Shown in pieces: positions 1 to 64,000 of a DNA stretch of 64,000 bases; the first letter of the stretch is position 1, and each line of letters opens with the position of its first letter. The notes below the pieces were generated by a model. It made no database searches. It was not told where the DNA came from and worked only from the letters and a program-made list of their open reading frames with translations. Both the position numbers and the translations under genes were made by a program. The DNA is from Sheuella amnicola (GTDB lineage: Bacteria > Pseudomonadota > Gammaproteobacteria > Burkholderiales > Burkholderiaceae_B), in contig NZ_JAAGRN010000006.1 in the NCBI RefSeq assembly GCF_010499255.1, positions 124,001-188,000 of the forward strand. The letters run 5' to 3'.

Positions 1-598
1 GCCCAAATTTCTGATGTTGCGCGCAAAACTTTCATGAGCTCCGAACAAATTGACAGTCAAGACCCCCACCTCTTCGAGTGCGTTGCGGCAACCCTCATAA
101 AAAGCCAACGAGTCTCGCACAGGGCCCTGCGCTTGAGCATCGTAGAGATCAACCATCAATATGGACTGGGTTGCATGATTTCCGGGATCTTGGACCCACA
201 GGCCGGCATCTTCATGCGTGACGCTCAGTCTGGCCGGGCTTGGCAACTTGAAATACATCCGGCACGCGGCAGTCACCTGAGGATTCCACTCGACAACTTG
301 CAAGAAATTCTGAGTATTTTTCAGGCAAAATCTGGCCAGTGATCCGGCACCAAGGCCCAGCATCCCGATCGACTTACTGCGTGAAGGCTCCAGAAACAGC
401 AGCCAAGCCATCATCTGGGCGGTGTATTCAATCACGAGATCCGCCGGACGCTTCACGCTCATCGCCCCCTGTACCCACTCGGTGCCGAAGTGAAGGTAGC
501 GCACACCCGAAAACTCCGAAATCGTCGGGCAGTCCTCCACTGATGGGGCATGGCCCGATTTTCGCGACTTTGAGGGTTTGGACAAGAATATTCTCCAT
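1..598 (-). CDS. Spermidine-synthase-like aminopropyltransferase/methyltransferase, 3' end outside window
   Basis: This reading frame is open from an ATG at 598 down to base 1, about 199 codons, and continues beyond the window. It has a SAM/dcSAM-binding glycine motif (MLGLGAGSLARF, about residues 83-94) followed by VVEWNP, whose Glu would bind the ribose, and later ILMVDLYDAQAQGP and VGVLTVNLFG, the typical order of the spermidine synthase fold. The catalytic Asp region of true SpeE is replaced by DLYD, so the substrate is uncertain. An in-frame stop lies five codons upstream of the ATG and no good Shine-Dalgarno is seen. It is divergent from rpmE2. The family is inferred from motifs only. 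Confidence 0.75.
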
Positions 599-686
599 TT
601 GAAGGGGGAATTATCGCCGGTATTGCGGTAAACCCATAGTCACTGTAGAATAACGGGTTGATCTGGATACGTGGCAGATGTCTAAA

Positions 687-711
687 CCAATACTGCTCTA
701 ATTGGTATTGG
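687..711. promoter_or_regulatory. Dyad upstream of rpmE2
   Basis: CCAATAC at 687-693 is mirrored by GTATTGG at 705-711 around an 11-base gap. It lies about 50 bases before the rpmE2 start, in the divergent spacer. It could be an operator or a leader hairpin. Type B L31 genes are Zur-controlled in some bacteria, but this dyad does not resemble a Zur box. Confidence 0.3.
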
Positions 712-762
712 GCGTTAACTAACCTACGCTGCTGGCGACCCGAGTAACCTAAAGGATAAATG

Positions 763-1023
763 ATGAAAGAAGGCATTCACCCCGAATATCGCGATGTTGT
801 ATTCGTTGACCTGCAAACCGGCAACAAATTCATTACTCGCTCCACCCTGAACAGCCGCGAAACGATTGAAATGGATGGCAAGACCTATCCTTTGTTCAAG
901 TGTGACGTTACTTCGGAATCACACCCCTTCTATACCGGCGCTCAGACACGTATCGTCGAGACTGGTCGCGTCGAAAAGTTCCGCGCCCGTTTTGCCCGTA
1001 CGACCGGTACCAAAAAGGCTTAA
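763..1023 (+). CDS. rpmE2: 50S ribosomal protein L31 type B
   Basis: An 86-residue protein beginning [14 protein letters not shown] with the family block SHPFYTG near residue 55, matching the type B (zinc-free) form of ribosomal protein L31 of the large subunit. The paired zinc cysteines of type A L31 are missing; only one Cys (FKCDV) is present. Two ATGs stand in tandem (760 and 763). I chose the second because AAAGGA at 751-756 is then six bases away and the N-terminus matches the family. A hairpin terminator follows, so it is probably monocistronic. Type B forms can replace zinc-binding L31 when zinc is scarce. Confidence 0.95.
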
Positions 1024-1068
1024 CGCACACTATTCATACCGAATCGCTTTCCAATTCGGATATGATCC

Positions 1069-1095
1069 AAGGCAGCCTTTGGCTGCCTTTTTTGT
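1069..1095 (+). terminator. Rho-independent terminator of rpmE2
   Basis: AAGGCAGC at 1069-1076 pairs with GCTGCCTT at 1082-1089, followed by a T run. It lies 45 bases after the rpmE2 stop. Confidence 0.85.
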
Positions 1096-1140
1096 GCCTT
1101 TTTTTGTACCTGTTTCATCTTTGATGGTCGCCTGCGAAAC

Positions 1141-2874
1141 GTGTCTCCCAACTCTCAGTCCACCCCCGCCCGCCTGACAGCTCCGGCCACGGTCAAATTG
1201 CCGCGCCTGATGTTGTTCGTGTTGGCCTTTGCCTACATTGTGGCCGGACTTTTTGGACGCGATCCATGGAAGACTGATGACGTGGTCGGACTGGCAACCA
1301 TGCTGACCGCATTCAATGCGCAGGGGCATTCCTGGTTACTCCCCCATATCGGTTCCTTCGAATTAACTCAGGACGGACCTTTGGTGATGTGGGTCGGTGC
1401 GGCCATGATCAGGATATTCGGCCCCATGATTGGCGTCATCCACGCAGCTCAATTGGCAACGACACTCTGGTTCGCCATGACACTGGGATTTGTCTGGTAC
1501 GGCACCTACCTGCTTGGTCGGCGTGCGGAAGCGCAACCGCTCGCGCTTCCCTTTGGCGGCGAGCCCACCGTCAAGGATTACGGTCGTCTGATTGCTGATG
1601 CGGCGAGCCTGCTGTTGATCGCAACTGCAGGCGTTTTGCTGCGTCTGCATGAAACTTCTTTCGTGCCTGCCCTAATTGCCTGCTACTCCCTTGGTTTTTA
1701 TGCCATGGCGCGCATGTTGGACAAGCCTCTTGTCGGATCGACCATGCTCGGAATCGCGCTGGCTGGCGCATTTCTGACTCGTGCCTGGCCAGGCGTACTG
1801 GCGCTGTTGTTCGCCATTCCAATCGCTTTTCTTCCCCGCGGTGCGCTTTGGGTCAGGCGATTCTGGCTGATCTGGACTTTGCTGCTTGCAATTGGTCTTG
1901 GAATGGGATGGTGGCTAGCAGGCATGCATATCGATCCCGACTGGATGAGCGAATGGATGCACTGGAATCGTCAGGCATTCGGCTTGCCGGACTCGAGTGT
2001 CGCCCTGCGTCCCTTTAGCGACTTACCCTGGTTTTTATGGCCGATCTGGCCTCTTGCGATTCTGGCCTTGTGGCAATGGCGCCGCTGGATGACGGCCCCG
2101 CACATTTTGATTCCGGCCTCTCTCGTTTTGGGATTATTTTTGTTGTTACCCATTTTGAGCGAATCTGGCGAACACGAATTTGTGTTGCTAGTCGCACCGA
2201 TGGCGGTTCTTGCATCCTTTGCCCTGCCTACGATGCGTCGTGGCGTCATCAACACGCTGGACTGGTTTGCCCTGATGTGTTTTTCGGTGACGGCTGTTTG
2301 CGCCTGGATCGGCTGGGTCGCTTTGCATTTCGGAATTCCGCACGGAATTCAATTAAACATCCAACGCCAGACGGCTGGATTCGAACCGGTACTGGAATGG
2401 TGGCGTGTCATCGCAGCCGTATTTGTCACCATGATCTGGGTGGGAATGGTCATCTGGCGATTGCGCCGCCACCCCAGCGTGCTGTGGAGGGGTGCGGTAC
2501 TCTGCGCCGCAGGGATCACGACGACTTGGCTGCTGCTTGTCCTGCTATGGATGCCTGCAGTGGATTACGTACGCAGCTACCGCCCCATGTCCGCGCAAAT
2601 CAAAACCGTCCTGGACAAGATTTCAAATAACGGGGGGCCGAATTGTGTGCGCGCCCAGGGCCTATCATTGGGACCACAGGCTTCACTATACGTATTCGAC
2701 AACATCAACTTCACCTACGACTCGTCTTGTCCCTTTGTCCTGCAGCAAACCACGCGCAAACAGCTCGAAAACGATACTGCCGGCTACAGCGATGGCGCCA
2801 CGGTACTTTGGATAGGCTCCCGGGGTGCGGATCGGTTTGATCGGTACCGCCTGTTGCGAGTCAAAAATAAATGA
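1141..2874 (+). CDS. GT39/ArnT-like membrane glycosyltransferase
   Basis: A 577-residue integral membrane protein with roughly a dozen hydrophobic segments. Near residues 40-46 it has RDPWKTDD, the acidic loop typical of GT39/ArnT-like glycosyltransferases that take polyprenyl-phosphate sugars and modify lipid A, glycans or proteins at the periplasmic face of the inner membrane. A more soluble tail follows the last helices (from about 490). The start is a GTG with no clear Shine-Dalgarno, so it is uncertain. The stop overlaps the start of the following MATE gene by 4 bases, suggesting translational coupling. Substrate not deducible. Confidence 0.7.
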   Translation: MSPNSQSTPARLTAPATVKLPRLMLFVLAFAYIVAGLFGRDPWKTDDVVGLATMLTAFNAQGHSWLLPHIGSFELTQDGPLVMWVGAAMIRIFGPMIGVIHAAQLATTLWFAMTLGFVWYGTYLLGRRAEAQPLALPFGGEPTVKDYGRLIADAASLLLIATAGVLLRLHETSFVPALIACYSLGFYAMARMLDKPLVGSTMLGIALAGAFLTRAWPGVLALLFAIPIAFLPRGALWVRRFWLIWTLLLAIGLGMGWWLAGMHIDPDWMSEWMHWNRQAFGLPDSSVALRPFSDLPWFLWPIWPLAILALWQWRRWMTAPHILIPASLVLGLFLLLPILSESGEHEFVLLVAPMAVLASFALPTMRRGVINTLDWFALMCFSVTAVCAWIGWVALHFGIPHGIQLNIQRQTAGFEPVLEWWRVIAAVFVTMIWVGMVIWRLRRHPSVLWRGAVLCAAGITTTWLLLVLLWMPAVDYVRSYRPMSAQIKTVLDKISNNGGPNCVRAQGLSLGPQASLYVFDNINFTYDSSCPFVLQQTTRKQLENDTAGYSDGATVLWIGSRGADRFDRYRLLRVKNK

Positions 2875-4271
2875 GCATTGTCGACACGTCACCACGCACA
2901 ATCGGCGGCACATTGCGACACATCCTGAAACACGCCTGGCCGATCCTGATCAGTCAGTGGGCCAGCATGGCCTTCGGCGTGGTGGATACCGCGATGACGG
3001 GACATTCGAGCCCTGCAGACCTTGCAACGATGGCTTTGTCCATATCAATCTACATCACGGTTTTTGTCGGTTTAATGGGTGTCATGCACGCATTGATACC
3101 GATCCAAGCACAATACGTCGGGGCCGGTGATCTTAAACGAGTTGGCCAGTCCTGGGGGCAAGGGATATGGGTTGCCTTGATTCTTTCAATCCTGGGCGGC
3201 GCCGTGATGGTGAACCCGGATATGTGGCTACGCTTTTCCGGCGACATCTCTCCCGAAGTCAGAGTCAAGGTAGGTGATTATCTGCTTGCCCTGACTTTTG
3301 CGTTGCCGGCCGGACTCATGTTCAGAACAGTCTATGCCCTATCGAACGCCGTATCGCGGCCCAAGCTGATCATGATGATCAATCTGGTCGGCATTGCCTT
3401 GAAAGTATTCTTCAACTGGTTACTGATTTTCGGACACTGGGGATTACCTGCGATGGGCGCAACGGGCGCGGGCATCTCTTCGGCAATCGTAACCTGGATT
3501 ACGCTGGGAGCCGGTCTCTGGGTTGTGCTGCGCAATCCGTCCTACAAACCCTTCGAACTCAGGATCGGGCGCCCGGATCTGAAAGCAATCTGGAGCATTC
3601 TCAGGCTGGGATTGCCCATGGGTGGGTCTTATCTAATCGAAGTCAGCGCTTTCACATTCATGGCGTTGCTAGTCGCGCAAGAGGGCACGGCAGTCATCGG
3701 CGGACATCAAATCATGTCAAACCTTGCAGCGCTCGCTTACATGATGCCGATGTCGATCGGGGTGGCCACTTCGGCGCTGGCCGCGCAGTCTATCGGGGCT
3801 CAAAATATGCAGCAAGCGCATCGCACCAGCATGATGGGGCTTGTGATCGGACTATGCGGCGCGGTGATTACTGCACTGTTGCTGTTTTTCGGTCGAGAGT
3901 TGATTGTGGCTACCTACACAAACAATCCCGAAGTCGCCGCGGTCGCCTTGTCTTTACTCGTGCTATTACCGTTTTTTCATATTGTCGACACGATGCAATG
4001 CATCAACAGCTATTTGCTTCGCGCCCACAAAGTCGCGATGGTTCCTATGCTGTTGCAAATTTTTGCGCTGATGCTGATCGGGCTGGGCGGTGGCTGGTTC
4101 ATGGGATTCGGCCCCGGACGCGTACTGATGGAGCCTTTGCGCAACTACCTTTTGGCCGGATCGCCCGTTGGGGCCGGCAGCATGTGGATGATGGCAACAA
4201 TCGGTTTATCCGTCTCTGCCGCCTTATTACATAGCTGGTATCGCTATATCACCCAAAAAGAAAGAGCCTGA
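2871..4271 (+). CDS. MATE family efflux transporter
   Basis: A 466-residue protein with about 12 transmembrane segments in two related halves. The N-terminal region (HAWPILISQWASM, then VVDTAMTGH) is characteristic of MatE transporters of the NorM/DinF type, which exchange Na+ or H+ for cationic drugs or metabolites across the inner membrane. The ATG overlaps the stop of the upstream glycosyltransferase (ATGA), so the two are very likely one transcript. The gene converges on the phenylacetate operon and a strong hairpin separates them. Substrate unknown. Confidence 0.88.
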   Translation: MSIVDTSPRTIGGTLRHILKHAWPILISQWASMAFGVVDTAMTGHSSPADLATMALSISIYITVFVGLMGVMHALIPIQAQYVGAGDLKRVGQSWGQGIWVALILSILGGAVMVNPDMWLRFSGDISPEVRVKVGDYLLALTFALPAGLMFRTVYALSNAVSRPKLIMMINLVGIALKVFFNWLLIFGHWGLPAMGATGAGISSAIVTWITLGAGLWVVLRNPSYKPFELRIGRPDLKAIWSILRLGLPMGGSYLIEVSAFTFMALLVAQEGTAVIGGHQIMSNLAALAYMMPMSIGVATSALAAQSIGAQNMQQAHRTSMMGLVIGLCGAVITALLLFFGRELIVATYTNNPEVAAVALSLLVLLPFFHIVDTMQCINSYLLRAHKVAMVPMLLQIFALMLIGLGGGWFMGFGPGRVLMEPLRNYLLAGSPVGAGSMWMMATIGLSVSAALLHSWYRYITQKERA

Positions 4272-4293
4272 GGCGGTTACAACTCAGGCTCTT
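4262..4293. terminator. Hairpin between MATE gene and paaK
   Basis: AAGAGCCTGAG at 4262-4272 and CTCAGGCTCTT at 4283-4293 form a perfect 11-bp stem. Read leftward it is followed by TTTCTTTTT, so it mainly ends the paa operon; it may also work for the MATE transcript. It overlaps the last codon of the MATE gene. Confidence 0.8.
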
Positions 4294-4312
4294 GTAATCA
4301 CGCATTCGCGAC

Positions 4313-5626
4313 TCAACGTTGACGCTTATCAATCACGCGTCGGGCTTTGCCTGTCAACGACCTTTCCACCTTACCCGAGTCAGTCACGCGAATCGCAGCC
4401 GAGACTCCGATAAACGATTTGACCGCATGGCGCAGTTGCCCGGCAATCTGCTCGCGCTCGGAAGCATTCAGATAATCAAACTCAGGACGGACTTCAGTCA
4501 TGATTTCCACCTCGTCGAGATTGCCGCTTCGCGTTAAAACAATCTGGTAATGGGGGCCAAGCTGAGCGATCTTCAACACAAGTTCTTCAACCTGGGCGGG
4601 GAAGACGTTGACACCGCGAATGATCAACATGTCATCGCTTCGACCCGTGATCTTGTCCATTCTGCGCATGCTACGCGAGGTTGGAGGCAACAGGCGCGTC
4701 AGATCCCGCGTGCGATATCGGATGACCGGAAACGCCTCTTTGGCCAGTGAGGTGAACACCAACTCACCCTGCTCTCCGTCGGGCAGAACCTCACCAGTCT
4801 CCGGATTAATAATTTCCGGATAGAAATAATCCTCCCAGATCACCGGACCGTCTTTGGTCTCGACGCATTCACAAGCAACACCAGGCCCCATGACTTCGGA
4901 CAAACCATAAATATCAACAGCGTCCACCCCCGAATTGGCTTCGATGTCAGCCCGCATCTGCCCGGTCCAGGGTTCTGCCCCGAAAATACCGATTCGCAAA
5001 GAACTCTGGCGCGGGTCGATACCCTGGCGCTTCATCTCATCCAAAATATTGCAGAAGTAAGATGGGGTCACCATGATGATATCGGGACGAAAATCCTGAA
5101 TCAATTGAACTTGCTTTTCGGTCTGGCCCCCAGACATCGGTATCACGGTACAACCCAAGCGCTCGGCACCGTAGTGCGCGCCTAGGCCCCCCGTGAACAA
5201 ACCATAACCATAGGCAACGTGCACGATATCGCCCGGCCGACCACCCGCAGCGCGAATCGATCGTGCGACCAAATTTGCCCAATTGTCCAAATCCTTAAGC
5301 GTGTAACCAACCACAGTCGGCTTACCGGTGGTACCCGAACTTGCATGAATACGCGCCACATCTTTACGCGGAACGGCAAACATTCCGAACGGATAGTTGT
5401 CTCGCAAATCGGATTTGGTCGTGAATGGAAACTTGGAAAGGTCGGACAACTGTTTCAAATCATCCGGATGAACCCCGGCAGCATCGAAAGACTTCCGATA
5501 ATGCGGAACGTTTTCATATGCATGCTTTAAGGACCACTTCATGCGTTCAAGCTGCAGAGCCTGAATCTCATCGCGACTTGCATGCTCGATCGGTTCGAGT
5601 CCGGCGCCTTGTTGGTTCATTATCAT
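4313..5626 (-). CDS. paaK: Phenylacetate-CoA ligase
   Basis: Activates phenylacetate to phenylacetyl-CoA with ATP, the entry step of the aerobic paa pathway. At 437 residues it has the normal PaaK length. The P-loop-like adenylation signature SSGTTGKPTVVGYT lies near residue 95, with YGLSEVMGPG around 242 and the C-terminal subdomain start (RGVNVFPAQVEE) around 338. GGAG sits 8 bases before the first ATG, which decides this start over a second ATG two codons on. It is the last gene of the paa operon, 53 bases after paaI, and ends at a strong hairpin. Confidence 0.97.
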   Translation of the reverse strand: MIMNQQGAGLEPIEHASRDEIQALQLERMKWSLKHAYENVPHYRKSFDAAGVHPDDLKQLSDLSKFPFTTKSDLRDNYPFGMFAVPRKDVARIHASSGTTGKPTVVGYTLKDLDNWANLVARSIRAAGGRPGDIVHVAYGYGLFTGGLGAHYGAERLGCTVIPMSGGQTEKQVQLIQDFRPDIIMVTPSYFCNILDEMKRQGIDPRQSSLRIGIFGAEPWTGQMRADIEANSGVDAVDIYGLSEVMGPGVACECVETKDGPVIWEDYFYPEIINPETGEVLPDGEQGELVFTSLAKEAFPVIRYRTRDLTRLLPPTSRSMRRMDKITGRSDDMLIIRGVNVFPAQVEELVLKIAQLGPHYQIVLTRSGNLDEVEIMTEVRPEFDYLNASEREQIAGQLRHAVKSFIGVSAAIRVTDSGKVERSLTGKARRVIDKRQR

Positions 5627-5679
5627 CGGATCGTCTCCTGTATCTTTAAAATATGCCTAAAAGTGGTATGCCTAGAAAG

Positions 5680-6153
5680 TCAGACTTCCGGGGTTTGACC
5701 AATCACCTGGCCCTTGATGCGATACGAACGTCCCCTGAACAAGGCGATCGACTTGCCCGCCTCATTGGTAATGGTCACGTCATATATTCCGGTGCGCCCA
5801 GCCAGCGAACGCTCTTTCGCATGCGAGGTTAAAACCTCGCCTTCAAATGCCGGAGCCAGATAATCGATCGTGCAACCCGATGCAACCGTATTGAGGTTTC
5901 GGGAATTGCATGCGAATGCGAACGTACTATCGGCAAACGCAAATAGAAATCCCCCGTGACATGTTTGATGTCCATTCAACATGTCTCGACGCACTTTCAT
6001 GGTCATCTTGCATTCGCCTGGAGTAATCGACACCATCTCGATCCCCATCGCTTGCGAAGCAGGATCCACGCTGTACATGCTTTGACCAACCGCTTCGGCC
6101 AATGCTTGCGGGTCGGCCGGCGGATCGATCAAAAGTAAAGCTGAACGAGGCAT
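5680..6153 (-). CDS. paaI: Hotdog-fold phenylacetyl-CoA thioesterase
   Basis: A 157-residue hotdog thioesterase. PaaI is known to hydrolyse phenylacetyl-CoA and ring-hydroxylated CoA esters, releasing CoA when the pathway stalls. The block HGGFLFAFADSTFAFACN (from about residue 66) contains the catalytic Asp and the HGG motif of the family. It starts two bases after the paaG stop and precedes paaK, as in other paa operons. Confidence 0.93.
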   Translation of the reverse strand: MPRSALLLIDPPADPQALAEAVGQSMYSVDPASQAMGIEMVSITPGECKMTMKVRRDMLNGHQTCHGGFLFAFADSTFAFACNSRNLNTVASGCTIDYLAPAFEGEVLTSHAKERSLAGRTGIYDVTITNEAGKSIALFRGRSYRIKGQVIGQTPEV

Positions 6154-6155
6154 GC

Positions 6156-6944
6156 TTACTCTCCCTTGAAAACAGGTGGACGTTTAGCCAGGAACGCAGC
6201 CACGCCTTCGGCGTAATCCTTAGTACGCCCAAGCTCGCGCATCAGATCGCGCTCGAGATCAAGTTGCTCATCCAGCTGATTGGTAAAGCTTGCGTTGATG
6301 GCTTGCTTGGTAAAAGCAAGACCGCGCGTGGGAGCCTGCGCGAAATGTCGCGCCAGGCGATCAAGTTCAGCGTCGAAAGCATCATCGGCCACGCATTGCC
6401 AGATCAACCCCCAATCCTGGGCCTGGCGTGCGGTTAGCTTGTCCCCAAGCAGTGACAAGCCCATCGCTCGCGCATGCCCAACCAAGCGGGGCAAAATATA
6501 AGTACCGCCCGTATCGGGCAACAACCCTAGCCGACAAAATGCTTGAATGAAAGAAGCCGACTCCTTAGCGATTACGATGTCGCCTGCCAATGCGATGTTC
6601 GCACCCGCCCCGGCCGCCACGCCGTTGACACCAACAACGATAGGACAGGCCAACGCACGCATGCGCATGACCAGTGGCGCGTAATAGCGTTCGATCGTTT
6701 CCCCAAGATCGGGGGGGGCATCCTCGGTCGACATCTGTCTGTCGTTCAAGTCCTGTCCGGCGCAAAACCCACGACCGGCTCCGGTCAAAACAAGCACGCG
6801 CGCATTGTTTTCGGCAACCTGAATCAGCGCATCAGCCAATTCGCCATGCATTTGAGCGGTAAAGCTATTGAGTTTCTCGGGGCGATTGAGCGTGATTCGC
6901 GCAATACCGGCGTCAAGAGAAAAAAGTATGTCTTGATATGACAT
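6156..6944 (-). CDS. paaG: 1,2-epoxyphenylacetyl-CoA isomerase
   Basis: A 262-residue crotonase-fold enzyme that turns the ring epoxide made by the PaaABCDE oxygenase into the oxepin. The oxyanion-hole segments are GFCAGQDL (about 60-67) and GVNGVAAGAGANIALAGD (about 104-121), and the PaaG-typical LGLLPDTGG follows. It sits directly after paaN and two bases before paaI. No second hydratase (paaF), dehydrogenase (paaH) or thiolase (paaJ) is in this operon, so these must be encoded elsewhere. Confidence 0.93.
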   Translation of the reverse strand: MSYQDILFSLDAGIARITLNRPEKLNSFTAQMHGELADALIQVAENNARVLVLTGAGRGFCAGQDLNDRQMSTEDAPPDLGETIERYYAPLVMRMRALACPIVVGVNGVAAGAGANIALAGDIVIAKESASFIQAFCRLGLLPDTGGTYILPRLVGHARAMGLSLLGDKLTARQAQDWGLIWQCVADDAFDAELDRLARHFAQAPTRGLAFTKQAINASFTNQLDEQLDLERDLMRELGRTKDYAEGVAAFLAKRPPVFKGE

Positions 6945-6955
6945 GATGAATCGCC

Positions 6956-8620
6956 TCAGACGTGATAGCGGGTTTGCACGACTCGGAAACGATTCGCGAC
7001 AAATGCGGAATCCGACAAAGCCGCATTGGCCGCCGGATTAGCTCCCGTTCCATGAAAGTCACTAAAGGCGGCAGTCTGATTCACGAAAACCGCACCGGTC
7101 AAATTGAGCGACAACGCAACGCCAGCAAACTCGGCCGCATCCTGAAGCTGTTTTAGAACGGTCGGATTTGTTGAATAAGCTCCGAACGACAACGCACCAT
7201 GTTTCTGAACAAAATCCGTTGCTAACGCAATCGAGTGGTCGGTCGATTCGGTCGCAACAACAAAAGCAATAGGACCAAACCACTCCTTTTGAATGGCAGG
7301 TTCAGTCGCATCGGCTCGCAACACCAATGGACTACGCACATTGGCCTGAGCGAATTGAGGATGCACTAACGCGACACTATCGGCAAGGATAGGTAAACCC
7401 AGGGCACGGGCCTGTTCGATTCTGGCTTCAGTCACACTGTTCTGGATCGCTCCGGTGATTTCGACTGCTTTGGACGGATCCGCCGTGAGTTTTTGAACCG
7501 CAGTGGCAATAGCGGTAGCGACCTCATCAAATGAAACATGTCCGGCGGAAGTTTCGATCCCGCCGGCAGGGACATAAATATTTTGAGGTGCCGTACACAT
7601 CTGACCGGAGTAAAGCGCCAGCGAAAAGGCGATATTTCGTGCAACACCTTTCAAATCATCTGCCGAATCAATCACGATCTGATTGACACCGGACTTTTCT
7701 GTATAGACCTGCGCCTGTCTTGCGTGATTTTCAAGCCACGTTCCATTGGCATTGCTGCCGGTAAAGTCAATGATCTTGACCTCTGGGCGAAGCGCCAACT
7801 CCTGAGCAGTGGCCTCGTTGGCATCATGCACGGCAAGGGTGACGACATCCGGATTGAATCCTGCTTCGCGCAATACTTCGCGCGCAATGCGAACGGTGAT
7901 CGCAAGCGGCAAAATCGCACCAGGGTGCGGCTTGACGATCACCGCATTGCCAGTGGCCAGACTGGCAAACATACCGGGGTAGCTATTCCAGGTTGGAAAC
8001 GTAGAACATCCAATCATCAGAGACAACCCGCGCGGCACAATCGAAAAGTGCTTGTGCATGCTAATCGGGTCGTTTTTGCCTTGAGGCTTGACCCACTGAA
8101 CATCCGTTGGAATGCGCGACATTTCCTGCCACGCGTAGGCAACAGCTTCCACGCCACGATCCTGTGCATGTGGACCACCCGCCTGAAAGGCCATCATGAA
8201 CCCTTGGCCTGTCGTGAAATGAATCGCGTAGGCGATTTCAAAACTGGCGCGATTCAGGCGAGACAAAATCTCGAGTGACACGCCAACCCATGTCTTGGGG
8301 CCGGCGCGACGCCAGTCCTGCCATGCATTACCTGCTGCTTGTACGACCTGATCAACGGTGAGTTTCGGGTACGTCACACCTAGCGCGCCATCCAGGGGCG
8401 AGATTTCAGCCCCACCCATGACTTTGTTATCGACGCCTTCAAGAATGAATGGCTTGTTACGCTGCGCGTCGAAAGCGGCCCGACCATCATCATTTGCGGT
8501 TTCGCCATACGCGCGCGGGCTGGGCATTTCGGTAAATGGGCTCCAGTAACCGCGTGTGGCTGCAGCAGCCACGGCCTGGTTCAACAACGCTTCATGACGC
8601 GCAAAAAAATCAGCAGACAC
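6956..8620 (-). CDS. paaN: Phenylacetate degradation aldehyde dehydrogenase PaaN type
   Basis: A 554-residue aldehyde dehydrogenase, the PaaN form rather than the bifunctional PaaZ: there is no C-terminal MaoC hydratase domain. The cofactor-site region holds SNANGTWLE, and the catalytic Cys is in SGQMCTAPQN near residue 345. It is expected to oxidise the semialdehyde formed after ring opening of the oxepin. It lies between paaE and paaG with spacers of 20 and 11 bases. Because only the dehydrogenase half is present, a separate oxepin-CoA hydrolase is needed from elsewhere in the genome. Confidence 0.88.
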   Translation of the reverse strand: MSADFFARHEALLNQAVAAAATRGYWSPFTEMPSPRAYGETANDDGRAAFDAQRNKPFILEGVDNKVMGGAEISPLDGALGVTYPKLTVDQVVQAAGNAWQDWRRAGPKTWVGVSLEILSRLNRASFEIAYAIHFTTGQGFMMAFQAGGPHAQDRGVEAVAYAWQEMSRIPTDVQWVKPQGKNDPISMHKHFSIVPRGLSLMIGCSTFPTWNSYPGMFASLATGNAVIVKPHPGAILPLAITVRIAREVLREAGFNPDVVTLAVHDANEATAQELALRPEVKIIDFTGSNANGTWLENHARQAQVYTEKSGVNQIVIDSADDLKGVARNIAFSLALYSGQMCTAPQNIYVPAGGIETSAGHVSFDEVATAIATAVQKLTADPSKAVEITGAIQNSVTEARIEQARALGLPILADSVALVHPQFAQANVRSPLVLRADATEPAIQKEWFGPIAFVVATESTDHSIALATDFVQKHGALSFGAYSTNPTVLKQLQDAAEFAGVALSLNLTGAVFVNQTAAFSDFHGTGANPAANAALSDSAFVANRFRVVQTRYHV

Positions 8621-8640
8621 TTGTGAAATCTCCGTTTAAT

Positions 8641-9723
8641 TTATGTTTCCTGATCGAAATCGATCACGACTTTATCGGTTACCGGATAGCTTTGGCAGGT
8701 CAATACAAACCCGCGGGCAACTTCATAATCTTCAAGCGCGAAATTGATATCCATATCAACTTCGCCTTCAGTCACTTTACAACGGCATGTCGAACAAACG
8801 CCACCCTTACATGAATAGGGCAATTCAAGCCCTTGGGCCAAAGCGGCATCAAGCAGGTTTTCGCTATTTTTCTCGACCATCAGCGTACGGCTATGGCCAT
8901 CCTGAATGACTGTCAGTTCGCACTGCCCTTTGCCTGGCGCGGTACGGGCATCATGTCCGGTTCGAACGGCGCGAGGCCCCTTTGGAGCGCCAAACAATTC
9001 GAACTTGATATGGTCTTTCGCAATACCCTTGTCTTCCAAAGCCTTGACCACATCCTCCGTCATGGTCTGGGGCCCGCAAACAAAAGCGTAATCGATATCC
9101 TGCGGATCCATCCAGACGGATAAAAGCTGGTTCACCTTGGAGCCATCGAGACGACCATTGAACAACTCGATGTCCTGGTTTTCGCGACTCATGATGAACA
9201 CGGCCGAAAACCTGTTCATGTAAAGATTTTTCAAGTCTTCGATTTCTTCTCGAAACAGCACTGCGGATGAAGCCCGATTACCGAAAAACAGCGTAAAACT
9301 GCTTTCAGGCTCGGTGCCGAGGGCGGATTTAATCAGGGAAAAAATCGGGGTGATACCACTGCCAACAGCGAAGGCAACATAGTGACGGCGATTGGAAGGC
9401 GCAAAATCGATCGTGAAATTACCGGCAGGCGGCATGACATCAAGCTTTTGCCCGGACTCGAGGGACTGATTGGCCCAGGTGGAAAATGCGCCATCATCCA
9501 ATCGCTTGATGGCCACGCGCAACACACCGTCGCTTGGCGCCGAACAGATGGAATACGAACGTCGCAACTCTTCACCGGCAATCTGTGTGCGCAAGGTTAA
9601 ATACTGACCCGGACGAAAAGAAAATGCCTCTTTAAGATTAGTCGGCACGTCAAAGGTCACCACCACGGCATCGCGAGTATTGCGGGCGACGGAAGAAACA
9701 TTTAAAGAATGAAATTGACTCAT
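8641..9723 (-). CDS. paaE: Phenylacetyl-CoA epoxidase reductase subunit
   Basis: The 360-residue electron-transfer subunit of the PaaABCE monooxygenase. Ferredoxin-NADP reductase domains come first: FRPGQYLTL and RRSYSICSAP bind FAD, and GSGITPIFSLI (about 120) is the NADPH region. A plant-type 2Fe-2S domain follows at the C-terminus, with CKGGVCSTCRC and a later LTCQS giving the four cysteine ligands. It passes electrons from NADPH to the di-iron oxygenase. Length and domain order are those of PaaE. It follows paaD by 28 bases. Confidence 0.95.
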   Translation of the reverse strand: MSQFHSLNVSSVARNTRDAVVVTFDVPTNLKEAFSFRPGQYLTLRTQIAGEELRRSYSICSAPSDGVLRVAIKRLDDGAFSTWANQSLESGQKLDVMPPAGNFTIDFAPSNRRHYVAFAVGSGITPIFSLIKSALGTEPESSFTLFFGNRASSAVLFREEIEDLKNLYMNRFSAVFIMSRENQDIELFNGRLDGSKVNQLLSVWMDPQDIDYAFVCGPQTMTEDVVKALEDKGIAKDHIKFELFGAPKGPRAVRTGHDARTAPGKGQCELTVIQDGHSRTLMVEKNSENLLDAALAQGLELPYSCKGGVCSTCRCKVTEGEVDMDINFALEDYEVARGFVLTCQSYPVTDKVVIDFDQET

Positions 9724-9751
9724 GCATGCACCTTGTCGTTAGCGCTTGAAG

Positions 9752-10255
9752 CTAGTGCGTTTTAAAGTAGTCGAAGGGTTCGCGGCAACTGCTGCATCGG
9801 TAAAGTGCCTTGCAGGAAGTAGAGCCGAAATCACTGATTAATCTGGTTGATGCCGACCCGCAATGGGGGCACGCAACAGCCGGGGCCCGATGGTTGCGGC
9901 TGATACCTGATATGTCGATCGCGGCTTGGGCGGGTGGCGCAATGCCGTAGCCCTTGAGCGCATTGCGACCCCGCTCAGTCATCCAGTCTGTCGTCCACGC
10001 CGGTGCCAATCGAGTATCGACGCGATAGGATTCGATTCCGTGCTGCTCAAGGCATGTCCCGATCGCATTCGTGATTTCGTACATCGCAGGGCATCCCGAA
10101 TAGGTCGGCGTAATCGTCACAACGCATACACCATCTTGCCAGGACACTTCACGAACCACCCCTAGATCAACCACCGACAAAACAGGAATTTCGGGATCGG
10201 CGACTGACTGTAGCCAGTCCATGACGACCTCAGGAGCCACCAGCAGCGAACTCAC
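9752..10255 (-). CDS. paaD: Epoxidase assembly protein PaaD
   Basis: A 167-residue MIP18/DUF59 protein needed for maturation of the phenylacetyl-CoA epoxidase, probably through the iron-sulfur part of PaaE. The N-terminal half shows VADPEIPVLSVVDLGVV and TYSGCPAM, typical of the family. The C-terminal PaaD-specific zinc ribbon is formed by CPHCGS and CSSCRE. Its start overlaps the paaC stop by 4 bases. Confidence 0.94.
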   Translation of the reverse strand: MSSLLVAPEVVMDWLQSVADPEIPVLSVVDLGVVREVSWQDGVCVVTITPTYSGCPAMYEITNAIGTCLEQHGIESYRVDTRLAPAWTTDWMTERGRNALKGYGIAPPAQAAIDISGISRNHRAPAVACPHCGSASTRLISDFGSTSCKALYRCSSCREPFDYFKTH

Positions 10256-11064
10256 CAGGAGGCTCCGGGATAGGCGCGGGGCAGGAATTGCATTTCTGCA
10301 AGCAGATACCCTAGTTGCTCGGTGTGACGGCCGCTACGGCCACCTCTGAAAGCTTGATGCATCGCCCCTTCCAGAGGCGGCAATTTGAGCGTAGCCTCGG
10401 CGAACACTTGCTCGACATGCGATAACCAGGATGTCTGCAATGAAGAAGGCAGCGGCCCCCAGCCCTGTTTGTTCCATTCCTGATCGATCGCATCATCCAC
10501 AAACATTTCGCCCACATAGGGCCAGAACAACTCGATGGCGTCTTGCATGCGCTGATGGCTTTCATCGGTACCATCGCCCAGACGCACCACCATATCGGAT
10601 GATCTTCTCACGTGGTAAGCAACTTCCTTGATGGACTTGGAGGCGATCGCGGCAATATCCGCATCAGTGGATTGCGATAGTCGCTCCAGCAGAAAATAGT
10701 GCCAAACATCGAATAGAAACTGCCTCACCATTGTCTGAGCGTAATCATCATCCGCACGCTCGACCAGAAGCAAATTGCGAAAATGGTGGGAGTCGCGCAG
10801 ATAGGCCAGCGCATCTTCATCGCGCCCCTGCCCTTCGATACGACCGGCCAGGCTGAACCACATGCGCGCCTGTCCAAGCAGGTCAAGCGCGGTATTGGTC
10901 AAAGCCATGTCTTCCTCGATAACGGGACCATGGCCGCACCAAGCCGACAAGCGCTGGGACAAAATCAGAGCGTTGTCGCCTAGTCTCAACAGACCGTCCA
11001 CCAAAGGTGTGGCGGCAGAGGCAAGTTGATTCGCGGTGGGAGGTGTCATTTGTGCAGCAGTCAT
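10252..11064 (-). CDS. paaC: Phenylacetyl-CoA epoxidase structural subunit PaaC
   Basis: A 270-residue ferritin-like helical protein, the inactive structural partner of PaaA in the 1,2-phenylacetyl-CoA epoxidase. Recognisable parts are ALDLLGQARMWFSLAG (about 60) and the YAQTMVRQFLFDVW helix (about 105). It lies 10 bases after paaB and overlaps paaD by 4. Without it the PaaA core does not form an active complex. Confidence 0.94.
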   Translation of the reverse strand: MTAAQMTPPTANQLASAATPLVDGLLRLGDNALILSQRLSAWCGHGPVIEEDMALTNTALDLLGQARMWFSLAGRIEGQGRDEDALAYLRDSHHFRNLLLVERADDDYAQTMVRQFLFDVWHYFLLERLSQSTDADIAAIASKSIKEVAYHVRRSSDMVVRLGDGTDESHQRMQDAIELFWPYVGEMFVDDAIDQEWNKQGWGPLPSSLQTSWLSHVEQVFAEATLKLPPLEGAMHQAFRGGRSGRHTEQLGYLLAEMQFLPRAYPGASW

Positions 11065-11074
11065 CTATCCCACC

Positions 11075-11362
11075 TTACATGTGTTTGACTTCTTCGGGCA
11101 TCGGAAAAAAGGTCGGGTGACGATAGACCTTGCTGTTAGATGGTTCGAATAATGAATCCTTATCCGATGGGCTGCTTGCGGTGATATCCGCCGCGCGCAC
11201 CACCCAGATGCTTAACCCTTCATTGCGGCGCGTGTACACATCACGCGCATGGTTGACCGCCATCTCGGCATCGGACGCATGCAGGCTGCCGACATGCTTG
11301 TGTGCCAGTCCATGCTGGCTGCGGATGAAAACTTCCCAGAGTGGCCAATTTTTGTTCGACAT
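11075..11362 (-). CDS. paaB: Phenylacetyl-CoA epoxidase subunit PaaB
   Basis: A 95-residue protein of the PaaB family, beginning with WPLWEVFIRSQHGLAHKHVG, the family signature. It bridges PaaA-PaaC heterodimers in the epoxidase. It sits 36 bases downstream of paaA and 10 before paaC. Confidence 0.95.
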   Translation of the reverse strand: MSNKNWPLWEVFIRSQHGLAHKHVGSLHASDAEMAVNHARDVYTRRNEGLSIWVVRAADITASSPSDKDSLFEPSNSKVYRHPTFFPMPEEVKHM

Positions 11363-11398
11363 ATTGTTCTCGCATCAAAATGTGTTGAATAAGCGCGC

Positions 11399-12388
11399 TT
11401 ACGCTGCTGCGCGTGCTTCTTTTTTGGCTGCATAGGCGGACAAAGCATCGCGCACCCAAGCTCCTTTTGCGTGAGCGTCGCGACGCGCCTTTAAACGGTC
11501 TCGATTGCAAGGGCCATTGCCCTTCAGAACCTCCTGAAACTCCGACCAGTCGATCTTGCCGAAATCGTAATGACCGCGCTGTGGATTCCATTTGAGATCC
11601 GGATCAGGCAAGGTCAAACCGAGATATTCCGCCTGCGGAACGGTTTGATCGACCATTTTTTGGCGCAAATCATCGTTGGAAAACAATTTGATTTTCCACG
11701 CCATAGACTGGGCACTGTTAACCGATTCGGCATCCGAAGGACCGAACATCATCAACGCCGGCCACCACCAGCGATTAATGGCGTCCTGACACATCTCTTT
11801 CTGTTCAGGCGTGCCATCCTTGCACATGGCCAGCAACAAGTCGTATCCCTGTCGCTGATGAAACGACTCTTCCTTGCAAACGCGAACCATCGCTCGCGCG
11901 TAGGGGCCATAGGAGCAACGGCATAGCGGAATCTGATTGATGATGGCCGAACCGTCGACCAACCAACCAATCATCCCGATATCGGCCCAGTTCAACGTTG
12001 GATAGTTGAAGATGCTTGAATATTTAGCTTTACCAGCCAGCAAATCGTCGACCAGGTCATCACGCGATACCCCAAGCGTTTCGGCCGCGCTATAGAGGTA
12101 CAAGCCATGCCCGCCCTCATCCTGAATTTTGGCCAGCAAGATGGCCTTGCGTTTCAGGGAGGGGGCACGCGTCACCCAGTTGCCTTCGGGCAGCATGCCG
12201 ACGATTTCGGAATGGGCGTGTTGCGAAATCTGACGCACCAGCGTTTTGCGGTAGGCCTCGGGCATCCAGTCTTTGGGTTCGATTTTGATTCCGTCATCGA
12301 TGCGGCGCTGAAAAGCCTGATCGGCACCCGATAGTTGCTCGGCGCTTTTGACCTGGGTCACACCCGTCTCGACCAATTGAGCGTACAT
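11399..12388 (-). CDS. paaA: Phenylacetyl-CoA epoxidase catalytic subunit
   Basis: The 329-residue di-iron subunit of the ring-1,2-epoxidase acting on phenylacetyl-CoA. Carboxylate and His iron-ligand helices are seen at [13 protein letters not shown] (about 105) and [14 protein letters not shown] (about 187). I chose the ATG at 12388 (MYAQLVETG) because GGAG lies 7 bases upstream and the N-terminus matches the family; an upstream start would sit on the promoter. It is the first gene of the operon and faces paaX. Confidence 0.96.
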
Positions 12389-12424
12389 GGAATGTCTCCG
12401 AAAAATTGACGAAGTTTTGCGATG

Positions 12425-12470
12425 GATCAAATTGATCATGCATTATTTAATACAAAAAAATGCATGTCAA
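12425..12470 (-). promoter_or_regulatory. paaA promoter with overlapping palindromes, candidate PaaX operator
   Basis: On the minus strand TTGACA (12470-12465) and AATAAT (12447-12442) are 17 bases apart, a near-consensus sigma-70 promoter for paaA. Two ATGCAT palindromes (12438-12443, 12460-12465) flank the core 22 bp apart, two helical turns. The palindrome GATCAA-A-TTGATC (12425-12437) covers the likely start of transcription. PaaX represses paa promoters until phenylacetyl-CoA binds, so these are the obvious operator candidates. The binding assignment is inference. Confidence 0.6.
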
Positions 12471-12551
12471 CACAATTTCTGTATCGTTTTCCATTATATG
12501 TATCATGTGGGTTACGTCGATTACGGCCACTCATCAATTCTTATTGTTTGC

Positions 12552-13517
12552 ATGAAAACAAGTCTTTCGCCCTCTTTCGAATCACATTTGCAATCACTGC
12601 TTACTCTGGACCCTCCCCGCGCTAAATCCTTGTGCGTGACGATTTTGGGCGATGCAATCGGCCCTCATGGCGGCGTTGCCTGGCTGGGTGACCTGATCAC
12701 CCTGCTTGAACCACTGGGCATCAACGAAAGGCTGTTGCGCACAAGCGTTTTCAGGCTGGTAGCACAGGGATGGCTTAAATCCGAGCGACTAGGTCGTCGA
12801 TCAAGATACGAATTGGCCGAGCAAGGCCTCAAGCTCACGGCTCGGGCTTCTAAACGCATTTATGTCGGACCGCCGACTCAGTGGGACGGATCGTGGACAG
12901 TCGTAATCCTGCCTAAAATCGGCAACCATGGGTTGGCCGAGCGCAACGCGCTGCGCGATCAACTCGTCTGGGAAGGGTTCGGCGTCCTCGCACAAGGCGT
13001 ATTCGCCCATCCTCACGCCAATCCACAAATTGCGCACGATATTCTCGGCAAGCTCGGCATTGCGGATTTAGCTTTGGTTTTGCACGCAACCGACAATGCG
13101 ATTGCCGGCGGCCTACCGATTGCAAGCCTGGCGGATCAATGCTGGAACCTGAACGAACTATCCGCCCAATACGAATTGTTTTTTAACCGCTTCGCCCCAT
13201 TCGAATCTTTTGTTCAAAAAGGTATCGAACCTAAGCAGGCTTTTGCGCTCAGGGCGTTGATGGTGCATGCATGGCGGCGGGTCGTTCTTCACGACCCCCA
13301 ACTGCCTAGCGCCATGTTGCCGGCAAACTGGCCGGGACAAAGCTCGCGTGCGCTTTGCGAACGCTTGTATTGGCAGATTTTCGATCTCAGCGAAGCTTAC
13401 ATGAAAGAGCAACTGGAGCCGGATCCCGCTGCAATCCATACGCTCGACCCATCCGTGTTCGAACGCTTTGGCGGCGCGCCTGACAAAATCGCCAAACAAG
13501 CTGTGATCAAACCTTGA
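12552..13517 (+). CDS. paaX: Phenylacetic acid operon repressor PaaX
   Basis: A 321-residue transcription factor of the PaaX family, which represses paa genes and is relieved by phenylacetyl-CoA. The N-terminal winged helix (about 12-90) holds [15 protein letters not shown] and [14 protein letters not shown]; the PaaX-type middle and C-terminal domains (WDGSWTVV onward) follow. The ATG at 12552 begins MKTSLSPSF and leaves a 163-base spacer to paaA with the operator region. The 3' end overlaps the convergent orn by 11 bases. Confidence 0.93.
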
Positions 13518-14115
13518 TGAAATGCTCGCGGTAGTACTTGAGCTCTTCTATAGACTCCATGATATCGGCCAGCGCTTCATGTTTGCTGTGCTTTTCGAAC
13601 CCCTTGAGCAAAGCAGGATTCCAGCGCCGGGCAAGCTCCTTGATCGTACTGACGTCAATCGTGCGATAGTGAAAAAACTGTTCAAGTCTTGGCATGTACT
13701 TGAACATGAACCGGCGATCCTGACTGACGGTGTTTCCGCACAGAGGTGATTTACCTGCGGGAACGTACTTAAGCATAAAAGCAATCAGCTCGTCCTGTGC
13801 CTGTTCCTCTGTCGTCGTTGAAGCCCTGACTTTATCGATCAGACCACTTTTGCCGTGGGTGCCGCGATTCCAGCTATCCATCGCGTCCAGAATCGCATCG
13901 GGTTGATGGATCACCAGGACCGGGCCTTCGGCCACAACGGTCAAATCGGGCTCAGTGATGACAATCGCCACTTCGATGATGCGTTCCTTTTCCGGATCAA
14001 GCCCGGTCATCTCCATGTCAAGCCAGACCAGGCGAAACTCATTGGTGGTGGTCGGAACCGATGCCGAGCCAGGGCTTGAGTCATTTAAAGAAGCGTCGGC
14101 GCTAGTGTTAGCCAT
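13507..14115 (-). CDS. orn: Oligoribonuclease
   Basis: A DEDDh 3'-5' exoribonuclease that degrades 2-5-mer RNAs and pGpG, essential in many proteobacteria. The exonuclease motifs are [14 protein letters not shown] (DxE), [11 protein letters not shown] and [10 protein letters not shown]. With the start [10 protein letters not shown] the protein is 202 residues, slightly longer than the roughly 180 of E. coli because of a low-complexity N-terminal tail of about 25 residues. An ATG three codons upstream (MDYMANTS) is equally possible. It converges on paaX with an 11-base overlap and is divergent from the M48 peptidase. Confidence 0.94.
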
Positions 14116-14176
14116 ATAATCCATCCAGTTAAAACACGATTTTCTCATATGCGGCTGACAAGCCGACACAGGGTCT

Positions 14177-15424
14177 ATGCTCACCATTCTTTTTGTCGTC
14201 TTTTTGTTGTCCTCACTCATGGTTCGCCTCTGGCTGGCTTATCGTCAGACCAATCATGTTTTTTGGAACCGAACCCAGGTGCCCGTGGAGTTCGAGGAAA
14301 AAATCGGATTGGCCAGTCATCAGCGCGCAGCCAACTACACCATCGCAAAAGTCAGGCTGGCAGTATTCGAAACCATTTTCGATGCGGCCGTTCTTGCGGG
14401 CCTGACATTGATGGGGGGGCTGCAACTGTTAGACACCTGGGTCGGCAGCTTGACCTCCAACGACTTGTTGCGCCAAATGCTGCTAATCGTATCCGTAGTG
14501 CTGGTGCTAGGCATTCTTGGCATGCCTTTTTCGATTTACAGACAATTCGTGCTGGAAGCTAAATTCGGCTTCAACCGGATGACACCCGGGCTATTTGTCA
14601 TGGATACGATCAAAGGCCTGATTCTGGGCGCTCTGCTCGGGTTACCTCTGATGGCCGCCGTTCTCTGGCTGATGGCCGAAGCGGGTGCCTATTGGTGGCT
14701 GTGGGCCTGGGGATTGCTGTCGCTTTTTTCCCTTCTGATTCAATACATCTACCCCACATGGATTTCACCACTATTCAACAAATTCAAGCCGCTTGAAGAT
14801 GAAGATTTAGCCCAAAGCATTCAGGCTCTTGCCAATCGCTGCGACTTCACTTTGTCGGGCCTGCTCGTGATGGATGGATCGAAGCGCTCTGCTCACGGCA
14901 ATGCCTACTTTACAGGGTTCGGACGCAATCGCCGCATTGTCTTTTTCGATACTTTGCTTTCGCGACTGACCAAAGACGAAATCATCGCCGTGCTCGCGCA
15001 TGAGCTCGGTCATTTCAAACACCACCACGTCACCAAGCGGTTGATCATGAGTTTCACCGGTTCGCTGATCTTTTTCGCGATTCTGGGCTGGCTGGCTCAA
15101 CAGGTCTGGTTTTACACTGATCTGGGCGTCGAACCCAGACTGGGTTCGCGCAACGATGCGATGGCATTATTGCTGTTTTTCATGGTGATGCCTGTATTTA
15201 CCTTTGCGCTCACGCCGTTCTTCAGCTGGATGTCGCGTAAAGACGAATTCGAAGCAGACAGGTTTGCAGCTAAACAAAGTTCGGCAGATGATCTGGTTTC
15301 CGCGTTGGTCAAGCTTTATAACGACAACGCATCCACACTCACTCCCGATCCTGTTCATTCCGCGTTTTACGATAGCCATCCGCCCGCATCGATTCGTATC
15401 CGTCACTTAAAGCGGGCAGTATGA
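14177..15424 (+). CDS. M48 family CAAX-type membrane metallopeptidase
   Basis: A 415-residue Ste24-like protease. The N-terminal half has several membrane segments and the family's CAAX-peptidase N-domain. The zinc site is [13 protein letters not shown] near residue 280, with the third ligand region [10 protein letters not shown] near 357. Such enzymes sit in the inner membrane and are linked to membrane-protein quality control; the bacterial substrate is not known. The stop overlaps the rsgA start (ATGA), so both are cotranslated. This pairing with orn and rsgA is also known from other Burkholderiales. Confidence 0.9.
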
Positions 15425-16323
15425 GCCAACTCGCCCAGGGACGCGTCATTGCGGCACATGGACGACATTACACGGTCGAGTTGCCTACGGGAGAGCTGAT
15501 CAAATGCTTTCCGCGCGGCAAAAAAAACGATGCCGCCGTAGGCGATCGTGTCGAGATCTCACGGCAAGGACAGGATGAAGGCGCGCTTGAAAAAATCCTG
15601 CCGCGTAAAAACCTGCTCTACAGATCGGACGAGAACCGAAGCAAGCAATTTGCGGCTAACGTAGATCAATTGTTATTTGTCGTGGCAGTGGAGCCTGCGT
15701 TTTCTGAGGATTTATTGGGACGGGCACTGACCGGTGCTTGGTCGGCCGACATTACACCGATCATCCTTTTGAACAAAGTCGATATTGCTTCGGGGTTGGA
15801 AGCGGCTCGCGAAAAGCTAGCCCCTTTTCGCAATCTGGGCGTGCGCATCATCGATATTTGCGCCCACGATAAAAAGCAGGTGCAAGAGCGCATCCTGCCG
15901 TTATTGAAAGATAAAACGTCCCTGCTGCTCGGACAAAGCGCGATGGGCAAGTCTACCCTGCTCAATACGCTGGTGCCGCTGGCATTAGCTGCAACACAAG
16001 AACACTCCGTTGCATTGGGTGCCGGCAAACACACCACAACCAGTACACGGCTTTATCATTTACCGAATGAAGGTGGCGACCTGATCGACTCGCCCGGATT
16101 TCAGGCTTTCGGTCTGCTGCATCTGACGCGTGAAGAAATAGAGCGCGGATTTCCCGAGTTTCGGGATCACGTTGCGAAATGTCGTTTTTACAACTGCACC
16201 CACCAGCATGAACCAAGCTGCGGAATACTCGCCGCGCTTGAGCGCCATGAAATCGACGCAGCCAGGCATGCTTTATATGTCAGGCTAATCCAGGCAAAAG
16301 CTGCGCACGATTCCTACAGCTGA
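15421..16323 (+). CDS. rsgA: Ribosome small subunit GTPase RsgA
   Basis: A 300-residue circularly permuted GTPase that helps late maturation of the 30S subunit. An OB fold (about 1-70) comes first, then the permuted G motifs: NKVD (G4, about 119), GQSAMGKST (G1, about 178) and DSPG (G3, about 224). A zinc site CRFYNCTHQHEPSC follows (about 250-265). The P-loop has SAMGKST where the usual form is SGVGKSS. Coupled to the preceding peptidase gene. The 3' end overlaps the convergent NUDIX gene by 10 bases. Confidence 0.95.
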   Translation: MSQLAQGRVIAAHGRHYTVELPTGELIKCFPRGKKNDAAVGDRVEISRQGQDEGALEKILPRKNLLYRSDENRSKQFAANVDQLLFVVAVEPAFSEDLLGRALTGAWSADITPIILLNKVDIASGLEAAREKLAPFRNLGVRIIDICAHDKKQVQERILPLLKDKTSLLLGQSAMGKSTLLNTLVPLALAATQEHSVALGAGKHTTTSTRLYHLPNEGGDLIDSPGFQAFGLLHLTREEIERGFPEFRDHVAKCRFYNCTHQHEPSCGILAALERHEIDAARHALYVRLIQAKAAHDSYS

Positions 16324-17045
16324 GCCGACTCCGACAGCACCTGACTCAAGCCTAACAGCATGGCTGCCGTCGCCCCCCATATGAAGTACTGATTCCAGGG
16401 CGCGGAGTAATATTGTCTGGTCGAGCCATCCGCAAGCGTTGCCCGATGCAGGCGATAGTGCACGGGGTTTGTCAGAAAGCTCAGCGGCACTTCGAAGACT
16501 TCGGCAACTTCAAAGGAGTCCGGATTCAATTCAAAATCCGGCTTGACCAGTGCCGTAATCGGATTGATTGCAAAACCCGTGGCGGTAAGGTAGCGCGGCA
16601 ATGTGCCCAGCACTTCGATGTATTGATGCATCAATCCCGTTTCTTCTTCTGTTTCGCGAATTGCGGCAGCGACGGCATCAGCGTCGGAGGCTTCGATCCG
16701 TCCACCGGGAAAACTGATCTGCCCTGCATGGTCATTCAAGTGAGCAGTGCGTTGGGTCAATAACACCGTCACACCTTGAGGCCGCATGACAAAGGGAACC
16801 AGCACGGCAGCCTCGACAGGCGTGCCCTCGCGGCCGGGATATCGCCTAACCGACTCGTCCGGAATATCAACTCTGCCTTTGATGTCGGAAGTCAGAACCT
16901 GCCGCAACCAGGCCGGCTGAAGAATCGACTCAGGCACAGCCTCAAACGCATGCGTTGTACTGATGATCGGTTGGATAAAAGGATCGAATGCCGCTTTAAC
17001 GGGGGGGCGTCGGGTACGTGTTTCAGGAGGAGAACTGGCGGACAT
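16314..17045 (-). CDS. NUDIX hydrolase, CoA pyrophosphatase type
   Basis: A NUDIX protein with box GGRIEASDADAVAAAIRETE plus the downstream EETGL, preceded by LLTQRTAHLNDHAGQISFPG, the signature of the CoA/acetyl-CoA pyrophosphatase (NudL/YeaB) group. It is expected to split CoA into 4'-phosphopantetheine and 3',5'-ADP. The start is unclear: the ATG at 17045 gives 243 residues but the strong AGGAGG at 17075-17070 is 24 bases away, in front of an AUG-UAA instead. A GTG at 17096 would give 260 residues. It converges on rsgA. Confidence 0.85.
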   Translation of the reverse strand: MSASSPPETRTRRPPVKAAFDPFIQPIISTTHAFEAVPESILQPAWLRQVLTSDIKGRVDIPDESVRRYPGREGTPVEAAVLVPFVMRPQGVTVLLTQRTAHLNDHAGQISFPGGRIEASDADAVAAAIRETEEETGLMHQYIEVLGTLPRYLTATGFAINPITALVKPDFELNPDSFEVAEVFEVPLSFLTNPVHYRLHRATLADGSTRQYYSAPWNQYFIWGATAAMLLGLSQVLSESAQL

Positions 17046-17056
17046 ATGGTAATGAT

Positions 17057-17075
17057 TTACATCAGACAGCCTCCT
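17057..17075 (-). promoter_or_regulatory. Shine-Dalgarno followed by an AUG-UAA start-stop element
   Basis: On the minus strand a perfect AGGAGG (17075-17070) is followed after 7 bases by ATG (17062) and immediately TAA. The NUDIX ATG at 17045 lies 14 bases downstream of the TAA. A minimal start-stop ORF at an ideal ribosome site could hold or hand over ribosomes. The arrangement is seen directly; its role is inference. Confidence 0.35.
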
Positions 17076-17149
17076 TTTTAACCGAAACTTCGCCACATTG
17101 TGGAATAATCATCATCAATTTAAGATCACTAAATACAACTAAAGACAAA

Positions 17150-18373
17150 ATGACCTCCATACTGATTCAAGGTGGAAACGTCCTGGACGTTGATTCGCTT
17201 ACCTTTACTGCAGCTGACGTTCTGATCGAAAATGGACTGATCTCCCGAGTGGGCCCGAACCTGTCGGCTCCCGCAGGTGCCGAAACAATCCAGGCCAAAG
17301 GGCTAACCGTGATGCCCGGGATGATCGACTGCCACACTCATGTGGTTGCCTCCCAACTCAACCTGGGACAAAACGCGATCTTGCCCAATGCTTTGGCCAC
17401 GCTTCGCGCAGTCCCTATTCTGTCGGGCATTCTGATGCGCGGATTCACGACGGTTCGCGATGCCGGTGGCGCGGACTTCAGTCTGGCCGAAGCGATTCGT
17501 ACCGATGTGATCGATGGTCCGCGCATCTTTCCTGCCGGACATGCCTTATCCCAAACAGGTGGCCATGGAGACTTTCGCCAGCGTAACGACCTGATCGAAC
17601 CTTGTGCTTGCTCCCTGAAAGTCGGCAATATCGGCCGGGTGGTCGATGGCGAAGATGATGTGCGCCTGGCAATTCGCGAAGAAATCATGAAGGGCGCCAC
17701 GCAGATCAAAATCATGGCTTCGGGTGGCGTAGCATCGCCTAACGACCCTATTCATTTTCTCGGTTTTTCCGAAAAGGAAATCCGTGCAGCTGTCGAAGAA
17801 GCCGGCAACGCAGGCACCTACGTCATGGCGCATGCCTATACGCCACGCGCAATCAGCCGTGCGGTCCAATGTGGTGTTCGCACTATCGAGCATGGCAACT
17901 TGGTGGATGCGACAACCGCTCAGATCATGAAAGAACACAATGCTTTCATGGTACCGACCCTGATCACCTACGAAGCGCTTGCCAATGAGGGTGCGGGCCT
18001 CGGATTTCCGGCCGAGTCTGTCGCCAAAATCGAAGCTGTTCGCGGAGATGGTAAAAAAGCCCTCGAGATTCTGGCCAAGGCTGGAGTCAAAATGGGCCTG
18101 GGCACAGATCTACTGGGCGCGCTGCATCGCCATCAATCCGAAGAACTCAAGCTGCGTGCCGATATCCTGGGTAACGGGATGACACTGCAGCAAGCCACCC
18201 TTGTCGGCGCAGAAATCATTGGCATGACCGACAAGCTCGGCATCATCAAGGCTGGCGCGATCGCCGACGTTTTATTGGTCGATGGCAATCCTTTAACCGA
18301 CATCTCGTGCCTGCTCGGACAAGGTGAACACATTCGCACCATCATCAAAGATGGCAAAACCTATAAAAACTAA
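17150..18373 (+). CDS. Metal-dependent amidohydrolase (imidazolonepropionase/Xaa-Pro dipeptidase-like)
   Basis: A 407-residue amidohydrolase-superfamily enzyme. Metal and catalytic motifs appear in the canonical order: MIDCHTHV (HxH, about 60), a Lys candidate in TQIKIMASGG (about 186), AHAYT (about 224), RTIEHGN (about 245) and GTDLLG (about 322). The C-terminal beta-sandwich (ADVLLVDGNPL) closes the fold. Related proteins cleave N-acyl amino acids or small peptides. It starts the transport operon 17 bases before the binding-protein gene, so its substrate is probably what the ABC system imports. Lacks a signal peptide, so cytoplasmic. Confidence 0.82.
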   Translation: MTSILIQGGNVLDVDSLTFTAADVLIENGLISRVGPNLSAPAGAETIQAKGLTVMPGMIDCHTHVVASQLNLGQNAILPNALATLRAVPILSGILMRGFTTVRDAGGADFSLAEAIRTDVIDGPRIFPAGHALSQTGGHGDFRQRNDLIEPCACSLKVGNIGRVVDGEDDVRLAIREEIMKGATQIKIMASGGVASPNDPIHFLGFSEKEIRAAVEEAGNAGTYVMAHAYTPRAISRAVQCGVRTIEHGNLVDATTAQIMKEHNAFMVPTLITYEALANEGAGLGFPAESVAKIEAVRGDGKKALEILAKAGVKMGLGTDLLGALHRHQSEELKLRADILGNGMTLQQATLVGAEIIGMTDKLGIIKAGAIADVLLVDGNPLTDISCLLGQGEHIRTIIKDGKTYKN

Positions 18374-18390
18374 CCCTGGAGAACCATGCA

Positions 18391-19617
18391 ATGAACCGCA
18401 GAAATCTATTTAAACTGTCCGCAGCCACAGCCGCGTTGCAAATGTTGCCGGGCTTTGTGCTCGCTCAGCAAAGCGGCGTGTTTCGCGTGGGTTCATTGTG
18501 CCCGGTGACCGGTGCGGGTAGCCCATACGGCCCCGGCATGCAGCAAGCGATCCGCATGGCGGTTGACGAAGTCAACGCGGCTGGCGGGGCTGGCGGCGTC
18601 AAGCTTGAGTTGTTCTCAGAAGATAGTCAGACCAAACCGGATGCAGCTGTTCTGGCTGCCAAAAAGCTGATCGAAGTCAACAAGGTACAAGCCTTGCTCG
18701 GCACATGGGCCTCAGGCGTGACACTTGCCGTCATGCCACTGACCGATGCGGCCGGTATCATCGAAATGAATACCTCGGGTGCTCCCGCCATTTCGACTCA
18801 GGACACCAAGGATCTGGTTTGGCGCTATCAGGCAACCAATGACCGCTTTGGCCAGGCTTTTGCTGAAATCTGCAAAAAGAACGGCTGGAAACGCCCTGCC
18901 ACCATGGCTTTCAACAACGCCTCCGGTCTGGGCAACACCCAGGGCTTTACCAAAGCATGGGAAGCGGCTGGCGGCAAAGTAGTGGCGCACGTCACATACG
19001 AACCCAATCGCCCCAGTTACCGTAGCGAACTGCAGAAAATCCTGGATGCCAAGCCCGACGTCATCGTGACAGGCTCATACTTGCCGGATACCACCATCAT
19101 CCTGAGAGAATGGTTCCAGTCCGGCGTACCGGTCAAGTGGGTGATGCCCGGATGGGCAGCCAGCCCCGATCTGGTCAAGGCGCTTGGTCCGGAAGTCACG
19201 GAAGGCATCATTTCGGTCGACAGTATCTCGAATGAAAAGAGCAAGTCCTATGAGCATTTCGATGCCATGTACAAAAAGGCCACTGGAAAGGATGGCTCAA
19301 CCAACGTTTACGCCGCCATGACCTATGACATGGTTGTGGTGCTGGCTTTGGCAATTGAGGCCGCAGGTCCGGGCGCCACCGTGGCCCAAGTCAATGCGAA
19401 GATACGCGAAGTCGGTAACCCTGCAGGCACGCCGGTCTTCACATTTGCCGAAGGCAAAGCGCTTCTAGCCAAGAAACAAAAGATCAATTACGAAGGTGCT
19501 TCAAGCAAACTGGATTTCGACAAGTACGGCGATGTCACCCCGGACTTCGGCGTATATGTCATCGAAAAAGGACAACTTGTCCGCCGTGATGTGGTTTCGA
19601 TTCCTCCGGGTGTCTAA
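18391..19617 (+). CDS. ABC transporter substrate-binding protein, branched-chain amino acid type
   Basis: A 408-residue periplasmic binding protein with a signal sequence (MNRRNLFKLSAATAALQMLP, cleaved near residue 25 after VLA). The mature protein starts FRVGSLCPVTGAGSPYG and continues with AVDEVNAAGG, the LivJ/LivK-type (Peripla_BP_6) fold. It supplies ligand to the two permeases and two ATPases downstream. A hairpin after the gene probably lets it be made in excess over the membrane parts. The ligand cannot be read from sequence; amides, peptides or modified amino acids are plausible given the adjacent amidohydrolase. Confidence 0.9.
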   Translation: MNRRNLFKLSAATAALQMLPGFVLAQQSGVFRVGSLCPVTGAGSPYGPGMQQAIRMAVDEVNAAGGAGGVKLELFSEDSQTKPDAAVLAAKKLIEVNKVQALLGTWASGVTLAVMPLTDAAGIIEMNTSGAPAISTQDTKDLVWRYQATNDRFGQAFAEICKKNGWKRPATMAFNNASGLGNTQGFTKAWEAAGGKVVAHVTYEPNRPSYRSELQKILDAKPDVIVTGSYLPDTTIILREWFQSGVPVKWVMPGWAASPDLVKALGPEVTEGIISVDSISNEKSKSYEHFDAMYKKATGKDGSTNVYAAMTYDMVVVLALAIEAAGPGATVAQVNAKIREVGNPAGTPVFTFAEGKALLAKKQKINYEGASSKLDFDKYGDVTPDFGVYVIEKGQLVRRDVVSIPPGV

Positions 19618-19650
19618 ATCATTATTCTGTTGTAGTTCTTATTAAACCCT

Positions 19651-19680
19651 GCGCCGGTTTCCCACCGGCGCGGTGTTTTT
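19651..19680 (+). terminator. Intra-operon hairpin after the binding-protein gene
   Basis: GCGCCGGT (19651-19658) pairs with ACCGGCGC (19664-19671), then GGTGTTTTT. It stands between the binding protein and first permease genes and probably acts as a partial terminator or mRNA stabiliser, a known device for unequal ABC subunit levels. Confidence 0.7.
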
Positions 19681-19727
19681 AAGACAAGCGAGATTTATCG
19701 AGATCATTTAACCAACGCCTGTTCATT

Positions 19728-20597
19728 TTGATTCAAATTATTAATCTTCTGATCAATGGGATCACCGAGGGGTTGGTCGTCGCCCTTCCCGCTCTTGCAA
19801 TGACTCTGGTCATGGGCGTAAACCGGTTTCCCAATGCAGCGACCGGTGATTTCATGACGACCGGTGCCTATCTTGCGATTGCGTCACAACTGATGGGATT
19901 GCAGTCTCTGGTCCTCGCAACAATCTCCGGGATGATTTTGACTGCAATTCTTTCCGCGGCATCATATGAGTTGATATTCAAGAAGCTGGCACGCCAGCCC
20001 ATGATCGCTTCGCTGCTTGCCGCAATCGGCCTTGGCTTTCTGATGCGCAGCGTACTATCTTTTTTTGCAGGACACGATCAGCGCACATTCAATTTGCCGC
20101 TAGTGCGCGCATGGAATTTCGACGGCATTCGCATACTGCCGACCGATCTGTGGCTCGCACTGACCGCGCTTGGCTGTCTATTCGTCGTTTTTGTTCTGCT
20201 TTACCGCACGAGTTTTGGCAGACAGCTGCGAGCCGTGTCGGACAATCCCGATCTGGCGCGCGCAAGCGGAATTCGCGCACGCGCACTCATGATTGGTCTC
20301 TGGCTACTTGTTGGCGCATTAAGTGCCATTGGTGGCGTATTGCTCGGAATGAAAGCCGTTGTCATGCCGGAACTGGGTTGGGATCATCTTATACCTGCCT
20401 TCGCTGCGATGGTTCTAGGTGGAATCGGCAGTCCAGTGGGAGCAGTCATCGGTGCATTGCTTATGTCGATCGCTCAAGAGCTCTCCGTTCCCCTTCTCGG
20501 CCCTTCATATAAGCTGGTGCTCTCATTTGCCGTGCTCGCGCTCGTGCTGCTTGTGCGCCCCTCCGGCCTGATGGGCCGCAAAGATCTGATCAGGTAG
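19728..20597 (+). CDS. ABC transporter permease, LivH type
   Basis: A 289-residue inner-membrane permease with about eight helices and the LivH-type order (INGITEGLVVALPALAMTLV at the start, then GVLLGMKAVVMPELG and VLGGIGSPVGAVIGALL). It forms the translocation pore with the next gene product. The start used is a TTG at 19728 with little Shine-Dalgarno; no in-frame ATG fits the family N-terminus better. Four bases separate it from the second permease. Confidence 0.9.
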   Translation: MIQIINLLINGITEGLVVALPALAMTLVMGVNRFPNAATGDFMTTGAYLAIASQLMGLQSLVLATISGMILTAILSAASYELIFKKLARQPMIASLLAAIGLGFLMRSVLSFFAGHDQRTFNLPLVRAWNFDGIRILPTDLWLALTALGCLFVVFVLLYRTSFGRQLRAVSDNPDLARASGIRARALMIGLWLLVGALSAIGGVLLGMKAVVMPELGWDHLIPAFAAMVLGGIGSPVGAVIGALLMSIAQELSVPLLGPSYKLVLSFAVLALVLLVRPSGLMGRKDLIR

Positions 20598-20601
20598 ACA
20601 C

Positions 20602-21486
20602 ATGACCGCTTATCTTATTGCCATCGGCATTGTTGCTTTGATCTATGCGCTACTCGCGCTCGGTTTGAACTTGCAATTCGGCCTGACCAAGTTAGTCAAC
20701 TTCGGAATTGTCGCTTTTTTTGCGATCGGCGCTTATACATCCGCCCTGATGTCATTAAACGGTGTTCCGATCGTCTTTGGTTTCGTGGCGGCGACCTTAT
20801 TGGCAGGCTGTTGCGCCCTACCCCTTGGCCTGCTGTCACTTCGACTGCGTGAGGACTATCTCGCCATCGTGACGCTGGGATTCTCCGAGGCGGTTCGCAT
20901 CACAATTCAGCAGGAAGAATGGCTAACCAAGGGTGTGCAAGGATTGCCCGGCATCCCCAAACTCTTTGCATCATTTGGTCCGGCCACATCGGATACCCTT
21001 CTATTTTTTGTCCTGATCATCATCACCGCGCTCGTTGCCTGGGGGACGGTGCGTCTCACCCGCAGTCCGCTCGGGCGGTTATTGAGGGCGATCGGCGATG
21101 ACGAGCCCGCGCTGATGGCATTGGGAAAAAATCCGACTCGCTTCAAAGTTCAAATCTTTATGGTGGGTGCGGCGTTAGCCGGCTTGGCGGGTGCCTTTTA
21201 CGCACACTTCATCACCTTCATCAGTCCCGAGCAATTTATTCCCCTCGTGACCTTTTATGTCTGGATGGGGTTGATCATGGGAGGATCGGGAACCGTTCGC
21301 GGCGCACTTGGCGGTGCGGTGCTATTGATGATTTTCCTCGAAGGTTCGCGTTTCATGAAGGACTGGATTCCGGGCGTATCCGAAGTGCAGATGGCCAGCG
21401 TACGTTTGGCCGTTGTGGGCCTCGCACTGATTCTGGTTACGCTTTATCGCCCCAACGGCGTGTTTAACCGGAGTACTTCGACATGA
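20602..21486 (+). CDS. ABC transporter permease, LivM type
   Basis: A 294-residue permease of the LivM type. Typical segments are LGLNLQFGLTKLVNFG near residue 20, IVTLGFSEAVRI near 90 and the coupling region SPLGRLLRAIGDDEPALMALGK near 155, then MGGSGTVRGALGGAV. It pairs with the preceding permease. Its stop overlaps the ATPase start by 4 bases, indicating coupled translation. Confidence 0.92.
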   Translation: MTAYLIAIGIVALIYALLALGLNLQFGLTKLVNFGIVAFFAIGAYTSALMSLNGVPIVFGFVAATLLAGCCALPLGLLSLRLREDYLAIVTLGFSEAVRITIQQEEWLTKGVQGLPGIPKLFASFGPATSDTLLFFVLIIITALVAWGTVRLTRSPLGRLLRAIGDDEPALMALGKNPTRFKVQIFMVGAALAGLAGAFYAHFITFISPEQFIPLVTFYVWMGLIMGGSGTVRGALGGAVLLMIFLEGSRFMKDWIPGVSEVQMASVRLAVVGLALILVTLYRPNGVFNRSTST

Positions 21487-22241
21487 TGCTTGCAGTTGAA
21501 AACGTCAGCTGTCGATATGGTGGATTTACTGCTGTCGACTCAGTCAGCCTAACATTGCATCCAGGTGAAATCCTGGGAATCGCCGGAACAAATGGTGCAG
21601 GTAAAAGTACTCTTTTTGCTGCAATCGCGGGTCAGCAACAAGCTAGCACGGGCAAAATCGTGTTCAATGACTCGGACATCACTCACGATGCGCCCTACAT
21701 CCGGGCCAAGCGTGGACTCGTTCGTACATTTCAAGTGCCGCGTGAATTCAAGTCCCTGACTGTGCTGGAAAATTTACTGGCGGCCGCCCCCAACCCAGAG
21801 GGCGAACAAATGCTTGCCGCTCTGGTCAATACTTTTTCCCGACGCCGCAAAGAGCGGGAGCTTATCGAAAAGGCTGATCACATTCTGTCTTTTCTGAACC
21901 TGGCAAAAGTGCGCGATACACAGGCGCATAATTTATCCGGCGGCCAAAAGAAACTTCTTGAGCTTGGACGCGTGCTCATGCTTGATCCACAATGCATTTT
22001 GTTGGATGAACCCTTTGCCGGCGTCAATCCTGTGTTGATCGAAGAAATCTGTGAGCATGTTCAAACATTGAATGCGCAAGGGATTGCGTTCATCGTCATA
22101 GAACACCATTTGCAAGCTCTTAAATCACTCACCAAACGATTGATCGTGATGGATCGCGGCATTGTTCTAGCTGAGGGAGATCCTCAATCCGTTCTGGATG
22201 ATCCGCGCGTACAAGAAGCGTACATGGGAGGCGTCGCATGA
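21483..22241 (+). CDS. ABC transporter ATP-binding protein, LivG type
   Basis: A 252-residue ATPase with Walker A GTNGAGKST (about 33-41), signature LSGGQKKLLELGR (about 150), Walker B CILLDEPFAGVNP and the switch His in IEHHL. LivG-type ATPases have this longer insertion after Walker A (RAKRGLVRTFQVPREF). It energises import together with the next gene product. It overlaps both neighbours by 4 bases. Confidence 0.94.
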   Translation: MMLAVENVSCRYGGFTAVDSVSLTLHPGEILGIAGTNGAGKSTLFAAIAGQQQASTGKIVFNDSDITHDAPYIRAKRGLVRTFQVPREFKSLTVLENLLAAAPNPEGEQMLAALVNTFSRRRKERELIEKADHILSFLNLAKVRDTQAHNLSGGQKKLLELGRVLMLDPQCILLDEPFAGVNPVLIEEICEHVQTLNAQGIAFIVIEHHLQALKSLTKRLIVMDRGIVLAEGDPQSVLDDPRVQEAYMGGVA

Positions 22242-22939
22242 GTCTGCTTAAACTTTCCGGTATTCGTGGCGGATACAGCGATGTAGACATCATTCACGGC
22301 ATCAACCTTGAAGTAAATTCCGGAGAAATCGTCACGATCGCAGGTACAAACGGCGCCGGAAAATCGACGCTTGTGAAGGCATTGCTAGGATTGTTGCCTA
22401 GAGTCAATGGTGCGATTTCGCTGGATGGTCGTGATCTCTCAAAACTTGCGGCGGAAGACCGCTTTTATGCAGGCCTAGCCTATGTTCCCCAGGTCGCCAA
22501 CGTCTTCGGATCATTAACGGTGCGGGAAAACCTGCAAGTTGTCCGTGGTGTTAAAAATATTCACATGCGAATGCAGAATGTGCTTGAAGCGTTTCCCGCA
22601 TTGACCGAAAAACTGTCGCAACGCGCAGGAAATCTATCGGGTGGTGAGCGCCAACAGCTCGCTTTTGCACGCGCGCTCATGCCATCCCCAAAATTGATGG
22701 TACTTGACGAACCCACTGCGGCCCTGGCGCCGCTATTGGTTGAAAAAGTCTTTGAACTGGTTGCAGATTTGCCCAAGTCGGGTGTAGCGGTATTAATGGT
22801 AGAGCAACGTGCCCGTCAAGCGCTTGAGATCAGTGATCAGGGATATATTCTGGATCAGGGACGTTGCGTGCTATCGGGTCAGGCTCAGGCCTTGTTATCC
22901 GATAGCAAGATGACGCAGTTGTATTTGGGTAACCACTAG
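22238..22939 (+). CDS. ABC transporter ATP-binding protein, LivF type
   Basis: A 233-residue ATPase, the shorter LivF-type partner: Walker A GTNGAGKST, the Q-loop region GLAYVPQVANVF, signature LSGGERQQLAFARAL, Walker B LMVLDEPTAALAP and a final VEQRARQAL. It is the last gene of the amidohydrolase/transport operon; no clear hairpin follows within 50 bases. Confidence 0.94.
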   Translation: MSLLKLSGIRGGYSDVDIIHGINLEVNSGEIVTIAGTNGAGKSTLVKALLGLLPRVNGAISLDGRDLSKLAAEDRFYAGLAYVPQVANVFGSLTVRENLQVVRGVKNIHMRMQNVLEAFPALTEKLSQRAGNLSGGERQQLAFARALMPSPKLMVLDEPTAALAPLLVEKVFELVADLPKSGVAVLMVEQRARQALEISDQGYILDQGRCVLSGQAQALLSDSKMTQLYLGNH

Positions 22940-22996
22940 CACCGTGTCCAGCTCGTGGACAAACACTGTATTGATGGCTAGTGTTAAGCGAATTGA

Positions 22997-23206
22997 TCAG
23001 TGAATGTTGCGTGCAATCCAGTAAACAATACCGACAAGAGCTGATCCAGCGCCTACTCCAAAGCCTATCAGTCTCATGCTCAAGGCATGCAACTCGCGAT
23101 GAAGATCCTCCTTGGTGGCAAAGGTGTCCAACCGTGTCTCTATCCGGGTTAACTGGTCACGCGTTTCGATAGCAAAATTTTCGAGTGCGGTGACTCTTGC
23201 TTCCAT
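22997..23206 (-). CDS. Small coiled-coil protein with C-terminal membrane anchor
   Basis: A 69-residue protein in two parts: a charged helical stretch with heptad-like spacing (EARVTALENFAIETRDQL, RIETRLDTF, ATKEDLHREL) and a hydrophobic C-terminal helix (RLIGFGVGAGSALVGIVYWIA). Small proteins of this shape are common in Burkholderiales and their phages and resemble XhlA-type phage holin helpers, but no function is proven. The ATG at 23206 is preceded by AGGA; a TTG six codons upstream is an alternative. It converges on the transport operon. No other phage gene is near. Confidence 0.6.
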   Translation of the reverse strand: MEARVTALENFAIETRDQLTRIETRLDTFATKEDLHRELHALSMRLIGFGVGAGSALVGIVYWIARNIH

Positions 23207-23315
23207 AAGTTCCTGCCTAATCAAATATTAAAAACGCAGAAATTATCTCAAGGTAAACAATACCAAACAAGCATAAAACCACTAAAATAATCTTTGAAAT
23301 TGTAAGTAAAAGAGT

Positions 23316-23346
23316 CAAAAAAAATGCACCCTTTCGGGTGCATTTT
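23316..23346 (-). terminator. Terminator of rplS
   Basis: AAAATGCACCC and GGGTGCATTTT (23321-23331, 23336-23346) form a perfect stem with a 4-base loop. Read leftward it ends in a long T run. It lies 20 bases after the rplS stop. Confidence 0.9.
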
Positions 23347-23366
23347 TGCCAGCCACGTTAAGTGAA

Positions 23367-23747
23367 TTAAGCGGCAGCAACGTTCTTGCGAACGAGTTTT
23401 TCTTTAATACGTGCAGACTTACCTGAACGATTACGCAGATAGTAAAGCTTGGCACGACGCACATCACCACGACGCTTGACTTCAATCGAAGCGATCTGTG
23501 GCGAGTACAGTTGGAACGTACGCTCAACAGCTTCGCCTGAAGAAATCTTGCGAACTGTAAAAGCCGAGTTCAGACCACGATTGCGGCGAGCAATCACAAC
23601 GCCTTCAAAAGCTTGGGCGCGCTTACGTGTGCCTTCGACAACGTTAACGCTGACAACGACCGTATCGCCAGGTGCGAATTCAACAACAGGCTTGCCGCCG
23701 GTCAGACGGGCGATTTCTTCTTGCTCAAGAATGGCAATCAGGTTCAT
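23367..23747 (-). CDS. rplS: 50S ribosomal protein L19
   Basis: A 126-residue protein with the L19 blocks [22 protein letters not shown] and [19 protein letters not shown] (here [10 protein letters not shown]). It sits at the 30S-50S interface. In many proteobacteria it closes an rpsP-rimM-trmD-rplS operon, but here it stands alone with its own leader of over 200 bases and its own terminator. A candidate minus-strand -10 box (TAGAAT) lies near 23914, just downstream of a CTAC-ATTTTT-GTAG dyad. Confidence 0.97.
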
Positions 23748-23985
23748 AACAACTCCAAATCATCTTGCTCTCGGTTCGGATCGGCTTTAACTTCGCTATG
23801 ACAACAAAATCGTCATCAACAATGTTTGACCATCCGGGTTAATTTTTTTGCACACGACTGACCAATTCAGAAGGTACCACCGGGCAGAGGATGAAAACGT
23901 TAGCCCATGATTCTACTACATTTTTGTAGTTAGAGGGCAATCCGAATCATAGATGTAAATCTCAAGCCTGCGGCTTAAAACTTCA

Positions 23986-24174
23986 TCAGAAACCTGCAGC
24001 GGCACCCAGCCACAGTACGGCCGGAACCATGGCACCCCAGAAAGCGATCACCAGGACATCATTGCATAGGCTGCAACCGTTTGACCCGGTGGTGTTGCCA
24101 GTTTCGGCAAAATGCTTGTTTTCAGACATATTTGCAAAGGACAATGAGTAGGTGTGACGAAGTTCGCGTTGCAT
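23986..24174 (-). CDS. Small CxxC membrane protein of unknown function
   Basis: I do not recognise this 62-residue protein. It has a polar N-terminus, then a CSLCNDV pair of cysteines directly before one hydrophobic helix (VLVIAFWGAMVPAVLWLGAAAGF) that reaches the C-terminus. A clear Shine-Dalgarno GGGAG lies 7 bases before the ATG, which argues that it is translated. A shorter start (MSENKHF, 47 residues) is possible. The CxxC pair could bind a metal or be redox active. It stands alone between rplS and the TPP-enzyme control region. Confidence 0.5.
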   Translation of the reverse strand: MQRELRHTYSLSFANMSENKHFAETGNTTGSNGCSLCNDVLVIAFWGAMVPAVLWLGAAAGF

Positions 24175-24213
24175 GGTGTGGCTCCCTTTGTTCATTTATC
24201 GTGCTTTTGTTAG

Positions 24214-24243
24214 ACCCACCTCTCCCCGAAGGGAAGGAGGTGG
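24214..24243. repeat. Imperfect hairpin in the spacer before the TPP enzyme
   Basis: CCCACCTCTCCCC and GGGAAGGAGGTGG face each other around CGAA, a GC-rich stem with mismatches. No T run follows on the plus strand. It may be a leader hairpin of the small minus-strand gene. Low certainty. Confidence 0.3.
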
Positions 24244-24280
24244 TTAGTCGGACCCTAAACCGACAAAACTTTTTGGATGA

Positions 24281-24321
24281 ACTGTATCCATAAACAGTAC
24301 TGTACATGGATACAGTACTGT
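24281..24321. promoter_or_regulatory. Nested palindromic operator upstream of TPP-dependent enzyme
   Basis: ACTGTATCCAT (24281-24291) is mirrored perfectly by ATGGATACAGT (24306-24316). Nested in and beside it are two copies of the 10-bp palindrome ACAGTACTGT (24294-24303, 24312-24321), 18 bp centre to centre. Such density points to a dimeric or cooperative regulator. TGTATCC/GGATACA half-sites recall GntR/MocR-type operators, but no regulator gene is adjacent. It lies 124 bases before the next gene. Confidence 0.55.
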
Positions 24322-24444
24322 TTGCAAGCACAGTCTCTGTTTTGTTGTTTTTTAAGACCATATTGCTACGCCCACAGGGGCATCGACCTCGCGAACGTGC
24401 TATTTTTAGCCTTCAAAAAATAACGATCTCAGAGGCAGCGTTCA

Positions 24445-26076
24445 ATGAAAAACTACACTTCCAGCCATGCTCTTTTTCAGGTTTTCGCCGATCACGGCAT
24501 GGACAGGGTGTTTCTAGTTCCGGGGGAAAGTTATCTGGGACTGCTCGATGCAGTCGTGGACTTTCCGCAAATCGATGTGGTGACCTGCCGCCATGAAGGG
24601 GGCGCAGGCTATATGGCTGTTGCGGATGGGCGTCTGACGCGCCGTCCGGGCGTTGCCCTGGTCAGTCGCGGACCGGGTGCTTCAAATGCGGCGATTGCTG
24701 TTCATACCGCCCAGCAAGACGCGGTACCCATGATTTTGATCGTCGGTCAGATTGCCGCTCGCGATCTGCGACGCGAAGCGTTTCAGGAAATCGATTACCA
24801 AAAAATGTTCGGCTCGATCGCAAAGTGGGTTTTCGAATGTCGGACCCCTGATGAACTGGGTGAGGCCGCATTTAAAGCCATCCGCATGGCAACTTCAGGC
24901 ACCCCGGGACCGGTCGTGCTTGTGATTCCCGAAGACATTCAACAGCAAACCGTCGAAAAACCCGCTTTCAAGAATCATCCCCAGGTCTGTGGCCTGCCTA
25001 ATGCATCTGTCATGGCCGACATTACGCTGCGCCTGGCCCGCGCAAACAAACCGGTAGTCATCGCCGGTGGGATGTTCGACCGTCCTGGTGGCCGTGAAGC
25101 GCTTAAGGCCTTTGCGCATCACTGGAACTTACCCGTTCTTGTTTCCTTCCGTCGCCATGATATTTACGACAACCAAGACCCACTTTTCGTAGGCGATCTG
25201 GGGCTGTCGAATCCAGGCGCGCAAATGAAGACGCTCGCCGAAAGCGATTTCATCATTGCTTTAGGAACACGACTGGGTGACATCACGACGCAAAACTATT
25301 CGTTTCCACAATACGCCCAAACCACGCAACCATTTTTGCATTGTTATCCGGATTCGCGCATCGTCAATTTCGATACCGTAGCCGATTACCCTCTGGTTTG
25401 CGACCCTGTCGAGCTGGTTGAAGCACTGACCGTAACTGCGGCGCCCGCACTGTCGAACGCGAGAGCGCAATGGATCGCCACACTGCGCCAGCATGCGCAA
25501 ACCTGGGCAGCCTGGCCAAACAAAGAACCTAAAAAAGGCGTCAACTTTACCGAGGTGGTTCGTTCGGTGGCGAACCTTGCGTCAAGCGGGACGACGATTT
25601 GCCTGGATGCGGGCACTTTCGCCGCACCAGTTTATCGTCACTTCGGTTTCAAAACCGGTCAGCGCCTGATGGCACCGCTTGCGGGCGCCATGGGTTACGG
25701 CACGCCTGCCGCACTGGCTTGCGCAATGCGCGAGCCTTCACGAAAAACGGTTTGCATGGTCGGGGATGGCGGCTTTCTGATGACTGGCAACGAAATGATT
25801 CTCGCCGTCGAACGACAGTTACCGATTGTTTTCATTGTTTCGAACAATGGTTCTTATGGATCGATCCGGTTACATCAGGAAAGAGGCTATCCGGGTCGCG
25901 TCAGCGGCACAAGCTTGTTCAATCCGGATTTTCACGACATGGCACGCAGCTTCGGAATGGAGTCCGTACGCATCACAAATAAAGATCACATCGATCAGAT
26001 CATTCGGTCAGCTCTGGCAAGCGACAAGCCTGTACTGATCGAAGTGAATTCGAGCCTGGACGCCATACTGCCTTGA
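24445..26076 (+). CDS. Thiamine pyrophosphate-dependent enzyme (acetolactate synthase-like)
   Basis: A 543-residue ThDP enzyme with the three-domain layout of acetolactate synthase, glyoxylate carboligase and benzoylformate decarboxylase. The catalytic Glu is in TCRHEGGAGYMA (about 52); the central domain follows at about 190-330; the ThDP-Mg motif is VGDGGFLMTG with the closing SNNGSYG about 30 residues on. AGAGG lies 9 bases before the ATG. No small regulatory subunit gene follows, which argues against biosynthetic IlvB. The exact reaction is unknown. It ends at a convergent hairpin. Confidence 0.8.
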   Translation: MKNYTSSHALFQVFADHGMDRVFLVPGESYLGLLDAVVDFPQIDVVTCRHEGGAGYMAVADGRLTRRPGVALVSRGPGASNAAIAVHTAQQDAVPMILIVGQIAARDLRREAFQEIDYQKMFGSIAKWVFECRTPDELGEAAFKAIRMATSGTPGPVVLVIPEDIQQQTVEKPAFKNHPQVCGLPNASVMADITLRLARANKPVVIAGGMFDRPGGREALKAFAHHWNLPVLVSFRRHDIYDNQDPLFVGDLGLSNPGAQMKTLAESDFIIALGTRLGDITTQNYSFPQYAQTTQPFLHCYPDSRIVNFDTVADYPLVCDPVELVEALTVTAAPALSNARAQWIATLRQHAQTWAAWPNKEPKKGVNFTEVVRSVANLASSGTTICLDAGTFAAPVYRHFGFKTGQRLMAPLAGAMGYGTPAALACAMREPSRKTVCMVGDGGFLMTGNEMILAVERQLPIVFIVSNNGSYGSIRLHQERGYPGRVSGTSLFNPDFHDMARSFGMESVRITNKDHIDQIIRSALASDKPVLIEVNSSLDAILP

Positions 26077-26084
26077 TCAGACAG

Positions 26085-26110
26085 TCGGACTTGCTTGGCC
26101 GCAAGTCCGA
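26085..26110. terminator. Hairpin between convergent genes
   Basis: TCGGACTTGC (26085-26094) and GCAAGTCCGA (26101-26110) form a perfect 10-bp stem with a 6-base loop between the TPP enzyme and the peroxiredoxin. There is no T run, so it may block read-through only in part. Confidence 0.55.
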
Positions 26111-26123
26111 TGTCCAAACCGAA

Positions 26124-26765
26124 TCAGTTATTAGGCTGAGGCGTGATGCGCAAGTATGGGCGAATTTCCTTGTAGCCTTTCGGAAACTTCTTGCTGATGA
26201 TCGCCTCGTCTTTAAGAGATGGGACGATGATGACATCGTCGCCGTCTTCCCAATTGACTGGTGTGGCGACTGAATAATGGTCGGTCAATTGCAGAGAATC
26301 GATCACACGCAGGATTTCGTTGAAATTGCGACCGGTACTGGCAGGATAGGTCAATGTCAGGCGAACCTTTTTGGAAGGGTCGATGATGAACACCGAGCGA
26401 ACCGTCAATGTTGCATTGGCATTGGGGTGAATCATGTCGTAAAGCGTGGAAACTTTACGGTCCTCATCAGCCAGAATCGGAAAATGAACTTCCGTATGCT
26501 GGGTTTCGTTGATATCGGGGATCCACTTGTTATGCGAAGCTGCGCTATCGACGGACAAGGCAATAACCTTGACGTTACGTTGCGCAAACTCATTGGACAA
26601 CTTGGCGGTCATCCCCAACTCGGTCGTGCATACAGGGGTGAAATCGGCAGGATGCGAAAACAGTACACCCCAGCTATCCCCTAGCCATTCATGAAAACGA
26701 ATGCGGCCAACGGAAGAATCCTGTTCAAAATCAGGGGCGGTATCGCCCAAACGAAGTGTTGCCAT
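26124..26765 (-). CDS. 1-Cys peroxiredoxin (Prx6 type)
   Basis: A 213-residue thiol peroxidase reducing H2O2 and organic peroxides. The peroxidatic Cys is in FSHPADFTPVCTTELG near residue 47. The length, the missing C-terminal resolving Cys block of AhpC, and the long C-terminal domain (YSVATPVNWEDGDDVII) mark the Prx6 group. Cytoplasmic. It is monocistronic and converges on the TPP enzyme. Confidence 0.93.
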   Translation of the reverse strand: MATLRLGDTAPDFEQDSSVGRIRFHEWLGDSWGVLFSHPADFTPVCTTELGMTAKLSNEFAQRNVKVIALSVDSAASHNKWIPDINETQHTEVHFPILADEDRKVSTLYDMIHPNANATLTVRSVFIIDPSKKVRLTLTYPASTGRNFNEILRVIDSLQLTDHYSVATPVNWEDGDDVIIVPSLKDEAIISKKFPKGYKEIRPYLRITPQPNN

Positions 26766-26879
26766 GGTTATCTCCAGCTAAGAATCGGTATATCCGATTT
26801 TGTCATGTATTCAAGGCAAAATCATTTTGCTTTAAGACTCTTTAATCATATGCTTATTTTTCGATTTTGGGCCAATTAC

Positions 26880-28706
26880 TCAACCCGCCACCAGGTCGGA
26901 ATGTGTCGCAAACTGCATCACCATGGCACCAGCCTGCATTGCGGCAAGTTGCGCCTGCACTCTGGGCAAAATATGGCCGGCATAAAAAACAGCCGTTGCG
27001 AGCTTATTCTGCATGAATCCGTCTGATACGTTTGCAGGATCAACACAGACCAAGGCGGCTCGTGCCATATGCCAGCCGCCCAAAACATAACCGGTCAGCA
27101 TCAAATTAGGCACACTGCCCGCAAAGACCGCGCGCGTATCGGATTTGGTATTCTCGAGAACATAACGCACAGCGGTACGATACGAGCCCAAAGCCAGCGA
27201 CAACTGAGTCTTGATCAAATCGATGGCCGCTTGATGCTCCTGATTCGCAGTCGCCATGGCAGTGGACAACTGGTCAATCGTCTCCTGAATCGAGTCGGCC
27301 AGGAAACCTGCAACCGCACCGCCATCACGCACCGTTTTGCGTCCAATCAAATCATTGGCCTGAATCGCCGTTGTGCCTTCATAGATCGTCAAAATTCGAG
27401 CATCGCGATAAAACTGGGCAGCACCTGTTTCTTCTATAAAGCCCATGCCGCCGTGCACTTGCACGCCCAGTGAGGACACTTCAAGCGAGCATTCGGTCGA
27501 GAAACCTTTCACAATTGGAACGAGGTATTCGTAAAGCGCTTGATTGCTTTTACGAACGTGCGCATCTGGGTGGTCTTCAGCCAGATCGCCCACCTGCGCG
27601 GCTACACAGGCAATTGAACGCGTCGCTTCAGTCAAGGATCGCATGGTCAAGAGCATGCGCTGAACATCGGGATGCTGAGCAATCGCAACCGGGCCCGAGG
27701 ACCCCTCGACCGCACGGCTCTGTATACGATCGCGCGCGTAAGCCAGCGCCTTTTGCGTAGCGGCTTCACTGACGCCGATGCCCTGCACTCCTACGGCAAA
27801 GCGCGCGGCGTTCATCATGATGAACATATACTCCAGCCCGCGGTTCTCCTCGCCAACCAGGGTGCCGATCGCCCCCGCCCCGACCTCGCCCTTGTCATCA
27901 CCAAACAGCAGCACCGCAGTCGGACTGCCATGTATGCCAAGCTTATGTTCGAGTGAAGCGCAAAACACGTCGTTTCGGGCCCCGAGAGAACCGTCTTCAT
28001 TCACCAAAAACTTGGGCACGACAAATAGAGACAAGCCTTTAACGCCTTCAGGGGCACCCGCCGTACGCGCCAGCACCAGATGAACGATGTTTTCCGCCAG
28101 ATCATGCTCGCCAAACGTAATAAAAATTTTCTGTCCAAAAACACGGTAGGTGCCATCGAGTTGCGGCACGGCCCGCGCTTTGACCATGGACAGATCGGAA
28201 CCCGCCTGAGATTCAGTCAGATTCATTGTCCCGGTCCATTGTCCCGAAACCAGTTGCTCGATATAGCGCTGCTTAACCTGATCAGAACCGGACAAAAGCA
28301 AAGCCTCAATCACACCATCAGTCAGCATGGGACAAAGTGAGAAGGCCACGTTCGCTGCGTACAGATTTTCGGTTGTAGCGGTTGCTAGTAATCGGGGCAA
28401 TCCCTGACCACCCCATTTCTCCGGATGACGCAGGCCTTGCCAGCCACCCTCGACGAAATGTCCGAAGGCTTTATGAATCTCTTCGGGCATCTGAACAGTG
28501 CCATTGTCATACTTGGGCGAATTGAGATCTGAAATCCGGTTAGTTGGCGCAACGACTTCAGAGGTGAATCGTGCGTTTTCTTCCAGCACTGCGTCTATCA
28601 GATCCGACTCAATAGAGGAAAATGCAGGCAGCTTCAGCAAATCAGGCATACCTGCAATATGTTCGAAAACAAATCTGAAATCGGGTACAGGGGCGCGATA
28701 GGTCAT
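26880..28706 (-). CDS. Acyl-CoA dehydrogenase, long (FadE/DmdC-like) form
   Basis: A 608-residue flavoprotein, longer than the usual 380, with the acyl-CoA dehydrogenase core and an additional C-terminal domain, as in DmdC/FadE-like enzymes. FAD and substrate segments: TMNLTESQAGSDLSMV (about 165), QVHGGMGFIEETGAAQFYRD (about 430) and YEGTTAIQANDLIGRK with the catalytic Glu. It passes electrons to ETF, whose two genes lie just upstream on the same strand, although a strong hairpin separates them. The chain length of the substrate is not deducible. Confidence 0.88.
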   Translation of the reverse strand: MTYRAPVPDFRFVFEHIAGMPDLLKLPAFSSIESDLIDAVLEENARFTSEVVAPTNRISDLNSPKYDNGTVQMPEEIHKAFGHFVEGGWQGLRHPEKWGGQGLPRLLATATTENLYAANVAFSLCPMLTDGVIEALLLSGSDQVKQRYIEQLVSGQWTGTMNLTESQAGSDLSMVKARAVPQLDGTYRVFGQKIFITFGEHDLAENIVHLVLARTAGAPEGVKGLSLFVVPKFLVNEDGSLGARNDVFCASLEHKLGIHGSPTAVLLFGDDKGEVGAGAIGTLVGEENRGLEYMFIMMNAARFAVGVQGIGVSEAATQKALAYARDRIQSRAVEGSSGPVAIAQHPDVQRMLLTMRSLTEATRSIACVAAQVGDLAEDHPDAHVRKSNQALYEYLVPIVKGFSTECSLEVSSLGVQVHGGMGFIEETGAAQFYRDARILTIYEGTTAIQANDLIGRKTVRDGGAVAGFLADSIQETIDQLSTAMATANQEHQAAIDLIKTQLSLALGSYRTAVRYVLENTKSDTRAVFAGSVPNLMLTGYVLGGWHMARAALVCVDPANVSDGFMQNKLATAVFYAGHILPRVQAQLAAMQAGAMVMQFATHSDLVAG

Positions 28707-28811
28707 GGTTTTAAATTTGAATGGTTAATCTGAATATCGATTCGGAGGATTCAATCGCTTAATCGTACTACCTGCAACATACAAAACACTGACATCCGGA
28801 TGACAAAATAC

Positions 28812-28855
28812 AAACCCCCTGATACTGGACGTCAAGATCCAAAATCAGGGGGTTT
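28812..28855. terminator. Terminator of etfBA
   Basis: AAACCCCCTGAT (28812-28823) and ATCAGGGGGTTT (28844-28855) form a perfect 12-bp stem, 38 bases after the etfA stop. It separates etfBA from the acyl-CoA dehydrogenase gene. Confidence 0.85.
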
Positions 28856-28893
28856 GCCATACCCGGTGAGCGCGTTACGCTCTCATCAGGGAT

Positions 28894-29820
28894 TTAAAGC
28901 GCGGATACGAGCTCGGGTACAGTCGTGAACAAATCTGCCACGAGACCATAATCGGCCACACCGAAAATCGGTGCCTCTGCGTCCTTGTTAACTGCAACGA
29001 TGACTTTAGAGTCCTTCATGCCGGCCAAATGCTGAATAGCGCCGGAAATACCGATTGCCACATACAACTGGGGAGCAACGATCTTGCCGGTCTGGCCGAC
29101 CTGCCAGTCATTGGGCGCATAGCCTGCATCAACAGCCGCACGCGATGCACCCAACGCTGCACCCAGCTTGTCAGCCAAAGGATCCAGAATTTTGAAATTC
29201 TCGGCACTACCCATTCCACGGCCACCAGACACGACTACGCGTGCGCCTGCCAACTCGGGACGATCACTCTTGGCGACTTCGCGACCCACAAAGGTCGACA
29301 AGCCGGCGCCGGCAACCGCAGTCACAGCCTCGACTGCAGCGCTACCGCCATCGGCAGCAGCGTCAAAACCAGTCGTACGGACAGTAATCACCTTGACGGG
29401 ATCTGTCGACTGGACCGTGGCGATAGCGTTGCCTGCATAAATCGGACGCTGGAACGTATCGGGCGCGTCGACGGCAACGATTTCAGAGATTTGTGCAACA
29501 TCCAGGCGTGCGGCTACACGTGGAGATACGTTTTTACCCGAGGCAGTTGCCGCAAACAAAATATGGCTGTAACCACCGGCCAGCGCGAGGACCTGGTCCG
29601 CAACGTTTTCGGCCAGACCGTCAGCAAGGACTGGAGAGTCGGCAAGCAATACTTTCGACACACCGGCAATTTTAGCGGCCTCGTCCGCGGCTGCACGAGC
29701 GTTCGCTCCTGCAACCAGCACATGGATATCACCACCGATACGTGCAGCGGCTGCCACAACGTTACGGGTTGCGCCCTTGAGCTGGGCGTTATCGTGTTCT
29801 GCAATGACAAGTACTGACAT
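28894..29820 (-). CDS. etfA: Electron transfer flavoprotein alpha subunit
   Basis: A 308-residue subunit carrying the FAD of the ETF heterodimer, which takes electrons from acyl-CoA dehydrogenases to ETF-ubiquinone oxidoreductase. The FAD-binding C-terminal domain is clear: VVSGGRGMGSAENFKILDPL, then QVGQTGKIVAPQLYVAIGIS and INKDAEAPIF-like VNKDAEAPIF. It starts 2 bases after etfB ends. Confidence 0.96.
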   Translation of the reverse strand: MSVLVIAEHDNAQLKGATRNVVAAAARIGGDIHVLVAGANARAAADEAAKIAGVSKVLLADSPVLADGLAENVADQVLALAGGYSHILFAATASGKNVSPRVAARLDVAQISEIVAVDAPDTFQRPIYAGNAIATVQSTDPVKVITVRTTGFDAAADGGSAAVEAVTAVAGAGLSTFVGREVAKSDRPELAGARVVVSGGRGMGSAENFKILDPLADKLGAALGASRAAVDAGYAPNDWQVGQTGKIVAPQLYVAIGISGAIQHLAGMKDSKVIVAVNKDAEAPIFGVADYGLVADLFTTVPELVSAL

Positions 29821-29822
29821 GG

Positions 29823-30572
29823 TTAGACCACCTTCGCTTCGTTCTTGAGTTTATCGACCAATGCCGCGACATCAGGCACCTTCACACCGGCCGAGCGTGC
29901 TGCAGGCTCGGCAACCTTCAGCGTCTTCAGGCGCGGGGTGACGTCCACACCTAAATCAGCAGGCGATACCGTATCGAGCGGTTTTTTCTTGGCTTTCATG
30001 ATGTTGGGCAACGTCACATAGCGCGGCTCGTTCAGGCGCAAATCCGTAGTGATGATCGCAGGCAGTTTGAGTTCAAGGGTTTCCAGGCCGCCATCGACTT
30101 CACGCGTCACGCGCGCGACGCCATCGCCCAGTTCGACCTTGCTTGCGAATGTCGCTTGCGACCAGCCCAGCAAGGCAGCCAACATCTGACCGGTCTGGTT
30201 GGCATCGTCATCGATCGCCTGCTTGCCCAAAATGATCAACTGGGGCTGCTCTTTCTCGGCCAAAACCTTCAGTAACTTGGCAACGGCAAGCGGCTGAAGA
30301 TCGACATCGGTCTGAACCAGAATACCGCGATCGGCACCAATGGCCATCGCCGTACGCAAGGTTTCCTGGCATTGGGCTACGCCGCAAGATACTGCAATCA
30401 CTTCCGTGGCCGAACCCTTCTCTTTGAGACGGGTAGCCTCTTCCACAGCGATTTCATCAAACGGGTTCATCGACATCTTGACGTTTGCGATATCCACACC
30501 CGACTGATCCGACTTGACGCGCACTTTCACGTTGTAATCAACGACGCGCTTAACAGGCACAAGCACCTTCAT
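29823..30572 (-). CDS. etfB: Electron transfer flavoprotein beta subunit
   Basis: A 249-residue AMP-binding subunit of ETF beginning [20 protein letters not shown], with [11 protein letters not shown] (about 39) and [21 protein letters not shown] (about 118 on), the family signature. The ATG at 30572 has GGAG 8 bases upstream and fits the family, rather than an earlier frame-open start. Cotranscribed with etfA. Confidence 0.96.
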
Positions 30573-30723
30573 CCAGCGATCTCCAAATATAAAAAAAGCT
30601 CGACCCCTGAGGAATCGACCCATATCAAAAAATCTTCAATACGCCATTCTACCTCTCCGAGAAAATTTCGTTCGCTCAGAGGCTAATTGACATCAAAAAT
30701 CCCTAAATTCAGGGAATTCATCA

Positions 30724-31650
30724 CTAAAGTTGCGATAGTGCCCTGATGTGGGCCACAACACTCCTGCCTAATGCGGAGAGGTTGTAACCGCCTTCGAGAG
30801 TGCTCACGACACGACCGCCCGCATATTTGTCGGCGATTTGCACCAGCTGCTCGGTAATCCAGGCGTAATCCGACTCAACCAGTCTGAGTTGAGCAATATC
30901 GTCTTCGCGATGGGCATCGAACCCAGCCGAAATCAGAATCAACTCGGGTCGATGCGCCTCAAGTTTGGGGATCCACCGGTTGCGCACCAGGTCACGGATG
31001 GCCTCTCCATCCGTATACGAGGGGACCGGCACGTTGACCATATTATCGGAGCGCGATTGCGCACCGGTATTGGGAAACAACGGGTGCTGAAAAAAACTGC
31101 ACATCAATACACCCGGATTGTCGGCAAACATCGCTTCGGTTCCGTTGCCATGATGGACATCGAAGTCAATAATCGCCAATCGTTTGATTCCATAAACAGT
31201 CATCGCGTGCGCCGCAGCGATTCCAATGTTGTTCAAAAAACAAAACCCCATTGCATGATCCGGCATTGCGTGATGTCCCGGAGGCCTCACACTGCAAAAC
31301 ACGGTTTTCGCTTCCTGTTGCATCACCGCATCCACTCCGGCAATCACTGCACCCGCCGCATGCTTGGCTGCCTCCAACGTATGCGAGTTCATCAAGGTGT
31401 CTGGATCGATCTCATGCATACCGGATACCGGAGAATCATTCTCGAGGCTATCCAGATATGCCTCTGTATGCACGCGAGTCAACGCCTCACGGGATGCAGG
31501 CTTGAAATGATTCAATTCGTGCACGAACTGGGCAATGCCGCTAGACAGCATCTGATCCGAAATGGCATCCAGACGATCCGGCGACTCGGGATGCCAATTT
31601 CCCATTTCGTGCAATCGGCACGTCGGGTGGGTAATATAGAGTGTCTGCAT
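30724..31650 (-). CDS. Histone deacetylase / acetoin utilisation AcuC-like deacetylase
   Basis: A 308-residue class II-like deacetylase. Zinc and catalytic motifs: SVRPPGHHA (two His), FCFLNNIGIAAAHA, IIDFDVHHGNGT (metal Asp and His) and SAGFDAHRED, and a late LEGGYNLSALG. Bacterial members act on polyamines or acetylated small molecules and some on proteins. The ATG at 31650 (MQTLYITHP) fits the family. It is divergent from mltB, 10 bases apart, so their control regions overlap the coding sequences. Confidence 0.9.
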   Translation of the reverse strand: MQTLYITHPTCRLHEMGNWHPESPDRLDAISDQMLSSGIAQFVHELNHFKPASREALTRVHTEAYLDSLENDSPVSGMHEIDPDTLMNSHTLEAAKHAAGAVIAGVDAVMQQEAKTVFCSVRPPGHHAMPDHAMGFCFLNNIGIAAAHAMTVYGIKRLAIIDFDVHHGNGTEAMFADNPGVLMCSFFQHPLFPNTGAQSRSDNMVNVPVPSYTDGEAIRDLVRNRWIPKLEAHRPELILISAGFDAHREDDIAQLRLVESDYAWITEQLVQIADKYAGGRVVSTLEGGYNLSALGRSVVAHIRALSQL

Positions 31651-31660
31651 AGGAAAAATT

Positions 31661-32851
31661 ATGTCACTCCGTTGGCGTTTTGTACAAATCATTCTTGCAA
31701 GCTCAATGCTCGCGGCTTGCTCAACCACATCCGATTCTGCGTCCGGAAGCGCGACCGGCGCATCCGGCTCAACATCAACACCACCGGCCACGAATCAATC
31801 CAAATCAAAGGATGCGGGCAGCAACGCTAAAAACACCGTTTCGACAGATTCTAAATCGACCGGACAAGGTCTCGCACCCAAGCGCGAAGCAATCGAACAG
31901 TTCGGTCATGATTTGGCAGTTTCGCGCAAACTGAACGAGGCCGAGGTACAAAAACTGTTGGCTGAAGCCCGCTACAACCCGACTGTCTATAGACTGCTCG
32001 CACCGCCCGCCCCGGGACAAAAGCGTCCCCTGCGCAGTTGGCAAACCTATCGTGGACGGGTTGTCGAACCTGTGCGGATTTCTCAAGGTAAACAATTCAT
32101 GCAAGAGTACGAGGCTGAGCTGAATCGCGCATCCGCCCGATATGGCGTGCCCAAAGAAATCATTGCCGCCATTATCGGCGTCGAAACGGGATTTGGACGA
32201 AACCAGGGAAACTTCCGGGTACTGGATGCCCTGACAACGCTGGCCTTTGATTATCCCGACCCGAATCGCCCGGATCGAATCGAAATGTTTCGCAATCAAC
32301 TGGCCGATCTGATCGAGCTGGACCAGAAAGGCAAGGTCGACGCGCGCACATTGAAAGGATCTTTTGCAGGTGCTGTCGGTATTCCGCAATTCATGCCAAC
32401 GAGCATCAAGTTATTTGCCGTCAGCGCACAAGGCCGCAACAATGTCGACCTGAATAACAACTTTGATGATGCAATTCTGTCCGTTGCAAATTTTCTGGTC
32501 GAGCATGGCTGGCAACCGGGCATTCCGGTGTTTGCTCCTGTCAAATTACCGTCGAATCCCGGCAAACTGGTCGATGGTGGCTTGAAGCCAACTCTGGACT
32601 GGACGCAGCTAAAAGCTGCCGGATCAAGCGTGATCGACTCCGGATCCCAGCCCAAGTCCCGTTCTGCAGACAAACCACCCTCATGGATGTACATGGGGCT
32701 AGGTGTGATCGATCTGCCTGAAGAGGCCGCAGGCACAACTGAATTCAGAGTCGCCACGCCTAACTTCTTCACGATCACGCAATACAACCGCAGCTACTTT
32801 TATGCAGCATCGGTCGCCGATCTCGCAGCGGCACTTTCCAAGCGGAATTAA
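31661..32851 (+). CDS. mltB: Membrane-bound lytic murein transglycosylase B
   Basis: A 396-residue lipoprotein with lipobox LAAC near residue 20, then a Ser/Thr/Ala-rich linker of about 50 residues. The catalytic domain starts near 75, with the catalytic Glu in AAIIGVETGFGRNQGNF and SFAGAVGIPQFMPTS, both typical of the MltB family that cleaves glycan strands to 1,6-anhydro products in the periplasm. The stop overlaps that of convergent cysM by 3 bases. Confidence 0.94.
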   Translation: MSLRWRFVQIILASSMLAACSTTSDSASGSATGASGSTSTPPATNQSKSKDAGSNAKNTVSTDSKSTGQGLAPKREAIEQFGHDLAVSRKLNEAEVQKLLAEARYNPTVYRLLAPPAPGQKRPLRSWQTYRGRVVEPVRISQGKQFMQEYEAELNRASARYGVPKEIIAAIIGVETGFGRNQGNFRVLDALTTLAFDYPDPNRPDRIEMFRNQLADLIELDQKGKVDARTLKGSFAGAVGIPQFMPTSIKLFAVSAQGRNNVDLNNNFDDAILSVANFLVEHGWQPGIPVFAPVKLPSNPGKLVDGGLKPTLDWTQLKAAGSSVIDSGSQPKSRSADKPPSWMYMGLGVIDLPEEAAGTTEFRVATPNFFTITQYNRSYFYAASVADLAAALSKRN

Positions 32852-33759
32852 CGTTCGTCAAACAGTCCGGTCGAGAGGTAGCGATCACCTCGATCGCATA
32901 CGATGAAGGCGATCGTTGCATTGCTCACCGTCTGCGCAATACGCATTGCGGCAACCAATGCGCCGGCCGCAGACACTCCCGCGCATATTCCTTCTTCGGC
33001 GGCTAACCTACGAGCCATGTTTTCGGCATCCTTCTGGTCAATCAATTCGATTTGGTCAACTAGACTCGGATCATAAATCGACGGCAAATAAGCCTCGGGC
33101 CACTTACGGATCCCTGCGATTTGAGAGCCTTCAGTCGGTTGTGCACCGATGATTCGAATATCCGGATTGCGCGACTTCAAATAGCGTGACACACCCGTGA
33201 TGGTTCCCGTAGTCCCCATTGCGCTGACAAAATGCGTGATTCGCCCTTGTGTCTGATCCCAGAGTTCAGGACCCGTTGTCTTGAAATGTGCCAGAGGATT
33301 ATCCGGATTGGAGAACTGATCCAGCACCTTGCCTTCACCGCGGGCCTGCATAGCGGTCGCAAGGTCTCGGGCATATTCCATGCCGCCTTGGCTTGCAGGG
33401 GTCAAAATCAATTTTGCGCCATAGGCCGCCATCGAGGCGCGACGCTCTACCGATAAATTGTCCGGCATGATCAGAATCATCTTATAGCCGCGAATCGCTG
33501 CTACCATCGCCAACGCAATCCCGGTATTACCGCTGGTGGCTTCGATCAGCGTGTCACCCGGCTTGATCTCGCCGCGGGACTCGGCACCCAGAATCATGGC
33601 AAGCGCAGGACGATCCTTGACCGAACCTGCGGGATTATTGCCTTCGAGCTTTCCGAGAATGACGTTTCCGCGAGGCGCGCCAACAGCGCCCGGCAGGCGC
33701 TGCAAGCGCACAAGAGGCGTGTTTCCGACTGTATCCTGCAGTGTTTTATATGTATCCAT
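32848..33759 (-). CDS. cysM: Cysteine synthase B
   Basis: A 303-residue PLP enzyme making cysteine from O-acetylserine and sulfide or thiosulfate. The PLP Lys is in LEGNNPAGSVKDRPAL (about 38-53), the CysM rather than CysK form; the substrate loop is EATSGNTGIALA and the phosphate loop SAMGTTGTITG. Convergent with mltB. It may share a leader with the ComEA-like gene upstream, 113 bases away. Confidence 0.95.
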   Translation of the reverse strand: MDTYKTLQDTVGNTPLVRLQRLPGAVGAPRGNVILGKLEGNNPAGSVKDRPALAMILGAESRGEIKPGDTLIEATSGNTGIALAMVAAIRGYKMILIMPDNLSVERRASMAAYGAKLILTPASQGGMEYARDLATAMQARGEGKVLDQFSNPDNPLAHFKTTGPELWDQTQGRITHFVSAMGTTGTITGVSRYLKSRNPDIRIIGAQPTEGSQIAGIRKWPEAYLPSIYDPSLVDQIELIDQKDAENMARRLAAEEGICAGVSAAGALVAAMRIAQTVSNATIAFIVCDRGDRYLSTGLFDER

Positions 33760-33872
33760 AACTGAAGATCATACTAAAAAGAGCCGGCATTTGTCGGTTA
33801 GCAGTCACTAAACCCTAGACATTCAAGGGATTTCATTTAAATTTCGAAAGACGAAATCTCAGCGAAGCATGT

Positions 33873-34298
33873 TCAATCCACATCCGTCACAATCGGATCT
33901 ACTCGCTCCAACGCTGGCGTCCCCTTGACTTGCGGGGCTCGATTTCGCTGACCCGGCTTCACATTCACCGCAAGGCCGGCTTGTTGCATCGCTTGGAGTT
34001 TTTTAAGACCAATGCCGCGAACACGCTCAGACAGATCTTGCAGCGATTCGAAATTTCCGGCTCGCTGGCGCTCTTGCACAATGATCTGGGCGGTGCGAGG
34101 CCCCACTCCTTTGATCGTTTGCAATTCCGACTGCGTTGCGACGTTCACATCAAGCGCTTGCGCCGAAAATGAACTCATCCCGGCAGCGGCCACTAAAGCA
34201 ATCACCCCAGCCCGACGTGACTTGACACGATGTGACAATAAAGCCAAACCGGACTCGGACAAGGGCTTGGCGACGGTATCGTAAAGAAATGGATTCAT
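33873..34298 (-). CDS. ComEA-like helix-hairpin-helix DNA-binding protein
   Basis: A 141-residue protein with one hydrophobic segment (AGVIALVAAAGMSSFSAQAL, about 30-49, signal or anchor) followed by a double helix-hairpin-helix (VNVATQSELQTIKGVGPRTA, then RVRGIGLKKLQAMQQAG). ComEA-type proteins bind incoming DNA in the periplasm during natural transformation. The 50-residue Pro-rich tail is variable. Stand-alone between the heptose genes and cysM. Confidence 0.82.
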   Translation of the reverse strand: MNPFLYDTVAKPLSESGLALLSHRVKSRRAGVIALVAAAGMSSFSAQALDVNVATQSELQTIKGVGPRTAQIIVQERQRAGNFESLQDLSERVRGIGLKKLQAMQQAGLAVNVKPGQRNRAPQVKGTPALERVDPIVTDVD

Positions 34299-34405
34299 AG
34301 CGCTCCTGCGAAGATGACGACTCGGCCCTCACCGGATGGCAAGGGTCATCGTAAGCGCTATGTTGAAGATTATGGTGTCGCGTGCACAGGACGGCGCAAC
34401 GGAAG

Positions 34406-34431
34406 ATCCACTCGCAACTTTACGAGTGGAT
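34406..34431 (-). terminator. Hairpin after hldD
   Basis: ATCCACTCG (34406-34414) and CGAGTGGAT (34423-34431) form a perfect 9-bp stem 9 bases after the hldD stop. No T run follows leftward (CTTCC). Probable end of the lapAB-hldE-hldD transcript. Confidence 0.55.
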
Positions 34432-34439
34432 TGAACAGG

Positions 34440-35426
34440 CTATTTTGAATGCAGTGCGCGGACGTATTCGGACACGCCCGTTTGAACATCACGCATTCGA
34501 TTGGTGAACCCCGCCGCACGCAACTGAGTGACGTCAGCCTGCGTGTAACTTTGATAGCGACCTTTCAGATCATCCGGAAACTGGATGTAACGCAGCAATC
34601 CCTGCGCCACCAATTCGGGCAAGGACAATGTCGATTCACCGCGCAAGCTGCGCATGGTGTTGACAACCGATGCCGCGACATCATTGAACGGTTGTGCTCG
34701 ACCCGTTCCGCAATTGAAAATTCCCGACGTCCCGGGATGATCCAGAAAGTGAAGGTTGACATCAACTACATCATCCACGTGAATGAAGTCGCGCGTCTGA
34801 CCGCCATCTGCATAACCATCCCAACCGCCAAACAGTCTGACATGGCCTTCGGCGATAAACTGATTCATGTTATGAAAAGCAACCGATGCCATCCGACCCT
34901 TGTGTTGCTCATGGGGTCCGTAGACATTGAAATAACGCAGTCCCACTACCTGGGCGGTAAGCGAGCCCATGCGGGCGCGCAAAACCTGGTCGAATAAAAA
35001 CTTCGAATAGCCATAAACATTCAATGGATTTTCGTTAACAAGATTTTCGACATAGACTGGGCCCGGGCCATACACCGCTGCAGACGAGGCATAGATCAGA
35101 GGGACCTTTTTAGACTGACAGAATTCGAACAGCTCAAGCGTCACACGATAGTTGTTATCCATCATGAAGTGTCCGTTGCGTTCAGTCGTATCCGAACAGG
35201 CACCTTGATGAAACACCGCCCGCACTGAATTAAGCGACCCCGCAAGCACGCGTGCGCGAAACTCGTCCTTATGCATGTAATCGGCGATTTGCGCACCCAC
35301 CAGATTAATGAATTTGTCGCCATCAGTCAGATCATCCACGGCGAGAATATCGTTGATGCCGCGACGATTCAAACCGCGAACAATGTTACTGCCGATAAAG
35401 CCGGCTGCTCCGGTCACGATAATCAT
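34440..35426 (-). CDS. hldD: ADP-glyceromanno-heptose 6-epimerase
   Basis: A 328-residue extended short-chain dehydrogenase converting ADP-D,D-heptose to ADP-L,D-heptose for the LPS inner core. NADP is bound by [15 protein letters not shown] at the N-terminus; the active site has YGYSKFLFD (YxxxK). [20 protein letters not shown] is typical of HldD. Its start overlaps the hldE stop by 4 bases. Confidence 0.95.
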
Positions 35427-36352
35427 GCCAATTCCTCCTGTGTCACGATGGATGTTCCTAGTTTACCCACTACGATACCCCCAGCGCGATTGGCCCAGCG
35501 CATCGCTTGCGGCCAATCCATACCGCATGCGCGCATCACCGCTAAAGTCGCAAGCACCGTATCGCCCGCCCCGGAAACATCAAACACTTCATGCGCCTGT
35601 GCGTCCACATGGTCTCGACCATGGCCGGTGAACAATGTCATGCCTTGTTCGGACCTTGTCACCAGCAACGCTTCGAGACTCAGTTGATCGCGAAGCTTCT
35701 GCGCTCGCGATTGCAAATCGTCCTCGCTTTGCCATTGACCAACTGCCTGCTGCATTTCGCTGCGATTGGGGGTGACGAGTGTCGCGCCACGGTACCGTCC
35801 ATAATGACTGCCTTTGGGATCAACCAGAACGGGGAGATTTTTGGCTCGAGCCATTTCAATCAAATCTTCAACCTTGGCTAAAGCGCCCTTTGCGTAATCG
35901 GACAACACAACAACATCATGTTGATCCAAAAGTGGCGAGATTTCATCGCGCATTCTGTCTATCAAAGTCGTATCGGGCTTTTCTTCAAAATCGATTCGCA
36001 ACAATTGTTGCTGACGACCCAACACGCGCATTTTCAATGTGGTCGGATGATGGGGATCCGCAACCAAATGCGTTTGCACGCCGGCTTGAGTCAATAGTTC
36101 GCGAACCTTAGCGCCAGCCTCGTCTTGACCGACGACACCGGCCAGAGTGACTTTCGCGCCAAGTGACACCACATTACGCGCAACGTTTGCCGCTCCGCCG
36201 AGCCGATCTTCCCGCTTGGCCACATGGACGACCGGTACAGGCGCTTCGGGCGAAATGCGCTCGACCTCGCCAAACCAATAACGATCAAGCATGACATCGC
36301 CCACAACCAATACGCGGGCCTTGGAAACGGCTTCTTTAGGAAAAGTACTCAT
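35423..36352 (-). CDS. hldE: D-glycero-beta-D-manno-heptose-7-phosphate kinase (kinase half of HldE)
   Basis: A 309-residue PfkB-type sugar kinase for heptose 7-phosphate. The typical start [21 protein letters not shown] and the anion-hole motif [13 protein letters not shown] (about 265) are present. It ends after the kinase domain; the nucleotidyltransferase half of E. coli HldE is missing, so the gene corresponds to RfaE domain I (HldA-like), and domain II must lie elsewhere. Coupled by 4-base overlaps to lapB and hldD. Confidence 0.92.
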
Positions 36353-37569
36353 TCAAGTTCTTCTAATCGACGTGGCTTGTATGTTTCCCAGGCATTGCAA
36401 CCCGGACACTGCCAATAAAAACGACGCGCCTGAAATCCACAAGCACGGCAGGAATAGCGATCCAATCGCTGCGTATGCTTTTGAATCAATCGACGCAACA
36501 AACCCATGTCATCCGCACTTAAAGGGCGCTCAACCTGAGCCTGACCTTCTGCGGCTTGCGCAAGCTCAACCTCCAGCAATCGATCCAAACCCAGCAAAGA
36601 CGGATGAGACTGCAATGCGCTACGCGCAAAACTCCAGGCAAAAGCCGTTCCCCTCTGAGTTCGTGCGGCACGAAACACCACATTGAACAAGTCAAGCGAG
36701 GGGTGTTGCTCGTAATGTCCAAGCAAAATCTCAAGGCCTTCTTCGGATTGTCCGGCCTGTATAAAGTTGTTCAACAAATCATTGGCAACCAGGCCAACAA
36801 ACTCGGGAGCCTCAGTCAACACTGATAAGAGTTGCTTGCGCTGAGCGTCAAAATCCTGCTGGGAGGCTGCAATCATCGCACTTAACATCGCAACCCGCAC
36901 ATGAGACGCACCTGCTTGGACGCCCTGTTGAGCATTAGCCGCACGCTTGGCAACCGACAAAGCCTGCTTGGCGCGCTCGATGTCGGGAGTCTTTGCCGAC
37001 ATGGCCGACTGGGCAAGCTCACAGTAATAATGCACAAGCTGGGGCACTGGCTCATCGATAAGTTTGCGCAAACTATCCACTGCCTCAATGGCACGCGGCC
37101 AATCATGCTCCGACTCATAAATCCGAATCAAAGCACGCAATGCAGGCAAGGCAAAGCTCGTATCCTTTAGTAAAGCAAACGTTTCTTCTGCACGGTCGAG
37201 CATACCGGCTTTGAGATAGTCCTGCGCCAACTCATGCTGAGCATGTTCACGCTGAGCCACCGGTAAATCTGCGCGTGAAAGCAAACTTAAATGAACGCGT
37301 ATCGCTCTCTCCATCTCTCCGCGACGACGGAACAAACTACCGAGGGCGAAGTGCAGCTCGGTCGTTTCGGGATCAAGCTTGGCGACCTCGACAAATGCGT
37401 CGATCGCGCGATCGGGTTGCTCATTGAGCAGAAAATTCAATCCCCGAAAGTACGAATCAGGCAAATTGCGCGTTTCGGAAAGCATCTGTTTAATGTCAAA
37501 ACGGGCGGCAATCCACCCCAGACCGAACAGCAAAGGCAAAAATATCAACCACCAGGACTCAAAATCCAC
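36349..37569 (-). CDS. lapB: Lipopolysaccharide assembly protein LapB
   Basis: A 406-residue protein with an N-terminal membrane anchor (WWLIFLPLLFGLGWIAARF), about eight TPR-like repeats, and a C-terminal rubredoxin-type metal site (CRACGF and CPGCNAW). LapB (YciM) couples LPS synthesis to FtsH-mediated LpxC degradation at the inner membrane. It follows lapA by 24 bases and leads directly into the heptose genes, so the segment groups LPS functions. Confidence 0.94.
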   Translation of the reverse strand: MDFESWWLIFLPLLFGLGWIAARFDIKQMLSETRNLPDSYFRGLNFLLNEQPDRAIDAFVEVAKLDPETTELHFALGSLFRRRGEMERAIRVHLSLLSRADLPVAQREHAQHELAQDYLKAGMLDRAEETFALLKDTSFALPALRALIRIYESEHDWPRAIEAVDSLRKLIDEPVPQLVHYYCELAQSAMSAKTPDIERAKQALSVAKRAANAQQGVQAGASHVRVAMLSAMIAASQQDFDAQRKQLLSVLTEAPEFVGLVANDLLNNFIQAGQSEEGLEILLGHYEQHPSLDLFNVVFRAARTQRGTAFAWSFARSALQSHPSLLGLDRLLEVELAQAAEGQAQVERPLSADDMGLLRRLIQKHTQRLDRYSCRACGFQARRFYWQCPGCNAWETYKPRRLEELE

Positions 37570-37593
37570 GTGCGTCTATTCCGAAAAAACAAA

Positions 37594-37914
37594 TCAAAGG
37601 GGTGACAGCGGAACAACCGCCTCAGCGGCCGCCAGTTTCGCCGCGGCTCCGGGATTGACCGCCTCTTGGATTCGATCAATCTCTTTGCGCAATCTGGCGA
37701 CTTCGCGGCGTCGCTTTAACGATGCAGGCACAGTAAGCAACAAGCCAAACAAAGTACCCAGGACAAAAGTCGACAACATCACGACGATCAGGGGTACGTT
37801 ATCTATTCCTTTATCCGCGTAGAAAACGACCTTAACGGCTTCGGTGTTTTTAAGCGCAAACATCAAAACAACGACAAAGACGATCAGTCGTAATGCCCAG
37901 ACAAGATAACGCAT
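37594..37914 (-). CDS. lapA: Lipopolysaccharide assembly protein LapA domain protein
   Basis: A 106-residue membrane protein with two helices (ALRLIVFVVVLMFALKNTEAV, and VPLIVVMLSTFVLGTLFGLLL) and a basic cytoplasmic coiled-coil (LKRRREVARLRKEIDRI), the LapA/YciS layout. LapA partners LapB in LPS control. I used the ATG at 37914 (MRYLVWALR) because the frame upstream of it lies in the ihfB terminator region. Confidence 0.88.
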   Translation of the reverse strand: MRYLVWALRLIVFVVVLMFALKNTEAVKVVFYADKGIDNVPLIVVMLSTFVLGTLFGLLLTVPASLKRRREVARLRKEIDRIQEAVNPGAAAKLAAAEAVVPLSPL

Positions 37915-37970
37915 GAATTCTCTCCCGTATGCAAAAGAAGATTGTAAGCGGTCTGGCCCGATCCTCCATA

Positions 37971-37995
37971 AAAAAACCGCCATTGAAGGCGGTTT
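37971..37995 (-). terminator. Terminator after ihfB
   Basis: AAACCGCC and GGCGGTTT (37974-37981, 37988-37995) form a perfect stem with a 6-base loop; leftward it is followed by seven T. It lies 20 bases after the ihfB stop and separates the rpsA-ihfB transcript from lapA. Confidence 0.9.
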
Positions 37996-38014
37996 ATATC
38001 AAAGCAAGAGGATT

Positions 38015-38335
38015 TTAGCCCACTGCCCGATTCACGACTTGCTCACTTTCGTCAGCGTTCAAATCCACACGTTCGCGCAACTCTTTGCCGGCTTTGAAGT
38101 GAGGCACCTGTTTGCCGGGCACCATCACTTGCTCACCAGACTTGGGATTGCGACCGATACGCGGCGCACGTTCAGACAACGAAAAACTGCCAAAACCGCG
38201 AATTTCGATGCGTTGACCTTCGGCAAGTGCCTGGGTCATTGCATCAAGAACGGTCTTGACGGCATAGTCGGTGTCACGGGCGGTCAGCTGAGAGTAGCGC
38301 GCCGCCAGTGCAGCAATCAGTTCAGACTTGGTCAC
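38015..38335 (-). CDS. ihfB: Integration host factor subunit beta
   Basis: A 106-residue HU/IHF-family DNA-bending protein. [17 protein letters not shown] at the start and [26 protein letters not shown] (read in two parts, about 44-69) including the Pro that intercalates DNA identify IhfB. It starts 5 bases after the rpsA stop, the usual rpsA-ihfB pairing. The C-terminal tail (about 12 residues) is longer than in E. coli. Confidence 0.97.
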
Positions 38336-38340
38336 CGTGA

Positions 38341-40053
38341 TTATTCAGTGTCACGAGCCTGATCGAGCTTGGCCTTGAGCAAAGCGCCCAAATTGGTTGT
38401 GCCCGACGAAGCGCTGGCTTCGGAAAGACGTGCCATCGAATCTGCGGTCTCGGCATTGTCACGTGCCTTGATCGACAACTGGATCGAGCGCGCTTTGCGA
38501 TCGACGTTGATGATCATGGCTTCGATATTGTCACCGACCTTGATTGCAGTGGTTGCATCTTCAACGCGACCCGAAGAAATTTCGGATGCGCGCAGATAGC
38601 CTTCAACGTCCAGCGACAGGGTCACGACAGCACCCTTGGGCTCGACCGACTTGACGGTACCGGGAACAACAGCGCCCTTGTCGTAAGTGGCAACGAAGTT
38701 ATTGAACGGATCACCTTCGAGTTGCTTGACACCGAGCGAAATACGCTCTTTGTCGGTATCGATACCGAGAACGACCGCGTCGAGTTCGTCACCCTTTTTG
38801 AAGTTGCGAACGGCCTCTTCACCGGTTTCGGTCCAGGACAAGTCAGACAGATGAACCAGGCCATCGATGCCACCAGCCAAGCCGACAAACACGCCAAAGT
38901 CGGTGATCGACTTGATCGCACCACGGACTTTATCGCCACGCTTGAAGTTGGCGGCAAACTCTTCCCATGGATTCTGGCGGCACTGCTTCATGCCCAACGA
39001 AATGCGGCGACGGTCTTCGTCGATCTCGAGGACCATGACTTCGACTTCTTCACCCAAAGTCACGACCTTGCGTGGATCAACGTTCTTGTTGGTCCAGTCC
39101 ATTTCGGACACGTGAACCAAACCTTCAATACCGGCTTCGACTTCAACGAATGAACCGTAATCGGTCAGGTTGGTAACTTTACCGAACAGGCGAGTGCCCT
39201 GTGGGTAGCGACGTGCGAGACCCACCCATGGATCTTCGCCCAGTTGCTTGACGCCCAGAGAGACGCGGCTCTTCTCTTGATCGAACTTCAGAACCTTGGC
39301 TTCGACTTCCTGGCCAACCGTCAGAACTTCGGATGGATGACGTACACGGCGCCATGCCATGTCGGTGATGTGCAACAGGCCATCGATGCCGCCGAGGTCG
39401 ACGAACGCACCGTAATCGGTGATGTTCTTGACTACGCCGCGAACAACCGAACCTTCCTGCAGGTTTTCGAGCAACTTCTGGCGCTCTTCACCCATGCTGG
39501 CTTCAAGCACTGCACGACGCGACAATACGACGTTGTTGCGCTTGCGATCAAGCTTGATGACCTTGAATTCCATGGTCTTGCCTTCGAACGGGGTCGTATC
39601 CTTGACAGGACGCAAATCGACCAGCGAGCCGGGCAAGAAAGCACGGATACCGGCTGTCATGACGGTCAAACCGCCCTTGACTTTGCCTGTGATCGTGCCG
39701 GTGACGAGTTCGTTCTTTTCGAGCGACTGTTCAAGTGACAGCCAAGCCGACAAGCGCTTGGCGCGATCGCGGGACAGCACGGTGTCACCGTAGCCGTTTT
39801 CGAGCGAATCAATTGCAACCGAGACGAAATCGCCCGGCTGGACTTCAAGCTCGCCCTGATCGTTCAGGAATTCTTCGAGGGGAATGAGGGCTTCTGATTT
39901 CAGACCTGCATTCACAACCACAAAATTGTGGTCGATACGGACGACTTCGGCGGAAATAACCTCGCCGGATTTCATGTCCTGTTTTTCGATACTTTCTGCA
40001 AACAGCGCGGCAAAGCTTTCGCCGGCTTGGGTTGAAGTTTGTTGAGTTGACAT
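38341..40053 (-). CDS. rpsA: 30S ribosomal protein S1
   Basis: A 570-residue protein with six S1 (OB-fold) repeats, for example [37 protein letters not shown] and [20 protein letters not shown]1 unwinds mRNA leaders and brings mRNA to the 30S subunit. I chose the ATG at 40053 (MSTQQTSTQ), which matches the family; an in-frame ATG 20 codons upstream lies in the leader. The Shine-Dalgarno is weak, as is usual for rpsA. Its first 18 codons and leader are also present in a second copy 2,414 bp to the right. Confidence 0.97.
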
Positions 40054-40165
40054 GTAAAGAAGATCCAAATGGCTCAAAGAGCCGGGTAACACACCATCCG
40101 CCAGCAAGGACATCAGGTGGAGTTTAAAAAACCTGCATTCAAATCATTTGATTGACAGGCACCTA

Positions 40166-40828
40166 TCAAAACGACGCACGCCAGAGATCCAGTATGGCCT
40201 GAACAGTTTGATCTATGGTCAGGTTGGAAGAATCTACTGTGTGGGCGCCTTGCGCCGGAACAAGTGGTGCGACGGCACGCCGCGTATCACGCGCGTCCCG
40301 CTCACGCATATCGCGAAGCAAGTCTGCTAGATTAGCAGAAATTCCCTTTTCGATCAATTGGTTACATCTTCGCTGCGCGCGCGCCTCCGCACTGGCAACT
40401 AAGAATATTTTTAATTTCGCATCCGGAAAGACAATCGTACCCATATCACGACCATCCGCCACCAGTCCGGGAAATCGCCTGAAAGCGCGTTGCCTATCGA
40501 GCAGAGCAGCCCGCAAGGCCGGATTAGGAGCTATCCGAGAAGCCAGATTGCCGACTTGCTCCTGACGAATCAGCTCGGACACCTCTTGCCCAGCCAATCG
40601 CACGCCGTTCTGATGAAACTCGACCTGCAGGACTTGAGCGGCACCTGCAACAGCATTTGCATCGTCAGGGTCAATCTGCTGATTCAGTATCGATAACGCG
40701 GTCAGTCTGTATAGTGCTCCACTATCCAGCACACTAAATCCAAGTGCGGAGGCGACGCGGTGTGCCACCGTACCCTTGCCTGATGCAGTTGGACCATCAA
40801 TCGTAATAACCGGGGCAAGTTGCGTCAT
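40166..40828 (-). CDS. cmk: Cytidylate kinase, left copy
   Basis: A 220-residue (d)CMP kinase with P-loop [16 protein letters not shown] at the N-terminus and [13 protein letters not shown] near 130, phosphorylating CMP to CDP with ATP. The ATG at 40828 overlaps the aroA stop (ATGA). This copy lies next to the complete rpsA and is identical in protein and apparently in DNA to the second copy. In other bacteria rpsA promoters lie within cmk, so both copies may carry one. Confidence 0.95.
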
Positions 40829-42141
40829 TTGGTCAAATCCCGATACACATCGAAATATGTCGGAAAGGTTTTGCTGACGCAGTCTGGATCCATAATTCTG
40901 ACCGAAGCTGATCCAAAAGCGGCCAACGAGAAGCACATCGCCATGCGATGATCATCATATGTATCGATCACAGCGTCGTGCCACTGCCCCTTGGCAATAG
41001 GCGAAACACGAAGCCAATCCGGTCCGCTTGAAACCTCGGCTCCCAATTTACGCAATTCGGTCTGCATCGCGTGAATGCGATCAGTTTCTTTGACGCGCCA
41101 ACTTGCGATGTTGCGAAGGGTGCACGGCCCGTCGGCAAATAATGCAAGTGCTGCCGCAGTCATGGCGGCGTCAGGGATGAGGTTGAAATCCGCATCAAAA
41201 GACTTCAGTCTTTGTCCTTCAGAAACATTTATCCCAGTGACTTCGATAGATGAACCGTCGCGCTTGACCTGGGCGCCCATTGCTTCGATCGTATCGGCAA
41301 AAGCCACGTCGCCCTGGATGCTCTGATCCCCTACACCAATCACTTTTACAGGGCCACCACCGATCGCACCAAGCGCCAGGAAATACGATGCAGATGAAGC
41401 ATCTCCTTCAACGAAGATTCTCCCTGGTGATACATATCGGCTATCCGAAGCGACGATAAATTTCTGCCAGCCATGTCGTTCAACCCGCACTCCAAATCGC
41501 ATCATCAGATTCAGAGTGATGTCAATGTAGGGTTTGGAAATCAAATCGCCAACAACGTCAATCGTCAAGGCGCGCCCAGTCTTGGCCACAACGAGCGGCG
41601 CGGACATCAACACGGCAGTCAGAAACTGACTGGAGACAGAGCCCTGAACGCTGACGCGATCCATTAAGGCTTTAGCAGGACTGATTTGCAAAGGCGGATA
41701 GCCGTTTTGGCCAAGGTAATCGATCTGAGCGCCCATTTCGCGCAACCCGTCGACCAGATCACCTATCGGTCGCTCGTGCATGCGCGGCACACCGCTCAAC
41801 TTGTAATGACCACCCATGACTGTCAACGCCGCAGTCAATGGGCGAATCGCCGTGGCGGCATTGCCCATAAAAAGATCTGCCTGCTTGACAGGGAATGATT
41901 CGACTCCGCTCACCGTAACCGAATCACTGGCATGTCGTTCAATCTGAACACCCAGCGTCTGCAAAGCGGCAAGCATCACTTTTGTGTCATCCGACTGCAG
42001 CAAGCCGTCGATGCGAGTCTGTCCCGCCGCTAACGCCGAGAGTAGTAAGACGCGATTGGAAATACTTTTAGAACCCGGCAGCGTCACTGTCCCGTTTGCC
42101 CGGGTGACTGCGGGCAAGTCCAAAAATGGCACATGGCTCAT
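40825..42141 (-). CDS. aroA: EPSP synthase (3-phosphoshikimate 1-carboxyvinyltransferase), left copy
   Basis: A 438-residue shikimate-pathway enzyme condensing shikimate 3-phosphate with [21 protein letters not shown] (about 22-39), [13 protein letters not shown] (about 90) and RVKETDRI (about 340) hold substrate-binding residues; class I-like sequence. The ATG at 42141 overlaps the stop of the chimeric gene by 4 bases. It differs from the right copy at residue 4 (Val here, Leu there) and by three silent changes near the 5' end. Confidence 0.95.
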
Positions 42142-42467
42142 GACTGGTTTCCCGTCCAATTGGCGCGCGCATGCGCCGAAGTTTCGAGCATATCCATCAG
42201 CCAGGCTTCATCGCTTTCTTGCAAAGCCTGTTCAGCACGATCCAGCACCTTGCGAAAGGCTGCGATCTCGGAGAGCATCGCGGGGCGATTGGCGATGAAA
42301 ATATCACGCCACATTTCACCCGAACCCTGCGCGACACGTGTGAAATCTCGAAAACCGGTCCCGGCGGTTTGCAGCTTGGTCTCGACATCCTCGCTTTGGA
42401 TAATGTGCTGCATGAACAGTGCGGCAAAGCTTTCGCCGGCTTGGGTTGAAGTTTGTTGAGTTGACAT
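42138..42467 (-). CDS. Chimeric rpsA-tyrA gene at duplication joint
   Basis: A 109-codon in-frame fusion. Residues 1-18 ([18 protein letters not shown]) are the start of ribosomal protein S1 with the intact rpsA leader and start; residues 19-109 (from [13 protein letters not shown]) are the C-terminal part of prephenate dehydrogenase TyrA, without its NAD-binding domain. It should be translated from the rpsA signals but cannot be a dehydrogenase. It overlaps the left aroA by 4 bases, so its translation would feed aroA. It differs from the real TyrA tail by only one residue (Pro for Ser) despite nine base changes. Confidence 0.9.
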
Positions 42468-42579
42468 GTAAAGAAGATCCAAATGGCTCAAAGAGCCGGG
42501 TAACACACCATCCGCCAGCAAGGACATCAGGTGGAGTTTAAAAAACCTGCATTCAAATCATTTGATTGACAGGCACCTA

Positions 42580-43242
42580 TCAAAACGACGCACGCCAGAG
42601 ATCCAGTATGGCCTGAACAGTTTGATCTATGGTCAGGTTGGAAGAATCTACTGTGTGGGCGCCTTGCGCCGGAACAAGTGGTGCGACGGCACGCCGCGTA
42701 TCACGCGCGTCCCGCTCACGCATATCGCGAAGCAAGTCTGCTAGATTAGCAGAAATTCCCTTTTCGATCAATTGGTTACATCTTCGCTGCGCGCGCGCCT
42801 CCGCACTGGCAACTAAGAATATTTTTAATTTCGCATCCGGAAAGACAATCGTACCCATATCACGACCATCCGCCACCAGTCCGGGAAATCGCCTGAAAGC
42901 GCGTTGCCTATCGAGCAGAGCAGCCCGCAAGGCCGGATTAGGAGCTATCCGAGAAGCCAGATTGCCGACTTGCTCCTGACGAATCAGCTCGGACACCTCT
43001 TGCCCAGCCAATCGCACGCCGTTCTGATGAAACTCGACCTGCAGGACTTGAGCGGCACCTGCAACAGCATTTGCATCGTCAGGGTCAATCTGCTGATTCA
43101 GTATCGATAACGCGGTCAGTCTGTATAGTGCTCCACTATCCAGCACACTAAATCCAAGTGCGGAGGCGACGCGGTGTGCCACCGTACCCTTGCCTGATGC
43201 AGTTGGACCATCAATCGTAATAACCGGGGCAAGTTGCGTCAT
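42580..43242 (-). CDS. cmk: Cytidylate kinase, right copy
   Basis: A complete second cytidylate kinase gene of 220 codons, same start context (ATGA overlap with aroA) and same protein as the copy at 40166-40828, including the P-loop GPTASGKGT. It is followed leftward by an rpsA leader that leads into the chimeric gene rather than into rpsA. Both copies look functional, so CMP kinase dosage may be doubled. Confidence 0.95.
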
Positions 43243-44555
43243 TTGGTCAAATCCCGATACACATCGAAATATGTCGGAAAGGTTTTGCTGACGCAGTCTG
43301 GATCCATAATTCTGACCGAAGCTGATCCAAAAGCGGCCAACGAGAAGCACATCGCCATGCGATGATCATCATATGTATCGATCACAGCGTCGTGCCACTG
43401 CCCCTTGGCAATAGGCGAAACACGAAGCCAATCCGGTCCGCTTGAAACCTCGGCTCCCAATTTACGCAATTCGGTCTGCATCGCGTGAATGCGATCAGTT
43501 TCTTTGACGCGCCAACTTGCGATGTTGCGAAGGGTGCACGGCCCGTCGGCAAATAATGCAAGTGCTGCCGCAGTCATGGCGGCGTCAGGGATGAGGTTGA
43601 AATCCGCATCAAAAGACTTCAGTCTTTGTCCTTCAGAAACATTTATCCCAGTGACTTCGATAGATGAACCGTCGCGCTTGACCTGGGCGCCCATTGCTTC
43701 GATCGTATCGGCAAAAGCCACGTCGCCCTGGATGCTCTGATCCCCTACACCAATCACTTTTACAGGGCCACCACCGATCGCACCAAGCGCCAGGAAATAC
43801 GATGCAGATGAAGCATCTCCTTCAACGAAGATTCTCCCTGGTGATACATATCGGCTATCCGAAGCGACGATAAATTTCTGCCAGCCATGTCGTTCAACCC
43901 GCACTCCAAATCGCATCATCAGATTCAGAGTGATGTCAATGTAGGGTTTGGAAATCAAATCGCCAACAACGTCAATCGTCAAGGCGCGCCCAGTCTTGGC
44001 CACAACGAGCGGCGCGGACATCAACACGGCAGTCAGAAACTGACTGGAGACAGAGCCCTGAACGCTGACGCGATCCATTAAGGCTTTAGCAGGACTGATT
44101 TGCAAAGGCGGATAGCCGTTTTGGCCAAGGTAATCGATCTGAGCGCCCATTTCGCGCAACCCGTCGACCAGATCACCTATCGGTCGCTCGTGCATGCGCG
44201 GCACACCGCTCAACTTGTAATGACCACCCATGACTGTCAACGCCGCAGTCAATGGGCGAATCGCCGTGGCGGCATTGCCCATAAAAAGATCTGCCTGCTT
44301 GACAGGGAATGATTCGACTCCGCTCACCGTAACCGAATCACTGGCATGTCGTTCAATCTGAACACCCAGCGTCTGCAAAGCGGCAAGCATCACTTTTGTG
44401 TCATCCGACTGCAGCAAGCCGTCGATGCGAGTCTGTCCCGCCGCTAACGCCGAGAGTAGCAAGACGCGATTGGAAATACTTTTAGAACCCGGCAGCGTCA
44501 CCGTCCCGTTAGCCCGGGTGACTGCGGGCAAGTCCAAAAATGGCAGATGGCTCAT
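43239..44555 (-). CDS. aroA: EPSP synthase, right copy
   Basis: The copy of aroA that follows the intact tyrA (ATGA overlap), and so keeps the ancestral operon position. It is 438 residues with the same active-site motifs as the left copy ([22 protein letters not shown]). The only protein difference is Leu at residue 4. Having two intact aroA genes is unusual and would raise EPSP synthase dosage. Confidence 0.95.
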
Positions 44556-45445
44556 GACTGGTTTCCCGTCCAATTGGCACGCGCATGCGCCGAAGTTTCG
44601 AGCATATCCATCAGCCAGGCTTCATCGCTTTCTTGCAAAGCCTGTTCGGCACGATCCAGCACCTTGCGAAAGGCTGCGATCTCGGAGAGCATCGCCGAGC
44701 GATTGGCGATGAAAATATCACGCCACATTTCACCCGAGCCTTGCGCGACACGCGTGAAATCTCGAAAACCGGTCCCGGCGGTTTGCAGCTTGGTCTCGAC
44801 ATCTTCGCTCTGGATAATGTGCTGCATGAACAGTGCGGCAATCCAGTGGGGCATATGACTGACGGCAGCTACCGCTTTGTCATGCTGGGCAGGCTCAAGT
44901 GAGACAACTTTGGCTCCGCAACCTTGCCAGATGTTTCTGATCAATTCGACGCTTTTGGAGTCATTTTCAGGCAAAGGGGTCAAGATCACGCGCCGCCCCT
45001 TATATAAATTGGCATCTGCTGCTTGCGGCCCCTTTTCATGCGATCCTGCCATAGGATGCGAGGGAACAAACTGACCAATGCGATCCTTCAATCCCAGCCG
45101 CGCGGCATCGACAACATTTTGTTTAGTGCTGCCGCCATCGGTCAATAAACTGCCGGCCTTCAACCAAGGGGCAAGTTCGCTGAAAATTGTCGCAAAAGCG
45201 CCAACGGGAGCTGCGATGAAAATCAGATCAGCTCGCTCGGCAGCCTCTTTCAAACTCACTGCCTCGTCGATCAATCCAAGTTCTACAGCAGTAGCCAGGG
45301 TTTCGGGACGACGTCCCGCGCCCAGAATGCGCTTGACCAGACCCGCCTCGCGGCAAGCCGCAGCAAATGAACCACCGATCAACCCAACGCCGACAATGGC
45401 TAATGTGTCGACATGTGCGATGGGGCGTTGGGACTGCGCGCTCAT
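44552..45445 (-). CDS. tyrA: Prephenate dehydrogenase
   Basis: A 297-residue NAD(P)-dependent enzyme of tyrosine synthesis, oxidatively decarboxylating prephenate (or arogenate). The nucleotide-binding start is [21 protein letters not shown] and the catalytic His region [14 protein letters not shown] is present. It is monofunctional, with no chorismate mutase domain. It overlaps hisC and aroA by 4 bases each. Its last 91 codons are duplicated in the chimeric gene downstream. Confidence 0.94.
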
Positions 45446-46572
45446 TTATGAGACGTTTTCAAAATTGCAGTCAACGCATCGATGAATTTCTGATTTTCCT
45501 CAGGCAATCCGATCGATACACGCAACCACTCAGGCAATCCGTCGCCTGCAACAGGACGCACGATCACGCCACGCTTGAGCAATTCGAGATTGATGCGAGC
45601 GGCATCACCCACATGCACCAAAACGAAATTCGCAAAGCTAGGCACAAACTTCAGGCCTAATTGAGTGAAGGCATTCTGCAATTGTTTTTTGCCGTCGCGA
45701 TTCACCGCAAAACTGCGTGCAAGAAAATCCTGATCTTTCAAAGCTGCAATCGCAGCTGCCTGAGCCAAAGAGTTCACGTTAAAAGGCTGACGCACACGAT
45801 TAAGCAAGTCGGTCAGTACCGGCTGGGCAACGGCAAAACCCACACGCAAACCGGCTAGTCCATATGCCTTCGAAAATGAACGTGACACCAACAGATTCGG
45901 ATATTTTTTGACAAGTCCGATGCTATCGACACGCAGTTCAGGTTCGAGAAATTCGTTGTATGCCTCATCCAGAACAACCGTCACTCGTGTGCCATGACGC
46001 TTGGCAACCTCTGCCAAAAATGACTCGAGTGCTGCATTGGACAAGTAAGTACCGGTGGGATTGTTCGGATTCGCGATAAAGACCAGGCGAGTTGTATCAT
46101 CAATCGCTTCAAGCATCGCCGAAAGGTCATGACCATACTCGCGAGCCGGCACAACAATATGGCGGGCGCCACGCGCCTGAGTCGACAACTTGTAGACAAC
46201 AAAAGCATGCTGCGAATACACGCAGGAAGTACCCGGTTCGAGCAAGGCCATCGCGACAAGCTCGAGAATATCGTTTGAACCGTTACCCAATGTCAACCAG
46301 GATTGAGGGACGTCATAGCGATCCGATAAAGCCTGCTTCAGTTCAAAGCCGGCAGGATCGGGATAGCGGCCTAAACCATTAATCGCCGCAGTCACCGCCT
46401 TTTGAGCAGAGGGTGGCATCCCAAGCGGATTCTCATTCGAAGCAAGCTTCACGATTTCAGCGGGATCGATACCGAACTCGCGCGCCAGCTCCTCGATGGG
46501 CTTGCCCGCCTGATACGGAGCGATAGCGGAGATGTGCGAGGGCGCGACTAGGGCCGAATGATTTGATGACAT
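45442..46572 (-). CDS. hisC: Histidinol-phosphate/aromatic aminotransferase
   Basis: A 376-residue PLP aminotransferase of the HisC family. The PLP Lys is in SRSFSKAYGLAGLRVGFA (about 230), with FIANPNNPTGTYL and VLDEAYNEF upstream. Set between pheA and tyrA it probably acts in aromatic amino acid transamination (a HisC2 role) as well as or instead of histidine synthesis; this is inference from position. Overlaps tyrA by 4 bases. Confidence 0.93.
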   Translation of the reverse strand: MSSNHSALVAPSHISAIAPYQAGKPIEELAREFGIDPAEIVKLASNENPLGMPPSAQKAVTAAINGLGRYPDPAGFELKQALSDRYDVPQSWLTLGNGSNDILELVAMALLEPGTSCVYSQHAFVVYKLSTQARGARHIVVPAREYGHDLSAMLEAIDDTTRLVFIANPNNPTGTYLSNAALESFLAEVAKRHGTRVTVVLDEAYNEFLEPELRVDSIGLVKKYPNLLVSRSFSKAYGLAGLRVGFAVAQPVLTDLLNRVRQPFNVNSLAQAAAIAALKDQDFLARSFAVNRDGKKQLQNAFTQLGLKFVPSFANFVLVHVGDAARINLELLKRGVIVRPVAGDGLPEWLRVSIGLPEENQKFIDALTAILKTSHK

Positions 46573-46593
46573 AGTTGAAAACCTTATTGCGAA

Positions 46594-47679
46594 TTACTGC
46601 GCAGGGTAAGAGCCCAAGACCTTGAAGAATGCACACTTCTGTTCGAGTGCGGTCAACGCATTCTTAACGCGCGCATCTTCGCAATGTCCTTCGATATCGA
46701 CGTAGAAGTAGTATTCCCATTGCCCGGTGCGTGCGGGACGCGATTCGAACCGCGTCATCGACACTCCGTTTTCGGATAAGGGGGAAAGCATCTCGTACAC
46801 TGCCCCGGCGCGATTGGGCACAGCCAAAATCAAACTGGTCTTGTCGCGACCACTCGGCAATGTCGGGATATGGCCAATGGCAAGGAATCTGGTGCGGTTT
46901 TGCGGATCATCCTGAATACCGGCGGCAATCATGTTCAGGCCCCAGGTTTCAGCTGCGGCATCGCTTGCGATCGCAGCGACGGTCGGATCCTGAGACGCGA
47001 TTCGTGCGGCTTCGGAATTGCTGGATACGGGTTCACGCGGCAGATTGGGATGATTGCGACTAAGCCATCCCTGACACTGAGCCAAAGCCTGAGGATGCGC
47101 AAGCACACGCGTCACGCCATTCAAATCAGGATTCAATGCCAACAGGCAATGACGAATCGGAATCGAACGCTCACCGATGATTTTCAGGGGCGATCCCAAC
47201 AGCAGATCCAGCGTGCGGTTGACAGCACCTTCAGTGGAATTTTCGACGGGCACCATACCGACATTTGCGGCTCCGGCTTCGACAGAACGGAAAACCTCAT
47301 CAAACGAAGGACATGGCACGCCCGTCACGGCATGCCCAAAATGAAGCAAAGCAGCCTGCTCGGAGAACGAACCGACCGGACCGAGAAATGCAACAGCCAA
47401 CGCCTGCTCAAGACCGCGACATCCGGATATGATTTGCGTCCAGACAGCCTCTACCCCTTCAGACGGAAAAGGTCCGCGATTTTTTGCCTGTAACTGACGA
47501 ATCACCTGAGATTCACGCTCAGGGCGCAACACCGGCCCCTCGGCATGAAAAGCATGCTTGACCTCGCCGACTTGCTGCGCAGTTTTGGCGCGCTGATTCA
47601 GCAGATCAAGAATTTCAGCATCAATCTGATCGATACGATCCCGCAAAGGGATCAACTTTGCTTGTAATGACTCATCCAT
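46594..47679 (-). CDS. pheA: Bifunctional chorismate mutase/prephenate dehydratase
   Basis: A 361-residue P-protein making phenylpyruvate from chorismate. An AroQ-type mutase domain ([20 protein letters not shown], about 8-90) is followed by the dehydratase domain ([16 protein letters not shown], and NRTRFLAIG) and a C-terminal ACT domain whose ESRP motif binds phenylalanine for feedback inhibition. The ATG at 47679 overlaps the serC stop by 8 bases, better than a start 10 codons upstream inside serC. Confidence 0.95.
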
Positions 47680-48805
47680 GCGTACGCTCGAAATCTTTGA
47701 GGTAATCAATCAATGCCTGGACACCAGCCATCGGCATCGCATTGTAAATGGAGGCGCGCATTCCACCGACACTCTTATGCCCCTTTAACTGCATCAAGCC
47801 TCGCGCTTCGGCTCCTTTAAGAAACTCGGCATCCAGCGATGCGTCATTCAAAAAGAAAGGAGCATTCATGCGCGAGCGGGCAGACACTTCGACAGGAACT
47901 CGATAAAAATCGCTACGATCAAAAAAGCCATACAACGCTTGCGCCTTGGCGATATTCTGCTTTTCGAGAGCCGCCACTCCTCCCTGTTGCAATACCCACT
48001 TGAATACCAATCCGGCGATATAAATCGCATAGGCGGGTGGCGTATTGAACATGGAGCGTTCGGCAGCCACATTGGCATAGTTAAACGCAGAGGGGCAAAT
48101 CGGCAAAGCATGTCCGATCAAGTCACGGCGTACGATCACAATCGTCACGCCTGCCGGGCCGGCATTTTTCTGCGCACCGGCAAAAATCATTCCGGTTTTG
48201 GATACATCCATAGGGCGCGACAAAAAATGTGAAGAGGCGTCTACCACCAATGGCACGCCGGGCGCGCCTAAATCAGCCGTGTTCGGCCAATCCATGGTTT
48301 CGACGCCACCGATGGTTTCATTACTGCAGATATGCAAATAAGATGCGTCTTTGCGCACTTGCCAAGACGATAACGGCGGGACCCACGTCCAGGGGTCGTA
48401 CTGTTTGCCATTGATTTGCGTCGTTTCACCACCGGATGCGGCAATGTGAGCATCACCATATCGCAAACATTCTTTCTGTGACTTGACCGACCAAATTCCG
48501 GTCAACACAAAATCAGCCTTGTGCTGCGGGTTTAAACCCAACAGATTCATCGGAATGATGGCATTTTCTGCAGATGCGCCACCTTGCATGAACAACACCG
48601 CATAATCATCCGAAATCCCCACCAGACGACGTAAATCGTCTTCAGCCTCAGTGCAGATCTGAACAAATTGTTTGCCGCGATGGCTCATTTCCATCACGGA
48701 CATACCGCTGCCATGCCAATCAAGCATCTCTGCAGCGGCTTGTTGCAACACGGCTTCTGGCATGGCCGACGGCCCGGCAGAAAAATTCCAGGGGCGCGTC
48801 GTCAT
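47672..48805 (-). CDS. serC: Phosphoserine aminotransferase
   Basis: A 377-residue class V PLP aminotransferase of serine and pyridoxal phosphate synthesis. It starts with [17 protein letters not shown], the SerC signature, and the PLP Lys is in [16 protein letters not shown] (about 195). It starts one base after the gyrA stop and overlaps pheA by 8 bases, so the supra-operon is continuous from gyrA onward. Confidence 0.96.
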
Positions 48806-48806
48806 A

Positions 48807-51443
48807 TCAGGATTCCGATGCGGACTCGTCGGTGGTGTCCGTTCCGGTTACATCGCTTTCGGTATCTTCGCCATCCGCATCGCTTTCAACGACTCGACGC
48901 ACACCTGAGAGCATGCTGCCATCGTCCACATTGATCAAGGTCACGCCTTGCGTGGCGCGACCCATCTCGCGAATTTCGGCAACCCGTGTACGCACGAGGA
49001 CGCCACCGGTGGTAATCAGCATGATCTCATCCGTGGAGTTGGCCAAAACAGCTCCAACCACTTTACCGTTGCGCGCCGAGGTCTGGATGGCGATCATGCC
49101 CTTGGTGCCACGACCATGACGCGTGTATTCGGTAATCGGCGTACGCTTTCCAAAGCCGTTTTGCGTCGCGGTCAACACGGTTTGCGACTCGTCTCCGGAC
49201 ACCAGCATCGCGATCACGGACTGACCTTCCTCAAGCATCATACCTCGGACACCGCGGGCGTTACGTCCCATCGGACGCACATCGTTCTCGTCAAAACGCA
49301 CGGCCTTTCCGGAATCCGAGAACAGCATGACATCATGCTTGCCATCTGTCAGTTCGGCTCCAATCAGGAAATCACCTTCATCCAAGTCGACCGCGATAAT
49401 GCCGGCCTTACGAGGATTGGAGAAGTCAGACAACGGGGTCTTCTTCACAGTTCCACGCGAGGTAGCCATGAATACGGTCTGCACATCACTGAATTCCTTG
49501 ATCGGCAGAACGACCGTAATCTTCTCTCCGTCGACCAACGGGAACATATTGACGATCGGCTTGCCGCGCGAGCTGCGCGTACCTTGCGGCACTTCCCATA
49601 CCTTGAGCCAATACACACGGCCACGGTCCGAGAAACACAACAAATAATTGTGGGTATTCGCCACGAACAACTGGTCGATCCAGTCGTCTTCTTTAGTCGC
49701 CGCAGCCTGCTTACCGCGACCGCCACGACGCTGCGCGCGGTACTCGGACAACGGCTGGCTCTTGATGTAGCCGGCATGCGAAAGCGTCACGACCATATCG
49801 GCAGGCGTGATCAAATCCTCGGTGTCGAGCTCGGTCGCATTCAGTTCGATGTCCGAGCGACGGGTATCCTTAGCGTTGGTCGAGAATTCGGTCTTGATTG
49901 CCTGTAGTTCATCGCCGATGATCGCAGTGATACGCTCGGGCTTGGCCAGAATATCCAGCAGATCGGAAATCATATCCATGACGGACTTGTATTCGCCAAC
50001 AATTTTGTCCTGCTCAAGGCCGGTCAGGCGTTGCAAGCGCATGTTCAGGATTTCCTGAGCCTGCGTCTCGGACAAGCGATACAAACCATCACCTTGCAAA
50101 CCGAATTTATCCGGAAGATTATCAGGACGATACGCAGCGCGACCGCCTACCGCTTGCGCATCCGCACGCGACAGCATTTCGCGCACAAGGGATGAATCCC
50201 ATGCCTTGTCCATCAAGTCCTGACGCGCAACGGGTGGGGTCGGAGCAGCCTTGATGATCGCGATGAATTCATCAATATTGGCCAACGCTACGGCAAGGCC
50301 CTCGAGCACATGTCCGCGTTCCCGTGCTTTACGCAACTGGAATACTGTTCGACGCGTGACAACCTCGCGGCGGTGGGACAGGAAGTATTCCACCATCTGC
50401 TTGAGATTGAGCAGACGAGGCTGCCCATCCACCAGCGCAACCAGGTTCATGCCGAACGTGTCTTGCAACTGCGTATGCTTGTACAGGTTGTTCAGTACAA
50501 CCTCCGGTACCTCGCCGCGCTTGAGTTCGATGACCAGACGCATGCCGTCCTTATCGGACTCGTCACGAATATCGGAGATGCCTTCGATCTTCTTGTCGTT
50601 AACAAGCTCGGCGATGCGTTCTTGCAGAGTCTTCTTGTTGACTTGATAAGGCAAGGCATCGACCACGATCTGCTGTCGATTGCCCTTCTCCATATCTTCG
50701 AAGTGGGTTTTGGCGCGCATGATGACGCGACCACGCCCGGTGCGATAACCTTCACGCACGCCAACGATGCCGTAAATGATGCCGCCGGTCGGAAAATCGG
50801 GTGCGGGGATCAGTTCGATCAGCTCATCAACCGAGCAACCAGGATTGCGCAAGCAATACAGACAGCCATCCACCACCTCAGCCAGATTGTGCGGGGGAAT
50901 ATTAGTTGCCATACCCACGGCGATACCCGAACTTCCGTTGACCAGCAGATTGGGAAGCCGAGACGGCAGCAACAGCGGTTCGTTTTCGCTACCGTCGTAG
51001 TTGGGCCCGAAATCAACGGTTTCCTGGTCGATATCGGTAAGAAGCTCGTGAGCGATTTTGGCCAGACGGATTTCGGTGTAACGCATCGCCGCTGCGCTGT
51101 CACCGTCAACTGAACCAAAGTTACCCTGACCGTCAACCAGCATATAGCGCAGGGAAAAGTCCTGGGCCATACGCACGATGGTGTCGTATACAGCCTGGTC
51201 GCCGTGGGGATGGTATTTACCGATCACATCACCGACGATACGCGCGGACTTCTTGTAGGCGCGGTTCCAGTCGTTATTCAATTCATGCATCGCATACAAG
51301 ACGCGGCGATGCACAGGCTTCAGACCATCCCGGACATCCGGGAGGGCGCGCCCGACGATCACGCTCATTGCGTAATCGAGATAACTGCGGCGCATTTCTT
51401 CTTCCAGTGAGATCGGAAGAGTTTCCTTGGCAAAGGAATCCAT
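48807..51443 (-). CDS. gyrA: DNA gyrase subunit A
   Basis: An 878-residue topoisomerase subunit that cuts and rejoins DNA. The active-site Tyr is in [14 protein letters not shown] (about 122). Numbering of the N-terminus equals that of E. coli; in the quinolone region ([14 protein letters not shown]) residue 83 is Gln where E. coli has Ser, while Asp87 is kept. The C-terminal beta-pinwheel has the GyrA box QRRGGRGK. The acidic Asp/Glu/Ser-rich tail is about 25 residues. A possible minus-strand -10 box TAGAAT lies at 51511-51506. Confidence 0.97.
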
Positions 51444-51846
51444 ATAGTTCGCGGTAAAAGACAGCGGTTGATCACCCCGGTTCGGGGGCTAAAGGTCAAC
51501 CTCGAATTCTACACCGACCCCTGCCTTTGTATGTTGCGCGAAATCCCCCTTTATATGTATACACTGGTGAACTATGACAGTTCGCGTCATATATCAGCCG
51601 CAAGGCGGACTACCTGGATCAATTCGACACTTCAAACTGAGCACAATTGAGTCCGAATGTAAATGGTGCAAAAAACTGACACTTGAGGATCAAATCAAGT
51701 CAGCTTGTTGCCAAAAACCAACATGAAACAGCCTTTAAACGTAGAAATGCTGATATCCATGCCCCTGTGACGCCATAAGAAAGACAAAAGTTCACTAAAT
51801 GCCTTAAGATTCGTTCAGCACGCAGGAAACAATGTTGGTAATTTCT
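51444..51846. other. Divergent gyrA-ompA spacer without a gene
   Basis: I see no credible coding sequence in this stretch. It holds the likely gyrA promoter (-10 TAGAAT on the minus strand at 51511-51506) and the region upstream of the ompA promoter. A small dyad GAACT-ATGAC-AGTTC lies near 51572-51586. Short open frames here have no Shine-Dalgarno and no recognisable sequence. Confidence 0.5.
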
Positions 51847-51875
51847 TTGAGGTTGCCACTGGGTGTTGATATACT
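51847..51875 (+). promoter_or_regulatory. ompA promoter
   Basis: TTGAGG (51847-51852) and TATACT (51870-51875) are 17 bases apart, a good sigma-70 match. Transcription would begin near 51882, giving a leader of about 85 bases, plausible for a regulated and stable ompA mRNA. Confidence 0.65.
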
Positions 51876-51966
51876 TGCCCTGTTTTCTGAATGGTTTATT
51901 TTTTTATTTGCGGCGGGGGTTCGCTGCGAGTCACTTATCCAGCTTCAAGCTCAAACGAGGAGAAAC

Positions 51967-52542
51967 ATGAACAAACCCTCCAAATTCGCTCTGGCACTCG
52001 CCTTTGCTGCCATTACGGCAACCGGCGCAGCTTCCGCGCAAACGGTAGACAATTGGAAGAACGGCTCAAACGAGCTCATTTGGAAGAACGGTACCAATGA
52101 GCTCTGCTGGCGCGATGCATTCTGGACACCTGCTACGGGTGCTCAGGGTTGCGATGGCGTTGCTAAGCCAGTTGCTGCCAACCCAATGGCTGACAAGATT
52201 TCGATCAAAGCTGAAGCCCTCTTCGACTTTGACAAAGCTATCGTCAAACCAGAAGGCAAGAAGCTGCTTGACCAGGTTGTCGCTCAGACCCAGGCCATCA
52301 AGCTCGAGACCATCATTGCTGTTGGCTACACCGACTCGATCGGTACGGTTGACTACAACATCAAGCTGTCACAGCGTCGCGCTGCTGCAGTTAAGGCCTA
52401 CTTGGTTTCGAAAGGTATCGATCCTAACCGTGTGACCACGGAAGGTAAAGGTAAGTCGAACCCAGTTGCTGACAACAAAACAGCTGCTGGTCGCGCCAAG
52501 AACCGCCGCGTTGAAGTCGAAATCATCGGCAGCAAGAAGTAA
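51967..52542 (+). CDS. ompA: OmpA family outer membrane protein
   Basis: A 191-residue protein with a signal peptide (cleaved after AASA, about residue 26), a short WKNG-rich segment, and a C-terminal OmpA peptidoglycan-binding domain (LFDFDKAIVKPEG, VGYTDSIGT, NRVTTEGKGKSNPV, NRRVEVEI). There is no eight-stranded barrel, so it is a small periplasmic/outer-membrane anchor as in Bordetella. GAGGAGA lies just before the ATG at 51967, which rules out the earlier in-frame start. Two 27-base units (WKNGSNELI, WKNGTNELC) follow each other at 52054-52107. Confidence 0.93.
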   Translation: MNKPSKFALALAFAAITATGAASAQTVDNWKNGSNELIWKNGTNELCWRDAFWTPATGAQGCDGVAKPVAANPMADKISIKAEALFDFDKAIVKPEGKKLLDQVVAQTQAIKLETIIAVGYTDSIGTVDYNIKLSQRRAAAVKAYLVSKGIDPNRVTTEGKGKSNPVADNKTAAGRAKNRRVEVEIIGSKK

Positions 52543-52590
52543 TTCTTGTTAACGATTAGTGAATAGTGCCTAGGCACTGTTCACATCGAC

Positions 52591-52619
52591 AAAAAGACCT
52601 CGCTTGCGAGGTCTTTTTT
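52591..52619 (+). terminator. Terminator of ompA
   Basis: AAAAAGACCTCGC and GCGAGGTCTTTTT form a perfect stem with a tiny loop, 48 bases after the ompA stop, ending in a T run. Confidence 0.92.
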
Positions 52620-52732
52620 ATTGCTTTTTTTGTTTTCGTTAAAGATTTAGAATCATCCCAGATTGCCGCCTATTTAATGCAATCTTGATTGACACCCCTA
52701 TTTTCCGCCTTTTTAAGAATTAGCTGATTTTT

Positions 52733-53458
52733 ATGTCGCTACACACCCCTACTCCCCCTGCTTCCGGCAATGTTGATCAGGCTGAAATCGATAAATTCAG
52801 TGCATTGGCTTCGCGCTGGTGGGATCCAAACAGCGAATTCAAGCCTTTACACGCAATTAATCCACTGCGTCTGGATTGGATCAAAGAGCTTACAGGTGGG
52901 ATCGCCGGTAAAAACGTCATTGATATCGGTTGTGGCGGAGGCATTCTGGCAGAAAGCATGGCAGTCGCCGGTGCGACAGTCACTGGAATCGATTTAGCCG
53001 AAAAATCACTCAAAGTCGCTAAATTGCACGGACTGGAATCAGGAGTGCCGGTGACTTACCGCAATATCAGTGCCGAGGACATGGCTGCAGAACATCCAGG
53101 ACAATTCGAGATTGTCACTTGCATGGAAATGCTTGAGCACGTACCTGATCCGGGATCCATCGTTCGAGCCTGCTCGACATTGGTCAAACCTGGTGGCTGG
53201 GTGTTTTTTTCCACGATCAACAGAAATCCGAAATCTTTCATGTTCGCAATTGTGGGTGCCGAATATATCTTGCGCCTGCTCCCACGCGGCACGCACAGCT
53301 GGAAAAATTTTATCCGCCCGAGCGAACTGGCCACATCAACCCGTGATGCGGGACTGGAACCAGTCGATATGCGTGGCATGGGTTACAACCCGATCACCGA
53401 GCACTATTCACTGAATCACGACACTAGCGTCAACTACCTGATGGCAACACGCAAATGA
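52733..53458 (+). CDS. ubiG: Ubiquinone biosynthesis O-methyltransferase
   Basis: A 241-residue SAM-dependent methyltransferase doing both O-methylations of ubiquinone synthesis. Typical parts are [19 protein letters not shown] (about 21-39), the SAM motif [16 protein letters not shown] (about 61) and EMLEHVPDP. The C-terminal block [18 protein letters not shown] identifies UbiG. It overlaps gph by 4 bases. Confidence 0.96.
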
Positions 53459-54120
53459 GCGCACTTGTTTTGTTTGATTTTGACGGGACTTTGGCAGATA
53501 CCGCGCCGGATTTAGCCGCTGCGGCAAACAAGCAACGCATGCGTCGCGGCCTTGAACCGTTACCGGTCGATATTTTGCGCCCTTATGCTTCCGCTGGTGC
53601 ACGCGGCTTGCTGCGCTGCGCATTGGACATGGCGACTGACCATCCTGAATACGAAGCGACACGCGTACAGTTTTTGAAAGACTATGAAGCGGCGATGACA
53701 GTCGATACCAGCTTATTTGATGGAGTGCCGGAGCTGTTGTCACAAATCAAATCCGAAGGCATGAAGTGGGGAATCGTCACTAATAAGGTGACCTACTTGG
53801 CGGCACCAATCGTTCAAGCACTTGGTCTGGCGGATGATTGCGCCGTCCTAGTCTGCGGTGATACGACTGCGCACGCCAAACCACATCCGCTTCCGCTTCT
53901 GCATGCCGCATCACAAGCCGGTTTTGATATCGAACGCTGCATGTATGTGGGCGATGACATTCGTGACATTCAGGCCGCCAAAGCTGCCGGCATGCCTTCA
54001 ATCGCAGCCGCCTATGGCTATTGCGGACCTGATCATCCGGTTGAAACCTGGCAGGCGGACCACTGTGTTCAATCAGCGCGCGAGATGTGGCCGGCTATTC
54101 GGAAGTTAGTCCGCCAATGA
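53455..54120 (+). CDS. gph: Phosphoglycolate phosphatase (HAD family)
   Basis: A 221-residue HAD hydrolase starting [20 protein letters not shown] (nucleophile Asp in DFDGT), with IVTNK (motif II), KPHPLPL (Lys, motif III) and YVGDDIRDI (motif IV). Coupling to ubiG is standard in this group of bacteria. Gph clears 2-phosphoglycolate from DNA repair or metabolism; related HAD enzymes in this position can have other sugar-phosphate substrates. Confidence 0.92.
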
Positions 54121-54246
54121 TCGCTATGACGTCAGTTGAAGCCAACTTATTCGCGCAAAACGGACTTGAATTTTTTCATTCTTGCCCTATTTAGGCTGTA
54201 TGACAAAAGTTGTAACCGAAGATTGAACTCTTTTACGATTAAGTTG

Positions 54247-54275
54247 TCTTAACCCTTAGATTGTTCGTCTACAAT
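54247..54275 (+). promoter_or_regulatory. ssrA promoter
   Basis: TACAAT at 54270-54275 is a good -10 box placed 9 bases before the mature tmRNA start. The -35 element is weak (TCTTAA at 54247-54252 with a 17-base spacer). Confidence 0.5.
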
Positions 54276-54284
54276 CCAACTACT

Positions 54285-54646
54285 GGGGCCGATCCGGATT
54301 CGACGTGGGTCGCGACACAGTGCAGGGCATGTCGAGCACCAGTTCGCTCGTAAATCCACTGGAAAACTATAAACGCCAACGACGAGCGTTTCGCTCTGGC
54401 CGCTTAAGCGGTGAGCCGCTGCACTGATTTGTCTTTGGGTCAGGTGGGGTAACCCACAGCAGCGTCATTTACAAGGAATCGGGGTTGTCTGGGTCACACA
54501 GCCAATTCTTAAAACTATGTGAATCGCCAAGGTCCGGCCTGTCGGTTGGCTAAGTCCGAGGTTAAACAAAAAATAAATCGACTACACATGTAGAACTGCC
54601 TGCAGAGGTCTCGCGGACGGGGGTTCAATTCCCCCCGGCTCCACCA
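54285..54646 (+). ncRNA. ssrA: Transfer-messenger RNA (tmRNA)
   Basis: A 362-base tmRNA that rescues stalled ribosomes with SmpB. The 5' end GGGGCCGATCCGG and the 3' end with TTCAATTC T-loop and encoded CCA (54644-54646) form the tRNA-like part. The tag frame at 54375-54407 reads ANDERFALAA and then TAA, the betaproteobacterial tag. The 3' end of ssrA is a common integration site for islands, and the region to the right indeed changes in character. Confidence 0.98.
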
Positions 54647-54655
54647 ATACCGCAC

Positions 54656-54686
54656 ATACCAACCCTTCGGGGTTGGTATTTTTTTG
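54656..54686 (+). terminator. Terminator of ssrA
   Basis: ATACCAACCC (54656-54665) and GGGTTGGTAT (54670-54679) form a perfect 10-bp stem with a TTCG loop and seven T. Confidence 0.95.
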
Positions 54687-55086
54687 CCTACAGATTTGGG
54701 TTCATGCGAGCTCCCGCGGGGTGTTACGGACTGTAGAGAATATGGTTCAGGGCCGTAAAAGGGAGCGTTTTGTCTCTGGGGGCGGAATGTCTCTGAATTT
54801 CACAGCCTTAGATACTGATCGAAGTCCGCAAGTGTCTTATACAAATACTATAAAAATCAATATGTTACTTGCGGACTAAGCGAGTGTTTTTTTATTTAGC
54901 ATTGGTAAGTAAATCGGAGAGCTGTAAAGCTGTGTGGCGTCTGTTGAGACACTCATCTGCTCATAATATTCATCAACAGCATGTTCAAACCTTTATATGT
55001 AAAACTGAATTTGTCTCGCCAAAGAAAACACTTTTTAAACTGGCGAGTATTATGTAAGTAACCAATAATTTTAGGTAGTCCTTCAC
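54687..55086. other. AT-rich spacer between ssrA and lipoprotein genes
   Basis: No credible gene is seen; the short open frames lack ribosome sites and recognisable sequence. It contains a long-range inverted repeat (listed separately), a short duplicated TGTCTCTG (near 54770 and 54789), and must carry the promoter of the lipoprotein operon that starts at 55087. Confidence 0.5.
54823..54877. repeat. 11-bp perfect inverted repeat flanking AT-rich core
   Basis: AGTCCGCAAGT (54823-54833) is mirrored by ACTTGCGGACT (54867-54877) around 33 bases that are almost all A and T. After the right arm GCGAGTG and a run of T follow. It may be a regulatory dyad, a terminator-like hairpin or the trace of a recombination site at the island border. 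Confidence 0.6.
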
Positions 55087-56064
55087 ATGAAAACATTTCG
55101 TTTGTGTTTGCTGCTAACAGCAATGGCGTTTGTTTCGGGGTGTGCTGTACAAACACCACCAATCGCGCAAAAAGAAGCCCCACAATCAGCACAAGCACAA
55201 AGGGAAGCTCAAGCTGCCGTCAAGGCTCAGGCGCCAGCCACTCCCACCTTAAAACGCAAAATTGCTCTTGGTCGAGTGACCAACGAAACCGTCTACGGTC
55301 GATCGCTTCTTCGAGACCAATTCAACGACCCACTCGGAAAACAAGTCACTGACATGATGAGTAAGGCTCTTACAGAGTCTGGTGCCTACTTGGTGTTTGA
55401 GCGCCCTGATATTGGACGAGTTCAGAGCGAGAGCCAATTAACTGGATCAAAATTGAATCTGATTGGTGTTGATACCCTGATTGTTGGATCACTTACAGAA
55501 TTTGGTCGAAAAACGGTAGGTCAGAGCGGTTTTGTATCTGCTAGCAAAAAACAAGTCGCCTTTGCCAAAATTGATATACGGTTGGTAGACACCAGCAACG
55601 GACATGTTTACTTTGCCACGTCAGGCGCCGGCGAAGCATCTAATGAAGCTTCTTCCACCTTTGGCTTCGGCTCAAGAGCCGATTACGATGGAACACTAGG
55701 AGATGCAGCTATCAGTCAAGCCGTCGGTGATGCCATCAGCAAGATGACCATGGAAATCAACACCAAGCCTTGGCAAACTTATATTCTAAAAGCTGAAGGT
55801 TCTCGCATTTTCATTGGCGGAGGCAAGAGTCAAGGCATCAAGCCCGGTATGACATTTTCAGTTCTGACAGCAGGCGAAACTATTAAATCACCTCAAACTG
55901 GCGCCAACATTACATTGCCAGGGCAAGCGATTGCGACGATTAGGGTGGACTCCTTGTTTGGGGAGGGTGAACTCAACGAAGGATCTGTAGCCAGCGTCGT
56001 CAGCGGCTCGATTGGAAATAAAAAAATTCGCGACATGGTGATACGCTTTGATGGAGCGCAATAA
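55087..56064 (+). CDS. CsgG-like outer membrane lipoprotein
   Basis: A 325-residue lipoprotein: signal peptide with lipobox FVSGC (Cys about 19), then a Gln/Ala-rich linker to about 55, then a CsgG-type domain (KIALGRVTNET, GAYLVFERPDIGRVQSE, GVDTLIVGSLTEFGRK, AKIDIRLVDTSNGHVYF). CsgG forms secretion pores in curli systems, but no curli genes are here. A separate C-terminal domain from about 225 (RIFIGGGKSQGIKPGMTFSV) resembles the stress-response beta domain seen in such lipoproteins. First gene of a four-gene lipoprotein operon; the next begins 2 bases later. Confidence 0.82.
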   Translation: MKTFRLCLLLTAMAFVSGCAVQTPPIAQKEAPQSAQAQREAQAAVKAQAPATPTLKRKIALGRVTNETVYGRSLLRDQFNDPLGKQVTDMMSKALTESGAYLVFERPDIGRVQSESQLTGSKLNLIGVDTLIVGSLTEFGRKTVGQSGFVSASKKQVAFAKIDIRLVDTSNGHVYFATSGAGEASNEASSTFGFGSRADYDGTLGDAAISQAVGDAISKMTMEINTKPWQTYILKAEGSRIFIGGGKSQGIKPGMTFSVLTAGETIKSPQTGANITLPGQAIATIRVDSLFGEGELNEGSVASVVSGSIGNKKIRDMVIRFDGAQ

Positions 56065-56066
56065 AA

Positions 56067-56396
56067 ATGATTAAAAAATCTCTCAAATTTTTAATGCTCG
56101 CTTTCATCTCGTGTACGGTTTTATCTGCATGCACACAGTGGCCTACCGAAAAGCGTAGCACTGTAGATACAAGACCAGGGATTTCTTTTAAAGCCCCAAA
56201 TGATGCAATGCTAGATGCAACGGTGAAAGTTGATGGTTTGGATGTGGGAGTGGCGCGTAACTACAAAGATGGCGAAGCAGCCCTCAGATTACTTCCTGGA
56301 CCTCACATTATCAGCATTTACCTTGATAACAAAAAAATTATTGAAGAAAAAATCTATGCCGGCGACGGCATCAATCAAACTTTCGTGATTAGGTAA
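56067..56396 (+). CDS. Small lipoprotein, PEGA-like
   Basis: A 109-residue lipoprotein with lipobox VLSAC (Cys about 22). The mature part (ATVKVDGLDVGVARNYKDGE, LRLLPGPHIISIYLDN) looks like a PEGA-type beta domain, based on the VDG-xxxG and LPGPHxI pattern; this is a weak assignment. It sits between the CsgG-like and DUF4810 genes with spacings of 2 and 7 bases, and so probably belongs to the same surface complex. Not part of the usual triad I know. Confidence 0.6.
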   Translation: MIKKSLKFLMLAFISCTVLSACTQWPTEKRSTVDTRPGISFKAPNDAMLDATVKVDGLDVGVARNYKDGEAALRLLPGPHIISIYLDNKKIIEEKIYAGDGINQTFVIR

Positions 56397-56403
56397 TCTT
56401 CGC

Positions 56404-56769
56404 ATGCGCCTTGCTCTGATTCTTTCGCTTGCAGTACTCGTGGGGCTATCTGGCTGCGCGACTAAAAAATACCAATGGAATGATTATGAGCGAAAGCTCT
56501 ATGAAGCCTATAAGGATCCTAGTCAGGTTGAAGCATTAAAAATCAGGCTTGAAGAAACAACTTCAGCACTCGAAGCAAGTGATCAAAAAGTTCCCCCGGG
56601 TCTTTATGCAGAACTTGGCACTCTTTATCTAGAAGAAGGCTCAGTTGATAAGGCAAAGATCTACTACGCAAAAGAAAGAGATGCCTGGCCAGAAAGCAAA
56701 ACGTTGATGGATTCGTTGATCAACAACCTCAACAGCAGAGAAAAGAAATTAGGACAGGATAAAAAATGA
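56404..56769 (+). CDS. DUF4810 lipoprotein
   Basis: A 121-residue lipoprotein with lipobox LSGC (Cys about 18) and the DUF4810 pattern KYQWNDYERKLYEAYKDP followed by a TPR-like helical pair (VPPGLYAELGTLYLEEGSVDKA, KIYYAKERDAWPESK). DUF4810 proteins are regularly found between CsgG-like and DUF799 lipoproteins, as here. The function is unknown; an outer-membrane complex is likely. It overlaps the next gene by 4 bases. Confidence 0.8.
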   Translation: MRLALILSLAVLVGLSGCATKKYQWNDYERKLYEAYKDPSQVEALKIRLEETTSALEASDQKVPPGLYAELGTLYLEEGSVDKAKIYYAKERDAWPESKTLMDSLINNLNSREKKLGQDKK

Positions 56770-57395
56770 GACGAATTCTATCGATGGCATTCCTAATTCT
56801 TCTGACTGGGTGTGCAGGTGTTCAAAAAAAGGATATGTCAGCTTTCAATACTGCTGCCCCCAGATCGATTCTGGTGGTGCCTGTTGTAAACAAGTCGCTT
56901 GATCTTGATGCGCCCTCCTACGCGCTAGCAACCTTACCCATCCCGTTGGCAGAAAAGGGATACTACGTTTTTCCTGTTCATACAACCAAAGTGGTTCTCG
57001 AGCAGGAGGGATTTTACGAAAGCGACCGAATCCACAAGGAAGATGCCGCTCACTTAGCCAGCATATTTGGTGCAGACTCCGTCCTTTTCGTAACTATCAA
57101 TCGATGGGATGCGCAGTACGCATTCATCACAACTACCGTAACAGTTGAAATTAATTATCGACTGGTTAGCAAAGACAATGTTGAACTCTGGAATGAAGAT
57201 AAAAAACTAGTTTATTCGCCTAGCAACAGCAGCGGTGGACACCCTCTCGCTATGTTGATAGTCGCAGCCATTAACGCTGCAGTCACGCGTGCGGCACCAA
57301 ATTACATTCCGTTGGTTCAACAGGCACACGCACAAGTTTTTTTGATGGGGCCTAATGCACTTCCTGATGGCCCCTACACTGACATAAAAAAATAG
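56766..57395 (+). CDS. DUF799 / GNA1162-type lipoprotein
   Basis: A 209-residue lipoprotein with lipobox LLTGC (Cys about 16) and the DUF799 blocks RSILVVPVVNKSLDLDAPSY, YYVFPVHTTKVVLEQEGFYE and FGADSVLFVTINRWDAQY. The Neisseria homologue GNA1162 is a surface-exposed lipoprotein with a TolB-like fold; its partners are again a CsgG-like and a DUF4810 protein. This supports one conserved outer-membrane module. Last gene of the operon; no clear terminator is visible. Confidence 0.85.
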   Translation: MRRILSMAFLILLTGCAGVQKKDMSAFNTAAPRSILVVPVVNKSLDLDAPSYALATLPIPLAEKGYYVFPVHTTKVVLEQEGFYESDRIHKEDAAHLASIFGADSVLFVTINRWDAQYAFITTTVTVEINYRLVSKDNVELWNEDKKLVYSPSNSSGGHPLAMLIVAAINAAVTRAAPNYIPLVQQAHAQVFLMGPNALPDGPYTDIKK

Positions 57396-57484
57396 TTCTA
57401 ACTTGCGAATGATTATCTGGCTAGCACGTAATTTCTAATTTTACTTGCCATGAAAAACCACAAACCGAAGGACTATTATTACTA

Positions 57485-58114
57485 ATGGAAAAACTTAAAG
57501 GGTATCTTGGTCTTTTGCTAGCTTTAGCCATGTTAATTTTATTTAAAACATTACCAAGTAATTACCCATACTCAACCACCTTAACTCCGTTTGATAACAA
57601 CGCAGTTACGCGACTTGCACTCCAAGGGAGCTCAGATCTAAAACTTTGGCAAAATGCAACAAACGCCCTGGGATTTTGCCGCGGCAAAGAAAACGGTAAA
57701 TCACAAAGTTCTTATTATTATGGAAGCTACGATTGTGCAAAGCAGTTATCACAAAATATTTATGCTTATCCTTACCTAGGTAACCTTTACAAACTGAATC
57801 CCGAACTAGCAGCTCTAACTAGCGATTATTTGAGAGATTTTTCTGCAAAAAATGAGGAAAAATATCCGAACGAGCCCTCAATTGTTTTTTATCATCGCGA
57901 ATTTAGTTCAACAATTTTGGAATATATCAAAAGCACTCAATCAAAGTTACGCTTTCAGATATATTTAATAAATACCCTATACATAGGATTAATTATCCTA
58001 ACTTTTGTTTTTAGAAGACGCGTTGGAGCGGCATTAATATATCCATTTATGATCTTCTGGATTTTGACTGGCAAGATTTGGGGACTAGCAAAAAAAGCAC
58101 ACAAAAAAATCTAA
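57485..58114 (+). CDS. Membrane protein of unknown function
   Basis: I do not recognise this 209-residue protein. It has an N-terminal helix (YLGLLLALAMLILFKTLP), a soluble, Tyr-rich middle part of about 120 residues with two Cys (GFCRG and YDCAK) that could form a disulfide, and two C-terminal helices (IYLINTLYIGLIILTFVF, and LIYPFMIFWILTGKIW) ending in a basic tail. The region is strikingly AT-rich, unlike the core genome, which suggests acquisition. It follows the lipoprotein operon by 89 bases. Confidence 0.65.
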   Translation: MEKLKGYLGLLLALAMLILFKTLPSNYPYSTTLTPFDNNAVTRLALQGSSDLKLWQNATNALGFCRGKENGKSQSSYYYGSYDCAKQLSQNIYAYPYLGNLYKLNPELAALTSDYLRDFSAKNEEKYPNEPSIVFYHREFSSTILEYIKSTQSKLRFQIYLINTLYIGLIILTFVFRRRVGAALIYPFMIFWILTGKIWGLAKKAHKKI

Positions 58115-58290
58115 TTTATCTATTCAATAACTATCGCTAACTGTCGTCAATAATGGCATATGTTGAATTACGATAAAAGACAATGCGAATTTTTAGAGCT
58201 CTATATGCTGGCATCAAAAAATTTCTTTCCTTTATTTGATCATCCCAAAGCGACAACCGATTTACAGCAATATCAAACAAAGTCAGGTGA

Positions 58291-58434
58291 TCAGGTAAAC
58301 TCATCATCCAAAATTGCTTCAAAGATATCAGGCGCAAGCACCGTCAAGTTCATCATGCGACTGACGTAACTATTGTTGACTCCCTCATGGGCAGCGATCT
58401 CTCGCAGTGAACTTACCTGTCCTGATTCCAGCAT
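58291..58434 (-). pseudogene. Remnant of a site-specific recombinase C-terminal domain
   Basis: A 47-codon frame from ATG 58434 reads MLESGQVSSLREIAAHEG and goes on with NNSYVSRMMNLTVLAPDIFEAIL before a stop. This is the helix-turn-helix segment found near the C-terminus of large serine recombinases of mobile elements (SYVxRxxxLTxLAPDIxEAIL pattern). All upstream domains are missing; an in-frame TAG lies four codons before. It is therefore a scar of a lost mobile element. Family assignment is from memory of the motif. Confidence 0.6.
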
Positions 58435-58591
58435 CGCAAGCTAGCGATGCCCCCTTGCCAACGCAAGCGAAGATCCACTCAGCAATCTGTCGGGCCGAGA
58501 ATTTCTCATCAGGATGCGAGGTCAGGTAGTCGACGATCGATTTGCCAAGGTTAAGCGCCTTTTTTCTATCTTCCGTTCGTATTGCACTCAA
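58385..58591 (-). pseudogene. Truncated restriction-associated gene (COG2958/HrgA-like N-terminus)
   Basis: Directly overlapping the mcrC stop, a TTG (58591) opens a frame with RTEDRKKALNLGKSIVDYL and HPDEKFSARQIAEWIFA, a winged-helix N-terminus I associate with COG2958-type proteins encoded beside restriction systems. The similarity ends after about 42 codons (near 58465); the rest of the frame is unrelated and overlaps the recombinase remnant. A 7-bp inverted repeat (GCATCGC/GCGATGC, 58431-58450) sits at the break. Probably a deletion scar. Confidence 0.5.
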
Positions 58592-59946
58592 GCCGGTACC
58601 GCATTGAAACTCTCGACCTGGGTTGCGTTGCTGTTCTTGCCGACGAAGATCGACTCCAGTTGCGGGAAAACTGGGAGCTTCAGACGACGCTCCTTGAGGC
58701 AAAACGGCAGCACCCAGAGCCGCATTCCGCTGGACTTCGGAAAAACAAACACGGGCAGCGGGTCGTCGAATGCATCCGTTCTGGGGTAGATCAAAACAAC
58801 ATCCCCGGTGCCGTCCAGATAACTTAATCCATAGGCTTGCAGCTGGTAAAAGTCGCTCTGGGACAAACCGTATTTGTCCGTTCCGTTCGCCTTCAGACCA
58901 TCGAGCAGCTTCCACTTGGTGTCGAGCACCAGTAAATCTCGATCTGAATCCCGAATCAGCAAATCTGGCTTCAACCGAAACCAATTCATTTCGCAGTGGC
59001 GAACCAGGTGATGACTGCGTGCCTGGGTCTTCAAGATGAGAGGTGGAGTCAGCTGCCGTACAAGATGCGTGGCCACATACGCTTCAAAGACCGCCTCCAT
59101 CGGAAACAACAATGATGGAGCGGTGTATCGCCCCGAGCCCGTCAGAGGAGATTCTTCGTTCAAGATGAGGCGTGCCCAAGCAAGGGCATCGACATAGTAG
59201 CCCATGCCTCTGTCCAGTCGCACCTGCTGGAAATCGATCAGGGTTTGCGTGGAAGGCGGAACGTCCGCAAAAACGAAATCCAGTTCTCGGGCTAGCTGCT
59301 GGTTGGCATTCATTCCAGTCAGAATCAACACGCGCCGTAACGCCGTGTGTAGCAGGCGGTTTTCTGGTCGATCCGTCGAAAACTCATCTTGCTCAGTGAA
59401 AAAGCGGTCTGCCCGGAACATGTTCTGCCGCAAGTGTGGTGACATCAGAAGTTTGCCACGCAAGGCAAACAAGTTGTCCTGCCGCTGGCGGTAGTCACTC
59501 CGAAGACCACGCTTGACGATGTGCTCGACAGCGCGCAGAAACTCGCTGATGAAAATTTCCAATAGCGGCATCCGCGCCGCAGAAAGTTGGGCTCTATTGG
59601 TCAGCACATGCCTAAAGGCATCCAGACAGCACAGCATTTCAATCAGCAACTGACGCGCCTCGACCGCACCGCCACCGATGGCCTTGCCGACTTTCGGCAG
59701 CACCTCTATCTGGTATCCGTCCGGTGCACGAATGACGCCGACAAAGCTGGTCACTTGGATGACACGGCGTCCACGACGCTGTGCCCAGCGCAGCCAGGCG
59801 GCATCTCCCGCGTCTGCAGCGCGCAGGCACTGCTCCTCAAGCCAGCCAAATACGCTGGCAGGAACCTGGTGCACGTCATCGATAACCGTGAAGTCCGCCT
59901 CCGCTGACGCAAGTGCATCAAACTCGTAAATCGTCAAGCCATTCAT
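58588..59946 (-). CDS. mcrC: McrC nuclease subunit of McrBC-type restriction system
   Basis: A 452-residue McrC-family protein. The N-terminal part (VTSFVGVIRAPDGYQIEVLPKVG, about 66-88) is the McrB-contacting domain. The PD-(D/E)xK nuclease lies near 325-345: RLKPDLLIRD and LLVLDTKWKLLDG supply Asp, Asp and Lys. With McrB it cuts foreign DNA, classically carrying modified cytosines; longer N-domains in McrB may change the target. Its ATG shares one base with the mcrB stop. Confidence 0.93.
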   Translation of the reverse strand: MNGLTIYEFDALASAEADFTVIDDVHQVPASVFGWLEEQCLRAADAGDAAWLRWAQRRGRRVIQVTSFVGVIRAPDGYQIEVLPKVGKAIGGGAVEARQLLIEMLCCLDAFRHVLTNRAQLSAARMPLLEIFISEFLRAVEHIVKRGLRSDYRQRQDNLFALRGKLLMSPHLRQNMFRADRFFTEQDEFSTDRPENRLLHTALRRVLILTGMNANQQLARELDFVFADVPPSTQTLIDFQQVRLDRGMGYYVDALAWARLILNEESPLTGSGRYTAPSLLFPMEAVFEAYVATHLVRQLTPPLILKTQARSHHLVRHCEMNWFRLKPDLLIRDSDRDLLVLDTKWKLLDGLKANGTDKYGLSQSDFYQLQAYGLSYLDGTGDVVLIYPRTDAFDDPLPVFVFPKSSGMRLWVLPFCLKERRLKLPVFPQLESIFVGKNSNATQVESFNAVPA

Positions 59947-62327
59947 CAGACTGGCAGCGTCTGGTAGATGCCAATGTAGGCATCCGGGTTGGTGAACGCC
60001 GCATCCTGAACCACGTAGCGCTGCTTGGTGGCATAGGTGTCCAGGCCGTGATCGCTGCCGAACAAACGCGCCAGATCCTCTTCATGGTCCTGGCTCTCAA
60101 TCACAAACCTCGACGCCTCGGGTTTCTGGTTGTCTGCCAACACAAGCCGGATTTTTTGCCAGTCTTCGAAGAAGTATTCCTCGAGCAAGGGAACGATGCG
60201 ATTACTGAAGACCTGCGACAACGCCACGAGCCGTTCGTCTCCGTCAGGGACTTGTACAAGCGACGTGAAGTAAGCATGACCGATGCAGTGATCGCGGTCG
60301 TAAAGTGCCTCGACACGCTGATTGATGACGGACAGCATTCGCGGGATGTCGATCACCTGCCCACCCAATGTCACCCGCAGACCAAAAAGTGGCGTACCCG
60401 CCTCATCACGCGCGTCCGGCAGCACAGGCACAAAGTCGAACCTGCGGCGCAGCGCTGTATCAAGCAGGGCAAGCGACCGATCCGCTGTGTTCATCGTGCC
60501 GATGATGTCAACGTTGGGTGGTACCGAGAATGATTCGCCCGAGTACGGCAACGTGACCGAGATGGTGTTTTCCGCACCCTCACGCTTGTCCGGTTCGATC
60601 AATGTGATCAGTTCGCCGAAAATCTTGCTGATGTTGCCCCGGTTGATCTCGTCGATGACCATGGCAAAGCGCTGCTCCGGTGCGAGGCGTGCCTTGCGGC
60701 ACAGATCCTTGAATGCGCCTGGGCGTATTTCGTACTTGATCGCGCCCGATTCTGTGCCGTCATCCAACACCGGACGCAGGCCTTCCACGAACTCCTCGTA
60801 ACTATACGATTGATGGAACGTGACAAAGCTGTAGTGACGAAGGATTTCCGAAGACTGGGCGCCAGCCCGGTACTCCTTGAGCAAGGCAACGAGGTCGGCG
60901 CAAGCTTCTTCACATTCACCGGCCAGTTGCCAAACGGACTCCTCGCTCTTGTCGAATACCTGCGGGCTAAAGCGCAGCTTCTGTTTGACAGTCGTGGATT
61001 CATCAACTGTGCGTTCCTGCAGCGTCGTCCAGATTGTCTGTCGCAGGTTGTCCTTGCGGCCCTTGGCCGTCGCCAGTGCATCGATGAAGGGGTGCGCCAA
61101 TAGCTGGCTCACGTTGGCTTTTCCGCCAAGGTCAATCAACGCCAATACGGCAGCTTCCCACCATTTGAGCGGAGCGATCCTGTCAGCGATAAATTGGCTC
61201 TGCCATTCCGCCGCAGACACCGACGTCATTGCTTGCTCATAGTCTCGCCGCAGCAATTTGGAAACTTCGTATGTCTTGCCTGTCCCGGGCGGCCCGTAGT
61301 AGATGCGATTGAAGGCTTGCGTGACAGCGGCATCCATCGGTGGCTCCTCGTCATCTGATTCCTCATCGGACTCCGTCGGGTCATCCCGTAGTTGGTCAGG
61401 CCACAGACCTGGGCGTTCGGTTTCCAACACCAACCACTCGTCCAACGTTTCACGCTCGGCGACAAAGGCGGCTTCGATTTTCGCCACCAGATCATCGGTC
61501 AGTGGCTCCCGGTTCAACTTTGGCACGGCACCGACATCGCGTGTCCAGGATATTTTTCGAGTGCGGGTGCCACGGATCACACCGAGCACACCGATCGCAC
61601 GCTCACTGCCAGGGTTCTTGCGGCCAAAGCGGACCTGAATCCCTTTGCCCATGTGCCACCAATCCAGCCCCGCCGCGTGAACGGCTCTGGCCAACCGGCA
61701 AAACCTAGCCTTGTCCTGCGCCGACCACGAAGCCCGGAAGGTCTTGAAGGTGGGCTTGCCATCGAAGTGCTTGAGCAGGTCTTCGTCGCTGAGTTTTTCA
61801 CCCAAATCCAGCTTGGCCACCACCTCGTCATAGCGGACGCCGAATTTGCGAATGGCCTCGATGCTCCAATCGACCAATTCAGCCAGCGATTTGCCCAGCC
61901 CTTCTGACGCCGGCAGCATCGCGACGATGGGCGACCCGTTGTCGTAGTCGCCGCGCAGCGCAAGGTAGTTACGGCGCACGGGTGCACCCTCATCAAGCCC
62001 GACCGTGTCGATCTTGACCACAAAGCCATCATCAGCCCCAATCCCCACGGTATAAGCCAGTTCCTTGGGGGAATCCGCTGCCGGGTAGATGCGCGCCCAG
62101 TTGTACGGCAGGAAGGAATTTGCCTGACTGGTCGGGCGCTTGCGAACCTTGATCACACCCGTCGGGAACAACTTGGTCTTCACCTCGTTGGCCCACGCCT
62201 CGGTGACCTCGTAGGCCTTCTTCAATTCCTCGTAGGCGCGGTTCTGCTCGGGGTTGGATTCGTCCCGCTTTTGCCCCTTCCACTTGTTAAGCAGTTTGAA
62301 GTGGTCACTGGTGAAATAGTCGGCCAT
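59946..62327 (-). CDS. mcrB: McrB GTPase subunit of McrBC-type restriction system
   Basis: A 793-residue AAA+ protein, much longer than E. coli McrB (about 460). The motor domain begins near 340: Walker A IYYGPPGTGKTYEV, Walker B MVIDEINRGNISKIFGEL (about 557) and MNTADRSLALLDTALRRRFD (about 612), with the NTAD motif linked to GTP specificity. The first 330 residues form a different recognition module, starting with a helical Glu/Lys-rich part and a region with YPAADSPKELAYTVGIG. An acidic linker (SDEESDDEE) precedes the motor. It reads DNA and drives McrC. Confidence 0.93.
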   Translation of the reverse strand: MADYFTSDHFKLLNKWKGQKRDESNPEQNRAYEELKKAYEVTEAWANEVKTKLFPTGVIKVRKRPTSQANSFLPYNWARIYPAADSPKELAYTVGIGADDGFVVKIDTVGLDEGAPVRRNYLALRGDYDNGSPIVAMLPASEGLGKSLAELVDWSIEAIRKFGVRYDEVVAKLDLGEKLSDEDLLKHFDGKPTFKTFRASWSAQDKARFCRLARAVHAAGLDWWHMGKGIQVRFGRKNPGSERAIGVLGVIRGTRTRKISWTRDVGAVPKLNREPLTDDLVAKIEAAFVAERETLDEWLVLETERPGLWPDQLRDDPTESDEESDDEEPPMDAAVTQAFNRIYYGPPGTGKTYEVSKLLRRDYEQAMTSVSAAEWQSQFIADRIAPLKWWEAAVLALIDLGGKANVSQLLAHPFIDALATAKGRKDNLRQTIWTTLQERTVDESTTVKQKLRFSPQVFDKSEESVWQLAGECEEACADLVALLKEYRAGAQSSEILRHYSFVTFHQSYSYEEFVEGLRPVLDDGTESGAIKYEIRPGAFKDLCRKARLAPEQRFAMVIDEINRGNISKIFGELITLIEPDKREGAENTISVTLPYSGESFSVPPNVDIIGTMNTADRSLALLDTALRRRFDFVPVLPDARDEAGTPLFGLRVTLGGQVIDIPRMLSVINQRVEALYDRDHCIGHAYFTSLVQVPDGDERLVALSQVFSNRIVPLLEEYFFEDWQKIRLVLADNQKPEASRFVIESQDHEEDLARLFGSDHGLDTYATKQRYVVQDAAFTNPDAYIGIYQTLPV

Positions 62328-62333
62328 GCTTTC

Positions 62334-63086
62334 TTATATCCCCTCAACATCAATTCCGTGTTCGGCCAGCCAGGCCTTCCGCTGCGCATAGTCCGGCATT
62401 GCACGCTCAACGCGCAGCCAGAAGGCAGGAGTGTGGTGTGGCTCGTGCAGGTGGGCAATTTCGTGCACCACCACATATTCCGCAATGCGGGCGGGCAGCA
62501 AGATTGTTTTCCAGTGGAAGTAAAGCCAATCGCCCTTGCCGCAAGAACCCCAGCGATAGCCCAGGTCCTGCACCTTCACGCCAGTCGGAGCCACCTCCAT
62601 GCGTGACTGGTAGTCGGCCACCCTACCCGACAGCCAGACCCGAGCCTTTTCGCTATACCAACGGATGAAGTGCTCCCGTGCGCCTGCCTGCGCATCGGGG
62701 CGCAGCGCAAAGCGGCCATTCACTAACTTCAAGGGGAAGTCTTGGTCATCGACCAATTTCAGCCGATGGCTGCGCCCGAGGTACAGGAAGCCCTCGCCGC
62801 CAACGAACTCTTTGCGCGGCACTTTGCGTTGCAGCCGGTCTTTCTCGGCCAGTTTGGTATAGATCCAGAAGCGCTTCTCGCTGACAAAGTCACCGAGTTG
62901 GTCGATGCCCACCTCGGGCGGTGCGCTCAGAATCAGTTCCCCCGTTCTTTCGACCGTGATTTGCATCGTCCGGCGCCGGGCACTGCGCCGTATCGTGAAT
63001 TGCAAGTCGTCCACCTGGATGCAAGCCTCTGCCTCGGCTCCACGGCTGTCCACGTGGTGGTTGGTAGATTTCAGGGACGCCAGCAT
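62334..63086 (-). CDS. YgjP-type (DUF45/M48) metallopeptidase
   Basis: A 250-residue predicted zinc peptidase with the YgjP/WLM-like site VVHEIAHLHEPHHTPAFW (HExxH near 207) preceded by YRWGSCGKGDWLYFHWK, the family signature. Such genes are commonly found next to hsdR in type I restriction loci, as here, and may remove or regulate restriction subunits; the exact role is unproven. It sits 4 bases after the hsdR stop and 6 bases before mcrB, so the four defence genes look like one transcript. Confidence 0.88.
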   Translation of the reverse strand: MLASLKSTNHHVDSRGAEAEACIQVDDLQFTIRRSARRRTMQITVERTGELILSAPPEVGIDQLGDFVSEKRFWIYTKLAEKDRLQRKVPRKEFVGGEGFLYLGRSHRLKLVDDQDFPLKLVNGRFALRPDAQAGAREHFIRWYSEKARVWLSGRVADYQSRMEVAPTGVKVQDLGYRWGSCGKGDWLYFHWKTILLPARIAEYVVVHEIAHLHEPHHTPAFWLRVERAMPDYAQRKAWLAEHGIDVEGI

Positions 63087-63090
63087 GGAT

Positions 63091-64000
63091 TTACACCTGC
63101 ACCAGATTGTCGTGACTGGCGCGCGCCTGCTCCATCAACTTGTCTGTCAGCACACCCGCCTTGTCAGTGTCCACCAAGGGTGGCCGTAGGCGCATCAAGT
63201 GCTCGAACAGTTGTGTGTTCAGGTCTTCCTGAGCCGCACGTTTATGGGGGCTCCAGATATCGCGGTTACCTTGCAGTTCCTGCACCAGCAGGTCCACCAG
63301 TTCCACGGTCACATCCTTCAATCGCAGCAACTCGGCTGCGGTTGGCGTCTGGCCAGCACACACCACGTCCAGAACGGTGCGCAGGAAGGGCGCGCAATGC
63401 TCGGGCAAGTCGCTTGGCGCATCGGCACTGCCTGCCTTGCCCGTGCGCAGCTCGTCGATGATCTTTTGCAGTTGCGAGATCACCTCGTTCCATTTTTCGC
63501 CCAGCGTTTTGAGAATGTCGTTCAAGTGCTCCGACAGCTTGCGGTACAGCACTGGGTCTTCATCGGTGTGCTTGCGGATGTGCGAGCGAATTGCGTGCTC
63601 CATTTCGGACGCCTTGGCGCGGTCGTTCGCGGCCCGGGCCACGTGCGTGTCGAACTGGGCATCGGTCAACTGAATCGGCGGGATCTTCGGGTCGATTCCC
63701 AGCGAGATCACATGGTCGTCGATCAGCTTGCGCACCTTGGCGCCGACATCCTTGCCCAGTACCGGAGTATCCTTGTAGCGGTTGCGGGCGCGGGCGTAGA
63801 TGTAGGCCAGGCGCTTGGCGTCGCCGGAATAGGGCAAGCCTTCCGGTCGCGGCAGCACCGTGTCCAGTGATCCCAAGAAAGCCTTGAGCTTGACGGCAAA
63901 CTCGGCCCGCAACTTCTCATTGCGCAGTGCCTCGACGCAGGCTTCGCTGTCCTCCAGCGATTCGATGCCCCGTTGGCGGAACAGATCCACCACGCGCAGA
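63091..64000 (-). CDS. hsdR: Type I restriction enzyme R subunit, C-terminal part
   Basis: The open frame enters from the right edge and ends at 63091, covering about 303 residues. The sequence (KLKAFLGSLDTVLPRP, SGDAKRLAYIYARARNRY, GAKVRKLIDDHVISLGIDP, and the helical ALIRKHTDEDPVLYRKLSE-like stretch) matches the C-terminal helical domain of HsdR, which contacts the methylase core. The helicase and nuclease parts lie outside. It begins the leftward defence cluster with the YgjP-type peptidase and McrBC. Confidence 0.85.
   Translation of the reverse strand, partial: LRVVDLFRQRGIESLEDSEACVEALRNEKLRAEFAVKLKAFLGSLDTVLPRPEGLPYSGDAKRLAYIYARARNRYKDTPVLGKDVGAKVRKLIDDHVISLGIDPKIPPIQLTDAQFDTHVARAANDRAKASEMEHAIRSHIRKHTDEDPVLYRKLSEHLNDILKTLGEKWNEVISQLQKIIDELRTGKAGSADAPSDLPEHCAPFLRTVLDVVCAGQTPTAAELLRLKDVTVELVDLLVQELQGNRDIWSPHKRAAQEDLNTQLFEHLMRLRPPLVDTDKAGVLTDKLMEQARASHDNLVQV

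Follow-up and report, generated by a model that had tools for sequence, protein, structure and literature searches.

On the minus strand of the window (the whole stretch of 64,000 nucleotides that was analysed, from Sheuella amnicola) lie tyrA, aroA, cmk, and rpsA, with the interior of this gene set present twice. In window coordinates, the features are:

38341..40053, minus strand, intact rpsA (ribosomal protein S1)
40007..42427, minus strand, repeat copy 1, rpsA-proximal: rpsA start and leader, cmk, aroA, and roughly 95 codons from the 3' end of tyrA
40054..40165, minus strand, leader in front of the intact rpsA; it contains a hairpin conserved in the genus
40166..40828, minus strand, cmk copy 1 ((d)CMP kinase)
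40825..42141, minus strand, aroA copy 1 (EPSP synthase, Ala96)
41840..41865, minus strand, GNAATAIRP motif, copy 1 (contig positions 165840-165865)
42046..42427, no strand, tract with all 13 inter-copy differences, adjoining the joint
42138..42467, minus strand, fusion frame from the rpsA ATG: RpsA residues 1-18, then the TyrA C-terminus
42421..42427, no strand, joint: 7-bp exact word common to rpsA and tyrA (GCGGCAA, plus strand)
42421..44841, minus strand, repeat copy 2, tyrA-proximal
42468..42579, minus strand, duplicated cmk-rpsA intergenic leader, which here precedes the fusion frame and aroA copy 1
42580..43242, minus strand, cmk copy 2 ((d)CMP kinase)
43239..44555, minus strand, aroA copy 2 (EPSP synthase, Ala96)
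44254..44279, minus strand, GNAATAIRP motif, copy 2 (contig positions 168254-168279)
44552..45445, minus strand, intact tyrA, prephenate dehydrogenase-like; it falls short of the cut-off in every NCBIfam model that it matches

The two direct copies, 40007-42427 and 42421-44841, keep a constant offset of 2,414, and a separate blastn comparison gave a 2,447-bp match between them at 99.2%. The original prediction of two adjacent direct copies at this offset is thereby borne out, and the span it gave, 40007..44834, is exactly two units. Around the joint, 12 of 13 bp match (42415-42427). The count of two is the one drawn by the assembler rather than a measured number, and the true copy number could be above two. 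A megablast search for plasmid copies of the unit gave no match.

Both copies of each complete gene in the unit are intact. AroA has 438 amino acids, counted from an ATG overlapping the stop codon of tyrA; Cmk has 220. Both AroA sequences score above the cut-off of NCBIfam TIGR01356 (455.2 bits, against 287.25), and both Cmk sequences above that of TIGR00017. The assembly therefore encodes EPSP synthase and CMP kinase twice each, as had been claimed. Its two intact aroA genes are the kind of extra target-gene copies that, together with a raised enzyme level and raised tolerance, would mark a case of tolerance through target-gene amplification.

At the joint, the start of rpsA runs in frame into the tyrA end, giving one open frame whose end overlaps the start of aroA copy 1 as ATGA. 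As a result, one aroA-cmk set, that of copy 1, sits behind an rpsA leader. The leader may have brought a promoter with it, but a scan of 39900-45500 gave no support for this: neither leader copy contains a sigma-70-like site, the one site found lies outside the leader, and 3.7 were expected by chance. An Rfam search with the leader gave a single match, far below its threshold.

The copies are not identical, and their differences are confined to one end. There are none in 40007-42045 (2,039 bp) and 13 in 42046-42427 (382 bp), a clustering with a chance of about 4e-11 if differences were evenly spread. Eleven of the 13 fall at third codon positions (P 2e-4 without constraint), and in the tyrA fragment at most two of nine are non-synonymous, where 74% would be expected without selection (P 0.0017). 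The AroA copies differ at one residue (Leu/Val at codon 10 of the listed TTG frame, which is residue 4 from the ATG), and the TyrA part differs at residue 250 (Ser/Pro). Judging from the third-position bias and the scarcity of non-synonymous changes, the two tyrA-end alleles seem to have diverged while both were functional; the same observations oppose decay of the tyrA fragment after duplication, which was also considered. At the 13 sites, 28 relatives in the genus matched the alleles of copy 2 143 times and those of copy 1 97 times, a mixed result, and for this reason neither allele is named as native.

The search for the joint in related genomes that the original prediction called for has been run: the tandem duplication is not seen in any of the 31 other genomes of the genus, which are distant (66-71% DNA identity) and are draft assemblies in which a repeat could have been collapsed. 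A motif pattern for AroA matched in 211 of 268 genomes of the family, twice only in this genome, and the Gly form appeared in every one among the matches listed. In the order, the pattern found the Gly form in 94 of 150 genomes; by the same pattern, this genome is the only one among 399 in the order sample with the Ala form in an aroA, although the pattern finds only part of the aroA genes, so that Ala may occur in genomes it misses. An Ala form of the motif in another genome (G414) was taken up as a second case and dropped, as an AroA is lacking at its locus (L135), where the best tblastn stretch covers 12 amino acids (E 0.06). No natural tandem aroA-cmk duplication was found in the literature titles and abstract openings listed. 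The sampled contigs have a G+C content of 49.5-51.7%. The genome also carries comEC, a competence-type gene, whose presence says little, as 10 of 14 control genomes have it too.

Both AroA copies have alanine at E. coli position 96; the residue 96 to which it aligns is Ala in 1mi4 and Gly in 1g6s. Glycine occupies this position in all 106 distinct aligned relatives (from loci L005-L113, after removal of repeats and of matches under 85% coverage). Departures from conserved columns in the window number two of 151 in AroA (residues 96 and 107), none of 61 in Cmk, and none of 52 in TyrA. Overall the enzyme is nearer the E. coli type (424.6 bits, E 3e-126 to 1g6s) than 2gg4 (98.8 bits, E 3e-27). 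We take 2gg4 and 2gga to be class II CP4 EPSP synthases, which have alanine at the matching position of the PEP-site loop. Class I, the E. coli type, is marked by Gly96 and by inhibition at low micromolar glyphosate, and both copies have alanine at position 96. By its sequence, then, this AroA is filed as an E. coli-type EPSP synthase, though outside the standard sensitive enzymes of class I. The observation of Ala96 was made post hoc, and we estimate a chance of about 1 in 100 of meeting a known tolerance site in this way.

The effect of the same change has been measured in E. coli AroA (PMC3411725, Table 1). According to that table, G96A raises the glyphosate Ki from 1.4 to 219.3 uM, the IC50 about fourfold (0.22 vs 0.05 mM), and Km(PEP) less than twofold (119.5 vs 65.8 uM), with a higher specific activity (71.4 vs 41.1 U/mg). 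These kinetics are not transferable as such, since other residues differ here, but by analogy Ala96 should weaken the binding of glyphosate and, more mildly, that of PEP. Given this gain in specific activity and the limited rises in Km(PEP) and IC50, Ala96 may carry only a small cost for extra dosage to offset.

Taken together, these observations tilt us, by a modest step, towards a recent tandem duplication, in an isolate-like betaproteobacterium, that raises the dosage of a less inhibitor-sensitive EPSP synthase. The parts of this reading are of unequal strength. The tandem duplication is very probably real, and a recent date is the best reading of it. It would have arisen by illegitimate exchange between sister chromosomes at the 7-bp word, and one tyrA-end allele of the two would have given way to DNA of a related strain, whether during the duplication itself, through a donor strand that bridged the joint, or later, by ordinary allelic replacement. 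A foreign allele probably took part, though its presence in a young duplication requires a second or unusual event. The duplicate would yield more EPSP synthase (and CMP kinase) by copy number, perhaps with an additional rise from reading the copy-1 aroA-cmk set behind the rpsA leader, coupled to the RpsA-TyrA fusion via the ATGA overlap. The extra enzyme would offset the cost of Ala96 and add tolerance. That the duplication was kept for EPSP-synthase dosage we would put at slightly below even; the suggested tolerance to EPSP synthase inhibitors gains support from Ala96 in both copies and from published precedents, whereas the dosage effect and selection on the duplication are matters that we infer. 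A bolder form of the reading would stack three changes at one locus as natural tolerance: Ala96, tandem amplification (perhaps beyond two units), and acquisition of the S1 leader, with the in-frame RpsA-TyrA fusion coupling translation into aroA copy 1. This form seems to us rather doubtful.

The exchange resembles homology-facilitated illegitimate recombination, in which, according to the available part of PMC3240628, 3-10 bp are shared at the illegitimate joint and an allele switch lies on the other side. The joint word here is 7 bp, exact, and the tract of 13 differences, which ends at 42046, could correspond to a donor tract with a homologous switch. The usual product described there is an insertion with a deletion, whereas here there is a duplication with both flanking genes intact; lacking a recipient deletion, the locus is not filed as a product of that process. 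The same source also reports duplications that arose when shortened circles crossed over once. Had such a circle been foreign, differences would be expected along the whole unit, and none are seen outside the 382-bp tract.

Perhaps the duplication is real but neutral or transient, caught in the culture that was sequenced, with Ala96 a lineage trait that has nothing to do with it. Tandem duplications arise often, and 2,039 bp without a difference speak for copies that are young or kept alike. The absence of the duplication from the other genomes of the genus fits as well, as does the failure to find PhnJ (C-P lyase) in the genome, where, beyond this locus, nothing was found here that points to glyphosate. 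Neutrality would, however, leave two rare traits together on one gene, in the sole genome of the 211 with a double match and the sole one of the 399 with an Ala-form aroA, and we consider it a possible but minority explanation.

An assembly error would have made a false tandem copy out of two strains or a chimeric fragment. The mostly synonymous differences do resemble variation between strains, a single shared stretch used twice would account for the 2,039 identical bases, and the exact match at the joint is just 7 bp. A strain mixture in a metagenome bin was in fact weighed first, in view of these differences and because, of 80 named loci, the nearest four (L034-L037) are MAGs. The assembly, however, has the appearance of a single culture assembled with a de Bruijn graph at k=127 rather than of a bin. 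The 20 readable contigs have 40 ends, which share 10 distinct exact overlaps: seven measure 127 bp, and the other three 126, 124, and 123 bp. All of them involve two repeat contigs, and a 16S primer site is present in one of these two; contigs of 253-255 bp were retained; and completeness is 98.65 and contamination 0.34. Between the two repeat runs lie 501 single-copy 127-mers, which cross the joint. With a length far below k, the joint ought to be backed by reads, barring its creation in a gap-joining step. No further repeat pair of like identity and length was found in 839,323 bp of the 3,184,133-bp genome, the portion examined, which includes the window. Literature titles offered no usable precedent for false duplication in metagenome assemblies. 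The k=127 structure and the 127-mers through the joint make an assembly error unlikely; the concern, raised already in the original prediction, is reduced by them and not removed.

An old duplication kept identical by gene conversion, from which only the tyrA-side end escapes, would explain why one end has diverged and the remainder is identical. We regard it as improbable: the escape would be one-sided, as the other end is identical up to the joint, the TyrA fragment shows no relaxed constraint, and the duplication is unseen in the 31 relatives, though these are distant. Selection for CMP kinase or the fusion frame rather than AroA is more improbable still, for although cmk is duplicated too and cmk mutations are selected in ageing E. 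coli colonies, the commonest of these, in the available text of PMC8497467, lowers Cmk activity and several are stop codons, the opposite of a raised dosage, and the conserved-column departure at residue 96 is in AroA, with none in Cmk.

The reading of a recent duplication raising EPSP-synthase dosage has its nearest parallels in glyphosate tolerance, where target-site change and target amplification are already known from E. coli and weeds. As cited in PMC10667639, E. coli grew at 10 mM glyphosate via aroA substitution, a promoter-up change, or selective gene amplification (Wicke 2019), and Amaranthus palmeri amplified its EPSP synthase gene (Gaines 2010). In lake mesocosms, the accessible part of PMC9040730 reports that EPSPS class explained just 2% of genome abundance after herbicide. 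The locus may, from its sequence, represent a natural adaptation to a glyphosate-like inhibitor. If so, a natural genome with both changes on one gene would be a datable case of an essential aromatic-pathway gene adapting and would allow selection on bacteria by inhibitor residues to be tested directly; it would also mean that exchange at a 7-bp word can place a biosynthetic gene behind ribosomal-protein signals. As in E. coli and A. palmeri, there are more copies of the EPSP synthase gene, and substitution in the target enzyme is, as in E. coli, a route parallel to amplification. The unit here, unlike those, also holds cmk and the rpsA leader. With the G96A E. coli enzyme (PDB 1mi4), the locus shares alanine at residue 96 in the same motif, here as a natural residue, and from the class II CP4-type enzymes it differs in an overall sequence of E. 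coli type. Unlike the E. coli and weed cases, this is a natural genome known from sequence alone, with no selection experiment or weed behind it, and it has both routes at one locus.

A tandem duplication of 2,414 bp had been noted, and the window indeed contains a direct repeat of two units at that constant offset. Self-comparison of the window (E 1e-6) gave no second repeat pair. The features of the region are:

40007-42427, minus strand: copy 1, the rpsA-proximal repeat unit
42421-44841, minus strand: copy 2, the tyrA-proximal repeat unit
42138-42467, minus strand: fusion frame, the start of rpsA joined in frame to the end of tyrA
40054-40165: rpsA leader
42468-42579: duplicate of the rpsA leader, ahead of the fusion frame

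The minus strand reads hisC, tyrA, aroA copy 2, cmk copy 2, rpsA start/tyrA end fusion, aroA copy 1, cmk copy 1, rpsA. Both copies of aroA and of cmk, as well as rpsA, score above the NCBIfam cut-off, in keeping with the two EPSP synthases and two CMP kinases expected. In the same collection tyrA matches prephenate dehydrogenase models over nearly its full length, with scores under the cut-offs; the fusion frame covers just the C-terminal part of such models. A third PF00275 gene of this genome lies away from the repeat, on contig C2, and is presumably murA.

At the joint, AACAGCGCGGCAA of rpsA (40001-40013) meets AACAGTGCGGCAA of tyrA. The match is exact over GCGGCAA, and the mismatch position carries the tyrA letter. 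The reading frame is kept across the joint (a one-in-three chance), so that RpsA residues 1-18 continue as the TyrA C-terminus, ending in an ATGA overlap with aroA as intact tyrA does. A simple promoter scan found no site within the duplicated leader, and the rpsA leader matches no Rfam family at its threshold. A hairpin directly before the start codon can form in 25 distinct genus sequences, the window's included, and may serve S1 autoregulation. It is small and G+C-rich (GGCTC/GAGCC in the window; in other members of the genus the pairing is mostly of GGCC or GGCT to GGCC).

A tyrA-aroA-cmk query finds matches in all 32 genomes of the genus, and only this genome has two overlapping places of full-length type. 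Second rows in four relatives (G011, G016, G021, G027) were rejected as extra copies, as they cover other parts of the query. The order of tyrA, cmk, and rpsA is conserved among the matches listed with all three genes. Coverage of aroA rounds to one copy in 108 of 109 related loci and to half a copy in the other. The pattern GNA(G/A)TA.RP, found in 211 of 268 family genomes, occurs twice only here.

The two copies do not differ at all over 40007-42045; all 13 differences fall within 42046-42427, 11 of them at third codon positions (P = 2e-4 for at least 11). Two change the protein: Leu/Val near the start of AroA and Ser/Pro in the TyrA part. For the tyrA fragment, the probability of at most two non-synonymous changes among nine is 0.0017. 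This third-position excess and the few non-synonymous changes suggest that selection acted on both alleles while they diverged. A tyrA fragment outside a working TyrA would hardly retain such a pattern; therefore either an allele from another strain is involved or strains were mixed in the assembly.

Several observations bear on the assembly. The 20 readable contigs show 10 distinct exact end overlaps (seven of 127 bp, the others 126, 124, and 123), all involving contigs C20 and C17, the second of which bears a 16S primer site. Contig C20 (3,025 bp, with a 580-aa frame; L173, L208) shares 126-127 bp with each of five contig ends and looks like a repeated insertion sequence. Contigs as short as 253-255 bp, their letters N, were kept, and the genome is rated 98.65 for completeness and 0.34 for contamination. 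We take end overlaps, short contigs, high completeness, and low contamination to be the pattern left when one culture is assembled by de Bruijn graph at k=127. The identical stretch of 2,039 bp is then one edge, which a contig can pass twice only by way of a loop of differing tract and joint. That loop comprises 501 single-copy 127-mers and should be backed by reads, but a gap-joining step within the assembler could also have produced the joint. No comparable repeat occurs in the 839,323 bp examined (26% of the genome). The duplication is probably real. More than two units in tandem are possible, since the sequence does not set how many times the loop is passed.

Elsewhere, C2:14670-33059 holds several related stretches, 64-75% alike, inside 20 kb, probably a paralogous gene family. 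A 43-bp exact direct repeat lies at C2:105647-105689 and 106424-106466 (spacing 777 bp).

The most economical account of a real duplication would be an illegitimate exchange between sister chromosomes at the 7-bp word. One tyrA-end allele would have been replaced by DNA of a related strain, during that exchange or later. The genome has comEC, which permits DNA uptake without proving it. The repeat is not classed under homology-facilitated illegitimate recombination, whose usual product, as described in PMC3240628, is an insertion plus a deletion.

Both AroA copies carry GNAATAIRP. The Ala at site 96 matches position 96 of the E. coli enzyme, which is Gly in structure 1g6s and Ala in 1mi4, and the window's AroA scores higher against 1mi4 (426.4 bits) than against 1g6s (424.6 bits). 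All 106 distinct relatives have Gly at that site. Among the 151 AroA columns with at least 98% conservation, the window deviates at two, 96 and 107 (Cmk, 0 of 61; TyrA, 0 of 52); residue 107 means little, since E. coli has Cys there. In an order-level sample of 399 genomes, the pattern finds the Ala form in an aroA only here; in its Gly form the same pattern finds 94 of 150 genomes and therefore detects roughly two thirds. A match in G414 (L135, contig C16) was rejected as a second case: there the DNA fits a GNAATA.RP-type motif by chance, in a stretch that is not aroA and adjoins an ABC-transporter-like permease frame.

The proposed advantage, through dosage or inhibitor tolerance, is partly supported, Ala96 in both copies and precedents in E. 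coli being added to it; the functional role is suggestive by analogy, not proved. The agent may be glyphosate or a natural inhibitor, or there may be none. For lake mesocosms, PMC9040730 gives the EPSPS class little importance. For E. coli AroA without and with G96A, Table 1 of PMC3411725 gives a glyphosate Ki of 1.4 and 219.3 uM, an IC50 of 0.05 and 0.22 mM, a Km(PEP) of 65.8 and 119.5 uM, and a specific activity of 41.1 and 71.4 U/mg, all four being higher with the substitution. By these values, whatever cost the Ala residue brings may be small. PMC10667639, citing Wicke 2019, names three ways in which E. coli becomes resistant to glyphosate: a substitution in aroA, a promoter-up change, or gene amplification. 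By analogy, a less sensitive AroA and a larger amount of it would form a coherent pair.
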